Source of the DNA: an uncultured bacterium
GTDB lineage: Bacteria > Cyanobacteriota > Vampirovibrionia > Gastranaerophilales > Gastranaerophilaceae
Length of the DNA stretch: 51,649 nucleotides
Direction of reading: 5' to 3'
NCBI GenBank assembly: GCA_902767275.1
Contig: CACXGY010000016.1
Location: 1-51,649 of the forward strand
The position numbers and the translations under genes are program-made. Numbering within the stretch: the first letter of the stretch is position 1; every line of letters begins with the position of its first letter. The notes under the pieces are model-generated. The model did no database searches. It was not told the origin of the DNA and worked only from the letters and a program-made list of their open reading frames with translations. This document shows positions 1 through 51,649 of this stretch, one piece after another.

Positions 1-285
1 CAACTTAAAACATTTTCCACCCTACATAATTCTCAATATCCCTGTTCTTTCTTCTCAAACCGACTGTTGTTTTACAATAGTCCGTAGGGTTGACTTTAGT
101 CAACCAAAATATGTCGATAGACTGAAGTCTACCATACTTACTCTTGTTGTTCAGGGAATAATTATCCTAAATCAGTTGTTAATATTGATTAAGTAGAGAG
201 GTAAAATCAAAAGAAGTTTAAGAAATGTTTACACTCAATATTTTTATTTAATCATATGTCTTGTACCGATACCTCTAACCAAAAG
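1..285. other. intergenic region, no gene seen
   Basis: This is the left edge of the window, downstream of the AsmA-like gene, which ends at 286 on the minus strand. I see no credible open frame. Its only clear structure is the pair of palindromes at 84-137. The neighbouring gene to the left is outside the window. Confidence 0.6.
84..137. repeat. REPIN-like inverted pair of palindromic repeats
   Basis: Two short palindromes lie head to head. The first, at 88-105, reads GGTTGACTTTAGTCAACC, an 8-bp stem with a TT loop, preceded by GTAG. The second, at 118-131, reads TAGACTGAAGTCTA and is followed by CCATAC. On the opposite strand the second unit starts GTATGGTAGACTTCAGTC, which matches the first unit (GTAGGGTTGACTTTAGTC) at most positions. 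Two diverged copies of one REP-like unit in inverted orientation about 12 nt apart is the REPIN arrangement. No RAYT transposase is in the window and no second copy was found here. Confidence 0.5.
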
Positions 286-2910
286 TTATCTGATTATTTT
301 TGTTGTAATGTCTGTTTTTGTCGGGTCTTTTTCATTTGATTTTATATTTATTCTAAAATATTTTGACTTCACATCATCAGTTCCTATAGGAGGAATTCTA
401 TTCAAATTAACTTGTATCTCCGGAGTTTTTCTCTCTGATGACACGAGCATATTTACTAACCAATTAAGAGGAATATGCAAAACTTTAATCTGTTTTATAA
501 CAGAATTATCATATTTCCCCCATATATTAAGATTTCCTTGTTCTGTTATAGTATTGTAAAAACCTTCAATGTATGCTGATGAAAATTCATGCTGCACTCT
601 GATATCTACATCTCGAATATAGATATCATCACAATTAAAGGCTCCTCTTATATGTGATTTTATATTTCCTTTTTTTCTGGCATTAAATTTTACATAATCA
701 GAAACCTTTGCTTTTTTATTCAATTTTTTATCAACTGAAAATTCAAGTTCTTCAAGTCGAGGGAGTGCACCATCTTGAATATCAAATTTTGCAGATGCAT
801 TCCAATCTTCCCAATTTTTTCCTGTTTTAGAATGAATCTCTGCATTGGCATATCCGCGAATTTGATTTTTTAGATTGAAAAATTTATCCGCAATTATATT
901 TGAATCAATATTTTTTGCCTTAAAATCAATAATAGAAGAATCAATATTAAAGTCATACGTTCCATTCGCTGATAATTTGCCGTTTGCAAAATCAATCTCG
1001 GAAGTGTTATATTTAAAAATTGCATTTTTTAAACTGCCAAATACTTTAATATTGTTTATAGGATAATCTTTTACAATAATAGAATTAACGACAATATTAT
1101 ATTTATCAATATCCATATTGATATCCCTAACTCCGGCACTCAATTCTTTATTCGGAGAATTAAAATCAAATTTTTTATTTCCAGCATCAGTTTTTTCGGA
1201 TTTTTTGACAATAAATCTATCAAGGAATAAATCCATATAATTTACATATATCTTGTCTTTAAAATCATTTTTTACTTCTGTTTTACAACTGAATTTTTCC
1301 TTTTTATATGTACCGCCTGCCTCTATTTTTGCAATTTTATTATCTGCTATAACACTTGCGGATTTTACATGAAAATGATTAAAAATAGTGTCAATAACTT
1401 CAAACTTACCTGTGATTTGATCTGTTACAAAACTATATTTTAAAGCACCGTTAAACATACCGCCTATAACATATTGCTTAAAAGAACCTACAAAAGAATT
1501 CGGTACATAACCGTTTGTATTTAAAGTTATGTATTGAGGAGTCATTTTTCCGTTTATGATTCTAAAATATCCATTTCCGTACAATATATCTTTAAATGTA
1601 TTTTTTTCTTGAACAGAAAATCTATAATCTTTTATGAAAAATTCTTTATCAATTTTTTGTGTCTCCGCAAATATTTTTTTATTTTTATTTCTAATTCCGG
1701 CATAAAAACCATTAATCATTATACCTGAGTTAGCGGGAATGTTTATATAATACTTAGCATTAGGTTTCTTTTGCTTTATATAATAGTCAACTTCCATATC
1801 AAAATAATTTTTTACCTTTATATTAGAAGGCAAATATTTTTTAGCCAAATCTTTTGTTATTTTTGAATTAACTTTCCCAAAAACTTCTTTTTTTTGTCTG
1901 TTATACATTTCTTTTATATAGAGTTCGTGTGTCAATTTCTCAGTACCGAATGTTCCCACGGCATAAGATTTAACCTCTCCGTTTTTTATAAAAAATTCTG
2001 CTTTTTTGCAATATACAGGAATATAAAACGGAAGAAACTTCGCAAATAATTCATTACCGGTTATTACACCTGACAAATCATTGTCTTTATATACTAAATC
2101 AATATTCGCACTACCTTTGAAATCTTTAAAATTTTCAATAAATTTTCTTTCATGTTCGGTATATTTTTGAAGAAATTGCACAGTCGCAAGGGTTTCTTTT
2201 ACAGGAACTTTGTCTCCTTTAATAGTGAAATTATCCAATTTTTTATTATTTAAAATATTTCCGTCTATAACAACTCTCGTTTTACCGACGGAAATCGGAA
2301 AGTCTTTTGCGATTAACTTTTTATTTTCTATATATAAACTCCCGACCTCGCCTATAACTATCGGATGTAAAAGTCTATCAAGCGTTATATTAAAAACTAC
2401 ATCAATATCTTTACCACCGTTATTTTCTTTTATTACAAACTGATTTGATAATACGGATAATTTTTCGCCATTGTTTCTCACAATCTCTATTTTTTTTATG
2501 CTTGCACAAGGTATTTTATTTATATCAAAAATTTTTTTCTTTTGCGTATTTTTCTTCTTTTCACTTTTTAATTTGTTTAAAACATCAAGATTTGCATAGA
2601 TTAAATCAGCATCTATATTTTTTAACTTAGACACATTAAGGGATATATCAAAATTCTGTATATTTAATCCGATTTTATTATTATCTTTGATAATAATACT
2701 TTTTGTCGACATTTTAACGGATAACAAAGGGGATATTTCCACTTTAAACCCGTTTATATCTAAATTCATACCGTGTTTTGTTTGAAAAAATTTATTGGAC
2801 ATCTTAATAAAATTGTCTGAATTTAAAAATACAGATATTGAAGCAATAAGTCCTAAATACAGTACAAATAATGTTGAAACAATTATAATCGGAATTTTAA
2901 ACTTTTTCAT
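286..2910 (-). CDS. AsmA-like envelope protein (TamB/YhdP-type)
   Basis: 874 aa. The N-terminus has a single membrane anchor (about residues 7-29, IPIIIVSTLFVLYLGLIASI), followed by a long periplasmic part rich in beta-strand-like alternation and Asn/Lys. The sequence after the anchor (FQTKHGMNLDINGFKV, then IIIKDNNKIGLNIQNFDISLNV) is typical of AsmA-family proteins, in which a short membrane anchor leads into a long hydrophobic beta-groove bridging inner and outer membrane. The known family role is anterograde phospholipid transport and outer-membrane homeostasis. It starts at ATG 2910 with a GAGGA ribosome site about 10 nt upstream. It is separated from the secreted protein upstream by a strong terminator (2945-2982), so it is probably transcribed on its own. 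The family assignment is by overall pattern; the subfamily is not resolved. Confidence 0.7.
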   Translation of the reverse strand: MKKFKIPIIIVSTLFVLYLGLIASISVFLNSDNFIKMSNKFFQTKHGMNLDINGFKVEISPLLSVKMSTKSIIIKDNNKIGLNIQNFDISLNVSKLKNIDADLIYANLDVLNKLKSEKKKNTQKKKIFDINKIPCASIKKIEIVRNNGEKLSVLSNQFVIKENNGGKDIDVVFNITLDRLLHPIVIGEVGSLYIENKKLIAKDFPISVGKTRVVIDGNILNNKKLDNFTIKGDKVPVKETLATVQFLQKYTEHERKFIENFKDFKGSANIDLVYKDNDLSGVITGNELFAKFLPFYIPVYCKKAEFFIKNGEVKSYAVGTFGTEKLTHELYIKEMYNRQKKEVFGKVNSKITKDLAKKYLPSNIKVKNYFDMEVDYYIKQKKPNAKYYINIPANSGIMINGFYAGIRNKNKKIFAETQKIDKEFFIKDYRFSVQEKNTFKDILYGNGYFRIINGKMTPQYITLNTNGYVPNSFVGSFKQYVIGGMFNGALKYSFVTDQITGKFEVIDTIFNHFHVKSASVIADNKIAKIEAGGTYKKEKFSCKTEVKNDFKDKIYVNYMDLFLDRFIVKKSEKTDAGNKKFDFNSPNKELSAGVRDINMDIDKYNIVVNSIIVKDYPINNIKVFGSLKNAIFKYNTSEIDFANGKLSANGTYDFNIDSSIIDFKAKNIDSNIIADKFFNLKNQIRGYANAEIHSKTGKNWEDWNASAKFDIQDGALPRLEELEFSVDKKLNKKAKVSDYVKFNARKKGNIKSHIRGAFNCDDIYIRDVDIRVQHEFSSAYIEGFYNTITEQGNLNIWGKYDNSVIKQIKVLHIPLNWLVNMLVSSERKTPEIQVNLNRIPPIGTDDVKSKYFRINIKSNEKDPTKTDITTKIIR

Positions 2911-2944
2911 TTATAAATATTGTCCTCTTGTATCTTAACAGAAA

Positions 2945-2982
2945 AAATATCGGGTTGAATATTTACTATCAACCCGATATTT
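2945..2982 (-). terminator. rho-independent terminator
   Basis: A perfect 14-bp stem (AAATATCGGGTTGA at 2945-2958 with TCAACCCGATATTT at 2969-2982) has a 10-nt loop. Read on the minus strand it is followed by a T-run (TTTTTC), so it ends the transcript of the secreted protein at 2994-4019. Confidence 0.85.
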
Positions 2983-2993
2983 GCAAATATTGA

Positions 2994-4019
2994 TTAATAT
3001 GCAAACTGATATGTTTGTCCTTGTTTTTTAATCGTAAATTGAATCGGCTGCGGATCATCCTTAAATTTTAAACAAAGTATTCGCATTGAAGAATTTGCTT
3101 TTAAGTCATAATTTTCAGGTAAAGAATGAGCAAATCTTGTAGATTCCTTTATTACTCTTGCAAGTCTTACGTTGTTTGCAACAGTAAAGCCCAATGACAA
3201 ACCACCGGTACAAACAGCTAACGGAACACCTAAGTTATCCGCAAGGTCTAATCTGTCCATATCCACAAATGTAGATGTTGTAATATCTTTAAGTCCTGCA
3301 AGTCTTTCAGAGTATACTTTTTCAACTTTTATGTCAGAATTTGAATTATTTTTAACAATATATTCAAATGCATGAACATATTTATTTTCTTTGTTTTTTA
3401 ACCGATACTCTTTAACTGTAACTGCCACTTCGGCATTTTCATTATAAAATTCTTGCGAATCAACACAAGTTAAATCAATCGGATCATTATCTTCCGAATA
3501 CGGAATAGCAGAAGTTTTATCATTCCCTTTTGACAATTTATCATTTATTTTGCTCATACCTTTTTTGAGAGGTTTTAAACCGTCAGGGAGAGTAAACAAA
3601 CCATCTAATGCACCACTTCTTGCATAGTCAATAAAGTCAAACTTATATTCTTTATAAGCATCATTGTCATCAAGAGTTTCATATTCATAATTTTGACTTT
3701 TAAAGAACTCAGTAACAGCATTATCATTTTTATCATAATTGCAGTCTGTTACAATATATACATCCGTATCATATAAGGCAGGATAAAATTTTATATAATA
3801 ATGTTCTTCCCCGTACGTTGCATAATACGCATTTCTTGCAAGTTTTTTAACTTCAACTTCCTTACTTAAAAGGTCATCTACAACAGGCACTACCGTTCTT
3901 ATATTTTGATCTTTTATTCTGTATGCATGATAATCCTTAATCATACCGCCTGCATTTGCGGTTGCTGAGAATAACACAAGTAATGATAATACATAAATAC
4001 CTTTTAGAAATTTTTTCAT
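2994..4019 (-). CDS. secreted hypothetical protein
   Basis: 341 aa. It has a clear signal peptide: MKKFLKG, a hydrophobic core (IYVLSLLVLFSA) and a likely cleavage after TANA, just before GGMIKD. The mature part is charged and soluble-looking, with many Tyr, Asp and Lys and one paired Asp/Lys-rich stretch around residues 155-175. I recognise no domain. The ATG lies 1 nt after the stop of the AI-2E family permease, with AAAGGAG about 10 nt upstream inside that gene, so the two are co-transcribed. A strong terminator follows. Function unknown; it probably acts in the periplasm or at the outer surface. Confidence 0.75.
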   Translation of the reverse strand: MKKFLKGIYVLSLLVLFSATANAGGMIKDYHAYRIKDQNIRTVVPVVDDLLSKEVEVKKLARNAYYATYGEEHYYIKFYPALYDTDVYIVTDCNYDKNDNAVTEFFKSQNYEYETLDDNDAYKEYKFDFIDYARSGALDGLFTLPDGLKPLKKGMSKINDKLSKGNDKTSAIPYSEDNDPIDLTCVDSQEFYNENAEVAVTVKEYRLKNKENKYVHAFEYIVKNNSNSDIKVEKVYSERLAGLKDITTSTFVDMDRLDLADNLGVPLAVCTGGLSLGFTVANNVRLARVIKESTRFAHSLPENYDLKANSSMRILCLKFKDDPQPIQFTIKKQGQTYQFAY

Positions 4020-4020
4020 C

Positions 4021-5085
4021 TTAGTCTTTCTCCTTTGTTATTAAGTCAACATTTTCTTCTTTCTCTTTTATATTCTTTACATATAATTCATCAAGCAAAA
4101 CACATATTGTTGCGGCCATTGCAGGGCCGAAAAGAACTCCGATAAAACCGAAATACTTCCCGCCTAAAATTAATGATAAGAATATAATAGTCGGATGCAA
4201 ATCCATTAATTTACTGAATGCATAAGGTCTAACCAAATTGTTTTCTACAAGTTGTGCTAAAACCATAACGACAAAAGTTGAAATAAGTACTTTTGCACCA
4301 AATTCATAAACACCTATTAAACAAATCACAATTGCTATAGCAGGCCCGACCACAGGAACAATGTCTAAAATTGCGGCTATGATTGCTATAGAAATCGCAT
4401 AAGGATTACGCAAAATTAATAAACAGACAGCATTTACAACAAAAACACTTAATACAGCCATCGTTTGAGCAAATACATATCCGCCCATTTTTGAAGAGAT
4501 ATTGTCAATAATTTCTTCTGTTCTATTCTTTATATTTGCAGGGAAATATTTTAAAAAAGTTCCTTTTATACTCTTTTTATCCTGCATAAAGAAAAACAGA
4601 AAGATTAAACCTGTTAAGCAATAAGCAAAACTAGAGCCCATACCTTTTACCAACTCTACCACATAATCTATTGCACCTTCTGTAGAATTTGCCATAGATG
4701 CGGTCATTCCGTCAATGTCAATTTTTGTTATCCCCATTGAATGAAAGAAAGCACTTCCCTTTACCGCTTCATTCAAATTTTTAACATAATTCGGGTATTC
4801 TTTAATTAATTCACTGATTTGGTATGCTCCCAACATAAATATAAACGCAAATAATATCCCCAATATTGACAATGCACCAAATAGTACTATGCAAGTTGCA
4901 ACAGGTCTTGGCATCTTCTTTTCTAATTTGTCAACAATAGGATTTAACGAACATGCAAATACCAACGATATAAATAGCATTATTGCTATATCGACATTTG
5001 TAAACATAAAAAACAAACATAAAACACTAAAAAATACAAAAAGAATTGTATTCATTGAAACTTCATTGTTAAACAATCTAATCAT
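4021..5085 (-). CDS. AI-2E family transporter (PerM/UPF0118)
   Basis: 354 aa, the normal family length, with about eight hydrophobic segments. The N-terminal pair of helices (LFVFFSVLCLFFMFTNVDIA, then LFISLVFACSLNPIVDKLE) is followed by KKMPRPVATCIVLF. The C-terminal half has the family-typical run ILDIVPVVGPAIA, then NNLVRPYAFSKLMDLHP and GFIGVLFGPAMAA. The family is broad; members are linked to autoinducer export, Na+/H+ exchange or unknown substrates, so no substrate is assigned. The start at ATG 5085 is backed by AGGTGGA just upstream and TATAAT at 5100-5105. It is first in a two-gene operon with the secreted protein. Confidence 0.85.
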   Translation of the reverse strand: MIRLFNNEVSMNTILFVFFSVLCLFFMFTNVDIAIMLFISLVFACSLNPIVDKLEKKMPRPVATCIVLFGALSILGILFAFIFMLGAYQISELIKEYPNYVKNLNEAVKGSAFFHSMGITKIDIDGMTASMANSTEGAIDYVVELVKGMGSSFAYCLTGLIFLFFFMQDKKSIKGTFLKYFPANIKNRTEEIIDNISSKMGGYVFAQTMAVLSVFVVNAVCLLILRNPYAISIAIIAAILDIVPVVGPAIAIVICLIGVYEFGAKVLISTFVVMVLAQLVENNLVRPYAFSKLMDLHPTIIFLSLILGGKYFGFIGVLFGPAMAATICVLLDELYVKNIKEKEENVDLITKEKD

Positions 5086-5252
5086 ACTTCCACCTATAAA
5101 TTATACAATAACATAACAATCATATACTAAATACGTTTATTATTCAATTTTTATTAAGAACAATATAAAAATTCTCCCTGATTAACACAATAAACTTTGA
5201 TTCTTGTTTACTACAACCTTTAATATAAATTGAGTGAATATTTACTATTTGG

Positions 5253-6326
5253 TTAAACCCCAAACTTACTCTTATTTATGAGTTTTTTATTAAAATAATT
5301 TGAAACCGGTCGTTCAAAAATATAATACAACAATATCCCCAATATAACCGCACAAACAGTTTGTATAACATACGAATATAAAGGATACTCTATTAATAAT
5401 ATTGGATTATGTTTGAATATATGATATTTAAATATAGGTAACACTACCTCGTGAAAACAATATATTGAATAAGAATATTTACCAAGTCTAACCGATAAAT
5501 CATTATCAAGAAGTTTTGAAATAACTCCTTTTTTTATAAGCATAAAATAAAGCAATATTGCAAATGGAACAATATAACACATGCCTGTTTTACCGGGTAA
5601 TTTGCCTGAAAATACCAAATAATAAGTCAAAAACCCTATCAGAAAACATTCGCAAAGGCTTATTAACAATGACCCCTTTGTTTTGACATTTTGCAAAATA
5701 CCTTCTTTATATGCCATAGAGATAAAATACCCCAAGCCTATAGAGGCTAATGCTCTACAAATACCAATATTAAAAATCAAATATACATTTTCCGCATGAT
5801 GACCTATTCCAAAATTATTATGCTGTACATAGATAGCATAACAAAACATTACCAATAACCATATTATTAGATTCAAATATTTTTTATAAAATATATTTGA
5901 TATATAAACGTAAAAAATAGATGTCCAAAATAAAACAGACACAAACCATGATATTGCCACTGAGGTTCCACCTGTTATAGGGGAAAAACCGACATTGTCT
6001 AAAAATAAAATACGTAGTATATTGCCATCTAAATCCCAATGAATACCTTTTATAAATATCGACAAAATCCCTAATAATAAAACTGATAACCATATATTTG
6101 GTGCCAATCGTAAAAAACGTTTCTTTGCAAATTCAAAAGTATCAGTATTTGGTTTAAATTTTAAAAACAACAAAAATCCGGAAATAATAAAGAAAAAATC
6201 AACACATACATTGCAATGTTTAATTCCTCTCAACCATATAGGGAGTTCAATAATTCCCCGACCGTGAAACATAACAATAAGCAACGCAAATATGAATCTG
6301 AAAAAGTCTATATTTTTGAATCTCAT
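5253..6326 (-). CDS. membrane acyltransferase family 3 (OafA/YrhL-like)
   Basis: About 357 aa, multi-pass. The N-terminus reads MRFKNIDFFRFIFALLIVMFHG; R in the FFRF segment and the His in MFHG match the conserved Arg and catalytic His of acyltransferase-3 proteins. VDFFFIISGFLLF, the usual second conserved block, follows. About ten hydrophobic helices run to the C-terminus. The family transfers O-acetyl or other acyl groups to surface polysaccharides and lipids; the acceptor cannot be told here. I chose the second of two adjacent ATGs (6326) because GGGGG at about 6332-6336 spaces better to it; 6329 is possible. It is a lone gene with no obvious glycan cluster. Confidence 0.85.
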   Translation of the reverse strand: MRFKNIDFFRFIFALLIVMFHGRGIIELPIWLRGIKHCNVCVDFFFIISGFLLFLKFKPNTDTFEFAKKRFLRLAPNIWLSVLLLGILSIFIKGIHWDLDGNILRILFLDNVGFSPITGGTSVAISWFVSVLFWTSIFYVYISNIFYKKYLNLIIWLLVMFCYAIYVQHNNFGIGHHAENVYLIFNIGICRALASIGLGYFISMAYKEGILQNVKTKGSLLISLCECFLIGFLTYYLVFSGKLPGKTGMCYIVPFAILLYFMLIKKGVISKLLDNDLSVRLGKYSYSIYCFHEVVLPIFKYHIFKHNPILLIEYPLYSYVIQTVCAVILGILLYYIFERPVSNYFNKKLINKSKFGV

Positions 6327-6475
6327 CATTACCCCCAACCATTTTTAGAACTTTACAAGTTATAACATAAAACTTTTCATGTATCAACTTATTGATATTA
6401 TATACATTTGATTAGTATCAATAAATTTTGTTTCAGTATATAACTGTAACCTCTAAAATGATATGGAGGTTTTTA

Positions 6476-6832
6476 ATGAGTAAAGACAATAGTTTTGGTA
6501 AAAAATTAAAAAAAATAAGAGTTGCACGCGGGTTATCTCAGGCTAAATTGGCAGAGATGGCAGACGTTCACGAAAAACATATTAGTAAAATTGAAACAGG
6601 AAGATTTCATCCGAATTTTGAAACTCTGAATAAAATTCTTAATGCTTTAGACATAAAACTTGATACAGTCGGTCTTAATCTTGAAAATGTATCAACAAAT
6701 GACAACCCGTTTTATTTAAAATCTATGCAAATATTGAGTAATGCAGATGAACAAGAGTTAGAGTATTATTACAGTTTGCTTAAAACTGCACAAAAAGGTT
6801 CAGATATTTTTAAAAACAAAACACTTAAATAG
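6476..6832 (+). CDS. XRE-family helix-turn-helix regulator
   Basis: 118 aa from ATG 6476, chosen because GGAGG (6465-6469) sits 6 nt before it; the frame is open further upstream from TTG 6428. Residues about 7-62 form a Cro/CI-type helix-turn-helix: FGKKLKKIRVARGLSQ, AKLAEMADVHEKHISKIE and GRFHPNFETLNKILNAL. The remaining 50 residues are an acidic helical tail of unknown role. It is a DNA-binding regulator, and its target is unknown. It is divergent from the acyltransferase, sharing about 150 bp of AT-rich promoter region. Confidence 0.85.
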   Translation: MSKDNSFGKKLKKIRVARGLSQAKLAEMADVHEKHISKIETGRFHPNFETLNKILNALDIKLDTVGLNLENVSTNDNPFYLKSMQILSNADEQELEYYYSLLKTAQKGSDIFKNKTLK

Positions 6833-6968
6833 CACTCTTGATTTTTTTTTAACAGGGTGTATTATAATAATGTGTTATGTTAAAATATATTAACTAAACA
6901 TAGTATCAGTGACAAATTTTACTACTTAGATGCTTTAATATGATTGTGTAGAAACAGAAGGTATTGTT

Positions 6969-7628
6969 ATGGGCATAGAAATTGATAAATATAACGGGAA
7001 AAATGTTCCGCAAGAATTAGTCGATATTTATCGTCTACGCTCGGAAATCAGCGAAGGGGTTCGCAAAACAAATGAAGAAAAAACAGAAAAGGCTAAATCT
7101 GAGGCTAACCCTGAGGCTCATTTAGATACCTATAAGAAAAATGTTGTGTCTAATTCAATTGAACAACAAATCAAAGAGCAAGAAGCAAAAATCAAAGAAA
7201 TCAATGACAACTTAAATGTTTTGCGTGAAGAATATTATGATACCCGTGACAAAGAAGATGCTGCACGAGCAGAAAGAAGCATTAAAGCAAGAGAACTTTA
7301 TCAAAAAGAGATTTCCGAAAGCAGTTTAAAACGTATGTTTACAAACTGGAGAAAGAAATATTTGAACAATAAAACCGACAAATCAATTGAAAAAGAATAT
7401 AATTTATCAAATTTAGATTATGATACAGCAATGGAAGAACGCATTCTTGCTGATAAAGACTACGATATATCAGACACAGAAGCGTATGCGGCAATAAATG
7501 CTCATAACCACGCTGATGCTCAATTCTTAGGTGGTTTATGGAGCAAACAAGACGCCTATTGGGATTTGGCAAAAATGCAACAAAGACTTGCTGTTGCTAA
7601 ATTCATGGAAAGCCGTAACAATTGGTAA
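6969..7628 (+). CDS. hypothetical coiled-coil protein
   Basis: 219 aa, no signal peptide and no membrane segment. The composition is strongly helical and charged. Residues about 50-105 (KNVVSNSIEQQIKEQEAKIK, then EINDNLNVLREEYYDT) look like a coiled coil. The C-terminal part is rich in Asp, Ala and His (ILADKDYDISDTEAYAAINA, then HNHADAQFL). GAAGG lies 7 nt before ATG 6969. It stands alone between the XRE regulator and the convergent sigma/prepilin-peptidase operon. I do not recognise a family. Confidence 0.65.
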   Translation: MGIEIDKYNGKNVPQELVDIYRLRSEISEGVRKTNEEKTEKAKSEANPEAHLDTYKKNVVSNSIEQQIKEQEAKIKEINDNLNVLREEYYDTRDKEDAARAERSIKARELYQKEISESSLKRMFTNWRKKYLNNKTDKSIEKEYNLSNLDYDTAMEERILADKDYDISDTEAYAAINAHNHADAQFLGGLWSKQDAYWDLAKMQQRLAVAKFMESRNNW

Positions 7629-7673
7629 ATTTTTAAAAACATTTTCTCGGTTGATATTTATTCGGATAAAAAA

Positions 7674-7697
7674 AACAGGTCGGATATCCTTCCTGTT
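7674..7697 (-). terminator. probable terminator of the sigma/prepilin-peptidase operon
   Basis: AACAGG (7674-7679) pairs with CCTGTT (7692-7697), with partial pairing inside the loop (GGATATCC). On the minus strand the hairpin is followed by a run of eight T. It lies between convergent genes, so it could also weakly serve the plus-strand gene ending at 7628. Confidence 0.55.
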
Positions 7698-7770
7698 AAG
7701 ATTTTACACTAGCCGAAATATAAATAGCATGTTTATTATACATTTTATTTTCGGTCTGTGCAAGTATTGC

Positions 7771-8670
7771 TTAACATAAGAAAAATAAACAACTTAATGC
7801 TATTGCAGGTGCAAGCGGACAATATGACTGAATTTCAGCATTTTTTAGGAGATATATAATATTTTTTGTTAATTTTAATCCAAAATACAACATGCTTATT
7901 AAAACCCCTAATAACACTACTTTTACACCAAAGAATGAAATACTTTTTAAAAAGTAAAGAAAAAGGCATGTTCCACAAAAAAGTATTAAGTATTTTAAAG
8001 TTTCAAGTTGTTGAAGTCGAATAAGATTAATAATATATTTAGGCATAATAAGTATGAATTCAATCAACAATGCATACAACATAAATATATATAATTTGTC
8101 AAAACCGACAACACACCCTAATGCTCCAAATAAAAGAATATCGCCTACTCCAAAGGTTTCTCTGTCAAAAAATTTTAATCCTAATATCATAAACAATGAT
8201 ATTACACCCGCTCCCATTATTCCGCCAATTAATGAATTTATAATATCATATCTGTTAAAAATTATTCCGGCTATCATAATTATATAAGTTTGGATTGGAT
8301 GAATCTTTTTTGATTTCATATCTGTATAAGAAAGAACCAAAAACATAGACAAAATCATTATTACAGATATCGCATCCACTTTAGAAACATTAGTAATAAA
8401 TGCGAAAATAAATATTATCATTCCTGCTAATTCAATAATAGGATACTGAATACTTATAGGAAACGAGCAAAAATTACACTTTCCTTTAAGAATATAATAA
8501 GAAATTATCGGAATTTTTTGCCACCACAAAAGAAGATTTCCGCAATGAGGACATTTTGAAGGAGGGAAAATAATGCTTTCTTGAGTCAATGTCCTAATAA
8601 TAAGAACATTTAGAAAACTTCCCCAGCATAATCCCATTATTCCGACTAATATCCAATAAAACCAATCCAT
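7771..8670 (-). CDS. pilD: type 4 prepilin peptidase / methyltransferase (PilD/GspO)
   Basis: 299 aa, polytopic. It has the N-terminal WGSFLNVLIIR block and two zinc-binding CxxC pairs (KCPHCG and KCNFCS) of the methyltransferase loop. The two catalytic aspartates of aspartyl prepilin peptidases are in SYTDMKSKKIHP and FGVGDILLFGALG. It cleaves the leader of type IV pilins and type II secretion pseudopilins at the inner membrane and N-methylates the new N-terminus. It begins 2 nt after the stop of the sigma factor gene, so it is co-transcribed and likely translationally coupled. No pilin or pilus-assembly gene is in the window. Confidence 0.93.
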   Translation of the reverse strand: MDWFYWILVGIMGLCWGSFLNVLIIRTLTQESIIFPPSKCPHCGNLLLWWQKIPIISYYILKGKCNFCSFPISIQYPIIELAGMIIFIFAFITNVSKVDAISVIMILSMFLVLSYTDMKSKKIHPIQTYIIMIAGIIFNRYDIINSLIGGIMGAGVISLFMILGLKFFDRETFGVGDILLFGALGCVVGFDKLYIFMLYALLIEFILIMPKYIINLIRLQQLETLKYLILFCGTCLFLYFLKSISFFGVKVVLLGVLISMLYFGLKLTKNIIYLLKNAEIQSYCPLAPAIALSCLFFLC

Positions 8671-8672
8671 AA

Positions 8673-9506
8673 TTATTCCGCATCATTTTTCTTTATGATT
8701 GTATACATATAGTTAAAGGCTTTTTTTAGTCTTCTTGAAACCATCATTTGATTTAATTCTAACTTTTGTGCAATTTCCGTCTGTTTCATATCTTCGTAAT
8801 AAAACAGTTCTACTATTTCTTTATATTCAGAAGGTAAATTCTTGATAATTTCATCAATTTCCATTTGACGGTCTTTTTGCTCAGAATACTCCTGATAATC
8901 ATACGCAGGGGTCAAATCTCCAATGGATGTTTTATTTCCATCAACACTGATAAGTTCATCTAACGAAGTAATCTTTTTACGTCTGTCAACATCTATTGCA
9001 GTATTAACTTTTTGAAGCGGAACATCCAGTGCTTCGGCAACTTTCTCACTGGTCATTTGATCCATTTCTTCTTCGCTCAAATCCTTAACAAAATTTTTAA
9101 TACGCATAGCGAGTTCTATAATTTCTCTAGGCACCTTTATAAGTGACACTTTATCACGCATATAATGCTGCATTTCACCAACAATTAAATAACCTGCATA
9201 TATTCTAAACTTTGGGCATAAATCAGGATTATATCGCTCTACTGCTTTAACCAAACCAATTGAGCCTGCTTGAACTAAATCTTCAACAGGGTCTTCTGCA
9301 CGACGTGCAATTGAATTGGCAATCTTTTTAACAACAGGCATCATTGCCACAACTATAAGGTTCATTAAGCGTTTCTTCTGCTTTGTACTATGAGAAATCG
9401 CATATTCTGATAACCAATCTTGAATTTTTATATATATTGAATCATCTGTATTTGCTGCCAAAACTAAGCCCTTTACACTATTTATCAATAAAAGAATAAC
9501 ACGCAC
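8673..9506 (-). CDS. sigma factor, SigF/SigB/FliA-like (group 3)
   Basis: About 277 aa. Region 2 shows EDPVEDLVQAGSIGLVKAVE and FRIYAGYLIVGEMQHYMRD; region 3 follows (KVPREIIELAMRIKNFV). Region 4 ends with LPSEYKEIVELFYYEDMKQT and EIAQKLELNQMMVSRRLKKA, a helix-turn-helix for the -35 element. The absence of region 1.1 and the VKVPR-type linker fit the SigF/SigB/FliA group rather than RpoD. The GTG at 9506 is only one choice; the conserved part begins around DDSIYIKIQDW, and a TTG about 14 codons in is possible. In cyanobacteria SigF controls pilus and motility genes (known from Synechocystis); coupling to a prepilin peptidase here fits that role, which remains an inference. Confidence 0.85.
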   Translation of the reverse strand: MRVILLLINSVKGLVLAANTDDSIYIKIQDWLSEYAISHSTKQKKRLMNLIVVAMMPVVKKIANSIARRAEDPVEDLVQAGSIGLVKAVERYNPDLCPKFRIYAGYLIVGEMQHYMRDKVSLIKVPREIIELAMRIKNFVKDLSEEEMDQMTSEKVAEALDVPLQKVNTAIDVDRRKKITSLDELISVDGNKTSIGDLTPAYDYQEYSEQKDRQMEIDEIIKNLPSEYKEIVELFYYEDMKQTEIAQKLELNQMMVSRRLKKAFNYMYTIIKKNDAE

Positions 9507-9573
9507 ATAATTAAAAATAAAGTAAATCTTTATTGATTATTTATACTGTCACATAAATCCTTAAAATAACTAC

Positions 9574-9602
9574 TTGACATGACTTTAATTTATAGTCACA
9601 AT
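9574..9602 (+). promoter_or_regulatory. gcvT promoter region with inverted repeat
   Basis: TTGACA at 9574-9579 is a consensus -35 box. The best -10 at 17-nt spacing is CACAAT (9597-9602), which is poor. The spacer holds the inverted repeat TGACT-N9-AGTCA (9580-9598), a candidate operator. No glycine riboswitch is visible in the short leader. Confidence 0.4.
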
Positions 9603-9620
9603 GAAAATAGGGGAGCAACT

Positions 9621-10721
9621 ATGACAAAACAAACTTTTTTGCATGACAAACATGTCCGATTAGGGGCAAAAATGGTTGATTTCGCAGGCTGGCACATGCC
9701 TGTTCAATATTCATCCATAATTGAAGAACACAAAACCGTTCGTGAAAATGTCGGTTTGTTTGATGTTTCACACATGGGAGAAGTTATTGTATATGGGGAA
9801 GATTCCTTACCTTTTTTAAATAAACTTGTCCCTCAAGATATAAATAAACTTATTGACAGAAAAGCAATCTACTGTCAAATGACAAATAAAGACGGCGGAA
9901 TTATTGATGATTTAATTATTTATAAAATAGAAGATAATAAATATTTAATCATAGTTAATGCTTCCAGAATTGATGAAGATTTAAACTGGATGGTAAGAAA
10001 CAAAAGAGGGTTTGACGTACAAATAGTGAATGAGTCACATAATTATTCAATGCTTGCCGTTCAAGGTCCAAAGGCAGTCGAACTATTAAAAAAAATGGGC
10101 GAAGATGAACTACCGCCATTCTTTTCTATCAAAAGAGGAGAGTTATTCAATATCAATCTTTGGATATCAAGAACAGGTTATACAGGAGAAGACGGAGTTG
10201 AAATCCTTGTAAGAAACGAATTCTCAGAAACCTTATGGGATAAAATATTAGAAGCAGGTGCAGAATTTGGGATTAAACCTATCGGTTTAGGGGCAAGAGA
10301 TACTCTCAGATTAGAAGCAGCACTCCATCTATACGGAAACGATTTGGATGAAGAAACTACTCCGATAGAAGCAGGTCTGAGTTGGTCTGTTTCTAAAAAT
10401 AAAATTGATGATTATAACGGAAAGTCTGTGATAATGAATCAAATTCAAAATGGGGTTTCTAAACGTCTAATCGGGCTAAAAATGATTGATAGAGGTATTG
10501 CTCGTCACGGATATGAGATATTTTATAATGATGAAAAAATAGGCACCGTTACAAGCGGAGGTATCTCACCTGTGAGAGGTGATAATATTGCACTCGCATA
10601 CATTAAAAATAACCCTGATATTACAATAGGTTCTGAACTCAAAATTAAAATCAGGGAAAAATTATACAAAGCGGAAGTAATTAAAAGACCTTTTGTAGAA
10701 AAGAAGAATAAATGTAATTAG
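9621..10721 (+). CDS. gcvT: glycine cleavage system T protein (aminomethyltransferase)
   Basis: 366 aa from ATG 9621, chosen because AGGGGAG lies 6 nt upstream and MTKQTFLHDKHVRLGAKMVD is the normal family start; the frame is open upstream to 9579. Family blocks are present: DFAGWHMPVQY, VGLFDVSHMGEV, DDLIIYKIED, SRTGYTGEDGVEIL and GLGARDTLRLEA. It transfers the aminomethyl carbon from lipoylated GcvH to tetrahydrofolate, giving 5,10-methylene-THF and ammonia. It is first gene of gcvT-gcvH-gcvPA, with gcvH 18 nt downstream. Confidence 0.97.
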   Translation: MTKQTFLHDKHVRLGAKMVDFAGWHMPVQYSSIIEEHKTVRENVGLFDVSHMGEVIVYGEDSLPFLNKLVPQDINKLIDRKAIYCQMTNKDGGIIDDLIIYKIEDNKYLIIVNASRIDEDLNWMVRNKRGFDVQIVNESHNYSMLAVQGPKAVELLKKMGEDELPPFFSIKRGELFNINLWISRTGYTGEDGVEILVRNEFSETLWDKILEAGAEFGIKPIGLGARDTLRLEAALHLYGNDLDEETTPIEAGLSWSVSKNKIDDYNGKSVIMNQIQNGVSKRLIGLKMIDRGIARHGYEIFYNDEKIGTVTSGGISPVRGDNIALAYIKNNPDITIGSELKIKIREKLYKAEVIKRPFVEKKNKCN

Positions 10722-10739
10722 TTATATAGGAGATTAAGA

Positions 10740-11114
10740 ATGAGCGAAGGAATGTTATGTAGTAAATCACATGAATATATTCTGGAACAAGACGGAACAC
10801 ATTATATCGGACTAACAGAATACGCTGTTGAACAGTTGGGTGATATTGTATTTGTTGAATTACCTGAAGTTGGGGCAACATTCTCAAAGAATGAATCTTT
10901 TGCTACTGTTGAATCCGTGAAAGCGGCATCAGAAATATACATGCCGGTCAGCGGAACAATTATTGAAATAAATGAAGATATTATATCTGCTCCGGAACTG
11001 CTTAATGAAGACCCGCTTGGAAAAGCATGGCTTGTTAAAATAGAAACAACTGCAGATGAAATAGAATACAAAGATTTATTAGATTATTCGGATTACAAAG
11101 AAGAAGTACAATAA
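10740..11114 (+). CDS. gcvH: glycine cleavage system H protein
   Basis: 124 aa, standard length. The lipoyl-lysine site is K61 in TVESVKAASE. The following blocks SEIYMPVSGTIIEIN, LLNEDPLGKAW and LVKIE are the usual lipoyl-domain strands. H protein carries the aminomethyl group between the P, T and L proteins. AGGAG sits before ATG 10740. The stop TAA overlaps the gcvPA start codon by one base (TAATG). Confidence 0.97.
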   Translation: MSEGMLCSKSHEYILEQDGTHYIGLTEYAVEQLGDIVFVELPEVGATFSKNESFATVESVKAASEIYMPVSGTIIEINEDIISAPELLNEDPLGKAWLVKIETTADEIEYKDLLDYSDYKEEVQ

Positions 11115-12349
11115 TGATTAACTTTACAGCACATAACGATAAAACAAGAAAATCTATGCTTGATGACATAAGTTTATCAAGTGTAGAAGATTTGTTTTCA
11201 CACATACCGATAAAAATTAAATCACTGGATTTGCCTGACGGATTGAGTGAAATGGATGTCCAAAAGAAAATAAAAACACTCTCTAAAAAAAACAATACAG
11301 ATTATATCTCATTTATGGGCGGTGGTTGTTACAACAAGTTTATCCCTGCCGCAATATCACAGGTCGCACAGAGATTTGAATTTTTAACGGCATATACACC
11401 TTACCAACCTGAAATTTCACAAGGTACTCTGCAAATAATGTATGAATATCAATCAATGATTTGTATGCTTACAGGCATGGATGTGGCAAATGCATCAGTA
11501 TATGATGGAGGTTCTGCTTGTGCTGAAGCGATTTCAATGGCTTGCAGAATCACAAAAAAACATTCCGCAATTGTTTCGAACAAAGTAAATCCTGAATATA
11601 AAGAAGTCATAAAAACATACGGCTGGGGAGCAAACATAAAAATAAATTGGGTAGATGAAATTCCTTCTGATACCTCGGAATATGCTTGCGTATTAGTTCA
11701 AAATCCTGATTATTACGGAGAATTATCAAACCTTCCAAAGACAGATGCACTGTTAATTGTTTGTACAACACCGGACAGTCTGTCTGTTATAAAACCACCG
11801 ATTGAAGCAGATATCGTAGTCGGAGATGTTCAAACTCTTGGAATTCCGATGTCTATGGGCGGACCTCACGCAGGATTTATGGCTTGCAAAGAAAAATATA
11901 TGCGACAACTCCCGGGAAGATTATCAGGCAAGACTCTTGATGCAGATGGTAACACTGCTTATACACTAACTCTCCAAACAAGAGAACAACATATCAGACG
12001 TGAAAAAGCAACAAGTAATATATGTTCTAATCAGGCTCTAATCGCTCTTTGTGCGACTTTGTATCTTAGTTTATTGGGCGAACAAGGGTTTAAACAAGCA
12101 GGTATATTATCTGCTAAAAATGCACACGTTTTATCAGAAAAACTTAATTCAATAGGAATTAAAACTTTAAATAACAATTTCTTCAACGAATTTGTTATTC
12201 AAGTGAATAATTCCGACGAGATACTTAAAAAACTGAAAAACAATAATATTCTTGGCGGAATAAAATTGGATGATAAAAAAATTCTGGTCTGTGCAACAGA
12301 AATGAATACAGAAGAAGAAATTGAATTATATATTTCCTCTTTAAAATAA
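11114..12349 (+). CDS. gcvPA: glycine dehydrogenase (decarboxylating) subunit 1, P-protein alpha
   Basis: 411 aa, about the normal size for the alpha half of the two-subunit P protein. Family blocks: FMGGGCYNKFIPAAI, TAYTPYQPEISQGTLQ, ANASVYDGGSACAEA, GIPMSMGGPHAGFMACK, MRQLPGRL and QTREQHIRREKATSNICSNQ. P protein decarboxylates glycine with PLP; the PLP-lysine is on the beta subunit (gcvPB). Start overlaps gcvH, so the three genes are tightly coupled. gcvPB, which usually follows directly, is missing: a strong terminator begins 25 nt after the stop, then an unrelated convergent gene. GcvPB must be encoded elsewhere or the enzyme is inactive. Confidence 0.95.
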   Translation: MINFTAHNDKTRKSMLDDISLSSVEDLFSHIPIKIKSLDLPDGLSEMDVQKKIKTLSKKNNTDYISFMGGGCYNKFIPAAISQVAQRFEFLTAYTPYQPEISQGTLQIMYEYQSMICMLTGMDVANASVYDGGSACAEAISMACRITKKHSAIVSNKVNPEYKEVIKTYGWGANIKINWVDEIPSDTSEYACVLVQNPDYYGELSNLPKTDALLIVCTTPDSLSVIKPPIEADIVVGDVQTLGIPMSMGGPHAGFMACKEKYMRQLPGRLSGKTLDADGNTAYTLTLQTREQHIRREKATSNICSNQALIALCATLYLSLLGEQGFKQAGILSAKNAHVLSEKLNSIGIKTLNNNFFNEFVIQVNNSDEILKKLKNNNILGGIKLDDKKILVCATEMNTEEEIELYISSLK

Positions 12350-12374
12350 AACTCACTATTATAACTAATAGAAG

Positions 12375-12407
12375 GAACGCCGAACTTTTGTTCGGCGTTC
12401 TGTTTAT
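12375..12407 (+). terminator. strong rho-independent terminator after gcvPA
   Basis: The stem GAACGCCGAAC (12375-12385) / GTTCGGCGTTC (12390-12400) has a TTTT loop: 11 bp, perfect and GC-rich, followed by TGTTTATT. It ends the gcv operon. Confidence 0.9.
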
Positions 12408-12425
12408 TATTATATATGTTTATTA

Positions 12426-13526
12426 TTAACGATTGTTTTTACCATTATTTGCAACTTGATAAAAATTATATGTCGAATTATATTCCTTTTCAGAATCACT
12501 TACGAAGGTAACCGTTGAATCATATATATCATAACCCTTTTTATCAACTACCATTTTACTGTTAGGATAGTGTTTTTGAAGATATTCTTTTCCTCTGGCA
12601 AAATTACGATGAAATTCTTTTGCATCGTTTATTGTCTTATCTAATTCTTTAGAAACACTTTCTTTTGTTGGCGACCACCAATTAGGATTAGTTTCAAGAT
12701 TCGATTCAAGAACACTCATAGCACGTTCCTTAACCTTTTGTGAAACAGAATAACTTTCCAAATAAGACCCTTTAGGATTCCCTAACAATGCACGACTTAT
12801 TTCTTCCTGAACGTAATCTAATCCGGAAGTAGGACGGACTCCGACTTTGTTCATATGCTCCGAGACTTCAGGAATATTAAACAAACCCGATTTACATGCT
12901 TGCATAAGAGTTTTATTGCGTTCTGCTTGTGCAAACATTTCTTCTCCTGAGCCGTTATTCATCAAATATTCAAACATACTATCTGTAGCGATTTCTTTTT
13001 TAGAGGCCATTTCATCCATAAGTTTCATAGCATCTTCCGGCATTAAAACTCCGACTTCATTTATTGATTTAACACTTTGAAGTCCTTTTAATCTGTCTGC
13101 TTCTTCTTGTGCTAATTGCACTTCTTTATCTTTTTTTGCAAGATTCAATGAACCCTCATCGAATCTTTTTTGATATTTTGCTCTTACCTCTTTTTCTTTT
13201 TCCCAAACAGCATTATTGGTTTCGTTTGGAATTGCTCTTGATTGGTCATATAGTTCACGTGTTTTAACATTTTTCTTATCTATATTAGCCCTTAACGTTT
13301 TAATTCTTTCTCCAAATGATTCAACAACATCGGCAAATTTTTCAGAACTTGCACCCATAAATCCTTTTATGGATTTCATAACTTGTTCGGTTTCAACACT
13401 TGAACCGGTAGAAATTTCTTGTAATAATTTTTCTCCGATTGCACCTTTAAATGCAGGTTGTGTATTATTTTTTTGATTATTACATCTGACATTCTGAGTA
13501 TAAGTTGGATTGAAGCCGATATTCAT
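12426..13526 (-). CDS. PAFKG-motif hypothetical protein (paralog 1)
   Basis: 366 aa. The first 23 residues are polar and Asn/Gln-rich (MNIGFNPTYTQNVRCNNQKN), followed by PAFKGAIG at 24-31. A coiled coil of about 60 residues follows (around 100-150, KEVQLAQEEADRLK), then a helical C-terminal domain. That domain contains GVLMPEDAMKLMDEM, DSMFEYLMNNG, LFNIPEVSEHM, LLGNPKGSYLES and a final KGYDIYDSTVTF. The same blocks occur in the neighbour at 13611-14699, so the two are tandem duplicates. No signal peptide and no membrane helix. AAAGAAAGG precedes ATG 13526. Function unknown. Confidence 0.75.
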   Translation of the reverse strand: MNIGFNPTYTQNVRCNNQKNNTQPAFKGAIGEKLLQEISTGSSVETEQVMKSIKGFMGASSEKFADVVESFGERIKTLRANIDKKNVKTRELYDQSRAIPNETNNAVWEKEKEVRAKYQKRFDEGSLNLAKKDKEVQLAQEEADRLKGLQSVKSINEVGVLMPEDAMKLMDEMASKKEIATDSMFEYLMNNGSGEEMFAQAERNKTLMQACKSGLFNIPEVSEHMNKVGVRPTSGLDYVQEEISRALLGNPKGSYLESYSVSQKVKERAMSVLESNLETNPNWWSPTKESVSKELDKTINDAKEFHRNFARGKEYLQKHYPNSKMVVDKKGYDIYDSTVTFVSDSEKEYNSTYNFYQVANNGKNNR

Positions 13527-13610
13527 TTTATAAACCTTTCTTTTTCACACAGTTTCTTAAGTTTTGTCAATATTTCAAATTGACTTAATTTAAAACATTT
13601 TTAACATGTC

Positions 13611-14699
13611 TTAACCATTGTAGCCTACATAATAAGCAAAATTAGAAAGTGACCATTCGTTAAGTTTTTCGCCTTCTTTATTCTTTTCAATTATTACAGA
13701 ATCACTCAAAGAATAACCCTTTCTGTCAATTTCAAACAATGATTGAGGTCTTTTTCTTAACACTTTTTCTTTTGCCAGTCCAAAGTTTTTATGATAATCT
13801 TTAGATTCTTTTATCGCTTTTTCAAGATTTCTTTGTGCATATTCAAAATCCTCTTTATTTTTGCAAAGAGGTTCCACAATCGCAAGGGCATTCGCTGTTA
13901 TTTGTTTATCAAATGATGAACACAAAATATATGATCCCTTCGGATTTCCTTTCAATGCCGTTTCAATCAAATCAATTGTATTATTAATCGGAGTATTTGA
14001 AGCAGCACCTTTACATCCGTATTTTTGCCATTCAAGTCTTACTTCAGGAATATCAAACACTCCGTCACGATAAGTTTTATGTAACTGAGTTCCTTTATTT
14101 AACCAATCTATTGCCTCTGTCGGTTGTTCTCCTGTAAATAAAAACTTAAACATACTATCCGCAGCAGAATCTTTTGTTTCCACCATTGATTTCATTGTTT
14201 CTATTGCCGCATCCGGCATTAAACCTTCTACTTCTTCTGCTGATTTAATTTTAAAACCGTCAAACCCTGCTGAGAACTCTTTTAATTCAGCAATCTTTGC
14301 CTCTTTTTCAGCCATTTGTTTTTCTTGACGTTTAAATCCATTCAAAAATGTGTTTTCCAAACTTTCTTCGGCTTGTTTTATAGAATTTTGTTTCTTTTCT
14401 GTCAAATTTTGAACTTTTTCTTCACCTTCTTTTATAGTTTTGTCAAGATATTTATCTGTTTCTGTTAAACTTTTAACCTTATCAAGCATAGATTCAATTA
14501 CATCTTTTACTTTTTCTCCGTTAAGTCCGAACTTGCCCTTTACTTGTTCAATAATTTTTGAAGGATTAACTTCTGTTCCTTTTTCTATACCTGCAACTAT
14601 CGAATCTCCGATAGCACCCTTAAATGCAGGTTTATTATTTCTGTTATTTGCATTATACAAACTATAATTATTATTCGGAGTAAAAGATACTGTATTCAT
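13611..14699 (-). CDS. PAFKG-motif hypothetical protein (paralog 2)
   Basis: 362 aa. It is built like its downstream neighbour: an Asn-rich N-terminus (MNTVSFTPNNNYSLYNANNR), PAFKGAIG at residues 24-31, a coiled coil around 75-135, then a conserved helical domain. Blocks shared with paralog 1 are GLMPDAAIETMKSM, DSMFKFLF, VFDIPEVRLEW, LKGNPKGSYIL, DYHKNFGLAKE and DRKGYSLSDSVI. GAAGGA lies 6 nt before ATG 14699. The gap to paralog 1 is 84 nt without a terminator, so they may form one transcript. Overall identity is modest, so the duplication is old, yet the N-terminal motif is unchanged in sequence and position. Function unknown. Confidence 0.75.
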   Translation of the reverse strand: MNTVSFTPNNNYSLYNANNRNNKPAFKGAIGDSIVAGIEKGTEVNPSKIIEQVKGKFGLNGEKVKDVIESMLDKVKSLTETDKYLDKTIKEGEEKVQNLTEKKQNSIKQAEESLENTFLNGFKRQEKQMAEKEAKIAELKEFSAGFDGFKIKSAEEVEGLMPDAAIETMKSMVETKDSAADSMFKFLFTGEQPTEAIDWLNKGTQLHKTYRDGVFDIPEVRLEWQKYGCKGAASNTPINNTIDLIETALKGNPKGSYILCSSFDKQITANALAIVEPLCKNKEDFEYAQRNLEKAIKESKDYHKNFGLAKEKVLRKRPQSLFEIDRKGYSLSDSVIIEKNKEGEKLNEWSLSNFAYYVGYNG

Positions 14700-14798
14700 T
14701 ATTCATCCTTCTTGGTTGGTACACACGTTTTATCTAAATACCATAAAGGTCTAAAATTGCTCAAAAAAATACAATTATTACATTTTATTTACAATTAA

Positions 14799-14825
14799 AA
14801 AGAGCCGGAATAAATCCGGCTCTTT
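14799..14825 (-). terminator. strong rho-independent terminator
   Basis: The stem AAAGAGCCGGA / TCCGGCTCTTT (11 bp) has a 5-nt loop. On the minus strand it is followed by TTAATTGT. It ends the transcript of the small membrane protein at 14841-15278, separating it from the PAFKG genes. Confidence 0.85.
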
Positions 14826-14840
14826 CTATACTCAAAACTT

Positions 14841-15278
14841 TTATGCTTCATCAACTTTAATCTTTGATGGATCCATATTTTTGTTATATGACCAAGCAAC
14901 AATACTTGGAATCAAACCAACACCTTGAATCAATCCGGGAAGGGTCCATAAAGTTTGTTCACGTTTAATTTGTTTAATCAATTTTTTATCTTTTTCTGCA
15001 TCTAAATCATATTTTTTAGCAACAGTCTTATCTGATCTCAGTGCAAAATACAAAAGACTCAATTCTCCGCCGATTATAGACCATCCTGCGGCATCTGTTC
15101 TTGCACTTCTTACAATTTCTTGTTTATCCTCTTTTGTTAATTCTTTACCTTCTTTTTTATGTTGAAATTCTACCGAATCATTAGGGGCTTCTTCTTTTAA
15201 TAAATTCGTGTTCTCAACTTTTTCTGATTTGAAGGTTTGCGGAACCGCATTAATCGATGAAATGTTTCTGATATCCAT
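14841..15278 (-). CDS. small membrane protein, hypothetical
   Basis: 145 aa. The N-terminal half is polar and charged (MDIRNISSINAVPQTFKSEK; the TFKS segment recalls the F-K-G motif of its neighbours). Two hydrophobic segments follow: about residues 73-90 (AAGWSIIGGELSLLYFAL) and about 116-133 (LWTLPGLIQGVGLIPSIVAW), separated by a basic loop. AGGAGG lies 6 nt before ATG 15278, one of the best ribosome sites in the window. It is likely an inner-membrane hairpin protein. No family recognised. Confidence 0.7.
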   Translation of the reverse strand: MDIRNISSINAVPQTFKSEKVENTNLLKEEAPNDSVEFQHKKEGKELTKEDKQEIVRSARTDAAGWSIIGGELSLLYFALRSDKTVAKKYDLDAEKDKKLIKQIKREQTLWTLPGLIQGVGLIPSIVAWSYNKNMDPSKIKVDEA

Positions 15279-15394
15279 ATTGTGCCTCCTAATTTATTTA
15301 TGTTTAATTAAAAATCATATCAATAAATTTTTGCTACTATATGAATATTTTGTTACATTATAAATACAAATAAAAAATATTCTCTGCTAAAAGT

Positions 15395-17260
15395 CTACTT
15401 AGACAACATTACCATTAAAACTGATATATCAGCAGGTTTTACACCGCCGATTCTTGATGCTTGAGCCAATGTTTTAGGACGAATTTTTGCTAACTTTTCT
15501 TTTGTTTCGGTTGATATATGATTTATAGAAGAATAATCTATATCGTCAGGAATCCTGTATTTTTCCAGTTTCGAAGTTTGTTCAACTTGAACTTCTTGGC
15601 GTTTCAAATACCCGTCATATTTAATCAGAACTTCAACTTCATCTGTTATATCTTCAGGCAAATCTCTTATATCAGTCTGATAATCCAATTCTCTCAAAAC
15701 CTTATATGTAATATTAGGACGTTTTAACAATTCTGAAAGTCGTATTCCTCTATCTATATGTTCGCCATATTTTGCCAATACTTCATTAACTTCAGATGTC
15801 GCTGAAACTTTTGACAATGAAAGCATTTCTATTTCTCTTTTTATATCTGCTTGTTTTGCACGATACCTGTTATATTGAATATCGTCGATTAATCCCACCT
15901 TATACCCAATCTCAGTCAATCTTGCATCAGCATTATCCTGTCTTAACAACAACCTGTACTCAGAACGTGAAGTAAGCATCCTATACGGTTCTTCAATATC
16001 CTTTGTTACCAAATCATCAACGAGAGTTCCTAAATATGATGAACTTCTTGATAATTCAATCATTTCGGAACCATTTACATAATTATAAGCATTAATCCCT
16101 GCTAACAAACCTTGTGCTGCTGCCTCCTCGTAACCGCTCGTACCATTAATCTGACCGGCACAGAACAAGCCCTTTACACGCTTAGTCATCAATGTGTGCA
16201 TAGTCTGAACAGCAGGAAGATAATCATATTCAACCGCATAGGCAGGTTTTATTATATGTGCTTTTTCCAATCCGGGCAAAGAACGTACCATCTTAGTCTG
16301 AACATCTGACGGTAAACTTGTTGAAAAACCTTGAATATACAATTCATAAGTTCCTAAACCTTCCGGCTCTATAAATATATGATGTGACGGATTTGATGCA
16401 AATCTTACTATCTTATCTTCTATCGAAGGGCAATATCTCGGACCTACACCATGTATCAAACCTTGATACATTGGAGATTTATCCAAATTTTCTTTTATTA
16501 TTTTATGAGTTTCTTCGGTTGTTCTTGTCAAATAACAAGGAACTTGTTTTCTTACAGGTCTGTTCGGTCTGAATGAATAAAAATGCAATTTTTCATCACC
16601 CGGTTGAATCGTCATCTTTGAATAATCTACTGTTCTTTTATCAACCCTGCAAGGGGTTCCTGTTTTTAATTTTTTTACTGTAAACCCAAGATTTCTTAAA
16701 GACTCAGATAATCCGATAGCAGGCATTTCACCAAGTCTTCCCGCACGGTATGATTTTAATCCTATAAAAATTCTTCCGTCTAAAGATGTGCCTGTAGTCA
16801 AAATCACGGCAGGGGCATAATATTCATTACCGTATTCATCTTTTGCTCCGGTAATCTTACCGTCTTTAACAATTAAATCTGTTATACAACATTGTTTCAA
16901 ATAAATATTATCCGTACTTTCGATAATATTACGCATACATCGCATATATTCTTTCTTGTCAGATTGAGCCCTTAACGCTCTGACGGCAGGCCCTTTAGAA
17001 GAATTTAATATTTTCATCTGTACATAAGTTGCATCTGCAACTTCACCCATAACACCGCCCAAAGCATCAATTTCTCTAACAAGAGTCGATTTTGCAGGCC
17101 CGCCTATAGCAGGATTACACGGCATAAGGGCTATATTATCAAGATTTAGAGAACATAACAAAACCTTTGCACCTAATCGAGCGACACTTATTGCCGCTTC
17201 ACATCCTGCATGTCCGCCGCCTGCAACTATTATATCAAATTTATTTTCTATATATGACAT
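15395..17260 (-). CDS. mnmG: tRNA uridine-5-carboxymethylaminomethyl modification enzyme MnmG
   Basis: 621 aa, full family length. The N-terminal FAD-binding motif is IIVAGGGHAGCEAAISVARL. Signature blocks are IALMPCNPAIGGPAKS, LVREIDALGGVMG, LNSSKGPAVRALRAQSDK, TGTSLDGRIFIG and GQINGTSGYEEAAAQGL. With MnmE it modifies the wobble uridine of tRNAs using FAD, NADH and methylene-THF. No mnmE is in the window. Its start is divergent from the secreted protein at 17307. TATAAT (17268-17273 on the minus strand) ends 7 nt before ATG 17260, and there is no Shine-Dalgarno, so the mRNA is probably leaderless. Confidence 0.97.
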   Translation of the reverse strand: MSYIENKFDIIVAGGGHAGCEAAISVARLGAKVLLCSLNLDNIALMPCNPAIGGPAKSTLVREIDALGGVMGEVADATYVQMKILNSSKGPAVRALRAQSDKKEYMRCMRNIIESTDNIYLKQCCITDLIVKDGKITGAKDEYGNEYYAPAVILTTGTSLDGRIFIGLKSYRAGRLGEMPAIGLSESLRNLGFTVKKLKTGTPCRVDKRTVDYSKMTIQPGDEKLHFYSFRPNRPVRKQVPCYLTRTTEETHKIIKENLDKSPMYQGLIHGVGPRYCPSIEDKIVRFASNPSHHIFIEPEGLGTYELYIQGFSTSLPSDVQTKMVRSLPGLEKAHIIKPAYAVEYDYLPAVQTMHTLMTKRVKGLFCAGQINGTSGYEEAAAQGLLAGINAYNYVNGSEMIELSRSSSYLGTLVDDLVTKDIEEPYRMLTSRSEYRLLLRQDNADARLTEIGYKVGLIDDIQYNRYRAKQADIKREIEMLSLSKVSATSEVNEVLAKYGEHIDRGIRLSELLKRPNITYKVLRELDYQTDIRDLPEDITDEVEVLIKYDGYLKRQEVQVEQTSKLEKYRIPDDIDYSSINHISTETKEKLAKIRPKTLAQASRIGGVKPADISVLMVMLSK

Positions 17261-17267
17261 ATTTTAA

Positions 17268-17273
17268 ATTATA
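17268..17273 (-). promoter_or_regulatory. -10 box of mnmG, leaderless arrangement
   Basis: TATAAT on the minus strand, 7 nt from the ATG. A transcript starting the usual 6-8 nt downstream of the -10 box would begin at or next to the start codon. Confidence 0.55.
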
Positions 17274-17293
17274 CATCAAATCTATTTATGTGT

Positions 17294-17299
17294 TATAAT
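17294..17299 (+). promoter_or_regulatory. extended -10 promoter of the secreted protein gene
   Basis: TGTTATAAT (TG-N-TATAAT, an extended -10) ends 7 nt before ATG 17307. No Shine-Dalgarno is visible. It is divergent from the mnmG promoter 20 bp away. Confidence 0.55.
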
Positions 17300-17306
17300 A
17301 ATTTGT

Positions 17307-17960
17307 ATGAAAAAATCTTTTATTTATTTATCAATTATATTATCTATAGTTTTTACTCAAATTTCATCTGCTATTGCATTTGAAAACTATAATTTCAATA
17401 AAGCAGAAGATTACAGTTATACCGGCGATATGTATGAACCGCAAACAGAATCTTTTGACTGGCTGTATCTCAATAATGATGAAAGAAGAAACAGAGTTGT
17501 TGAAATTTTTAAAATAATGTTTCCTAAAGGATACGTTACAAATTTTCCTAAGTCCTATCTTAAAGATAAACTCAAAAATTATTTAAAAGATAAAAATCAT
17601 AAAATCCACTATAAAGCAGTGTGCGAAGGTTATACCCACTATAAAGACGTAGACTTACAACCGTTTGTTGTACAAAAAACAAACTTCGTTTACATGTATG
17701 CCTTACAATACACTCAAACACCTCAAAGAACATACTATTATGATGCAGCAGGAAGATTAAAATTTGTAGATTTCAGATACGGAGATTTTCCTCACTATCC
17801 GTTCTATACAAAAAAATACGACATTAACGGAAAACTCATAAGAGCAATGTATCTAAAAACTCCTGAAATAATGTATATCTTCGGAGAAAAAGGAACTTTT
17901 ATCGGTGTTAAATGCGGTAATGAAATCTACGGGTTTAACTACGATCCAACATCATACTAA
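17307..17960 (+). CDS. secreted hypothetical protein
   Basis: 217 aa. Signal peptide MKKSFIYLSIILSIVFTQIS, with likely cleavage after SAIA. The mature protein is rich in Tyr, Phe and Lys. The C-terminal third has two strand-turn-strand units (TYYYDAAGRLKFVDFR and TKKYDINGKLIRAMYL) like the YD/RHS-type repeat Y-D-x-x-G-x-L, so this part may form a small beta sheet. The core (KIMFPKGYVTNFPKSYLKD) is unfamiliar. It likely resides in the periplasm. Its stop overlaps the convergent gene by 4 nt. Confidence 0.7.
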   Translation: MKKSFIYLSIILSIVFTQISSAIAFENYNFNKAEDYSYTGDMYEPQTESFDWLYLNNDERRNRVVEIFKIMFPKGYVTNFPKSYLKDKLKNYLKDKNHKIHYKAVCEGYTHYKDVDLQPFVVQKTNFVYMYALQYTQTPQRTYYYDAAGRLKFVDFRYGDFPHYPFYTKKYDINGKLIRAMYLKTPEIMYIFGEKGTFIGVKCGNEIYGFNYDPTSY

Positions 17961-18580
17961 AAATCAAACGATAACTTATGAGTTTCACTCGGTTCAAATA
18001 TCTCATATTTTGCATCTAATTGACTCGCATTTTTTATCACTTCAGGTTCAGGATATTTCAAAAAACATGTCGCATAATTAGGAGAATGCGATAATACAAA
18101 CTTATCCTCTGTAACAGCCAAATTATCAACAAAACTAGGAACTCTCTTACCTGCTATAACCGTTAGATTTGCACCGTTTTTATCAAGTACTTCTCCGACT
18201 TGTGCAACTAATGTAAAACTGTCTTTTGCAGCCTGAGGATTATTTATAACATCATAACTGTATCCGCCTGCAATAACTGCATCTAATTCTCCTGTTTTAT
18301 CTTGGAATTTCTTTACAATATAATCTAATTTTTCCTTAAAATCAGGTTTCTTATACTCAGGAGCATAATGTCCGAGATATGTATCAACTCCGTTATTCAT
18401 CCCTAATAAAGTACACGTATTGGCATTTGCAGAGAACTTATGTTCTTTTGATGAAACACCGTCATTTATTCTATAATTAGGAAATTCACAAACTTCCCTA
18501 AAATCCGATATTAAAGCCTTAAACTTTTTAGGAGATTGAACAACTATTTCATATTTTGGGGTAATTAGTTTCATAGTCAT
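17957..18580 (-). CDS. hypothetical protein, possible CheD/CNF1-fold deamidase-like
   Basis: 207 aa, no signal peptide or membrane segment. By eye the middle resembles CheD (chemoreceptor glutamine deamidase). NTCTLLGM with C56 is followed 15 residues later by H71 in GHYAPEY, where CheD has its catalytic Cys and His. LDAVIAGGYSYD resembles the CheD strand AKIAGGASMF. LVAQVGEVLDKNGANLTVIA resembles the CheD helix-strand that follows. This is a fold-level guess; the family match is weak, the Cys-His spacing is shorter than in CheD, and no chemotaxis gene is near. ATG 18574, two codons in, is an equal start candidate. Convergent with the secreted protein at 17307. Confidence 0.6.
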   Translation of the reverse strand: MTMKLITPKYEIVVQSPKKFKALISDFREVCEFPNYRINDGVSSKEHKFSANANTCTLLGMNNGVDTYLGHYAPEYKKPDFKEKLDYIVKKFQDKTGELDAVIAGGYSYDVINNPQAAKDSFTLVAQVGEVLDKNGANLTVIAGKRVPSFVDNLAVTEDKFVLSHSPNYATCFLKYPEPEVIKNASQLDAKYEIFEPSETHKLSFDF

Positions 18581-18668
18581 AAAAAATAATGCTCAAGAAA
18601 AAAATAATTTGACAAACATAATACATCTTTTAATAAAAATTTACACTATATTATGATAAAATTATATT

Positions 18669-19472
18669 ATGAGCCTTATCACAAACAATATCAACGAGGA
18701 ATTGAATAAAATAAAGGAAATTATTCTTTTGTCACTCCCGTTCTCTCAAGAAAATTTCGGGAAAATGATTCGTTCTCAAATAGGGATTTTAATTCTAAAA
18801 GCACACGACATTATTCCTAAAAAAGAACACTATAGCATACTTGCAGCAACAGAATTAGTTCACACTGCATCACTTCTTCATGATGATGTTATTGACAACA
18901 ATGACATCCGCCGAAATCAAAAAAATATAAAAAACATTATTGGCAATAAAGCCTCTATACTAATGGGCAACATAACTCTGACAAAAGGTGTTGAAAAACT
19001 GCTGTCTATTAATTCTACTAATATTATGACCTTGTTCAACGATACAATCATGAACATGAATAAAGGAGAACTTCTCCAATATTCGATGCAAGACAAAATT
19101 CCGACAATCGAAGAATATATAACTAAAACTCAACTTAAAACCGCAATATTGTTTGAAACAATGATTAAATCTTTAAAAATCATTTCTCCTCAAATCATTG
19201 AAAATACACCATTATATGGACTAAACTACGGAATAGGATTCCAAATAAAAAATGATTTGGAAGATTTTAAAACAACTAAAAATGATATACTAAACGGAGT
19301 CTATACCGCACCGTATATATATACAAAAAAATATAACGAAAAAATCGGTATTGAAAAAACAATTTCTTTAATAGATAATTACACAAAGAAAGCAATTAAA
19401 TCCGTTGAAGATTTAAAAGAAGGGCAATATAAAGAAACCTTGATTGGGGTAGCAGAATGTTTGAAAAAATAA
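18669..19472 (+). CDS. polyprenyl diphosphate synthase-like protein (degenerate)
   Basis: 267 aa, shorter than the about 320 usual for long-chain trans-isoprenyl diphosphate synthases. The first aspartate-rich motif is intact (ASLLHDDVIDNNDIRR; DDxxD), but the usual RRG is RRN. KTAILFETMIKS matches the conserved K-T-A block. The second motif reads FQIKNDLEDF where active enzymes have QxxDDxxDF, so the first Asp is replaced by Asn. These enzymes extend allylic diphosphates with IPP to make quinone or carrier lipid chains. It may be a diverged enzyme or the non-catalytic subunit of a two-subunit synthase. It overlaps lepB by 16 nt, so the two are translated together. Confidence 0.75.
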   Translation: MSLITNNINEELNKIKEIILLSLPFSQENFGKMIRSQIGILILKAHDIIPKKEHYSILAATELVHTASLLHDDVIDNNDIRRNQKNIKNIIGNKASILMGNITLTKGVEKLLSINSTNIMTLFNDTIMNMNKGELLQYSMQDKIPTIEEYITKTQLKTAILFETMIKSLKIISPQIIENTPLYGLNYGIGFQIKNDLEDFKTTKNDILNGVYTAPYIYTKKYNEKIGIEKTISLIDNYTKKAIKSVEDLKEGQYKETLIGVAECLKK

Positions 19473-20104
19473 AAGAATGGAAACAAAAATATGAAAACTG
19501 GGGAATACAACATCCAAGCATGAAGGAATGGATTGAAACTTTCGTTTTTGTGTTTGTTATGGTAATTCTAATCAGATATTTTATTTGCGAAATTCGCTGG
19601 ATTCCATCAGCATCAATGAAACCGACTTTAGTTGAAGGGGATAGAATAGTCGTAGAACGTGTCACAAGATTCTACAAAAAACCTCAAAGAGGCGATATTC
19701 TTGTATTCTACCCGCCATTCGTAAAATTAAACAAATCCCCGCTCGGAATACTCGCACGAAGAACAGGTATAGGCTGCAATGATATTGCTTTCATTAAACG
19801 AGTAGTCGGACTGCCGGGAGAGAAAATAGAAATTAAACAACTCCCTGACGGTAAAAATGTAGTGTTTATAAACGATAAACCTCTCGAAGAAAATTATATT
19901 ATGGATCCTTATGAATCAATTCCTTGTTCTGATACAATGTATTGCGGACCTATGATAGTTCCGGAAGGAAAATATTTTATGATGGGAGACAATAGAGGGA
20001 ACTCTGAAGATAGTCGTTTTTGGGGATTTTTACCGGAATACAGAATTGTAGGACGTGCAGTGTTTTTATTCTGGCCTTTGAACAGAATTAAAACCGTTAA
20101 ATAA
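19457..20104 (+). CDS. lepB: signal peptidase I
   Basis: 215 aa. One N-terminal membrane anchor (about 28-44, FVFVFVMVILIRYF), then the catalytic nucleophile S53 in IPSASMKPTL and the general base K114 in FIKRVVGLPGEKIEI. The box MMGDNRGNSEDSRFWG near the C-terminus is the family substrate-pocket block. It cleaves signal peptides of exported proteins on the outer face of the inner membrane. ATG 19457 lies inside the end of the polyprenyl-synthase-like gene, with GGGG/AGCAG-type sequence just upstream. Confidence 0.96.
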   Translation: MFEKIKEWKQKYENWGIQHPSMKEWIETFVFVFVMVILIRYFICEIRWIPSASMKPTLVEGDRIVVERVTRFYKKPQRGDILVFYPPFVKLNKSPLGILARRTGIGCNDIAFIKRVVGLPGEKIEIKQLPDGKNVVFINDKPLEENYIMDPYESIPCSDTMYCGPMIVPEGKYFMMGDNRGNSEDSRFWGFLPEYRIVGRAVFLFWPLNRIKTVK

Positions 20105-20133
20105 AATAAAACCTCATCGCATATTTGCAACAA

Positions 20134-20249
20134 GGTAAAAGGTGTGTACGTGTATCAATAAATGGATTTCTTTTTAATTTCTCTCTTTTTTTAATTTCAT
20201 ATAAAAGGACAAAAGGAAATCTCTGGGGTAAGGGTGTAAATGTATATCC
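20134..20249. repeat. two imperfect direct repeats downstream of lepB
   Basis: In the gap between convergent genes, GGTAAAAGGTGTGTACG (from 20134) and GGTAAGGGTGTAAATG (from 20227) begin two similar stretches, both leading into T-TATC. The region is more GC-rich than other gaps in this window and is also open in one antisense frame. It may be a dispersed intergenic repeat or part of a structured RNA; I cannot decide from one locus. Confidence 0.3.
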
Positions 20250-20272
20250 TTGAGCCTTTCTTAACTTAAACC

Positions 20273-21853
20273 TTAACTTCCGCTGAATGTCTTGAAGGTC
20301 ATTTCGATATTCTTTGAAATAACTTTCTTTACTGCTTCCATTTCTGTTTGAAGTGCGTTTTGTTCCGTATCTAATTGTTTTAAACGCAATTCAAGTGTTC
20401 TGTCTTCTTTTTGAATAATTTCGGTTTTTGCGTTAATATCCGCAATTTTCTTTTCATAGACTTGAACATCATGGTAGTACTTATTCATTGCATTTTGATA
20501 TGCTTCTTCATCTGTTACTGATTCGACATTAAGAGCATACGCAATACTGTCATCTTCCAGTTTCAAAGAAGTAAATCTTCCTGAACCGTCAGTTTCTAAC
20601 AATGCATAATTCGTATCTTTAATCTTTGTATTAATATATGTAGCATCGTAATATTTTAATTTATTTTGATTTTCAATCGGTTTACCGTACTCATCATAAG
20701 TAGTTAAACTTTCAACTAAATCTTTATAAGTTGTGTATCTTGTATGACCGTTATATTCAAAAGTATAAATACCCGAACCATAGTATTCATAAGTGCCGTC
20801 AGGCATTCTTTTAATATATTGAGAAATATTTTCTTTAGGTAAATCAGCAATAATTTGCATAAGAGCAGTTTCGTCGGTTAAAGACAAAGTATCCACTAAC
20901 TCAGTTAACTTACAATTACCCACAAAAGCCGGTGCATAAACAGTAGAATATTCTGTTAAGCCGCCCGTTCCGTGTTCGTACGCTTCTTCTTTTGTTGAAG
21001 GTTGGAAATCATAATAGGTTTCACCATCAATAACTGTTGTTGTATATGAAGCATATCCGGATGCAAATGCACCGTTTGATAACCCTTGAATTACATCATC
21101 TTTTGAAAGGTTTGACAACCCTTCTTCTGCAAGTCTTGATGTGAATTTTTCAAATTCTTCATTTGTCCATGAAGAAGGATCTGATAAGTCAACACCTAAT
21201 TTGTTAACATCAACATATCCATTTTTTAAGCCGTGGTTTGTTCTTGCATTTTCTAAATCTTCTTTTTTAGCAATATGCCAAACATTTTCTTTATCTTTAT
21301 AACCGAACAAGTCCTTCATATTAATCTTGCCGTTCGGAAATTCAATAAGACCTTCCGCTTCCATGTCTTTTAATGCATTTTCAAGATCTTTTGTATCCTT
21401 ATAACTTGTTAACGGTTTATATGTAATTTCATCATTTAATGTATATGATCCATCAGCATTCTTTCTTAATTTATCAACATCTTCATCAAATTTAGATGCC
21501 TGATTCTTGAATAATACTTCCGGATTAGCCATTTTCTTCATAGCACCTGTATACACATCATCGAAATAATATGTATCAACAACATAGTTATAATCTCTAT
21601 TCGCATTCGATAATTGATGCCAATTTTCAAGAACAGAATCATTATAACCGTCACTGAATGAGTATTGAGTTTTTGTATAATCAGTACTATCAGGACAAGT
21701 CGGTACTTTTGTGTTTAATAACTGGTTGAAGTAATTAGCAGATTGGTTTGCCAAGGCAACACGAGCCTGGTTGATTTGTTGTCCTTCATATTCGCAGTTA
21801 GTTTTTCTTGCTGTTAGTGCCAGATATCTTGCTTGTGATGCTGCCATTCCCAT
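20273..21853 (-). CDS. lineage-type hypothetical protein with AASQARYL N-terminus
   Basis: 526 aa. Residues 1-45 form a regular amphipathic helix: MGMAASQARYLALTARKTNC, then EYEGQQINQARVALANQSAN. The centre is polar and globular-looking with repeated Y-x-Y and Asp-rich turns. It contains a TMKK-type linker and cyclic sequence themes (EYYGSGIYTFEYNGHTRYTT) but no domain I know. The last about 85 residues are a long coiled coil (YEKKIADINAKTEIIQKEDR, then LELRLKQLDTEQNALQTEME) ending KKVISKNIEMTFKTFSGS. Paired helices at both ends, with LANQSANYFN near the start, recall flagellar rod and hook proteins (LANNIAN motif), but this is only a resemblance. No Sec signal peptide. AAAGGAG precedes ATG 21853. 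Single gene. Confidence 0.75.
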   Translation of the reverse strand: MGMAASQARYLALTARKTNCEYEGQQINQARVALANQSANYFNQLLNTKVPTCPDSTDYTKTQYSFSDGYNDSVLENWHQLSNANRDYNYVVDTYYFDDVYTGAMKKMANPEVLFKNQASKFDEDVDKLRKNADGSYTLNDEITYKPLTSYKDTKDLENALKDMEAEGLIEFPNGKINMKDLFGYKDKENVWHIAKKEDLENARTNHGLKNGYVDVNKLGVDLSDPSSWTNEEFEKFTSRLAEEGLSNLSKDDVIQGLSNGAFASGYASYTTTVIDGETYYDFQPSTKEEAYEHGTGGLTEYSTVYAPAFVGNCKLTELVDTLSLTDETALMQIIADLPKENISQYIKRMPDGTYEYYGSGIYTFEYNGHTRYTTYKDLVESLTTYDEYGKPIENQNKLKYYDATYINTKIKDTNYALLETDGSGRFTSLKLEDDSIAYALNVESVTDEEAYQNAMNKYYHDVQVYEKKIADINAKTEIIQKEDRTLELRLKQLDTEQNALQTEMEAVKKVISKNIEMTFKTFSGS

Positions 21854-21975
21854 GACAAACTTTCTCCTTTTATTGATTACCTTTGCTTCTACACTCTTTT
21901 ATTTAATAATTTTTTTTTAGAAGTCAAAATATAAATCGTCAATCGTAAACAAAAATTTAATCAACATAACAAAAA

Positions 21976-21993
21976 GTCATTCAAAAGGATGAC
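21976..21993 (-). terminator. weak terminator-like hairpin
   Basis: GTCAT / ATGAC stem (5 bp) with an 8-nt loop, followed on the minus strand by TTTTTGTT. It lies between the four-cysteine gene and the 526-aa gene. Confidence 0.4.
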
Positions 21994-22058
21994 AATAATC
22001 TTGTAAAAAAGCACTACTAATCAGGATACAACACGTCTTTATATCAATAAAATTAAAA

Positions 22059-22075
22059 GGTGCCGTTAAAGCACC
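22059..22075 (-). terminator. terminator of the four-cysteine protein gene
   Basis: GGTGC / GCACC stem with a 7-nt loop, followed on the minus strand by TTTTAATTTTA. It lies 90 nt after the stop at 22165. Confidence 0.6.
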
Positions 22076-22164
22076 ATTAATAAGTTAATTACCTCTTTCC
22101 CCATAATTAAACTACATAACTCAAACTAATATAGTTCTTGTTATACTCTCTCTATTATATAAAA

Positions 22165-22371
22165 CTATACTTGAGGTTCTCCGAAAACAGTTTTTAAAAC
22201 CTCAACAACTTTTGGCATTTGACAAACAAAGGAATAATTACCTTTTGATATTGAACACATTTTACAATTACCGTTAAGTCTATAACACTCTAATGCTTGC
22301 TCTGTCCAATTCTGAGTAATAGAATCAGATAACTCCCCATTGTTTTGCGGATAAAATACATCCTGTAACAT
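22165..22371 (-). CDS. small four-cysteine protein
   Basis: 68 aa. The second half holds four cysteines, LECYRLNGNCKMCSISKGNY then SFVCQMPKVVEVL, with spacing C-x6-C-x2-C-x10-C, suggesting a metal-binding (zinc or iron-sulfur) knuckle. The ending KVVEVLKTVFGEPQV is a helix. GGAGAGGAA lies about 10 nt before ATG 22371, supporting translation. A hairpin terminator follows at 22059-22075. Family not recognised; the cysteine array and ribosome site argue it is real. Confidence 0.6.
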   Translation of the reverse strand: MLQDVFYPQNNGELSDSITQNWTEQALECYRLNGNCKMCSISKGNYSFVCQMPKVVEVLKTVFGEPQV

Positions 22372-22505
22372 AAATTAAATTCCTCTCCAAATAGTAGTTT
22401 AAAATTAAGTAACACTTCCCATCATCACTATAACAAAAATAGTCATGTAAAAGCATCATTCATATAGATGATTAATTAGCATGAATAAATTTACTAATAA
22501 AATTA

Positions 22506-22592
22506 TTAATAACTCTCTTTTATTGGCTTATTACCTTTATTTATCGGCATTCCTTCCTGACCCTTCCATTGCAAAGGGCATGGAACATACAT
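22506..22592 (-). CDS. possible 28-aa protein upstream of the four-cysteine gene
   Basis: The frame from ATG 22592 reads MYVPCPLQWKGQEGMPINKG, then NKPIKESY. The stretch is clearly more GC-rich than the surrounding gap and gives a composition (Pro, Trp, Gly, Gln) unlike random AT-rich DNA. There is no good Shine-Dalgarno; TATAAT-like sequence lies about 30 nt upstream. It is on the same strand as the four-cysteine gene, 135 nt before it. Alternatively the GC-rich stretch is a structured RNA (see the hairpin CCCTT/AAGGG at 22561-22578). Confidence 0.3.
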   Translation of the reverse strand: MYVPCPLQWKGQEGMPINKGNKPIKESY

Positions 22593-22751
22593 ATTTGTCA
22601 AATTTGTCTTAGCCTTATTATATTATTTCGTTATATACAATATTTATTATGTGCAATAACAGAAAATTGTTTTTGAATTTGAATTTCTAATGTAAACTCA
22701 ATATTGTTATTGAAATGACTAAAGATTTTTACAAAAGTACATAAGTTTCTG

Positions 22752-22760
22752 TGATATATT
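22752..22760 (+). promoter_or_regulatory. extended -10 promoter of dnaE
   Basis: TG-A-TATATT matches an extended -10. It ends 6 nt before ATG 22767, and no Shine-Dalgarno is present, as for several other housekeeping genes here. Confidence 0.45.
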
Positions 22761-22766
22761 ATTGAT

Positions 22767-25700
22767 ATGTCAAAATTTGTTCCACTACACATTCACACAG
22801 AGTATTCACTTCTTGACGGAGCGATTAGGGTAAAAGATTTAGTGAATTTTGCTAAAGAAAATGACATGCCTGCTATTGCTATTACCGACCACGGAGTAAT
22901 GTATTCTGCTATCGAATTTTATGAATGTGCAAAAGAAAACGGAATAAAACCTCTTGTAGGTTGCGAATTTTATGTTCATAACGGTGATATACACGAGAAA
23001 AATCCTGCTAATAATCCGCTATATCACTTAATACTAATAGCAAAAAATTCTGCAGGATATTTTAATCTTATAAAACTCGTTTCCACTGCATGGTGTGAAG
23101 GTATGTATTATAAACCGAGAATAAATTTTGAATTACTTAAAAATCATCATGAAGGTTTGATATGTTGTTCTGCATGTCTTGGCGGAGAAGTTCTGCAAGA
23201 ACTTTTAAAAGGCGATAAAGCAAAAGCAAAAAAAGTGGCAAAACAATATAAAGATTTATTTGGTGAAGATTATTATATAGAATTACAAGATCATGGACTT
23301 GAGGAACAGAAAAGAACTAATCCTGATTTAATAGAAATAGCAAAAGAACTTGATATAAAAATGGTCATAACAAATGACTCACACTATTTACACAAAAGTG
23401 ATGCCGATATGCACGACACATTATTATGTTTGCAAACGAATTCAAATAAAGATGATCCGAACAGATTTAGTTTTTCAAATAATGAATTTTATGTAAAAAC
23501 AAAAGAAGAAATGAGAGAAGCATTCAAATGGATGGATGCTGAAATGTTTGAAGAATGTGTAAAAAATACAGAAGATATCGCAGAAAAGTGCAATCTTACA
23601 ATTGAACTGCACAATGCTCCACTGCCGCATTATGAAGTTCCTCATGGATATACAACAGAAACTTATTTAAACTATCTTGTAATGGAAGGGTTAAAAAAAC
23701 GATACGGAAATCCTGTGCCTGATGAAATATATGAGCGTGCAAAATATGAACTTGGTGTAATTGAACAAATGGGATTTCCTGCATATTTCTTGATAACGTG
23801 GGATTTTATTCATTATGCAAAAACACATGATATTCCGGTCGGTCCGGGTCGTGGTTCTGCAGCAGGGTCTGTTGTTGCTTATGCACTGGAAATTACAGAT
23901 ATTGATCCTATTTATCACAAACTGTTGTTTGAAAGATTTTTGAATCCGGAACGTTTTACAATGCCCGATATAGATATCGACTTTTGTATTGAACGACGTG
24001 GAGAAGTTATCGACTACGTAACAAAGAAATACGGAGAAGATAAGGTCTGTCAAATCATAACTTTTTCTACTTATGCACCAAAAGCCGCATTTAAAGGAGT
24101 TGGCAGAGTACTTCAAGTTCCGTTTGGAGAAAGTAACAGATTAACGGGACTTATTGAACCCGCTCTCGAAATTGCAAAAAATACGAATCCAAAAGCGGAA
24201 TGGCTTAGGGATGCTATAACAGCAGAAGGTTCCGAGTTAAAACAATTATATGATGAAGATTATCAAATAATGAACCCTGAGACAGGAAAAGAGATTAGTT
24301 TTAAACGCTGGGTTGATATGGCAATTGCGATAGAAGGTTTGAAATGCGGAACGGGAACACACGCTGCAGGGGTTATTATCTCTCACGCACCGCTTGATAC
24401 AATTTTACCGGTTCAACCGTCAAAAGACGGTATTGTTCAAACAGGTTATCCTAAACATGAAGCAACAGAGGTCTTAGACCTGTTAAAAATGGACTTTTTA
24501 GGTTTGCGTAACCTTACTATGATTACAAAAACCGTCAAAATGGTTGAAAAATACAGAGATGTAAAATTAGATATTAATAATATTCCTCTGGATGATAAAC
24601 CTACCTATGAAATGCTTTCTAAAGGGGAGACCGTTGGGGTATTCCAGTTAGAATCACAAGGTATGATTAATCTTGTAAAACGACTAAAACCTGACGTATT
24701 TGAAGATTTAGGTGCATTGGTGGCATTGTTTAGACCGGGACCTTTAGGTTCAGGGATGGTTGATGATTTCGTCGCCAGAAAACATGGAGAACAAGCGATA
24801 ACGTATGCACATCCGCTTCTTGAACCTGTTTTAAAAGATACTTACGGAACAATCGTTTATCAAGAACAAATCATGCAGGTGTTTCAAGTTCTTGCCGATT
24901 ACTCATTAGGACAAGCAGACCAAGTACGTCGTATGATGGGTAAAAAAGACCTCAAAACAATGGAAGAACAAAGAGAAAAATTTATTACCGCATCGGCTAA
25001 ACACGATATGTCAAAAGAAGATGCGGAAAAATTATTTAACCAGATTCTTGCGTTCGCCTCATACTGTTTTAATAGGTCACACTCAGCCGCTTATGCATTT
25101 GTTGCTTATCAAACTGCATATTTAAAATGTCATTATCCGGTTGAATATTTATCCGCATTGTTATCAAGCGTTGCTGATAGACAAGATCAAACTCAATTGT
25201 ATATAGAAGAAGCACAAAAATACGGAATAAAAATTTTACCGCCGGATATTAATAAATCTTTCTTAGAATACACTCCTGACGGTAACGATATTAGATTTGG
25301 ACTTGCTGCAATTAAAGGGGTTGGGGTTAACGTTGTTAACGCTATTATCGACGAAAGAGAAAACAACGGTAATTATAAGAATATTTTTGATTTTTGCAAA
25401 CGATTAGATCAAAAATATGTAAATAAAAAATCTCTTGAAGGATTGATTAAATCAGGTGCGTTTACTAATATTGAAAAAAGCAGAAAACAATTGCTTGATA
25501 ACCTTGAATACATTCTTTCCGCAACAGCAAGAGCATCAAAAGAAAGAGCAATGGGGCAGGTAAGTTTATTCTCTGCTTTGCCTGATAATAATGAATTTGA
25601 ATCCGCACAGTTTCAACTTGCTGGAAGTGATGAAGAATATCCTGATAAAATAATTCAACAGTTTGAAAAAGAGTTCTTAGGTTTCTACGTCACATCCCAT

Positions 25701-26270
25701 CCGTTGTTTTCTATTAGAAAAAATTTACCATTTTTAAGAACTCATAATATCTCAGAATTAAATAAAATGCCTGAAAAAGCAATGGCAACAATATGCGGTC
25801 TTGTTACAGCAGTAAGAAAAATACCTACAAAAAAAGATCCTACTAAATTTGTAATGATTGGAACACTTGAGGATTTAACCGACAAGGTAGAAGTTGTCGG
25901 ATTTAATAAAATTGTACAAGAATATGGGGAGTTTTTAGTAACAGAAAATAAAGTAATTATATCAGGCAAGGTTCAGCACAGAGAAGAAGGAACAACCAGC
26001 CTTTTAATAGATTCTATTAAACCGGTTGAAAACTCTAATCTTGTAACAATTACTTTAAATCAAGAACTGAAATATGAAGAATTATGCGGAGTAAAAGATA
26101 TACTCGCACAATTCCACGGGTCTGACCCCGTATTGTTCAAAATCCCTGAAACAAATGACAGGATACTGACAAGTTCTACTTTTTGGGTAAGTGCAACAAA
26201 TGATTTAAAAAATGCTATTGATAAAAATTTTAAGGAAAAAGTTGCGGTTTCAATTAAATCTATGGATTAG
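22767..26270 (+). CDS. dnaE: DNA polymerase III subunit alpha
   Basis: 1167 aa, the normal length for DnaE. N-terminal PHP domain (FVPLHIHTEYSLLDGA, AITDHGVMY). The polymerase core has GPGRGSAAGSVVAYAL and the catalytic aspartates in MPDIDIDFCIERRGEVIDY. GVFQLESQGM, LFRPGPLGSG and QVRRMMGKK follow, then tandem HhH, an OB-fold (KAMATICGLVTAVRKI, SGKVQHREEG) and a C-terminal domain. It is the replicative chain-extending subunit. The gene is in one piece and without an intein; many photosynthetic cyanobacteria carry a split, intein-joined DnaE. Monocistronic start; recF follows 77 nt later. Confidence 0.97.
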   Translation: MSKFVPLHIHTEYSLLDGAIRVKDLVNFAKENDMPAIAITDHGVMYSAIEFYECAKENGIKPLVGCEFYVHNGDIHEKNPANNPLYHLILIAKNSAGYFNLIKLVSTAWCEGMYYKPRINFELLKNHHEGLICCSACLGGEVLQELLKGDKAKAKKVAKQYKDLFGEDYYIELQDHGLEEQKRTNPDLIEIAKELDIKMVITNDSHYLHKSDADMHDTLLCLQTNSNKDDPNRFSFSNNEFYVKTKEEMREAFKWMDAEMFEECVKNTEDIAEKCNLTIELHNAPLPHYEVPHGYTTETYLNYLVMEGLKKRYGNPVPDEIYERAKYELGVIEQMGFPAYFLITWDFIHYAKTHDIPVGPGRGSAAGSVVAYALEITDIDPIYHKLLFERFLNPERFTMPDIDIDFCIERRGEVIDYVTKKYGEDKVCQIITFSTYAPKAAFKGVGRVLQVPFGESNRLTGLIEPALEIAKNTNPKAEWLRDAITAEGSELKQLYDEDYQIMNPETGKEISFKRWVDMAIAIEGLKCGTGTHAAGVIISHAPLDTILPVQPSKDGIVQTGYPKHEATEVLDLLKMDFLGLRNLTMITKTVKMVEKYRDVKLDINNIPLDDKPTYEMLSKGETVGVFQLESQGMINLVKRLKPDVFEDLGALVALFRPGPLGSGMVDDFVARKHGEQAITYAHPLLEPVLKDTYGTIVYQEQIMQVFQVLADYSLGQADQVRRMMGKKDLKTMEEQREKFITASAKHDMSKEDAEKLFNQILAFASYCFNRSHSAAYAFVAYQTAYLKCHYPVEYLSALLSSVADRQDQTQLYIEEAQKYGIKILPPDINKSFLEYTPDGNDIRFGLAAIKGVGVNVVNAIIDERENNGNYKNIFDFCKRLDQKYVNKKSLEGLIKSGAFTNIEKSRKQLLDNLEYILSATARASKERAMGQVSLFSALPDNNEFESAQFQLAGSDEEYPDKIIQQFEKEFLGFYVTSHPLFSIRKNLPFLRTHNISELNKMPEKAMATICGLVTAVRKIPTKKDPTKFVMIGTLEDLTDKVEVVGFNKIVQEYGEFLVTENKVIISGKVQHREEGTTSLLIDSIKPVENSNLVTITLNQELKYEELCGVKDILAQFHGSDPVLFKIPETNDRILTSSTFWVSATNDLKNAIDKNFKEKVAVSIKSMD

Positions 26271-26307
26271 AATAATAATACATTTCTTCTTTTATCTATT
26301 TAAAATT

Positions 26308-26329
26308 AAACCTAAGAAACGGTTTTTAT
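26308..26329 (+). terminator. probable terminator after dnaE
   Basis: AAACC / GGTTT stem with an 8-nt loop, followed by TTATT. It sits 38 nt after the dnaE stop and just before the recF -10 box. Confidence 0.45.
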
Positions 26330-26335
26330 TTAAGG

Positions 26336-26341
26336 TATAAT
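26336..26341 (+). promoter_or_regulatory. -10 box of recF, leaderless arrangement
   Basis: TATAAT ends 6 nt before ATG 26348. No Shine-Dalgarno lies between. Confidence 0.55.
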
Positions 26342-26347
26342 TCTTTT

Positions 26348-27430
26348 ATGAAAATAAAAAATTTACACCTTAATAATTTTAGGAATTGTCATGATTTATT
26401 TTTAGATTTGGATTATGACAAAATTATAATTATTGGTAAAAATGCTCAGGGTAAAACTAATATATTGGAGAGTGTTTATTTTTTGTCATCTTTAAAATCT
26501 CCAAGGACATCAAATATAAAAGATTATGTAAAATTTGGCGAAAACGGATTCAATATTGAATGTAAATTAATAAAGTCGGATACAACTGTTGATTTGGAAG
26601 TTAATTATGAACTAAACAAGACTAAATCTGTAAAGTTAAACGGATTAAAAACAACTCCTAAAAATTACAAATCAGCAATGACAACTGTTCTATTTTCGAC
26701 ACAAGATTTGCTTCTTTTGAGAGGTACACCTCAAGATAGAAGGGATTGGCTTGATAGTGCTATTTCTCAGATTTATCCGACTCATGATGAAAGATTATCA
26801 AAATATAACAAAATTAGGATACAAAAAAACAATTTATTAAAAGAACAAGAAATAAATGAGTCATTATTAGATGTTTTTAATGAACAGTTAGTAATAACCG
26901 GTTCTAACATTATATATACAAGACAAAAATTTTTATCTGAAATAAGAAAGCATGCTTTGAATAAATATTCAGAAATATCTGATAATGAAACTTTTTCTTT
27001 CGAATACAGTTTCCGATACAGCGATATAGAAGAAATCTCCGAAAATTTATCAAAAGAATTAGAAGAACGAAAAACAGAAGAAAAGGCAAGGCATCAGGCA
27101 TGTGTTGGTCCTCACAGAGATGATATATATTTCTTTATAGATGGGCAAGACGCTACTAAATTTTCATCTCAAGGACAACAAAGAACGATAGTTCTTGCAT
27201 TGAAACTTGCAGAAATAGAGATGATATCAGATAAGTACGGATATAGTCCGATTCTTTTATTGGATGATGTGTTAGCCGAGTTAGATGATTTAAGACAAAA
27301 TTATTTGTTAAAATCTATATCATCTGATACGCAGACTATAATAACATCTGTGGATACCCTTTTATTCGAAGAAGATTTCTTAAGAAATGTAAAGATATAT
27401 AATGTATCAAATGGCGAAATCATTGATTGA
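26348..27430 (+). CDS. recF: DNA replication and repair protein RecF
   Basis: 360 aa, standard length. SMC-like ATPase: Walker A GKNAQGKTNI at residues 30-39, RecF block LLRGTPQDRRDWLD, signature FSSQGQQRTIVLALKLAE and Walker B ILLLDDVLAELD. RecF loads RecA at gaps with RecO and RecR. It has a promoter of its own after dnaE. The dnaA-dnaN-recF context common in other phyla is not seen here. Confidence 0.95.
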   Translation: MKIKNLHLNNFRNCHDLFLDLDYDKIIIIGKNAQGKTNILESVYFLSSLKSPRTSNIKDYVKFGENGFNIECKLIKSDTTVDLEVNYELNKTKSVKLNGLKTTPKNYKSAMTTVLFSTQDLLLLRGTPQDRRDWLDSAISQIYPTHDERLSKYNKIRIQKNNLLKEQEINESLLDVFNEQLVITGSNIIYTRQKFLSEIRKHALNKYSEISDNETFSFEYSFRYSDIEEISENLSKELEERKTEEKARHQACVGPHRDDIYFFIDGQDATKFSSQGQQRTIVLALKLAEIEMISDKYGYSPILLLDDVLAELDDLRQNYLLKSISSDTQTIITSVDTLLFEEDFLRNVKIYNVSNGEIID

Positions 27431-27529
27431 TAGTGAATTATAGCGTAGAAAAAAGGATTTATATTACAATTGCCCTACAGGATATCTTATGTTAAGATTA
27501 TTATAATAACATTAGTTTGGGGATGAGAG

Positions 27530-29458
27530 TTGTTGAACTCAGTTGATATAGTAAGAAAAAGTTTAATATTTGTGTGCATATTTTTTGCACTTGCCGGAAT
27601 TGCGGGAGCGGATACAATAATAAATGGTAAGCCGTCGAATTTTGGTTTACCGGAGATTCCTGACGAAAATTCTACTATTAATTCTGTACAAACTAATCCG
27701 GATTATCAGGTTATAAAAGATATAGAAATATATGGTACTAATGTTATTAAGCCATCTATGGTTTTAAGTAAGATGGAAGTTAAAAAAGGTGATGTTTTTA
27801 ATGCCGATTTAGTTCAACGAGATTTGAGAAGCATTTACCAAATGGGATTCTTTACTGAGCGAATGAAAGCAATTCCTGTTGAAAACCCCGACAAATCAAT
27901 TACGCTTAAAATATTATTGGAAGAAAACATTCCTGTAAAAGATATTACTATTGACGGGAATACAGTTATTGCGACCGAAGAATTGATGCCTTTGGTCACA
28001 CCGTTAATCGGAAAACCTCAAAACATTGAAGAAGTTAATCTTGCTATACAAAAAATTAATGAATTATATGCATCAAAAGGTTACATTCTGGCAAGAGTCG
28101 ACACAATTTATGATGATCCTGACGGTACAATAAATATAGGGTTAAAAGAAGGTATAATTAACAAAATTCTTATTTCAGGAAATCAAAAAACAAAAGAATA
28201 CGTTATTACCCGTAATATTTTAACAGAGCCGGGCATGGTTTATAATGAAAATCAAATAAAAGAGGATTTAGTCAGATTATATTCTACTCAGGCATTCAAA
28301 GATGTTAACAGAAGTATAGATGCTTGTCCTGACGATCCGGACAAGTATGATATTACAATTGTTATTAATGAACAAAGAACCGCATCAATTTCTTTAGGTG
28401 GTGGTTTGGATTCAAGTACAGGTGTGTTCGGTTCTTTAGGTATTAGTGATAACAACTTTAGAGGTTTAAATCAAAGAGTATCTCTTAGTGGTTTGGTAGG
28501 TTCAGGTGTCATCATGAGTGATACAACAGTTAAAAATCACATGAATTTCCAAGCAGAATTGAGTTTCTTTCAACCATATTTCTTAAATGCTGATACATCC
28601 TTGATGAGTAAAATATTCTTTAGAGATTTTGGGAGTTATAATGTTCCTCTTGCCGTTGAAGACAGAATCGGTGTAGAAGCAACCTTGTCACACAAAGTAA
28701 AGTCAAATCCAAATTTGATGACAACATTCTCTGTAGGTGTTGAAAACATTGATGTCAGAGAAGGCGACAAAGATAGAATTATAGGGATGTATCGTGCAAA
28801 ACATGTCGACATCTCAGAACGTGCAAAACAACTTGAAGACGGTTTGTTCCTTACATTGAGTCCGGGTTTAAGATATGATACAAGAGATTCTGCTTTGAAT
28901 CCGAGAAACGGTGTTCTCGCAACAGCAAGATTCGATCAGGCATTTGCTCTTGATGGGTTTAAAAAGACAAACGGAAAACTCACAGGTATGATTAAGAGAT
29001 TCTTCCCTATTGCAAGCAAGTCTTCTTTATCACTTACTGCTAAGGCAGGAGGGAAAATATACGGAGATAACATGCCGGAGGTTATGGCATACAGATTGGG
29101 TGGCCCATATACTATCAGAGGTTATAAAATCAATGGTGTCGGTACAGGTGATGCATTTGCAATGGGTTCTATCGAATTGGCAACTCCTGTATTATTCTTA
29201 GATAGATTGAAAGTGAATTTCTTCCAGAATTTGCGTTTGACTTTCTTTGTTGATGCGGGTAAAGTATTTGGTGGATACTTGTCCGACAAATTGTATGACA
29301 GACCAATGGAAGCGATTACTGCAGGTATTGGTTTGAAATTATATATACCGGGGGTAGGACCTTTGTCTGTTGATTACGGTATTCCGCTTACCAGATGTGG
29401 TTCATACGGTAATAAACACGGTTACTTTACATTCGGTGTAGGGGATATGATGTATTAA
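27530..29458 (+). CDS. bamA: outer-membrane protein assembly factor BamA / Omp85
   Basis: 642 aa. Signal peptide (SLIFVCIFFALAGIAGA). Three POTRA domains follow: about 60-135 (IKDIEIYGTNVIKPSMVL), about 136-210 (VKDITIDGNTVIATEELM) and about 211-286 (INKILISGNQKTKEYVIT). A 16-strand barrel runs to the C-terminus. The loop-6 motif is present as GGPYTIRGYKING, and the protein ends in an aromatic residue (Tyr), as barrel proteins do. Three POTRAs rather than five is the cyanobacterial Omp85 pattern. It folds and inserts outer-membrane barrels. Start is TTG (27530 or 27533) after GGGGATGAG; no in-frame ATG is available at the right place. TATAAT lies about 25 nt upstream. It is followed by the Skp-like gene. 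Confidence 0.95.
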   Translation: MLNSVDIVRKSLIFVCIFFALAGIAGADTIINGKPSNFGLPEIPDENSTINSVQTNPDYQVIKDIEIYGTNVIKPSMVLSKMEVKKGDVFNADLVQRDLRSIYQMGFFTERMKAIPVENPDKSITLKILLEENIPVKDITIDGNTVIATEELMPLVTPLIGKPQNIEEVNLAIQKINELYASKGYILARVDTIYDDPDGTINIGLKEGIINKILISGNQKTKEYVITRNILTEPGMVYNENQIKEDLVRLYSTQAFKDVNRSIDACPDDPDKYDITIVINEQRTASISLGGGLDSSTGVFGSLGISDNNFRGLNQRVSLSGLVGSGVIMSDTTVKNHMNFQAELSFFQPYFLNADTSLMSKIFFRDFGSYNVPLAVEDRIGVEATLSHKVKSNPNLMTTFSVGVENIDVREGDKDRIIGMYRAKHVDISERAKQLEDGLFLTLSPGLRYDTRDSALNPRNGVLATARFDQAFALDGFKKTNGKLTGMIKRFFPIASKSSLSLTAKAGGKIYGDNMPEVMAYRLGGPYTIRGYKINGVGTGDAFAMGSIELATPVLFLDRLKVNFFQNLRLTFFVDAGKVFGGYLSDKLYDRPMEAITAGIGLKLYIPGVGPLSVDYGIPLTRCGSYGNKHGYFTFGVGDMMY

Positions 29459-29499
29459 TTGTAGTGTATAGTGGATAAAATTTAAAGGAGAAATTTATA

Positions 29500-29949
29500 A
29501 TGAAAAAAGTAAAAGTTGCTATATTAACTATGTTGTTAACTGTTATGTGTAGTGGAGTTTCATTTGCAGGCGGGATAGGTTATATTGATTATGAACGTGT
29601 TTTGGAAAGTTTCCCTTATGCTATTAATGCAAGAAAAAGTTTAGATTCTAAAGCAATGGCAATTAAACAGTATATGTTTGATAAAGAAAAAGAATATGAA
29701 AATATTCAATCTCCGGTTCAAAAACAAAATTTCCAAGATAAAGTTGCTGCTGAATTAAAAGCAAAACAAACAGATTTTATGCGTGAACAAGCAAGAGTTG
29801 AACAAGAAACTTATAACAAAGTAAGAGGGGTTGCAAATTCAATTATGGTTGAACAAAAACTCGATGCTATTATCAGCGACAAGGCTGTATTCTGCGGGGG
29901 CGTTGATGTTACAAAAACTCTTATTGACAGACTTAAAACTGTAAAATAG
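29500..29949 (+). CDS. Skp/OmpH-family periplasmic chaperone
   Basis: 149 aa. Signal peptide MKKVKVAILTMLLTVMCSGV with cleavage after SFA. The mature part opens GIGYIDYERVLESFPYA, like OmpH IGVVDxxKVLxxxP, then a helical hairpin (AMAIKQYMFDKEKEYENIQS, KVAAELKAKQTDFMREQARV). It ends with the usual KLDAIISDKAVFCGGVDVT. Trimeric Skp-type chaperones hold unfolded outer-membrane proteins in the periplasm before BamA. The position directly after bamA fits. AAAGGAG precedes the ATG. Confidence 0.9.
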   Translation: MKKVKVAILTMLLTVMCSGVSFAGGIGYIDYERVLESFPYAINARKSLDSKAMAIKQYMFDKEKEYENIQSPVQKQNFQDKVAAELKAKQTDFMREQARVEQETYNKVRGVANSIMVEQKLDAIISDKAVFCGGVDVTKTLIDRLKTVK

Positions 29950-29959
29950 AATATATTAT

Positions 29960-29990
29960 AAGGTGAGGTTTTTTTAATCTCACCTTGTAT
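29960..29990 (+). terminator. terminator after the Skp-like gene
   Basis: AAGGTGAG (29960-29967) pairs with CTCACCTT (29979-29986), with an 11-nt T-rich loop, followed by GTATTT. Confidence 0.65.
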
Positions 29991-30042
29991 TTAAAACAAG
30001 TTATAAGAATACTACTATTTATTTTTTTTAGAAAGGGACACT

Positions 30043-31503
30043 ATGTTTAGCAGAAATTTAGAGTATGTTATAAAAGAAGTATCAACCGATGACAGACAAG
30101 CATTACAAGATTTGCTAAACGAAATGTCTAATGAAGGGTGGGATTTGTATACATTGCACGAAGTTGAAACTGATGAAGACTATGTATACAGTTGTATATT
30201 TATGAGAGAAAAACCTCTTAATGATGACAATGAGGTCTTTGATAAAGTTGTTAATATCAAAAATTTCAAAGCACAAATGGAAAAGATGCTTTCAAACAAT
30301 ATGACTCCTTATGAAACTTGTAAGGATATTATTTCAAAGATTCGTGCTCAAAAAGAAAGAGTTGCAAATATTAAATCTGAAATTGATAAGGTTGATTGGT
30401 CAGACAGAGGAAGGTTAAATGAACAAATGTCTGATGAATTACGCAGATTGGATGATTTGAAGCAAGATTTAGTAAAAGAGATTTCTCCAGGGGTTATGTA
30501 TTCAAGAATAGGAGAGGAAAAGTTTACGGTTAATTTAAGTGATGAATTACTTGAATTTGTGAGCCCTGACAATACTAATGATTTATTATCAGAAACAGTA
30601 AAATCTCGTCAAAAACTTACCGATGAATTAGGGTATGTTATCCCTCGTATGATATTTTGCGATGATGATACACTTTCACCGTATGAATTTAGTATAAAAG
30701 TTCATAATTTAGAAGTTTATAAATCAACTGCTGTTCCTGAACATATTGCATTTTTTAAAGATGAAATTAAATTAAAACGTAAGCCGTCAGGAACAATTGC
30801 TATCAAGGATGAAATTACGGGTAAAGAAATTTGGTGGATTGAATCAGAACAAGCAGAAGATTTTTGGGCTGATGGTTATACACCTGTTGAATTTATTGCA
30901 CGTGCTATTGAGTTTGTGTCTATTAAATATGTATCTGAACTATTGGATTATAGCGATATTAATAGATATGTTACTCTTGTCGAAAAAAGAAATCCTTTTG
31001 TAATAAATAATATTATTCCGGATTTTATTACGCTTGCAGAACTTAAATATATTTTAATAAATTTAATAAGAGAAAAAATTTCTATAAAAGATATTGATTA
31101 TATTTTTGAAAAGATTAATGATTTTTCTGATGAGATGTCAAAAGACGGATTGTTAGACAGAATAAGATTATCTCTCGCAAAACATATATCACAAAGGTTT
31201 GTGACCAAAGAGCCTTCTTATGTAATGGAATTTTCAGGCTCTACTTTAGATGATATGTTTAAATTGACTGAATCAGATGATGATACAATCATAAAAGTTG
31301 ATGGCAAAGTTGCAGAAAAAATTGCTAAACGAATTGAAAAAACAGCAAAAGAGAATAATTTGAATGAAATAATTCTCGTTGTTCCTATGGAAATTCGACA
31401 CATGACATTTGCTATATTCTCAGAATTTATAAACAATTTGACGGTTATTGCACATGAAGAATTATCATGTGATACAAATATTGATGTAATTGAAACAATA
31501 TAA
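30043..31503 (+). CDS. soluble FlhA cytosolic-domain protein with DUF4177-like N-terminus
   Basis: 486 aa, no signal peptide and no membrane helix. Residues 1-60 resemble DUF4177: LEYVIKEVSTDDRQALQDLL, then NEMSNEGWDLYTLHEVETD. A coiled coil follows (about 75-145). From about 150 to the end it reads like the cytosolic half of FlhA. The blocks are LTDELGYVIPRMIF, SPYEFSIKVHNLEVYKS, EIWWIESEQAEDFWADGYTP, VVEK-type linker NPFVINNIIPDFITLAELKY, ILINLIREKISIKDIDYIFE, and LVVPMEIRHMTFAIF before the end. These correspond in order to ELGFVVP, NEYRIKIKGVEVARG, the WI-GY-V block, VPDLLSLGEVQKVLQNLLRE-VSIRDL, and the final LLCSPQIRRY strand of FlhA. Canonical FlhA is about 690 aa with eight membrane helices; these are absent. 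FlhA-C is the docking platform for export chaperones and substrates. AAAGGGA precedes ATG 30043. The role here is unknown. Confidence 0.8.
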   Translation: MFSRNLEYVIKEVSTDDRQALQDLLNEMSNEGWDLYTLHEVETDEDYVYSCIFMREKPLNDDNEVFDKVVNIKNFKAQMEKMLSNNMTPYETCKDIISKIRAQKERVANIKSEIDKVDWSDRGRLNEQMSDELRRLDDLKQDLVKEISPGVMYSRIGEEKFTVNLSDELLEFVSPDNTNDLLSETVKSRQKLTDELGYVIPRMIFCDDDTLSPYEFSIKVHNLEVYKSTAVPEHIAFFKDEIKLKRKPSGTIAIKDEITGKEIWWIESEQAEDFWADGYTPVEFIARAIEFVSIKYVSELLDYSDINRYVTLVEKRNPFVINNIIPDFITLAELKYILINLIREKISIKDIDYIFEKINDFSDEMSKDGLLDRIRLSLAKHISQRFVTKEPSYVMEFSGSTLDDMFKLTESDDDTIIKVDGKVAEKIAKRIEKTAKENNLNEIILVVPMEIRHMTFAIFSEFINNLTVIAHEELSCDTNIDVIETI

Positions 31504-31505
31504 TC

Positions 31506-32351
31506 TTAAACCTGATTAGGTTTACCTGTCATATTTCCAAAGTTGCTGTGGTTTTTCTTCATTTCCGCTTGAAGTTTTTCTTTGTCGATTGAACTTATTG
31601 TATCAAAAAATGTAGGAGTTCCTACTGTTTGTGATATTTTAAAATGAATTACATTTGCTCTATTTAGATAATCCGAAAGCATATCATATCGTTCATCTGC
31701 TTCTCCATACGGAACTTGGGTTGTTACAATTTCATCAACATTTTTATTTAATGTTTCTAATTTATATAACGCAGTTTTTATGGTTTTGCCGGAATTAAAT
31801 TTTTTTGATATTTTGGGGAGTACTTTTTCTGACATAAAAGAAACACATCTATTTATTGCATTGTTTAATATAGTGGGTTTAATTTTTAAAATAGAAGTAA
31901 TTTCACCGGATAATTTTGTTGATACATCTGATTGTTGGTAATTTTCATTTAAAGTTTTCAGTTGTGATTCAAGCGAGCGGCGACGCATAATTAATATATC
32001 TGCTTTTTGAAAATCATTTATTGATTTTGCACTTTCAATTTCTTTGTTTAAATTTTTAATACCTTCTTCAAGCCTGTTAATTTTATATTCTGTTTTAAAG
32101 ACTTCATCGTCAATGTTTTGATATGCTTCATTTTCAAGTAATGTTGAATCAAGAGCATTTAATCTGGAATGCGAAAGTTGCCGGTTTTGTGTTTCAGTGT
32201 CAAAAAGAGCAAGAGTTTCTTCCTCAAGTGTATTTGGGCTTTCTTGAGGATTATAATATATAGGATTACTATTCCCTGCGTTTGAATGTGAAATTTGGTG
32301 TTCGGCAGGGTTGTACCTATGTATATTCATATTATAAAAATTATTAGCCAT
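31506..32351 (-). CDS. hypothetical coiled-coil protein
   Basis: 281 aa. Polar Asn/His-rich N-terminus (MNIHRYNPAEHQISHSNAGN). A coiled coil at about 85-145 follows (EYKINRLEEGIKNLNKEIES, RRRSLESQLKTLNENYQQ), then a helical domain with no membrane segment (SEKVLPKISKKFNSGKTIKT). Tail GNMTGKPNQV. It is convergent with the FlhA-like gene, with 2 nt between stops. Upstream, TATAAT overlaps a 16-bp palindrome, suggesting repression control. Family not recognised; the N-terminal style matches other lineage hypotheticals in this window. Confidence 0.7.
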   Translation of the reverse strand: MANNFYNMNIHRYNPAEHQISHSNAGNSNPIYYNPQESPNTLEEETLALFDTETQNRQLSHSRLNALDSTLLENEAYQNIDDEVFKTEYKINRLEEGIKNLNKEIESAKSINDFQKADILIMRRRSLESQLKTLNENYQQSDVSTKLSGEITSILKIKPTILNNAINRCVSFMSEKVLPKISKKFNSGKTIKTALYKLETLNKNVDEIVTTQVPYGEADERYDMLSDYLNRANVIHFKISQTVGTPTFFDTISSIDKEKLQAEMKKNHSNFGNMTGKPNQV

Positions 32352-32363
32352 TTTCTGTATTTG

Positions 32364-32379
32364 AATGTAGTACTACATT
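32364..32379. promoter_or_regulatory. 16-bp palindrome at the promoter, candidate operator
   Basis: AATGTAGTACTACATT is a perfect 16-bp palindrome. TATAAT on the minus strand (32377-32382) overlaps its edge, so the palindrome covers the expected transcription start of the 281-aa protein gene. This is a classic repressor-site layout. Confidence 0.5.
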
Positions 32380-32570
32380 ATATTAATACCATTATTCAGT
32401 TTGCATTTAAACAATAATAAATAAAATATCGTCAATTAAGAGGATATCTTGCTTTTTTTTGAAAATAGGAGTAAAATAACCCATACTATAATACAAAGTT
32501 AAGAGTTCAACCTTGTAGTGGATTAAAAATTTTTATTCTGTGTTTAAATTATTGTAAGATAGGAAATATT

Positions 32571-32957
32571 ATGACTGATTATAAATACCTGATGGATAAA
32601 GCAAAAGAAGTATCAGCGAATGCTTATACACCATATTCTAAATTTAATGTCGGAGCGTGTGTGCTGGCTGATAGTGGTAATATATATACCGGATGTAATT
32701 TTGAAAATGCAAGTTACGGATTATCTATTTGTGCAGAGAGAAATGCAATAGGCACAGCAATAGCAAATGGTGAAAAGAAGATAAAAGCAGTTGCTATATA
32801 TTCTCCTAATATGGAAAATTGTTCTCCATGCGGGGCGTGTAGACAGGTTATATATGAATTTAAGTCAGATGAAGGAGTTGTTGTCCTCACTGAATTAAAC
32901 GGGGAAATTATCAGTCATAGTATTGACGATTTACTTCCCGGAGGTTTTTCTTTATAA
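32571..32957 (+). CDS. cdd: cytidine deaminase
   Basis: 128 aa, normal for the tetrameric enzyme. Zinc ligand C54 and proton shuttle E56 in SICAERNAIG; C87 and C90 in CSPCGACRQV. N43-F-E45 (GCNFENASYG) binds the nucleoside. It deaminates cytidine and deoxycytidine to uridine and deoxyuridine for pyrimidine salvage. The next gene starts on the base after its stop, so this opens the operon cdd - mini zinc-ribbon - HD phosphodiesterase - ybeY - dgkA. Confidence 0.96.
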   Translation: MTDYKYLMDKAKEVSANAYTPYSKFNVGACVLADSGNIYTGCNFENASYGLSICAERNAIGTAIANGEKKIKAVAIYSPNMENCSPCGACRQVIYEFKSDEGVVVLTELNGEIISHSIDDLLPGGFSL

Positions 32958-33167
32958 ATGTATATTTTCGAGTGTATTTGGAAATGGTTATTTCCTAAAA
33001 AACTTAATTCAGAATATGATTATAACCCTTTAAATCAAGAAGATTTTGATAATGATGATGATTGTGAGCACGAGTTTATGCCTGTTGACAGTACCGGAGA
33101 AACCCTTGCTTGTATTAAGTGCGGATTTATAGTACAACGTAAAGGTAACAAATTAATAGAGGACTGA
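32958..33167 (+). CDS. small zinc-ribbon-like protein
   Basis: 69 aa. An N-terminal hydrophobic/aromatic segment (MYIFECIWKWLFPKKL) and an acidic stretch (NQEDFDNDDD) precede a likely metal site: CEHEF, then 16 residues on CIKCGFI. This makes a C-x-H / C-x-x-C knuckle, as in small zinc ribbons. Its start directly abuts the cdd stop, and the next gene begins 4 nt after its own stop, so it is firmly inside the operon. No family is recognised. Confidence 0.7.
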   Translation: MYIFECIWKWLFPKKLNSEYDYNPLNQEDFDNDDDCEHEFMPVDSTGETLACIKCGFIVQRKGNKLIED

Positions 33168-33171
33168 TATT

Positions 33172-35355
33172 ATGGTTCAATCGTTTGATGATATATTAGA
33201 GAGAATTAAAACACATAAAGTCACTGACTTAGTGTTATTTATATGCTTTTGTTTAATAATGACAATAGTTGTGTCATCTCAAAATTTCTTTTTTCAAAGA
33301 ATTATAGAGAATGGTATAAGTAAAAAAGATATAGTTGCTCAAAAAACAATAACTGTCATTGATACAAAACGAACAGATCAGCATAGACAACAAGTTATAC
33401 AAAATATTGAACCGATTCTTATACCTGCAGAAGATGAATTTATCAAAGTTAATTTGGATACCCTTCAAACATCTATTCAACAAATAAGACAAAAAGATAC
33501 AACAGATGCTGCAAAAAAAGATGAACTCTCTTTATTATTTGATATATCGTCTAAAGAAAGAAAAGATTATCTTGCAAATTATTTATTAATAACAAATAAT
33601 CAAAACTTGCAGAAAATATTTGATAAGGCAAAAATAACTCTGGTAAAAGTTTTGAATGTAGGTATTACCGAGAGTAGTTATGAAGACGGGAAATTAGATA
33701 AAATAATCCAACGTAATATACCTGCGAATACTCCAAGAAATCAAATCACGGTAATAACTGCATTATTAAAAGAAATTATTACTCCTAATTTAGTAGTTGA
33801 TGATTTAGCAACAGAAATAGCAAAAAAGAATGCACAAAACTCTGTAAAACCTTATGAAGTAGTTTTTCATAAAGGAGATAAGATTGTATTTGAAGGAGAA
33901 CCTGTTACAAAATTAAAAAAAGATGCTCTCAGAGAAGCAGGATATAATGTTCTGGAACTTAATTTCTGGGGTATTTTAGGAATATTTATACTTGTTGTAT
34001 TTTCAACGTTTATATTTTTACAATACGAGAAAAATTTCGAAAAAGTTTTTTATGAATCACACCATTTGACTATAGCAGGGTTTATGGCATTGTTTATAGC
34101 AATAATAGCAACGGTTATACCTACGGGATTTTCTCCTTATATATTACCGTTTCCTGCATTTATAATTATTCTTTCAATTTTTACGAATGCAAGGATTGCA
34201 TTATTTGCTGCGACTTTGGAACTCGCTATTCTTACGGTCGGACTACATTATGGAATAGAGTTTGTGGCTTCATTCCTTTTGATAAATACTGTTTCTATGA
34301 TAGCAATATCAAAAATAAAGTTTTCAAGAAGATTTGACCTTATAATTACCGGATTAAAAATATCTTTAGCCGGAGTTTTAATCGTATCTTGTGTATATTT
34401 GCTTGAAAAATTCTTAATAGATATAGATAATTTTTTGATATTTCGTGATTTACTGATGATATTCATAAACGGTATATTGAGCGGTGTGCTTGCTTTAGGA
34501 ACACTGCCAATATTAGAAAGCACCTTTGGAATTATTACTCCTTATGGTTTGGCAGAACTTGCGGATCATAATCAACCGTTATTAAAACGTTTGCAGTTTG
34601 AGGCACCGGGAACATATCATCACAGTTTAATGGTTTCAAACCTTGCAGAGGCTGCTGCCGAGGCAATAGGTGCGAATCCTATACTTGCACGTGTCGGTTC
34701 TTTTTATCACGATATCGGAAAATTAAAAAGACCATTATTCTTTGTTGAAAATCAATCTTATTTCGGTATAGAAAATCCTCATACAAAACTTAATCCAAGG
34801 TTGAGTAAAATGGTTATTACCGCCCATCCGAAAGACGGTGTTGAACTTGCAAAGGAATACCATTTGCCGTCAATTATTCATTCATTTATTCTTCAACACC
34901 ACGGCGAAGGATTGGCAAGTTATTTCTATAATCAGGCTATCGCTGAAGAAGGAATTGAAAATGTAAAAGAAGAACAATTTAGATATACAGGTCCTAAACC
35001 TAACATGAAGGAAACCGCTATTTTGATGATTGCTGACGCTGTTGAATCTGCTGTCAGATCCTTAAAAACTCCTTCTAATGAAGAAATAGAAGAAATTATT
35101 GATAAAATCATTAAAGAAAGATTAAACGATGGTCAATTTTCTGATTGTCCGCTTACACTTAAAGATTTAAAAGTTATTGCTACTACTTTTAACAGAATCT
35201 TACGAGGAATGCAGCATAACAGAATTAAATATCATCAAGCAATAGTTAATCAACTTGATAACACAAAATCATCTTCTTCCGCAATGGATAGTGATTTCGA
35301 AGCGAAAATTAAACAATTGGAGCAGGCAAAAGAAAACGAAAAAGATCAGGGTTAA
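33172..35355 (+). CDS. 7TM-HD phosphohydrolase, PgpH family (cyclic di-AMP phosphodiesterase type)
   Basis: 727 aa. One N-terminal helix (VLFICFCLIMTIVVSSQNFF), then a long extracytoplasmic domain with IENGISKKDIVAQKTITVID and PYEVVFHKGDKIVFEGEPVT. Seven membrane helices follow at about 265-470, then a cytoplasmic HD domain: EAPGTYHHSLMVSNLAEAAA, GSFYHDIGKLKRPLFF and ILQHHGEGL. Order and motifs match PgpH (7TMR-HDED plus HD). Known PgpH enzymes hydrolyse cyclic di-AMP, so this is probably second-messenger turnover at the inner membrane. No diadenylate cyclase is in the window. The pgpH-ybeY-dgkA order is the same as in many Gram-positives. Confidence 0.9.
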   Translation: MVQSFDDILERIKTHKVTDLVLFICFCLIMTIVVSSQNFFFQRIIENGISKKDIVAQKTITVIDTKRTDQHRQQVIQNIEPILIPAEDEFIKVNLDTLQTSIQQIRQKDTTDAAKKDELSLLFDISSKERKDYLANYLLITNNQNLQKIFDKAKITLVKVLNVGITESSYEDGKLDKIIQRNIPANTPRNQITVITALLKEIITPNLVVDDLATEIAKKNAQNSVKPYEVVFHKGDKIVFEGEPVTKLKKDALREAGYNVLELNFWGILGIFILVVFSTFIFLQYEKNFEKVFYESHHLTIAGFMALFIAIIATVIPTGFSPYILPFPAFIIILSIFTNARIALFAATLELAILTVGLHYGIEFVASFLLINTVSMIAISKIKFSRRFDLIITGLKISLAGVLIVSCVYLLEKFLIDIDNFLIFRDLLMIFINGILSGVLALGTLPILESTFGIITPYGLAELADHNQPLLKRLQFEAPGTYHHSLMVSNLAEAAAEAIGANPILARVGSFYHDIGKLKRPLFFVENQSYFGIENPHTKLNPRLSKMVITAHPKDGVELAKEYHLPSIIHSFILQHHGEGLASYFYNQAIAEEGIENVKEEQFRYTGPKPNMKETAILMIADAVESAVRSLKTPSNEEIEEIIDKIIKERLNDGQFSDCPLTLKDLKVIATTFNRILRGMQHNRIKYHQAIVNQLDNTKSSSSAMDSDFEAKIKQLEQAKENEKDQG

Positions 35356-35377
35356 TTATGAATATTAAGGTTAAAAA

Positions 35378-35902
35378 ATGAATGTTAAAGAAATAAATGT
35401 ATTTACTGAAAATATTTACCCTGATTGGGATGATAAAGAAGAACTTGATGAATATGAGGTTATAATAAACACTCGTAAAATTGTGGAATTTTATCTTTCT
35501 CAATTAACAAATATTTCTTGTCTTAAAGGTTTCAAATTTGACACATTAACCTTTGATATATTGTTCTGTGATAGTGAAAAAACGCATCAAATAAATCGAG
35601 AATATAGGGATAAAGATTACCCTGCCGATATTATAACCTTTGCTATTTTTGCAGACGATGATGCAAAGTTTATTCTTGATGATGATATAAATTTAGGAGA
35701 AATAATTATTGCACTGGATAAAGTAAAAGAAGAAGCAAAGAAAATAAGTGTATCAAAAAAATATGAGTTGTATTTTTTGATTGCTCATGGTATCTTGCAT
35801 TTGCTGGGGTTTGACCATCAAAACGAAGAAGATTATAATTTTGTTGTCGATGTACAAAAAAAGGCCCTAAAATACGCTAATATAGGTGAAAATTATGAGT
35901 AA
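35378..35902 (+). CDS. ybeY: endoribonuclease YbeY
   Basis: 174 aa. The metal site is HGILHLLGFDHQNE (HxxxHxxGxxH). FDILFCDSEKTHQINREYRD and YPADIITFAIF are the usual upstream blocks. YbeY acts in 16S rRNA 3' end maturation and 70S quality control. AAGG lies 7 nt before ATG 35378. Its last 8 nt overlap dgkA. Confidence 0.95.
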   Translation: MNVKEINVFTENIYPDWDDKEELDEYEVIINTRKIVEFYLSQLTNISCLKGFKFDTLTFDILFCDSEKTHQINREYRDKDYPADIITFAIFADDDAKFILDDDINLGEIIIALDKVKEEAKKISVSKKYELYFLIAHGILHLLGFDHQNEEDYNFVVDVQKKALKYANIGENYE

Positions 35903-36287
35903 GTTTAAATCACAAGGTTTTAGAAATACGTTTAAGAATGCCAGAAAAGGTTTTAGACTTGTATTAAAAAGTGAAGTCAATATCAGAATTCATTTGATAG
36001 TAGGTTCTCTGGTATTAGCACTCGCTACGTTACTTCAATTTGATGTAATTAAATTTTCAGTGTTATTGCTGGCAATTGCTCTTGTGATGGTTTCAGAGAT
36101 GTTCAATACTGCAATCGAATTTACACTTGATTCATATTATCACAACAAATACAATAAAATGGTCGGAATGGCAAAAGACATATCCGCAGGTGCAGTAATG
36201 CTTGCAACTATAATTAGTGTTGTGATTGGTTGTTTGCTGTTCGGGCAGGCAATAATTGAACTAATTGCAAAAGGCGGATTGTTTTAG
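35895..36287 (+). CDS. dgkA: diacylglycerol kinase / undecaprenol kinase
   Basis: 130 aa from ATG 35895; an in-frame GTG lies three codons upstream. Amphipathic N-terminus (FRNTFKNARKGFRLVLKSEV), then three membrane helices. The signature VSEMFNTAIEFTLDSYY carries the catalytic Glu/Asn/Glu/Asp set, and MAKDISAGAVML follows. It phosphorylates diacylglycerol or undecaprenol at the inner membrane. It overlaps ybeY by 8 nt and the convergent tsaD by 4 nt. Confidence 0.93.
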   Translation: MSKFKSQGFRNTFKNARKGFRLVLKSEVNIRIHLIVGSLVLALATLLQFDVIKFSVLLLAIALVMVSEMFNTAIEFTLDSYYHNKYNKMVGMAKDISAGAVMLATIISVVIGCLLFGQAIIELIAKGGLF

Positions 36288-37324
36288 TTAATATTTTTTA
36301 CCCTTGAAAATACTTCTACATCTATATTGTCAAAGGTATTATCAAAGAAAAATGCTGAACTTGCAACCATAGATGCATTGTCTGTGCAATACTTCATGAT
36401 TGGAGCATTTACTCTATAGCCTTCTTGTTCAAGTTCAAAAACTTTACGCCTGATTTCAGAGTTTGCAGCAACGCCGCCTGCTATAACAACTTGATTATAG
36501 CCTTTTACTTCAAGTGCGTGTTTTACTTTTTTAATTAAAGTTTCAGAAACACATTCCTGAAAACTTGCACAAATGTCTTCAAGAGGTAAGTCTTTCCCGT
36601 CAAATGATTTTACGAGTCTTGATGCTGCAGTTTTTAATCCGCTAAAACTAAAATCAAATTCTCCTACTTTTGCTTCAGGAAGTTTAAATGCATTCGGATT
36701 TCCCTCTTGAGCAAGTTTATCCAACCTTGGGCCTCCAGGGTACGGAAGTCCGATTAGTCTTGCTACTTTATCGTACGCTTCTCCTACTGCATCATCAATT
36801 GTTTCACCTATTATTTCCAGTTCGGAATATGATTTTACATCAATTATTTGAGTGTGTCCTCCGCTTACTAAAAGTGCGATAAATGGAGGTTCTAAATCAG
36901 TATCAATAAAATTTGCACTAACGTGTGCGTTTAAGTGATTAACCCCGATAAACGGCTTGTCGTGAACAAGAGCCAGTGTTTTTGTGGCATTCAAACCGAC
37001 AAGTAAACATCCGACCAATCCCGGCCCTACCGTACCGGCGAAGGCATCTATATCGTCAGGAGTCAGATTTGCTTCTTTAAATGCTTTGTCTATTACAACA
37101 TTTATGGCTTCAAGATGTTCTCTTGCTGCTATTTCCGGTATTACACCACCAAATTGTTCGTGTGTTTTTATTTGTGAAGCAACAACGTTTGAAACAACTT
37201 TTCTTCCTCCTTGTACGATTGCACAAGCAGTTTCATCACAACTGGACTCAATCGCCATTATGTAACTGTTTTCATTCAATGTTATAGGTTTATCGCTAAA
37301 TAGTGTGTTTTTTGTTTTGTTCAT
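36284..37324 (-). CDS. tsaD: tRNA N6-threonylcarbamoyladenosine synthase subunit TsaD
   Basis: About 346 aa from ATG 37324. MAIESSCDETACAIVQGG is the family N-terminal block; metal-binding HLNAH (HxxxH) and GQ-type blocks FIALLVSGGHTQIIDV, LPYPGGPRLDKLA and FSFSGLKTA follow. CTDNASMVAS closes it. With TsaB, TsaC and TsaE it forms t6A37 on ANN-decoding tRNAs. The upstream in-frame stretch to 37357 contains the -10 box and is not coding: TATAAT ends 7 nt before ATG 37324. No Shine-Dalgarno. Confidence 0.96.
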   Translation of the reverse strand: MNKTKNTLFSDKPITLNENSYIMAIESSCDETACAIVQGGRKVVSNVVASQIKTHEQFGGVIPEIAAREHLEAINVVIDKAFKEANLTPDDIDAFAGTVGPGLVGCLLVGLNATKTLALVHDKPFIGVNHLNAHVSANFIDTDLEPPFIALLVSGGHTQIIDVKSYSELEIIGETIDDAVGEAYDKVARLIGLPYPGGPRLDKLAQEGNPNAFKLPEAKVGEFDFSFSGLKTAASRLVKSFDGKDLPLEDICASFQECVSETLIKKVKHALEVKGYNQVVIAGGVAANSEIRRKVFELEQEGYRVNAPIMKYCTDNASMVASSAFFFDNTFDNIDVEVFSRVKNIN

Positions 37325-37331
37325 AATCAAT

Positions 37332-37337
37332 ATTATA
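37332..37337 (-). promoter_or_regulatory. -10 box of tsaD, leaderless arrangement
   Basis: TATAAT on the minus strand, 7 nt from the ATG. It rules out the longer in-frame start at 37357. Confidence 0.55.
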
Positions 37338-37409
37338 ATACAAAAGTGAATAAACATAAGAACAGAAAAATAATTTTGATAATAGGGTTTAATTATAATC
37401 CTACTTTAA

Positions 37410-38783
37410 TTAAACTTTCTGTTGCGATTGCTCTTTTTCTTTTTCAAGCATTGCTTTTATTTCTTTTTCAACAGCAAACTCTTTGTTGTTAGGTTTAAGT
37501 AATCTGTCTGCAAGCATTATCCCCGGCAAAATAATACCTAATGCAAGAACTGTAGAAGCCATATTCTTTATAACAGAACCTCTCTTGAGTTTTCTTACAC
37601 CTTTGAAAAATTCATCAACTGTTTGTCCTGATTCATTAAACTGTTGATACAACTTTGACATATTTTTATGAGTATTTCTAACCTCATTTAAGTCAATATA
37701 TTTTCTGGTATCAATTTTTCCGCTATCTTTAGATTTTGTAAATATTTGATACCATTTCTTTGGTTCTTTATATGTTTGAATTATATCGGATTGTTTTGCA
37801 ACATCAACAACCATATTCTCAGGATTTTTGTGCAAAAATTCATACAACTCTAAATCACTCTTTGAGGAATCAAAGGCTTTTAAACTTTGTTCAATACTCT
37901 TATTCGCAAATGATTCTTTAAATGCTTCATTTTCTAAAACTCTTGCATCAAGTCCAATATTCTTGTTGTGTTTCGTATCGGCAACTTTTTCAAAATGGTT
38001 TTGAATTTTTTGACCTAAAACATACATAAAGAATAAAAATCCGCCTTCTTTAATAGCATATCCCATAAATTCCTGAGGAGATCTTGATTTACCTAATCTT
38101 TCTGTGGTTATCCCACCGTCAAGCACCATCATATTCTTAACAGGGTCAAGCATAACTCCGTATATACCGTTAAATGATGGAGATTTACCGGAATTGTTTT
38201 TGTTCTCATTTCTTATCTTAGACACATTTTGGAAGTTTAGATCCTTCACAGAATCAGATACTGCATTATTCTGTGACATTTTTTCAATACTTTCTTTTTC
38301 TTGTTGTTTTAACAACTTGGTTTTAATTCTGTTATGAGTATATTTTTGTTTCATATCAGTCATAACATTATACATTCCCAGTGCCATCAATGTTGCGGCA
38401 ACAAACTTTGCAACATTCAAATTTTTAAATGTTTTTTGATTTTTCTTAATCTTTTCAATTGATTTTTGAATTTTTTCTGTTGGAGCATACTCTTTTGTTT
38501 TTTCAAATATATCTTTGTTGTTAAGGTTTCTTACATCATATTTTGCATCAAGTCTTGCAACCTTAAACAATGTATTGTCAACAATTTTTTTAGATAACGG
38601 AATTCCGCCTAACCAAATTGCTTCCGTACCTACTTCATCAATAAATCTATCTCTACCCTCGTCTTTACTTGTGATTGAAGATGCTGCCGTCATGCCCGCA
38701 CAATTAACAGTATCCTTAACTGCCAACGGGACTAATGATTGGGAATTACCCAAAACTGAAAATATTTTTGCTGCTATTACCAT
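37410..38783 (-). CDS. membrane-associated hypothetical protein
   Basis: 457 aa. An N-terminal hydrophobic patch (MVIAAKIFSVLGNSQSLVPL) is followed by a conserved-looking IDEVGTEAIWLGGIPLSKK. One membrane helix lies near 117-133 (NVAKFVAATLMALGMYNV), with another near 420 (NMASTVLALGIILPGIMLA). Between them is a disordered linker with SPSFNGIYGVM (about residue 205), a variant of the F-K-G motif. VLDGGITTERLGKSRSPQEF and KEGGFLFFMYVLGQKIQNHF come next. AGGAAA is only 3 nt from the ATG. A possible 29-aa ORF ends 26 nt upstream. Family unknown to me; topology suggests two inner-membrane passes. Confidence 0.7.
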   Translation of the reverse strand: MVIAAKIFSVLGNSQSLVPLAVKDTVNCAGMTAASSITSKDEGRDRFIDEVGTEAIWLGGIPLSKKIVDNTLFKVARLDAKYDVRNLNNKDIFEKTKEYAPTEKIQKSIEKIKKNQKTFKNLNVAKFVAATLMALGMYNVMTDMKQKYTHNRIKTKLLKQQEKESIEKMSQNNAVSDSVKDLNFQNVSKIRNENKNNSGKSPSFNGIYGVMLDPVKNMMVLDGGITTERLGKSRSPQEFMGYAIKEGGFLFFMYVLGQKIQNHFEKVADTKHNKNIGLDARVLENEAFKESFANKSIEQSLKAFDSSKSDLELYEFLHKNPENMVVDVAKQSDIIQTYKEPKKWYQIFTKSKDSGKIDTRKYIDLNEVRNTHKNMSKLYQQFNESGQTVDEFFKGVRKLKRGSVIKNMASTVLALGIILPGIMLADRLLKPNNKEFAVEKEIKAMLEKEKEQSQQKV

Positions 38784-38809
38784 TTTCCTAACCTTATACT
38801 AATGTCGTA

Positions 38810-38899
38810 TTACAGACCCCATCTGAGGTTCATCAATTTGACAAATGCTGAATTTGCCTTCTTAGTATAACGTCGTCGTATATTTTTAGTCATTATCAT
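38810..38899 (-). CDS. possible 29-aa basic leader peptide / small protein
   Basis: The frame is MIMTKNIRRRYTKKANSAFV, then KLMNLRWGL. AAAGGAAGG, one of the strongest ribosome sites in the window, lies 4 nt before ATG 38899 and 10 nt before the second ATG at 38893. TATAAC lies about 23 nt further upstream. It ends 26 nt before the 457-aa membrane protein, in a different frame, so it could couple translation or be a small protein in its own right. Confidence 0.4.
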   Translation of the reverse strand: MIMTKNIRRRYTKKANSAFVKLMNLRWGL

Positions 38900-38990
38900 C
38901 TAACCTTCCTTTATTTATTAAGTGTTATAATTACAAATTTTTGCGTCTTTTTTTACATTTTTTTACACTGAAACATTTAGACAAATAAAA

Positions 38991-39013
38991 AAGACCTTAT
39001 TTACAAAGGTCTT
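38991..39013. terminator. isolated bidirectional terminator between divergent genes
   Basis: AAGACCTT (38991-38998) / AAGGTCTT (39006-39013), an 8-bp stem with a 7-nt loop. A-rich on the left and GTTTTTATTTTTT on the right, so it would work on both strands. The flanking genes point away from it, so it does not end any recognised transcript. Confidence 0.75.
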
Positions 39014-39167
39014 GTTTTTATTTTTTCGTACACAATTATAGATGTCTTTATCTTATAAAAACAAGCCTTTCATCCTAAATTGTCTACGTCGTAAATTCAT
39101 AATCATAAGTGTATAATACAACAGATTATTTATTTTGTAAAGAATCGCTCAAAAATAAAAGATGATG

Positions 39168-39173
39168 TATAAT
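39168..39173 (+). promoter_or_regulatory. -10 box of the Cys-cluster gene, leaderless arrangement
   Basis: TATAAT ends 6 nt before ATG 39180. It favours that start over the in-frame ATG at 39162, which lies upstream of the box. Confidence 0.5.
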
Positions 39174-39179
39174 ATAGGA

Positions 39180-39734
39180 ATGGATTATACTAACAAAGAT
39201 TTCTTGGAAAGAAGACCTCAAAGGCTATGTCTTATGTGCGGAAGATGTTGCAGAATGGCTGTAGCATCAATCCCACATTCCGAATTGTTAAAAAAAACGG
39301 AAGAAGGAGATGAAAGTTCAAAAGAATTTTTAGAAATTTTTGAACCTTATGCAACAATTGAGGAAGCACTAAAAGCAGATGAAGCGACAGTAAAAAATAT
39401 TCCGGACTGGGAAAACAGAACGTTTTATCACTGTCGATTTATTCGTGATGATAATTTATGCTCCAGATATGAAACACGATATGAAGTATGCAGAATATTT
39501 CCGTCATCACCTTGGGCGGTAATCCCGCCTAACTGCGGATTCAGAGGTTGGATGTTTAATGAAGTCGAAGCCCACAAAAGAAAAATCAGAAAATTAAAGG
39601 AAGAATCCGTATACTACAATGCCAAACTAAAAACTAATATTCCAAACAAAGAAAAACAATTGTATAAAAAATTAATAGATAAAATATCAGAACGGGTTAA
39701 ATTATATGAAAAATACGGCTCACAATACTGGTAA
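39180..39734 (+). CDS. YkgJ-family cysteine cluster protein (UPF0153)
   Basis: About 184 aa from ATG 39180. Eight-cysteine array of the family: CLMCGRCCRM near the start, then HCRFIRDDNLCSRYETRYEV and CRIFPSSPWAVIPPNCGF. Family members bind a metal or iron-sulfur cluster; biochemical function is not established. The C-terminal 45 residues are a charged helix. smc follows 91 nt later with its own promoter region. Confidence 0.85.
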   Translation: MDYTNKDFLERRPQRLCLMCGRCCRMAVASIPHSELLKKTEEGDESSKEFLEIFEPYATIEEALKADEATVKNIPDWENRTFYHCRFIRDDNLCSRYETRYEVCRIFPSSPWAVIPPNCGFRGWMFNEVEAHKRKIRKLKEESVYYNAKLKTNIPNKEKQLYKKLIDKISERVKLYEKYGSQYW

Positions 39735-39825
39735 ACCCCTGTTAATTGTAAATATTAGTAAATTATTTTGACATGACAAATATGTTTGAGTTATATTATA
39801 AACTAGCATAGTTTTGGGTAGTGAT

Positions 39826-42800
39826 ATGTATATCAAACAAATTGACATCGACAACTTCAAGTCGTTTGCCACAAAAATAGAAATCCCTTTGCTAAAAGGA
39901 TTCTCAACTATCGTAGGACCGAACGGATCAGGGAAAAGTAACATTATAGATGCCGTTCTGTTTGCACTTGGGTTGTCTACCTCCAGAACTTTGCGTGCGG
40001 AAAGATTATCCGACTTCATATCAACCTACACAAAACGTAACGAAGCAATTGTAAAAGTAACCTTTGCGGAAGGCGAAAACAATGAAGAATTCAGTGTTGC
40101 AAGAAGAATTAAAAAATCGTCTCAAGGATATAATAGTGTATACTACCTTGATGATAAGATTGCTACCCATACAGACATTCTTGCTAAATTAGAAGAATAT
40201 AACGTTACTCCAAACAGTTATAACGTTGTTATGCAAGGCGACGTTATGAGCATTATAAACTGTACAGAAAATGAACGACGTAAAATCGTGGATGAAATTG
40301 CAGGAGTTGCTGATTTTGACAGAAGAATAGCACAGGCGAATGAGAAACTTGACACGGTTGAAGAACGTGTAAAATATTCTACGAACACACTTAACGAAGT
40401 CGAAACAAGACTGGAACAGTTAAAAGAAGAAAAGGAAGTTGCTTTAAAATATCAAAAACTCAAAGATGAGAAAAAAGGACTTGAAAGTCAAGTTTCTACA
40501 GTAAGATTTTTTGATATTAAAACTAAACTTGAGCAAGCACATGAAAATATCCTTGAATTTCAAAAGAAAAAGAAAATTGAAGAAGTAAATTCAAAAGATT
40601 TGAATGAACGAATTAAAGTCATCAATGAAAAGTATGAAGAAATATGCGAAACCGTGAGAGAAAAAGGGGAAGCACATCAAATTGAGGTTCAGAAAAAAGC
40701 AGAAGAATGTAAAGGCGAAATCTCAAGAAAAGAAAGTGCTATCAATTTTGAAGAAAAAAACATTCAAGATAAAAAGAAAACCATTGAGAATTCCAATAAC
40801 GGTATTGAAAATCATAAAACAAAAATAGAAAATGCTAACCAAAACATTAAATCTCGTGAACTTGATATAAAAACGGTTGATGAAGAACTGGAAAAACAAC
40901 GTGCCGAAAGAAAACGCATAACAGAAGATTTGACAGGTTTGAACGAAAACGTTGATCAACAAATGAAGCATAGAGAGGAACTCAGAAAAGAACTTGACGG
41001 ACTAAAAGATAAAGAAACCGCTCTTATGCAAAAACAAATTCCTCTTGATACGGAATTAAAAAATATTAATAATAAATTAGCCGATGCAAGAAAAAGTATC
41101 GAAGACTACGATAAATTAAAAGTTGAATTTGAAGAAAAAAAGGAATCCTTAGAACTTCAAATAGAACAACTCACTACAGAACAAAATGATTGCAAAATCA
41201 TCCAACAAAACGTAATGCACGATTATGACAAAGTGACAAATGAACTTACAGATTTAGAGTTTGATATTAGTGCTGCAAGAAAACAACTCTATAAACTAGA
41301 AGCAACAAAATCAGCAAGTGAAATGTCAAGCGGAAACAGAGCAATACAAACAGTAGAAAATGCTCATTTAGAAGGGGTTCACGCACCTTTGTATAAATTA
41401 GGGAATGTTGATAAAGAATATGCAACAGCCCTTGAAGTTGCAGTAGGTGGAAGAATGTCACATATTGTTGTTGACGATCCTGATACTGCAACATCTGTAT
41501 TTGAAATAGTTCGTTCCGCAGGGGCAGGTCGTGTTACTTGTATACCATTAAATAAAATTGCCGAAGCCCCTTCAAGCCTTAATTTACCGAGAGAAAAAGG
41601 TGTTATTGACTATGCTATAAATTTGATTGATTTTGATGATATGTATTTAGATGCATTTTATTATGCAGTAGGCGGAACTATTGTCGTTGAAAATGATTCG
41701 GTCGCAAAAAAACTTATTCGTAAATACAGAATGGTTACTCTTGACGGGACATTATATGAAAAAACCGGTGCAATGACAGGTGGCGGCAAGATTTCTACAG
41801 GGTTAAAATTCTCTGTCAATGATGATGATCAATTGGAAAAGTATAAACAACGTCTTGCCGATATGGAAAAACGATATCAAGATGCTAAGAATAAAAAATC
41901 GGCACTTGAAGAAAAAAGAGAAAAAGTCAGAGCAGATTATTCTTCAGCAATGACAGAATTAAATAAAGCCAATATAGAATTAAATACTCTAGTCAAAACT
42001 TTTGAATCTTCAAAAACAGGCTACAGCCAAAATCAAGAATTTATCAAATTATCAGAACCTGAAATAGAAAGAATTAATAAGGAACTGGATAAATTAGAAG
42101 AAACCCATATTACTCTAATAGATGAAATGACTTCTGTTAAAACAAAGATTGAAGAAATAGAGCAATTGTTAGATGACAGTGATTTAAAGAAATTAAAAGA
42201 ATTAACTGCCGGAATAGAGTCTGAAATTGAAAGGCTTGAATCTAATAAGAGAACTTATGAAAATGATATAAAATCTTTCAATATGGAAATAACATTCCAT
42301 AATAATGCTATTGATAACAATAATGAAACTATTCAAAACTGTGAAAAAGCAATAAAAGAAAGCGAAAAGAATAAAGAAATTTTTGCAGAAGATATAAAAG
42401 GTTTGAAAGTAAAATTAGAAGAATACGAAGTTCAAATAGAAGAAATAAAAGAAAAACTTGGGGATTTGCTAAAACAACGTGATGAAATTAATGAACAACT
42501 TGTAGATTTAAAGACAAAACAAAATGTAAAAATAGCAGAACTTGAAAAAATAGCGGAACAAATAGAATCCTTCAAGGCTCGCAGACGTGAGATAGAACCG
42601 GAACTTGAAACAGCAAGAAAAGAACTGGAAGAAGCAGGAGTTGAAATTGCGAAACTACAACCTGTAGAAATGTCTATAGATGAACTTAATTCAAAGATAC
42701 AAAGACTTGCAAAAAGGATGGATGATCTTGGTGCCGTAAATATGAGAGCAATAGAAGAATTTGATACGGTATCAAAAAGAGAACAAGAACTTAAAGAAAA

Positions 42801-43341
42801 AATTGATACCCTGACAAGAGAACGTCAGGAAATAATCAATAGAATGAACGGATATGAACAACTTAAAAAAGAAGCGTTTATGACAACCTATAACAACATA
42901 AACACAAACTTTAAGGAGTTGTACCATAAATTATCAGAAGGAGAAGGAACTTTAATTCTTCAAGATGAAAATAATCCGTTCGCAGGCGGGCTTACAATTG
43001 AGGCTCAGCCAAGAGATAAGAAAAAGCAAAGATTAGCAGGGCTGTCCGGAGGAGAGAAATCAGTAGCGGCACTGGCACTTGTTTTTGCGATACAAAAATA
43101 CATGCCGGCTCCGTTCTATGCTTTCGATGAGGTTGACCAAAACCTTGATACTTTAAACATTGATAAACTGGCTAATATGATTCAAACACAGGCTCAAGGC
43201 ACACAATTTATTGTTGTTAGCCACAGAAAACCTATGATTGAAGTATCAGACCGTTCAATCGGTGTTACACAAAAAGAAAAAGGTAAATCAATGGTTACAG
43301 GGGTTACTCATCCGAAAGAAACAGTTGGGGTAGGAAAATAG
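39826..43341 (+). CDS. smc: chromosome segregation protein SMC
   Basis: 1171 aa, full length. Start ATG 39826 (MYIKQIDIDNFKSFATKIEI); an in-frame TTG lies four codons upstream. Walker A VGPNGSGKSNIIDAV, long coiled coil, flexible hinge at about 500-660 (LEGVHAPLYKLGNVDKEYAT, MTGGGKISTG), second coiled coil, ABC signature LAGLSGGEKSVAALALVFAI and Walker B APFYAFDEVDQNLD. It forms the condensin ring with ScpA and ScpB, encoded directly downstream. Confidence 0.97.
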   Translation: MYIKQIDIDNFKSFATKIEIPLLKGFSTIVGPNGSGKSNIIDAVLFALGLSTSRTLRAERLSDFISTYTKRNEAIVKVTFAEGENNEEFSVARRIKKSSQGYNSVYYLDDKIATHTDILAKLEEYNVTPNSYNVVMQGDVMSIINCTENERRKIVDEIAGVADFDRRIAQANEKLDTVEERVKYSTNTLNEVETRLEQLKEEKEVALKYQKLKDEKKGLESQVSTVRFFDIKTKLEQAHENILEFQKKKKIEEVNSKDLNERIKVINEKYEEICETVREKGEAHQIEVQKKAEECKGEISRKESAINFEEKNIQDKKKTIENSNNGIENHKTKIENANQNIKSRELDIKTVDEELEKQRAERKRITEDLTGLNENVDQQMKHREELRKELDGLKDKETALMQKQIPLDTELKNINNKLADARKSIEDYDKLKVEFEEKKESLELQIEQLTTEQNDCKIIQQNVMHDYDKVTNELTDLEFDISAARKQLYKLEATKSASEMSSGNRAIQTVENAHLEGVHAPLYKLGNVDKEYATALEVAVGGRMSHIVVDDPDTATSVFEIVRSAGAGRVTCIPLNKIAEAPSSLNLPREKGVIDYAINLIDFDDMYLDAFYYAVGGTIVVENDSVAKKLIRKYRMVTLDGTLYEKTGAMTGGGKISTGLKFSVNDDDQLEKYKQRLADMEKRYQDAKNKKSALEEKREKVRADYSSAMTELNKANIELNTLVKTFESSKTGYSQNQEFIKLSEPEIERINKELDKLEETHITLIDEMTSVKTKIEEIEQLLDDSDLKKLKELTAGIESEIERLESNKRTYENDIKSFNMEITFHNNAIDNNNETIQNCEKAIKESEKNKEIFAEDIKGLKVKLEEYEVQIEEIKEKLGDLLKQRDEINEQLVDLKTKQNVKIAELEKIAEQIESFKARRREIEPELETARKELEEAGVEIAKLQPVEMSIDELNSKIQRLAKRMDDLGAVNMRAIEEFDTVSKREQELKEKIDTLTRERQEIINRMNGYEQLKKEAFMTTYNNINTNFKELYHKLSEGEGTLILQDENNPFAGGLTIEAQPRDKKKQRLAGLSGGEKSVAALALVFAIQKYMPAPFYAFDEVDQNLDTLNIDKLANMIQTQAQGTQFIVVSHRKPMIEVSDRSIGVTQKEKGKSMVTGVTHPKETVGVGK

Positions 43342-43356
43342 CGATAAGGGAAAGAG

Positions 43357-44283
43357 ATGTCACTAAATTATTTAGATTTTGATGGGATTAAGAAAAACGA
43401 AAACGGAGAATTTGACGGAATTGATGTTCTTGTAGCAATGGCAAAACAAGGAAAGATTAATCCGTGGAACATTGATATTGTTGAAGTTGCTGATCAATTC
43501 TCAGCACATGTTTTCCAATCTAAGGCTCAAAACCTTAGATACACCAGTCGTGTAATATTGTATGCGGCAATACTTTTAAAAATGAAGTCTGATATTCTTG
43601 AAGGGATTGATATTACTGATATTGTACCTCAAGAAGCACCTGAAGATGAACTTATGGATGACGGATTTATGTCTGACGATATGTATGAAGATTATGTTCC
43701 GACAAATAATGTTATCTCTTTTGATGAAGTATTGGAAAGAAGAACCAGCGTACGTCTTAACAGAAACAGGGTTGTGACATTAAGAGATTTGGTCAGACAA
43801 CTTGAATTTTATGCACAGTTAGATAAAAAAGCCTCTATTGAAAATGCGAAACAACGTGCAAGAAAGGTCAAAAGTTATAAAAATATGACTGCTGCGGATA
43901 TGGTTAATCTCGCACATGATGAATATATTAAACTTGGAGTGCAAGTTCTAAAAAACAATCTTACCGAAATATTAGAAAGAGAAGATAAAATTGAGTTGAA
44001 TGAACTTACTCTTTTAGGAATGGATAGAATAACCGCATATTTATCTTTGCTGTTTCTTGTTACGGAAGGCGAGTATGATTTAAAACAGGACAGTTTTTAT
44101 TCTGACATTTATGTTGTGAAATATCAAAAACCTGAAACTGATGAAAATGAAGAAGATTCAAATCAGGAAGAAATAGTAAACAATGCGATTGTAAAAGAAA
44201 TCTTGAGCGACGATGTATCAACGATTGTTGACAGTGTTGCAGAGATAAATGAAAATATAGAAGTTGAGGAGTATAACAGATAG
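43357..44283 (+). CDS. scpA: segregation and condensation protein A (kleisin)
   Basis: 308 aa. N-terminal block FDGIDVLVAMAKQGKINPWN, then IDIVEVADQF and ILYAAILLKMKSDIL are typical ScpA. The acidic linker and C-terminal winged helix (MDRITAYLSLLFLVTEGEYD) close the SMC ring. The extra acidic tail (about 275-308) is longer than usual. It starts 15 nt after smc and its stop overlaps the scpB start codon by one base. Confidence 0.93.
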   Translation: MSLNYLDFDGIKKNENGEFDGIDVLVAMAKQGKINPWNIDIVEVADQFSAHVFQSKAQNLRYTSRVILYAAILLKMKSDILEGIDITDIVPQEAPEDELMDDGFMSDDMYEDYVPTNNVISFDEVLERRTSVRLNRNRVVTLRDLVRQLEFYAQLDKKASIENAKQRARKVKSYKNMTAADMVNLAHDEYIKLGVQVLKNNLTEILEREDKIELNELTLLGMDRITAYLSLLFLVTEGEYDLKQDSFYSDIYVVKYQKPETDENEEDSNQEEIVNNAIVKEILSDDVSTIVDSVAEINENIEVEEYNR

Positions 44284-44801
44284 TGGCAAGTCTAAAATCA
44301 AGAATAGAAGCAGTGCTATTTACCACAGCAAGAGTATTGCAAATAAAAGATATCGCAGAAATTCTGGAAACAGAAGATATTGATGCGGTTGAAGAAGCAA
44401 TGCTTGAATTGATTATGGATTATGCATCAAGAGATAGTGCCTTAGAAATAGATGATGAAAACGGATATATTTTACAGGTAAAAACAGAACACATGGATAT
44501 AGTTGAAAAATTGTGTCCTGTTGAATTGTCAAAGCCTGTATTAAAAACATTAACTGTCATTGCTTTAAAAGAACCTATCAGGCAGGCTGAGTTAAAAGTA
44601 TATCGTTCAAATGCGTATGAACATATTCAAGAACTTGTTGAAAAAGGTCTTGTTGCCAAAACGAGAGATAAAAACGGACGTTCTTTTAATGTTTCTACGA
44701 CTCCTAAGTTTGCCGAATATTTCAAATTAAAAGGCGATTTACGTTCTCTTATGAAGCAAGATATAGCGGAATTGCTTAAAAATTCTACTACCGAAGATTA
44801 A
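44283..44801 (+). CDS. scpB: segregation and condensation protein B
   Basis: 172 aa. GTG start at 44283 inside the scpA stop. Tandem winged helices: SRIEAVLFTTARVLQIKDIA, then LSKPVLKTLTVIALKEPIRQ and VEKGLVAKTRDKNGRSFNV. ScpB dimers stabilise the ScpA kleisin on SMC. Its end overlaps the convergent gene by 4 nt. Confidence 0.93.
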   Translation: MASLKSRIEAVLFTTARVLQIKDIAEILETEDIDAVEEAMLELIMDYASRDSALEIDDENGYILQVKTEHMDIVEKLCPVELSKPVLKTLTVIALKEPIRQAELKVYRSNAYEHIQELVEKGLVAKTRDKNGRSFNVSTTPKFAEYFKLKGDLRSLMKQDIAELLKNSTTED

Positions 44802-46621
44802 TTTTTAAATAACTGTTTAAACCAACTTAGAAAACTTTTTTTGTTATTTTCACTGTTTACTTCTTTAATATCAGCAATAGGAACAGGTAAATGACCAATT
44901 TCATCAATATAAGATATTAAAACTTTTTGTACATCGGGATTTATATTTTTAATACCATGAGCACGAATATTTCCTGATTTTGTTGAAAGTTTAGAGGTTC
45001 TAAAATTAACATTGTGAAGCATTGATATGTTTACAGCCAATTCATAATTATTATCAGGGGTCATATAAGGGAATATAACACACGATGCAGATTCTGCACC
45101 ATAATTATGAGAACCTATTATATCAGTTATATCTTTGTTTTTTTTATTTAAAGAGAATGCTTTTATATCATTCAAGATAAATAATTTTTGATTTTTACAA
45201 TTTGATTTAGATGAAAATGTTTTTCGTGCCTTTTCTGTCCCTGTAACACACGCAAATATGACTTTTTCCGCTTTTTTACATTTTTTTGATAAAATTTTTG
45301 TACCTAATATATTTCCTATGGAATTTCCTGAAATAGTACAATCATCTAACATTACCACTATTTTATCTTTTGTATCAACACTATCTCTTTCTATATCAAC
45401 TAGTTCATATATTTTATTATCGGGAATATTATTTACTTTTTTATAATTATACATAATATAACTTTGACTTTTTGAATATGTTTTTAACACATCATCCGCT
45501 ATAACATAAATAATATCATCTTCGGTTTTTCCCTCTTTATTTGCTAAATTTAAAAGTTCTGAATGCATTCTTTTTAACTCAGAAGAAAGTCTGTATGGGC
45601 TATAAACATCCAGTGTTGATTTTACAGCATTTACTGCAATATCTTTATTCTTTATGATACTATCGCTTTGTATATTTTCTGAACTTCTTGCCTTTGAATT
45701 TGCTTCTATTAAATTGATGAATTCAGATTTTGTCATTTTTTCAGGAGTAATTTGATTATAAACTCCTAATAAAGAAGGTTCTCCTTCATTTTTAATAACT
45801 ATATAATTTATACCTAAATCATGAATTCTTTTACGTCTAATTGCATCAATTTCTTCTTCAGGTGTACAACAGTTTTTTCTTGCTTTGTTGATTAAAGAAA
45901 TAGTTTCGTCTTCAAGGTTTTTAGTCCTGTCTACAAAAGTTATACCGCTATCCCATCCTGATAACATAAAAAATTTAACTTTTTTATACGAGGTTATCAA
46001 TTTAAACTCATCAGGAGATTTTTCTTTCAATTCTTCTAATTGAGATATTTTTTTGTCATCTAATATAATACCGACATTTGCTTTTTTATATTGGGCAGGT
46101 CTTGGTCGAGAAATTTTTTTACGTTTAAGAGTATAATTTAATAAATCGTGTAATCCAATATCATCATAAACAAAGTTTTTTGCTGTATCACTCAACCAAT
46201 AATTACGGAATTCTGCCGAAAAATATTCAAATCCGTTTCCAATATATTCTACTCCATATTGTTTTAAAGTCTTATCAATAGAATCAAGAGAGCGAATTTC
46301 AGCATATTGAGTTAATTGCTGCATTGTACTTAACACTTCTTTTTTTGAACTATTTGTTGCCTTTGAAACTCTGTCTACACTTGATTTGAATTCTGAGAAC
46401 GGAATTATCCCTAAAGAATTTTTATAATTAATAAACATTTCATCAACTGTAGAAAGTGTTTTTTCTAAAAATTTCCGGTTAGGATTTGCACAAAAAGACT
46501 GACTTGTCATTTTTTGTGATAATTCTATATTATCAGACGAAGATATTTTAATTTTTTTATTATCAGACAAGTTGTTATTTGATTTGTTGATATAGGAAAC
46601 TCTATTATAATTTATTTTCAT
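44798..46621 (-). CDS. phosphoribosyltransferase-like protein, intact paralog
   Basis: About 607 aa from ATG 46621 (in-frame TTG 4 codons upstream not preferred). N-terminal 60 residues are Asn/Ser-rich and probably disordered (MKINYNRVSYINKSNNNLSD). A helical middle region follows, then at about residue 400 the PRPP-loop-like VVMLDDCTISGNSIG, as in type I PRTases (hydrophobic strand, Asp-Asp, Thr, Ser-Gly). Downstream ASCVIFPYMTPDNNYELAVN is a second block shared with the paralog at 46693. No signal peptide. The substrate cannot be told; the fold is also used by non-enzymatic regulators. Confidence 0.65.
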   Translation of the reverse strand: MKINYNRVSYINKSNNNLSDNKKIKISSSDNIELSQKMTSQSFCANPNRKFLEKTLSTVDEMFINYKNSLGIIPFSEFKSSVDRVSKATNSSKKEVLSTMQQLTQYAEIRSLDSIDKTLKQYGVEYIGNGFEYFSAEFRNYWLSDTAKNFVYDDIGLHDLLNYTLKRKKISRPRPAQYKKANVGIILDDKKISQLEELKEKSPDEFKLITSYKKVKFFMLSGWDSGITFVDRTKNLEDETISLINKARKNCCTPEEEIDAIRRKRIHDLGINYIVIKNEGEPSLLGVYNQITPEKMTKSEFINLIEANSKARSSENIQSDSIIKNKDIAVNAVKSTLDVYSPYRLSSELKRMHSELLNLANKEGKTEDDIIYVIADDVLKTYSKSQSYIMYNYKKVNNIPDNKIYELVDIERDSVDTKDKIVVMLDDCTISGNSIGNILGTKILSKKCKKAEKVIFACVTGTEKARKTFSSKSNCKNQKLFILNDIKAFSLNKKNKDITDIIGSHNYGAESASCVIFPYMTPDNNYELAVNISMLHNVNFRTSKLSTKSGNIRAHGIKNINPDVQKVLISYIDEIGHLPVPIADIKEVNSENNKKSFLSWFKQLFKN

Positions 46622-46692
46622 TGTTGGTACCAATAGTAATAAAATATCTAAAAATAAAATTTGCGAAAAAGAGTAATAATTTTTACAAAATT

Positions 46693-48576
46693 TTATTTAT
46701 CACGTTTTTGAAATACCCCAATTACACTATCAATAATTCTTTCAAATCTTGATTTTAGCATCAATTTATTTTTATTTGAAACGTCAAAATCTTCAATTAC
46801 GGGGAGAACCTTTTCTTTTTTATTATCGTATTGTCTTACCATTCTTCGAACTTCGTTAGAGCAATGAGAATGATGTTTTATACCATAATAATTATCTTTT
46901 ATAGCCATTCTGTAAAGAACACTATGCATCAATGCAATATTAGTTGCCAGTTCACTGTTATTATCAGGAGACATATATGGAAATATACAACAATATTGAC
47001 CTTTAGAAAAACCGCTTTTACCGATTATTTGCTCTGTTTGTTTTTTACTAATTTTTTTTGGCATTTTTTCCATACGTTTATCATTTATCATTAATCCTAT
47101 ATGTTTATAATTAAATTTATCAAAATTTTTAGATGCTTTGTCTGAACCATATACACAAGAGAATAATACATAATTGATTTTTGATTGAACTCGAAAAGGA
47201 AATTCTCTTAACACATCATTAACAGTAACGTCTATCGATGTGCCTGATATTGTATTATCATCAAGAAAAACTAATATTTTATCTTTTGAAGAAACTCTTT
47301 CATACTGTATATCAACATCTTTTGCAAATTGCTCCGGCGGAATTTTATTTATTTTCTAATATGAATAATTTATAAAATCATAACTTTTAACTTTATAAGG
47401 AATAACGTACAATATATCTTTCTCGGTCTTGCCTAAATCTTCTGCCATTAATACAATATTTTTATGCATTTCTTTTAAAGAATCACATAATCGTTCAGGT
47501 GTGTATATATTCAGATTATCTTTCAAATAATTTGCAGAAATATCTTTTGCAACAAGGCTGTTCATTACTCTTTCATCAATTCTAACCTGTGCATTTGCAT
47601 CAATAATATTAATCAATTCATCTTTTGTCATTTGCTCAGGTCGCATTGCATTGTATATCCCTTCTTCGGATAATTCGGATTTATTCTTAATAATCTTTGG
47701 AGCAATACCCAGTTGCCTTGCTCTTTCTATAATATTTTCATCTATGACTTCATCTAAGTCCTTACCTGTTTCTTTTGACCGTTTTATAAGAGAGATAGTT
47801 TCTTCTTTAAGATTTTTAGTCCTGTTAAAAATAGATATTCCTTCTTCCATTCCTGATAAAACAAAAAACTTTAAATTAGGACAATTTATTATTGTTTTTA
47901 ATTCTTCAGGATTTTTTTCTTTAAGATTTTCTAACTGAGAAAGTTTTCTCTCATCCAGAAACATTGCAATATTTTTACCCTCTAATTTTGCAAAATTCTT
48001 TTTATCGAGCAGATAAGTAAGTGATTTATTCAAACCAACATCATTTGTGACAGCATCACTAAATATATAAAATTTTTTATTATTGCTATTAATACACTCC
48101 CTTTCTAAGAAATGGTCAAAGTTACCGATAGCCCTAATACCCTCTTGTTCCATAACATTTCCTATATGTCTAACACTTCTCATATTAGCAAATTGGGTCA
48201 ATACCTGCATTGCAGATAGAACTGTTTTCTTATTAGAACCGGTTTCTTTCATTGTATCAACCACTGCTTGGGCAACTTCTTCTTTTGAAACTTCCATTAA
48301 TGATTCGTGATATGATTCGAATAATTTATCAATTGTATCAACTGTTGATTTTAAAAACGGAGTTCGAACAACATTGTTAACACCTTTAAAATTAACATAT
48401 CCTTTTGGGTATGCCTTTAGCGATAAATTACTCCTATCATAATTATTCTTTATTTCAGAGCAATTATGAGAATCTGATAATTTTTGTATTTGAGTTGGTT
48501 GATAAGTACTTAAAATTTTCACACTGAGATAAAACTTATGAACATCATAAATTGCTAAAATATAAAGATTTCTCAT
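46693..48576 (-). pseudogene. phosphoribosyltransferase-like paralog with internal amber stop
   Basis: The frame runs 628 codons with one internal TAG at 47356-47358 (codon 407). On both sides it aligns in the same frame with the intact neighbour. Before the stop are MTKDELINIIDANAQ and GISIFNRTKNLKEETISLI; after it are KINKIPPEQ and the PRPP-loop-like ILVFLDDNTISGTS (codons 434-447), then CCIFPYMSPDNNSELATNIA. In the intact copy the stop position is Lys, so one A-to-T change (AAG to TAG) explains it. The truncated 406-aa product lacks the PRPP loop. The N-terminus carries VNFKGVNN. GTG 48522 is an alternative start that aligns better with the intact paralog. TAG is an ordinary stop elsewhere here (dnaE, gcvT), so recoding is unlikely. 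Confidence 0.75.
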
Positions 48577-48651
48577 TATTTCTTAACAATTGTGGACTTA
48601 AGACCTTTTTGTACTATAATCAAAGTTAAATCAATGTATAATTAGGGAATT

Positions 48652-48671
48652 GGAGGACAGCGAAACGCTGT
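48652..48671 (+). promoter_or_regulatory. accD leader: GGAGG followed by a hairpin
   Basis: GGAGG (48652-48656) is 27 nt from the accD start, too far for normal initiation. Between them lies a hairpin, ACAGCG-AAA-CGCTGT (48657-48671). If folded, it would bring GGAGG to about 12 nt from ATG 48684. Two TATAAT boxes (48615-48620 and 48637-48642) lie upstream. Confidence 0.45.
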
Positions 48672-48683
48672 AAAAAATAATAT

Positions 48684-49547
48684 ATGACAATACAAGAATG
48701 GTTTGAAAAACGAAAAGAAGCCCAATTGGAACGCAGACAAATGGAAACCAGAACAGAGGATGTCGCAACCGGCTTATGGACAAAATGCGTTCATTGTGAA
48801 GCACAAATCACAAAAAAAGAACTTGAAGAAAACATGATGGTATGTCCGATGTGTGACTATCATTTCAGAATAAATGCAAGAGAAAGAATACAACAACTAT
48901 TTGATAAAGATAGTTTTGAAGAACTGTTTAAAGATGTTACACCTACCGATCCTTTGAATTTTGTTGATACTGTGTCTTATGCAGACAGACTTGAAAAAGC
49001 AAAAGCAAAAACCGGTCTGGATGAAGCAGTTATAACCGGTATTGCAACTATTGAAGGACATAAAGTTGCAACAGCAGTTATGGATTTTGACTTTATGGGC
49101 GGTTCTATGGGAAGTGTTGTCGGTGAAAAAGTAACAAGAATAATAGAAGAAGCGATAAAAAGACGATTGCCTGTTCTTGCTATTACTTCTTCCGGAGGTG
49201 CCAGAATGCAAGAAAGTGCTTTAAGTCTTATGCAAATGGCAAAAACCTCTTGTGCCGTATCAAGACTGGATGAAGCAGGTTTGTTATACATAAATTTGTT
49301 AACTGAACCAACCTTTGGTGGCATAACAGCAAGTTTTGGAACATTAGGGGATATCATTATTGCAGAACAAGGTGCTAGAATTGGATTTGCAGGACGTCGT
49401 GTTATTGAACAAACTATCAGACAAAAACTTCCTGCTGATTTCCAAACAGCAGAATATCTTCTAAAATACGGTCAAGTTGATATAGTATCAAAGCGTGCAG
49501 ATTTAAGAAAGAATTTAGCATCAATATTAGCGATGCATGAGGTATAA
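48684..49547 (+). CDS. accD: acetyl-CoA carboxylase carboxyltransferase subunit beta
   Basis: 287 aa. N-terminal zinc ribbon: KCVHCEAQ and VCPMCDYHF. Carboxyltransferase blocks: MDFDFMGGSMGSVVGEKVTR, ITSSGGARMQESALSLMQMA, LTEPTFGGITASFGTLGDII and GFAGRRVIEQTI. With AccA it transfers the carboxyl group from biotin to acetyl-CoA, giving malonyl-CoA for fatty-acid synthesis. accA follows after 3 nt; accB and accC are not in the window. Confidence 0.96.
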   Translation: MTIQEWFEKRKEAQLERRQMETRTEDVATGLWTKCVHCEAQITKKELEENMMVCPMCDYHFRINARERIQQLFDKDSFEELFKDVTPTDPLNFVDTVSYADRLEKAKAKTGLDEAVITGIATIEGHKVATAVMDFDFMGGSMGSVVGEKVTRIIEEAIKRRLPVLAITSSGGARMQESALSLMQMAKTSCAVSRLDEAGLLYINLLTEPTFGGITASFGTLGDIIIAEQGARIGFAGRRVIEQTIRQKLPADFQTAEYLLKYGQVDIVSKRADLRKNLASILAMHEV

Positions 49548-49550
49548 TCA

Positions 49551-50504
49551 ATGGTAGTATTAGATTTTGAAAAACCTTTAGTGGAAATACAAGAAAAAAT
49601 TAAAGAATTAAAAAAGATAAGTTCGGAGTCAGGAATGGATCTAAATAAAGAGATTGAAACATTTGAGCAACAAGCAAATGATTATAAAAAAGAGTTATAT
49701 TCAAACCTAAAACCGTTCCAAAAATTACAAATTGCAAGACATCAGGAACGTCCTAATTTTTTGAATTACACAAGACTTATTTGTGATGAATTTATAGAAC
49801 TACACGGGGACAGAGAAGGTACTGATGACAGAGCGATTATTGGCGGTTTAGCAAAAATAAACGGTAAGACTGTTATGCTTATAGGTACACAAAAGGGTAA
49901 AACCACAAAAGAAAATTTAGAATACAATTTTGGTATGCCTCAACCACAAGGTTACAGAAAAGCATTGAGATTGTTCAAACATGCTAACAAGTTTAACATT
50001 CCGATTGTTACACTAATAGACACTCCCGGTGCTTATCCCGGAATAAGTGCAGAAGAAACAGGTCAAGGTGTGGCAATAGCCGTTAATTTGAGAGAAATGG
50101 CAAAATTAAACGTTCCGATAATTGCTATTATTACAGGAGAAGGATGTAGCGGTGGTGCATTAGGTTTAGCCGTTGCTAACAAAGTTTTAATGCTGGAACA
50201 CGCATACTATACTGTTATTTCTCCGGAAGGATGTGCATCTATTTTATGGAGAGATGCTGCTAGATATCCTGAAGCAGCCGAAGCACTTAAAATTACCTCT
50301 GATGATTTGATTGATTTGGGTATAATTGACGGTGCAATTAAAGAACCTGTCGGTGGTGCTCACACTTGTTATTCTGAGATGAGTCAAAATATGAAAGACG
50401 CTATTATTAATGCTCTGACTGATTTGGAAGGAATGAGTGCAGAAGAATTAAGAAACCAACGTTATGAAAAATTCAGAGCAATGGGAAAATTTATTGAAGG
50501 ATAA
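49551..50504 (+). CDS. accA: acetyl-CoA carboxylase carboxyltransferase subunit alpha
   Basis: 317 aa, standard. Blocks: FEKPLVEIQEKIKELKK, HQERPNFLNYTRLICDEF, ELHGDREGTDDRAIIGGLA, FGMPQPQGYRKALRLFK and TLIDTPGAYPGISAEE. ITGEGCSGGALGLAVANKV and SPEGCASILWRDA follow. It forms the alpha2beta2 carboxyltransferase with AccD, encoded 3 nt upstream. A strong terminator follows the stop. Confidence 0.96.
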   Translation: MVVLDFEKPLVEIQEKIKELKKISSESGMDLNKEIETFEQQANDYKKELYSNLKPFQKLQIARHQERPNFLNYTRLICDEFIELHGDREGTDDRAIIGGLAKINGKTVMLIGTQKGKTTKENLEYNFGMPQPQGYRKALRLFKHANKFNIPIVTLIDTPGAYPGISAEETGQGVAIAVNLREMAKLNVPIIAIITGEGCSGGALGLAVANKVLMLEHAYYTVISPEGCASILWRDAARYPEAAEALKITSDDLIDLGIIDGAIKEPVGGAHTCYSEMSQNMKDAIINALTDLEGMSAEELRNQRYEKFRAMGKFIEG

Positions 50505-50520
50505 ATAATTTTTTAATAAA

Positions 50521-50558
50521 AAAAAGGAGTTTTTGATTTGTTTCAGAAACTCCTTTTT
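50521..50558 (+). terminator. terminator of the accDA operon
   Basis: AAAAAGGAGTTT (50521-50532) pairs with AAACTCCTTTTT (50547-50558): a perfect 12-bp stem, 14-nt loop, ending in a T-run. It is immediately followed by the prmA -10 box. Confidence 0.85.
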
Positions 50559-50562
50559 ATAT

Positions 50563-50568
50563 TATAAT
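50563..50568 (+). promoter_or_regulatory. -10 box of prmA, leaderless arrangement
   Basis: TATAAT ends 6 nt before ATG 50575 and begins 5 nt after the accDA terminator. No Shine-Dalgarno. Confidence 0.55.
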
Positions 50569-50574
50569 TAACCT

Positions 50575-51483
50575 ATGGACAAATATTATGAACTTTACAT
50601 TAAAATAAACCCTGATATGGAAGATGATGTTGCAAACATTTGTTTTGAAAATTTTGATTGCGAAGGAGTCTTATTAGAAGAACAAAAATTCAAAGAACTT
50701 GAAATGACAGAAACTTCAAGAGGAACTTTGAAAGTATTTTTACGTTCCCCTAAATCATACGACGGAAAAGATGTATGTGAGTTTATAAAAGAGAAGCATT
50801 CTCAACTTTTATCGAAAGGGTTTACAGAAACAGAACTTGGCAGTTGGGATTGTGCCTTGTTAGAAAAAGAAAATGAGGACTGGTCAAAAAAATGGAAAGA
50901 AAATTGGGAAGTTACTCATATATCGGACAGAGTGGTTATTGTTCCTTCTTGGCTTGAATATAAACCTAAGGATAATGAAATCACAGTATCACTCGATCCG
51001 GGTTGTGCATTCGGAACAGGAACTCATCAAACAACCCAACTTTGTGTTGTGGCAATGGAACAAAATCTTAATAAAATAATAAACAAAAATGTTGCTGATA
51101 TTGGCATGGGTTCAGGAATATTATCTATTATCGCAAAAAAACTTGGAGCAAAATTCGTATATGGATGTGATAATGATGATACTGTTATAGATGTAGCAAA
51201 AGAAAATGCTGAAAAGAATAATGTTGAATGTGTCTTTGAACTCGGCACTGCTGATAAAATCACAACTCAATATGATTTTATATGTGCTAACATCTTACAC
51301 AATGTTTTGTATGAAATAATGCCTGAATTAAAACGCATACTAAAGAATGACGGGTTAATTTCTCTATCCGGAATTCTTGACTCAAAGAAAGATATTGTTC
51401 TTGAAGCAATAGAAAACAATAATTTAAACATTGTAAAAATAAATTATATGGAGCCGTGGATATCCTATGTTGTTTCCAAATAA
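50575..51483 (+). CDS. prmA: ribosomal protein L11 methyltransferase
   Basis: 302 aa. N-terminal L11-binding domain (YYELYIKINPDMEDDVANIC), then the SAM-binding half: SLDPGCAFGTGTHQTTQLC, VADIGMGSGILSIIAKKLGA and FICANILHNVLYEIMPEL. It trimethylates ribosomal protein L11. It has its own promoter directly after the accDA terminator. Confidence 0.93.
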   Translation: MDKYYELYIKINPDMEDDVANICFENFDCEGVLLEEQKFKELEMTETSRGTLKVFLRSPKSYDGKDVCEFIKEKHSQLLSKGFTETELGSWDCALLEKENEDWSKKWKENWEVTHISDRVVIVPSWLEYKPKDNEITVSLDPGCAFGTGTHQTTQLCVVAMEQNLNKIINKNVADIGMGSGILSIIAKKLGAKFVYGCDNDDTVIDVAKENAEKNNVECVFELGTADKITTQYDFICANILHNVLYEIMPELKRILKNDGLISLSGILDSKKDIVLEAIENNNLNIVKINYMEPWISYVVSK

Positions 51484-51597
51484 TGCTACTTTACCCCGAT
51501 TGTAAACAAATGTAAACATGTCATTACAAATTAATCAATTATTCCTAAAAAAAATACTTTTCATGAGTACGGGGAATTAATTTAGGGGAATTATATT

Positions 51598-51649
51598 ATG
51601 ACTAATGTTTCAAGCATTTCTTACAATCCAAATGCATTACTAATCGACA
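51598..51649 (+). CDS. start of a gene cut by the window edge
   Basis: AGGGGAA lies 7 nt before ATG 51598. The 17 visible residues are MTNVSSISYNPNALLID. The opening (S-Y-N-P-N) resembles the Asn/Pro-rich starts of the lineage hypotheticals here (GFNPTYTQN, SFTPNNNYS, RYNPAEH). Product unknown. Confidence 0.55.
   Translation, partial: MTNVSSISYNPNALLID

What the first reader, a model, noticed from the sequence alone, without database searches (positions are those of the whole stretch)
12426..14699. PAFKG motif at exactly residues 24-28 in two diverged tandem paralogs
The two proteins share only scattered blocks, yet both have an Asn-rich disordered N-terminus and PAFKGAIG at the same distance from the start. 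Related forms occur in other hypotheticals here: VNFKG in the interrupted PRTase-like gene, SPSFNG in the 457-aa membrane protein, and perhaps TFKS in the 145-aa protein. A short fixed motif after a low-complexity leader looks like a sorting, processing or docking tag rather than part of a fold.
Basis: partly seen in the sequence, partly recalled or inferred. Interest (0 to 1): 0.6.

Follow-up and report, generated by a model that had tools for sequence, protein, structure and literature searches.

The report
Lineage-wide F-x-G leader tag
In an order of gut bacteria related to cyanobacteria, many unrelated proteins begin with the same kind of floppy, asparagine-rich tail ending in a short phenylalanine-x-glycine motif, which looks like an address tag, possibly for a type III export machine that these bacteria keep even when they have no flagella.

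Summary
In detail: both tandem paralogs (29% identical) have PAFKGAIG at residues 24-31. The shared position is incidental, since homologs carry PSFRG at 19-23 and VGFTG at 25-29. The genome belongs to Candidatus Gastranaerophilales. In five sampled genomes (window excluded), among proteins with N/S/T/Q-rich residues 2-13, F-x-G ranks first of 1456 residue pairs; F[KTSNRC]G occurs in 15 of 119 against 3.6 after shuffling, in 13 families. One outgroup genome shows no excess. Without the leader condition enrichment is weak. In the 457-aa family the motif is internal, in a hypervariable linker, with F kept in 29/29 and G in 28/29 homologs. AlphaFold leaves residues 1-30 of the 362-aa protein disordered. 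Leaders sit on extra or divergent copies of RtcB, starch-synthase-like and M16 proteins and on an AvrB-like domain. Their composition resembles type III secretion signals, and the 19 flagellin-less relatives tested all keep full-length FlhA; a solitary FlhA cytoplasmic domain lies in this window. I conclude a shared docking/targeting motif (about 0.65), with type III export the leading mechanism (about 0.35), unproven: two leaders precede Sec-like signals and one motif family is internal.

The parts
12426..13526 (-). 366-aa protein with Asn-rich leader and PAFKGAIG; paralog of the next
   Evidence: no Pfam, NCBIfam or PHROGs match above cut-off
13434..13457 (-). codons of PAFKGAIG, residues 24-31 of the 366-aa protein
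13611..14699 (-). 362-aa protein with Asn-rich leader and PAFKGAIG; AlphaFold: residues 1-30 disordered, coiled coil 62-140, folded domain about 150-355
   Evidence: no PDB fold match at E <= 0.001
14607..14630 (-). codons of PAFKGAIG, residues 24-31 of the 362-aa protein
15225..15239 (-). QTFKS, residues 14-18 of the 145-aa protein 14841-15278; possible variant, not tested by conservation
38166..38180 (-). PSFNG, residues 202-206 of the 457-aa protein 37410-38783; internal motif copy in a hypervariable linker
   Evidence: F kept in 29/29 and G in 28/29 homologs
46487..46501 (-). QSFCA, residues 41-45 of the PRTase-CE protein read from the ATG at 46621; variant motif after a polar leader
48382..48396 (-). 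VNFKG in the interrupted PRTase-like paralog 47356-48576
30043..31503 (+). 486-aa solitary FlhA cytoplasmic-domain protein; candidate part of the machine that could read the tag (inferred link only)
   Evidence: PF00771 positions 323-655, E 1.2e-44; Foldseek to FlhA cytoplasmic domain 6ch2, E 1e-19; homologs in most relatives

Best explanation
The motif, roughly [P/V/I/Q]-x-F-[K/T/N/S/R/G/C]-[G/A/S], is a lineage-wide short linear motif carried in disordered Asn/Ser/Thr/Gln-rich leaders, less often in linkers, and works as an address tag read in the cytoplasm by a shared receptor (about 0.65 for a shared tag of any kind). The mechanism I commit to is type III export: the unfolded leader brings the protein to the flagellar-type export gate (FlhA, FlhB and perhaps the solitary FlhA cytoplasmic domain of this window), which Gastranaerophilales keep even without flagellin, and the gate sends out non-flagellar proteins. 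Shown: motif, enrichment, conservation, predicted disorder in one protein, presence on extra or divergent enzyme copies, presence of gate genes. Inferred: one common receptor, its identity, and export.
For: Enrichment in 13 families. Disorder. Residues 2-21 of 47 leaders are rich in N, Q, P, S, T and poor in L, E, D, A; published type III effector N-termini are rich in S, T, P and poor in L, E, D, A (PMC2669295). Full-length FlhA in all 56 genomes searched, including 19 tested and found without flagellin; FlhB in 20/20; two rod-type proteins in the own genome. Outgroup G057, without motif excess, belongs to family f8 in which no FlhA was found in the genomes listed. In G039 a leader replaces the Sec-like signal of an M16 paralog. 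Leader on an AvrB-family domain in the own genome and on divergent RtcB and GT5-like copies.
Against: Two G045 paralogs carry the leader in front of a Sec-like signal, one with a lipobox. In the 457-aa family the motif is internal between hydrophobic segments. Position and spacing do not follow the flagellar gate recognition motif. One 99% complete genome of the family, G136, shows only the solitary FlhA form. AvrB-like domains also occur in one f8 genome. The leader set was partly chosen by polarity and low acidity, so its composition is not independent. Only one outgroup genome was read for the motif.
Confidence: 0.35

Rival explanations
1. A shared tag without export: a cytoplasmic docking motif that gathers cytosolic, membrane and pre-secretory proteins at a common scaffold or cell site, through one or several weak F-x-G copies.
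For: Explains the internal motif of the 457-aa family and its multiple copies in L106, the leaders in front of Sec-like signals and leaders on ordinary intracellular enzyme types such as RtcB, HD and AAA proteins.
Against: No receptor candidate. Does not by itself explain why leaders look like type III signals or sit on extra copies of enzymes.
Confidence: 0.3
2. No common function: Asn-rich leaders are a lineage habit, and F-x-G is kept separately in each family as the cap at the start of its domain.
For: Unconditioned enrichment is weak; looser unsupervised scans and de novo motif search did not single out F-x-G; the leader threshold was settled after exploration; in the pair the motif directly precedes the first helix.
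Against: 15 proteins in 13 unrelated families against 3.6 expected, in two separate sets of genomes; motif inside a variable linker rather than at a domain edge in the 457-aa family.
Confidence: 0.25
3. A processing site: a protease removes the leader at or after F-x-G.
For: The motif lies at the border of leader and domain in the pair.
Against: No protease was identified; residues after G differ between families; several copies in one linker are unlike a maturation site.
Confidence: 0.08

Closest known systems
N-terminal type III secretion signals (PMC2669295)
   Same: Disordered N-terminal leader on unrelated proteins; S, T, P enriched, L, E, D, A depleted; genome has FlhA and FlhB.
   Different: Asn is the most enriched residue; a recurring F-x-G; two leaders precede Sec-like signals; export not shown.
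Gate recognition motif plus N-terminal hydrophobic signal of early flagellar subunits (PMC8983047)
   Same: A short motif downstream of the N-terminus that would dock the protein at the export gate, with nonpolar residues near the start (Ile at residue 3 in about a third of leaders).
   Different: [quoted passage not shown] here the median F is residue 24 and a quarter lie at 17 or earlier.
Sec signal peptides and extended signal peptides
   Same: N-terminal extension on many unrelated proteins.
   Different: The leader has no hydrophobic core; in two proteins it stands in front of a separate Sec-like signal.

Membership tests
Type III secretion N-terminal signal | Unstructured N-terminus | tested here: met
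   AlphaFold pLDDT 25-40 for residues 1-30 of one protein
Type III secretion N-terminal signal | S/T/P enriched, L/E/D/A depleted in the first 20-25 residues | tested here: inconclusive
   Ratios agree (compared with PMC2669295), but the set was chosen partly by polarity and acidity
Type III secretion N-terminal signal | Type III export gate in the genome | tested here: met
   FlhA 722 bits and FlhB 370 bits in the own genome
Type III secretion N-terminal signal | No Sec signal on the same protein | tested here: inconclusive
   True of most leaders by hydrophobicity, not of the two L053 proteins
Type III secretion N-terminal signal | Secretion through the apparatus | not testable with these tools
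   Needs an export assay
[quoted passage not shown]
   Median F position 24, lower quartile 17 (rule from PMC8983047)
Sec signal peptide | Hydrophobic core in the leader | tested here: not met
   Leaders of the pair are polar; Leu 0.4 times background in 47 leaders, although hydrophobic leaders were filtered out in assembling the wider list

The most novel reading that the evidence does not exclude
Gastranaerophilales have turned their flagellar export gate, kept without a filament in many genomes and accompanied by a solitary FlhA cytoplasmic domain, into a protein delivery system whose substrates, tens per genome, are marked by an Asn-rich leader ending in F-x-G.
Probability: 0.28. Interest if true: 0.87.

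Novelty: new variant of a known kind. Interest (0 to 1): 0.6.

Why it matters
Most leader proteins found have no known domain, so a shared tag would group many unknown proteins of a common gut lineage by route or place rather than by fold. If the route is type III export, it would explain why flagellin-less members keep the export gate; published work on the gut genome MEL.A1, which lacks filament and outer-ring genes, read this as genome reduction (PMC3787301). It would also predict which proteins these bacteria send out, and each prediction can be tested with one leader-reporter fusion.

Tried and rejected
Degenerate DNA pattern for M-x-[IV] leader plus F-x-G over the own genome: 17 against 14 for the reversed control, uninformative. 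Unconditioned enrichment: weak. Two unsupervised pair scans with looser leader definitions did not put F-x-G first; only proteins chosen by polar residues 2-13 did, so the rule was settled after exploration, although both thresholds give an excess. De novo EM motif search drifted to hydrophobic patterns. Pfam, NCBIfam, PHROGs and PDB searches of the pair gave nothing convincing; the RRF hit of the 362-aa protein (E 0.004, below cut-off) overlaps the helical/coiled-coil stretch and was rejected. Defence role: PADLOC matches were single and of generic AAA, HD or GGDEF type. Flagellar gate recognition motif proper: position rule not met. Phage origin of the pair: no PHROGs match; neighbours read as ordinary chromosomal genes such as glycine cleavage genes. 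No paper on such a motif in this order was found in the library.

Full report
WHAT IS THERE. The two ORFs are as described: 12426-13526 (-), 366 aa, and 13611-14699 (-), 362 aa, both with PAFKGAIG at residues 24-31. They are paralogs, 29% identical over their length. The family is rare: G007 and G034 have one copy each among 58 genomes searched, and one named hit, L096, is a Candidatus Gastranaerophilales MAG. In the homologs the motif becomes PSFRG at residues 19-23 and VGFTG at 25-29. AlphaFold2 with five homologs gives residues 1-30 a pLDDT of 25-40, then short helices, a coiled coil, and a confident domain from about 150 to 355. No PDB fold matches at E <= 0.001. The motif lies outside the folded domain.

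IS IT MORE THAN CHANCE. I read about 2.3 Mb from six genomes: the own genome G000, G013 and G014 of the same family, G039 and G045 of two other families of the order, and G057 of family f8 of the same class. With at least 6 of 12 polar residues, F[KTSNRC]G occurs in 15 of 119 proteins against 3.6 (maximum 9 in 400 shuffles). F-x-G gives 14 against 5.0 in the same-family genomes (0/400) and 9 against 4.1 in the other two families (3/400); G057 gives 1 against 1.2. The control pairs G-x-F, Y-x-G, L-x-G and I-x-G show no clear excess over the five genomes together, though G-x-F is mildly raised in the two other families alone. The 15 proteins fall in 13 families, and at least one of them (L160) looks like a chance hit in an ordinary protein. 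The leader rule was settled after exploration, so this is strong but not pre-registered evidence.

CONSERVATION. The 457-aa family is present in 40 of 56 genomes. Its SPSFNG is not N-terminal; it sits in an N/K/S-rich linker between hydrophobic segments. F is kept in 29/29 and G in 28/29 homologs, while most linker columns fall below 45% identity, apart from one upstream F (86%) and the residue just before the motif (62%). Shuffled linkers carry F-x-G in 7.6 of 29 on average, 15 at most in 2000 runs. The L106 member has four copies in its linker and two further F-K-G elsewhere.

WHAT CARRIES IT. A hand-curated set of 57 leader proteins matches only 14 Pfam families at E <= 1e-4: RtcB, poly(A)-polymerase head, a GT5-like protein, M16 peptidase, AAA and M41, HD and GGDEF, PRTase-CE, a metallophosphatase and an AvrB-family domain. 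The last is in the own genome, L078:12301-13149, 41.2 bits against a cut-off of 23.2. Several are extra or divergent copies. G003 has one RtcB paralog with a leader ending PNFFG and one without. The GT5-like protein is separate from the canonical-scoring one of the same genome. In G039 an M16 peptidase with a Sec-like N-terminus has a paralog with a leader instead. Against a pure export reading, two G045 paralogs carry the leader in front of a Sec-like signal, one with a lipobox.

THE CANDIDATE MACHINE. Full-length FlhA (PF00771) was found in all 56 genomes of the order searched, own genome included. Flagellin was absent from 19 of 38 tested, and all 19 keep an FlhA of about 713-731 bits. A higher-scoring class (about 850-890 bits) was seen in 18 of the 19 flagellin-bearing genomes and in none of the others. 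FlhB is present in 20/20, and the own genome has two Flg_bb_rod proteins. In G045 the lower-scoring FlhA lies beside FlgE/F/G-, FliE- and FliF-type genes. Most genomes also have a solitary C-terminal-half FlhA; the own one is 30043-31503 of this window. It matches FlhA cytoplasmic-domain structures (6ch2, E 1e-19), though the model is of modest confidence (pLDDT 65.5, pTM 0.44). No FlhA was found in the listed genomes of f8, the family of the motif-negative outgroup; G136 of the window's own family shows only the solitary form. [quoted passage not shown]

READING. Leader composition (N, Q, P, S, T up; L, E, D, A down) resembles published type III effector N-termini (PMC2669295), with Asn the most enriched. 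I rank a shared address tag at about 0.65 and type III export as its most likely single mechanism at about 0.35. Docking without export (0.30) accounts better for the internal motif and the Sec cases; coincidence between families (0.25) and processing (0.08) remain. It is not the known flagellar gate recognition motif: the position rule is not met. Motif, enrichment, conservation, predicted disorder in one protein and gate genes are shown; receptor, export and destination are inferred.

LIMITS. Starts come from a simple ORF caller. Only one outgroup genome was read for the motif. The curated leaders were partly chosen on features later described. AvrB-like domains are not confined to FlhA-bearing genomes: 9 of 117 in the class, one of them in f8.

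Noticed in passing
window 30043-31503 (+): Solitary FlhA cytoplasmic-domain protein with an extra N-terminal domain, found in most genomes of the order including many without flagellin.
   Followed up: partly
G000:C52:19217-21193, C31:21619-22644, C97:11302-11713: FlhA, FlhB and two rod-type proteins kept in a genome in which no flagellin was found.
   Followed up: partly
window 46693-48576 (-): PRTase-like paralog of the 607-aa PRTase-CE protein, interrupted by one in-frame stop.
   Followed up: no
L078:12301-13149 (G000:C11): 283-aa protein with polar leader, VNFTA and an AvrB-family domain; such domains in 9 of 117 genomes of the class.
   Followed up: partly
L106 (457-aa family member): Linker with four AFKG/SFKG copies in a row, residues 182-236.
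   Followed up: partly
L053:9848-12346 and 12472-13659: Two paralogs whose F-x-G leader stands in front of a Sec-like signal, one with a lipobox.
   Followed up: partly
L169 and L172 (G003): Two RtcB paralogs in one genome, one with a polar F-x-G leader and one without.
   Followed up: partly
window 20273-21853 (-): 526-aa protein without a Pfam match (E <= 0.01) whose N-terminus faintly recalls flagellar axial proteins (resemblance by eye only).
   Followed up: no
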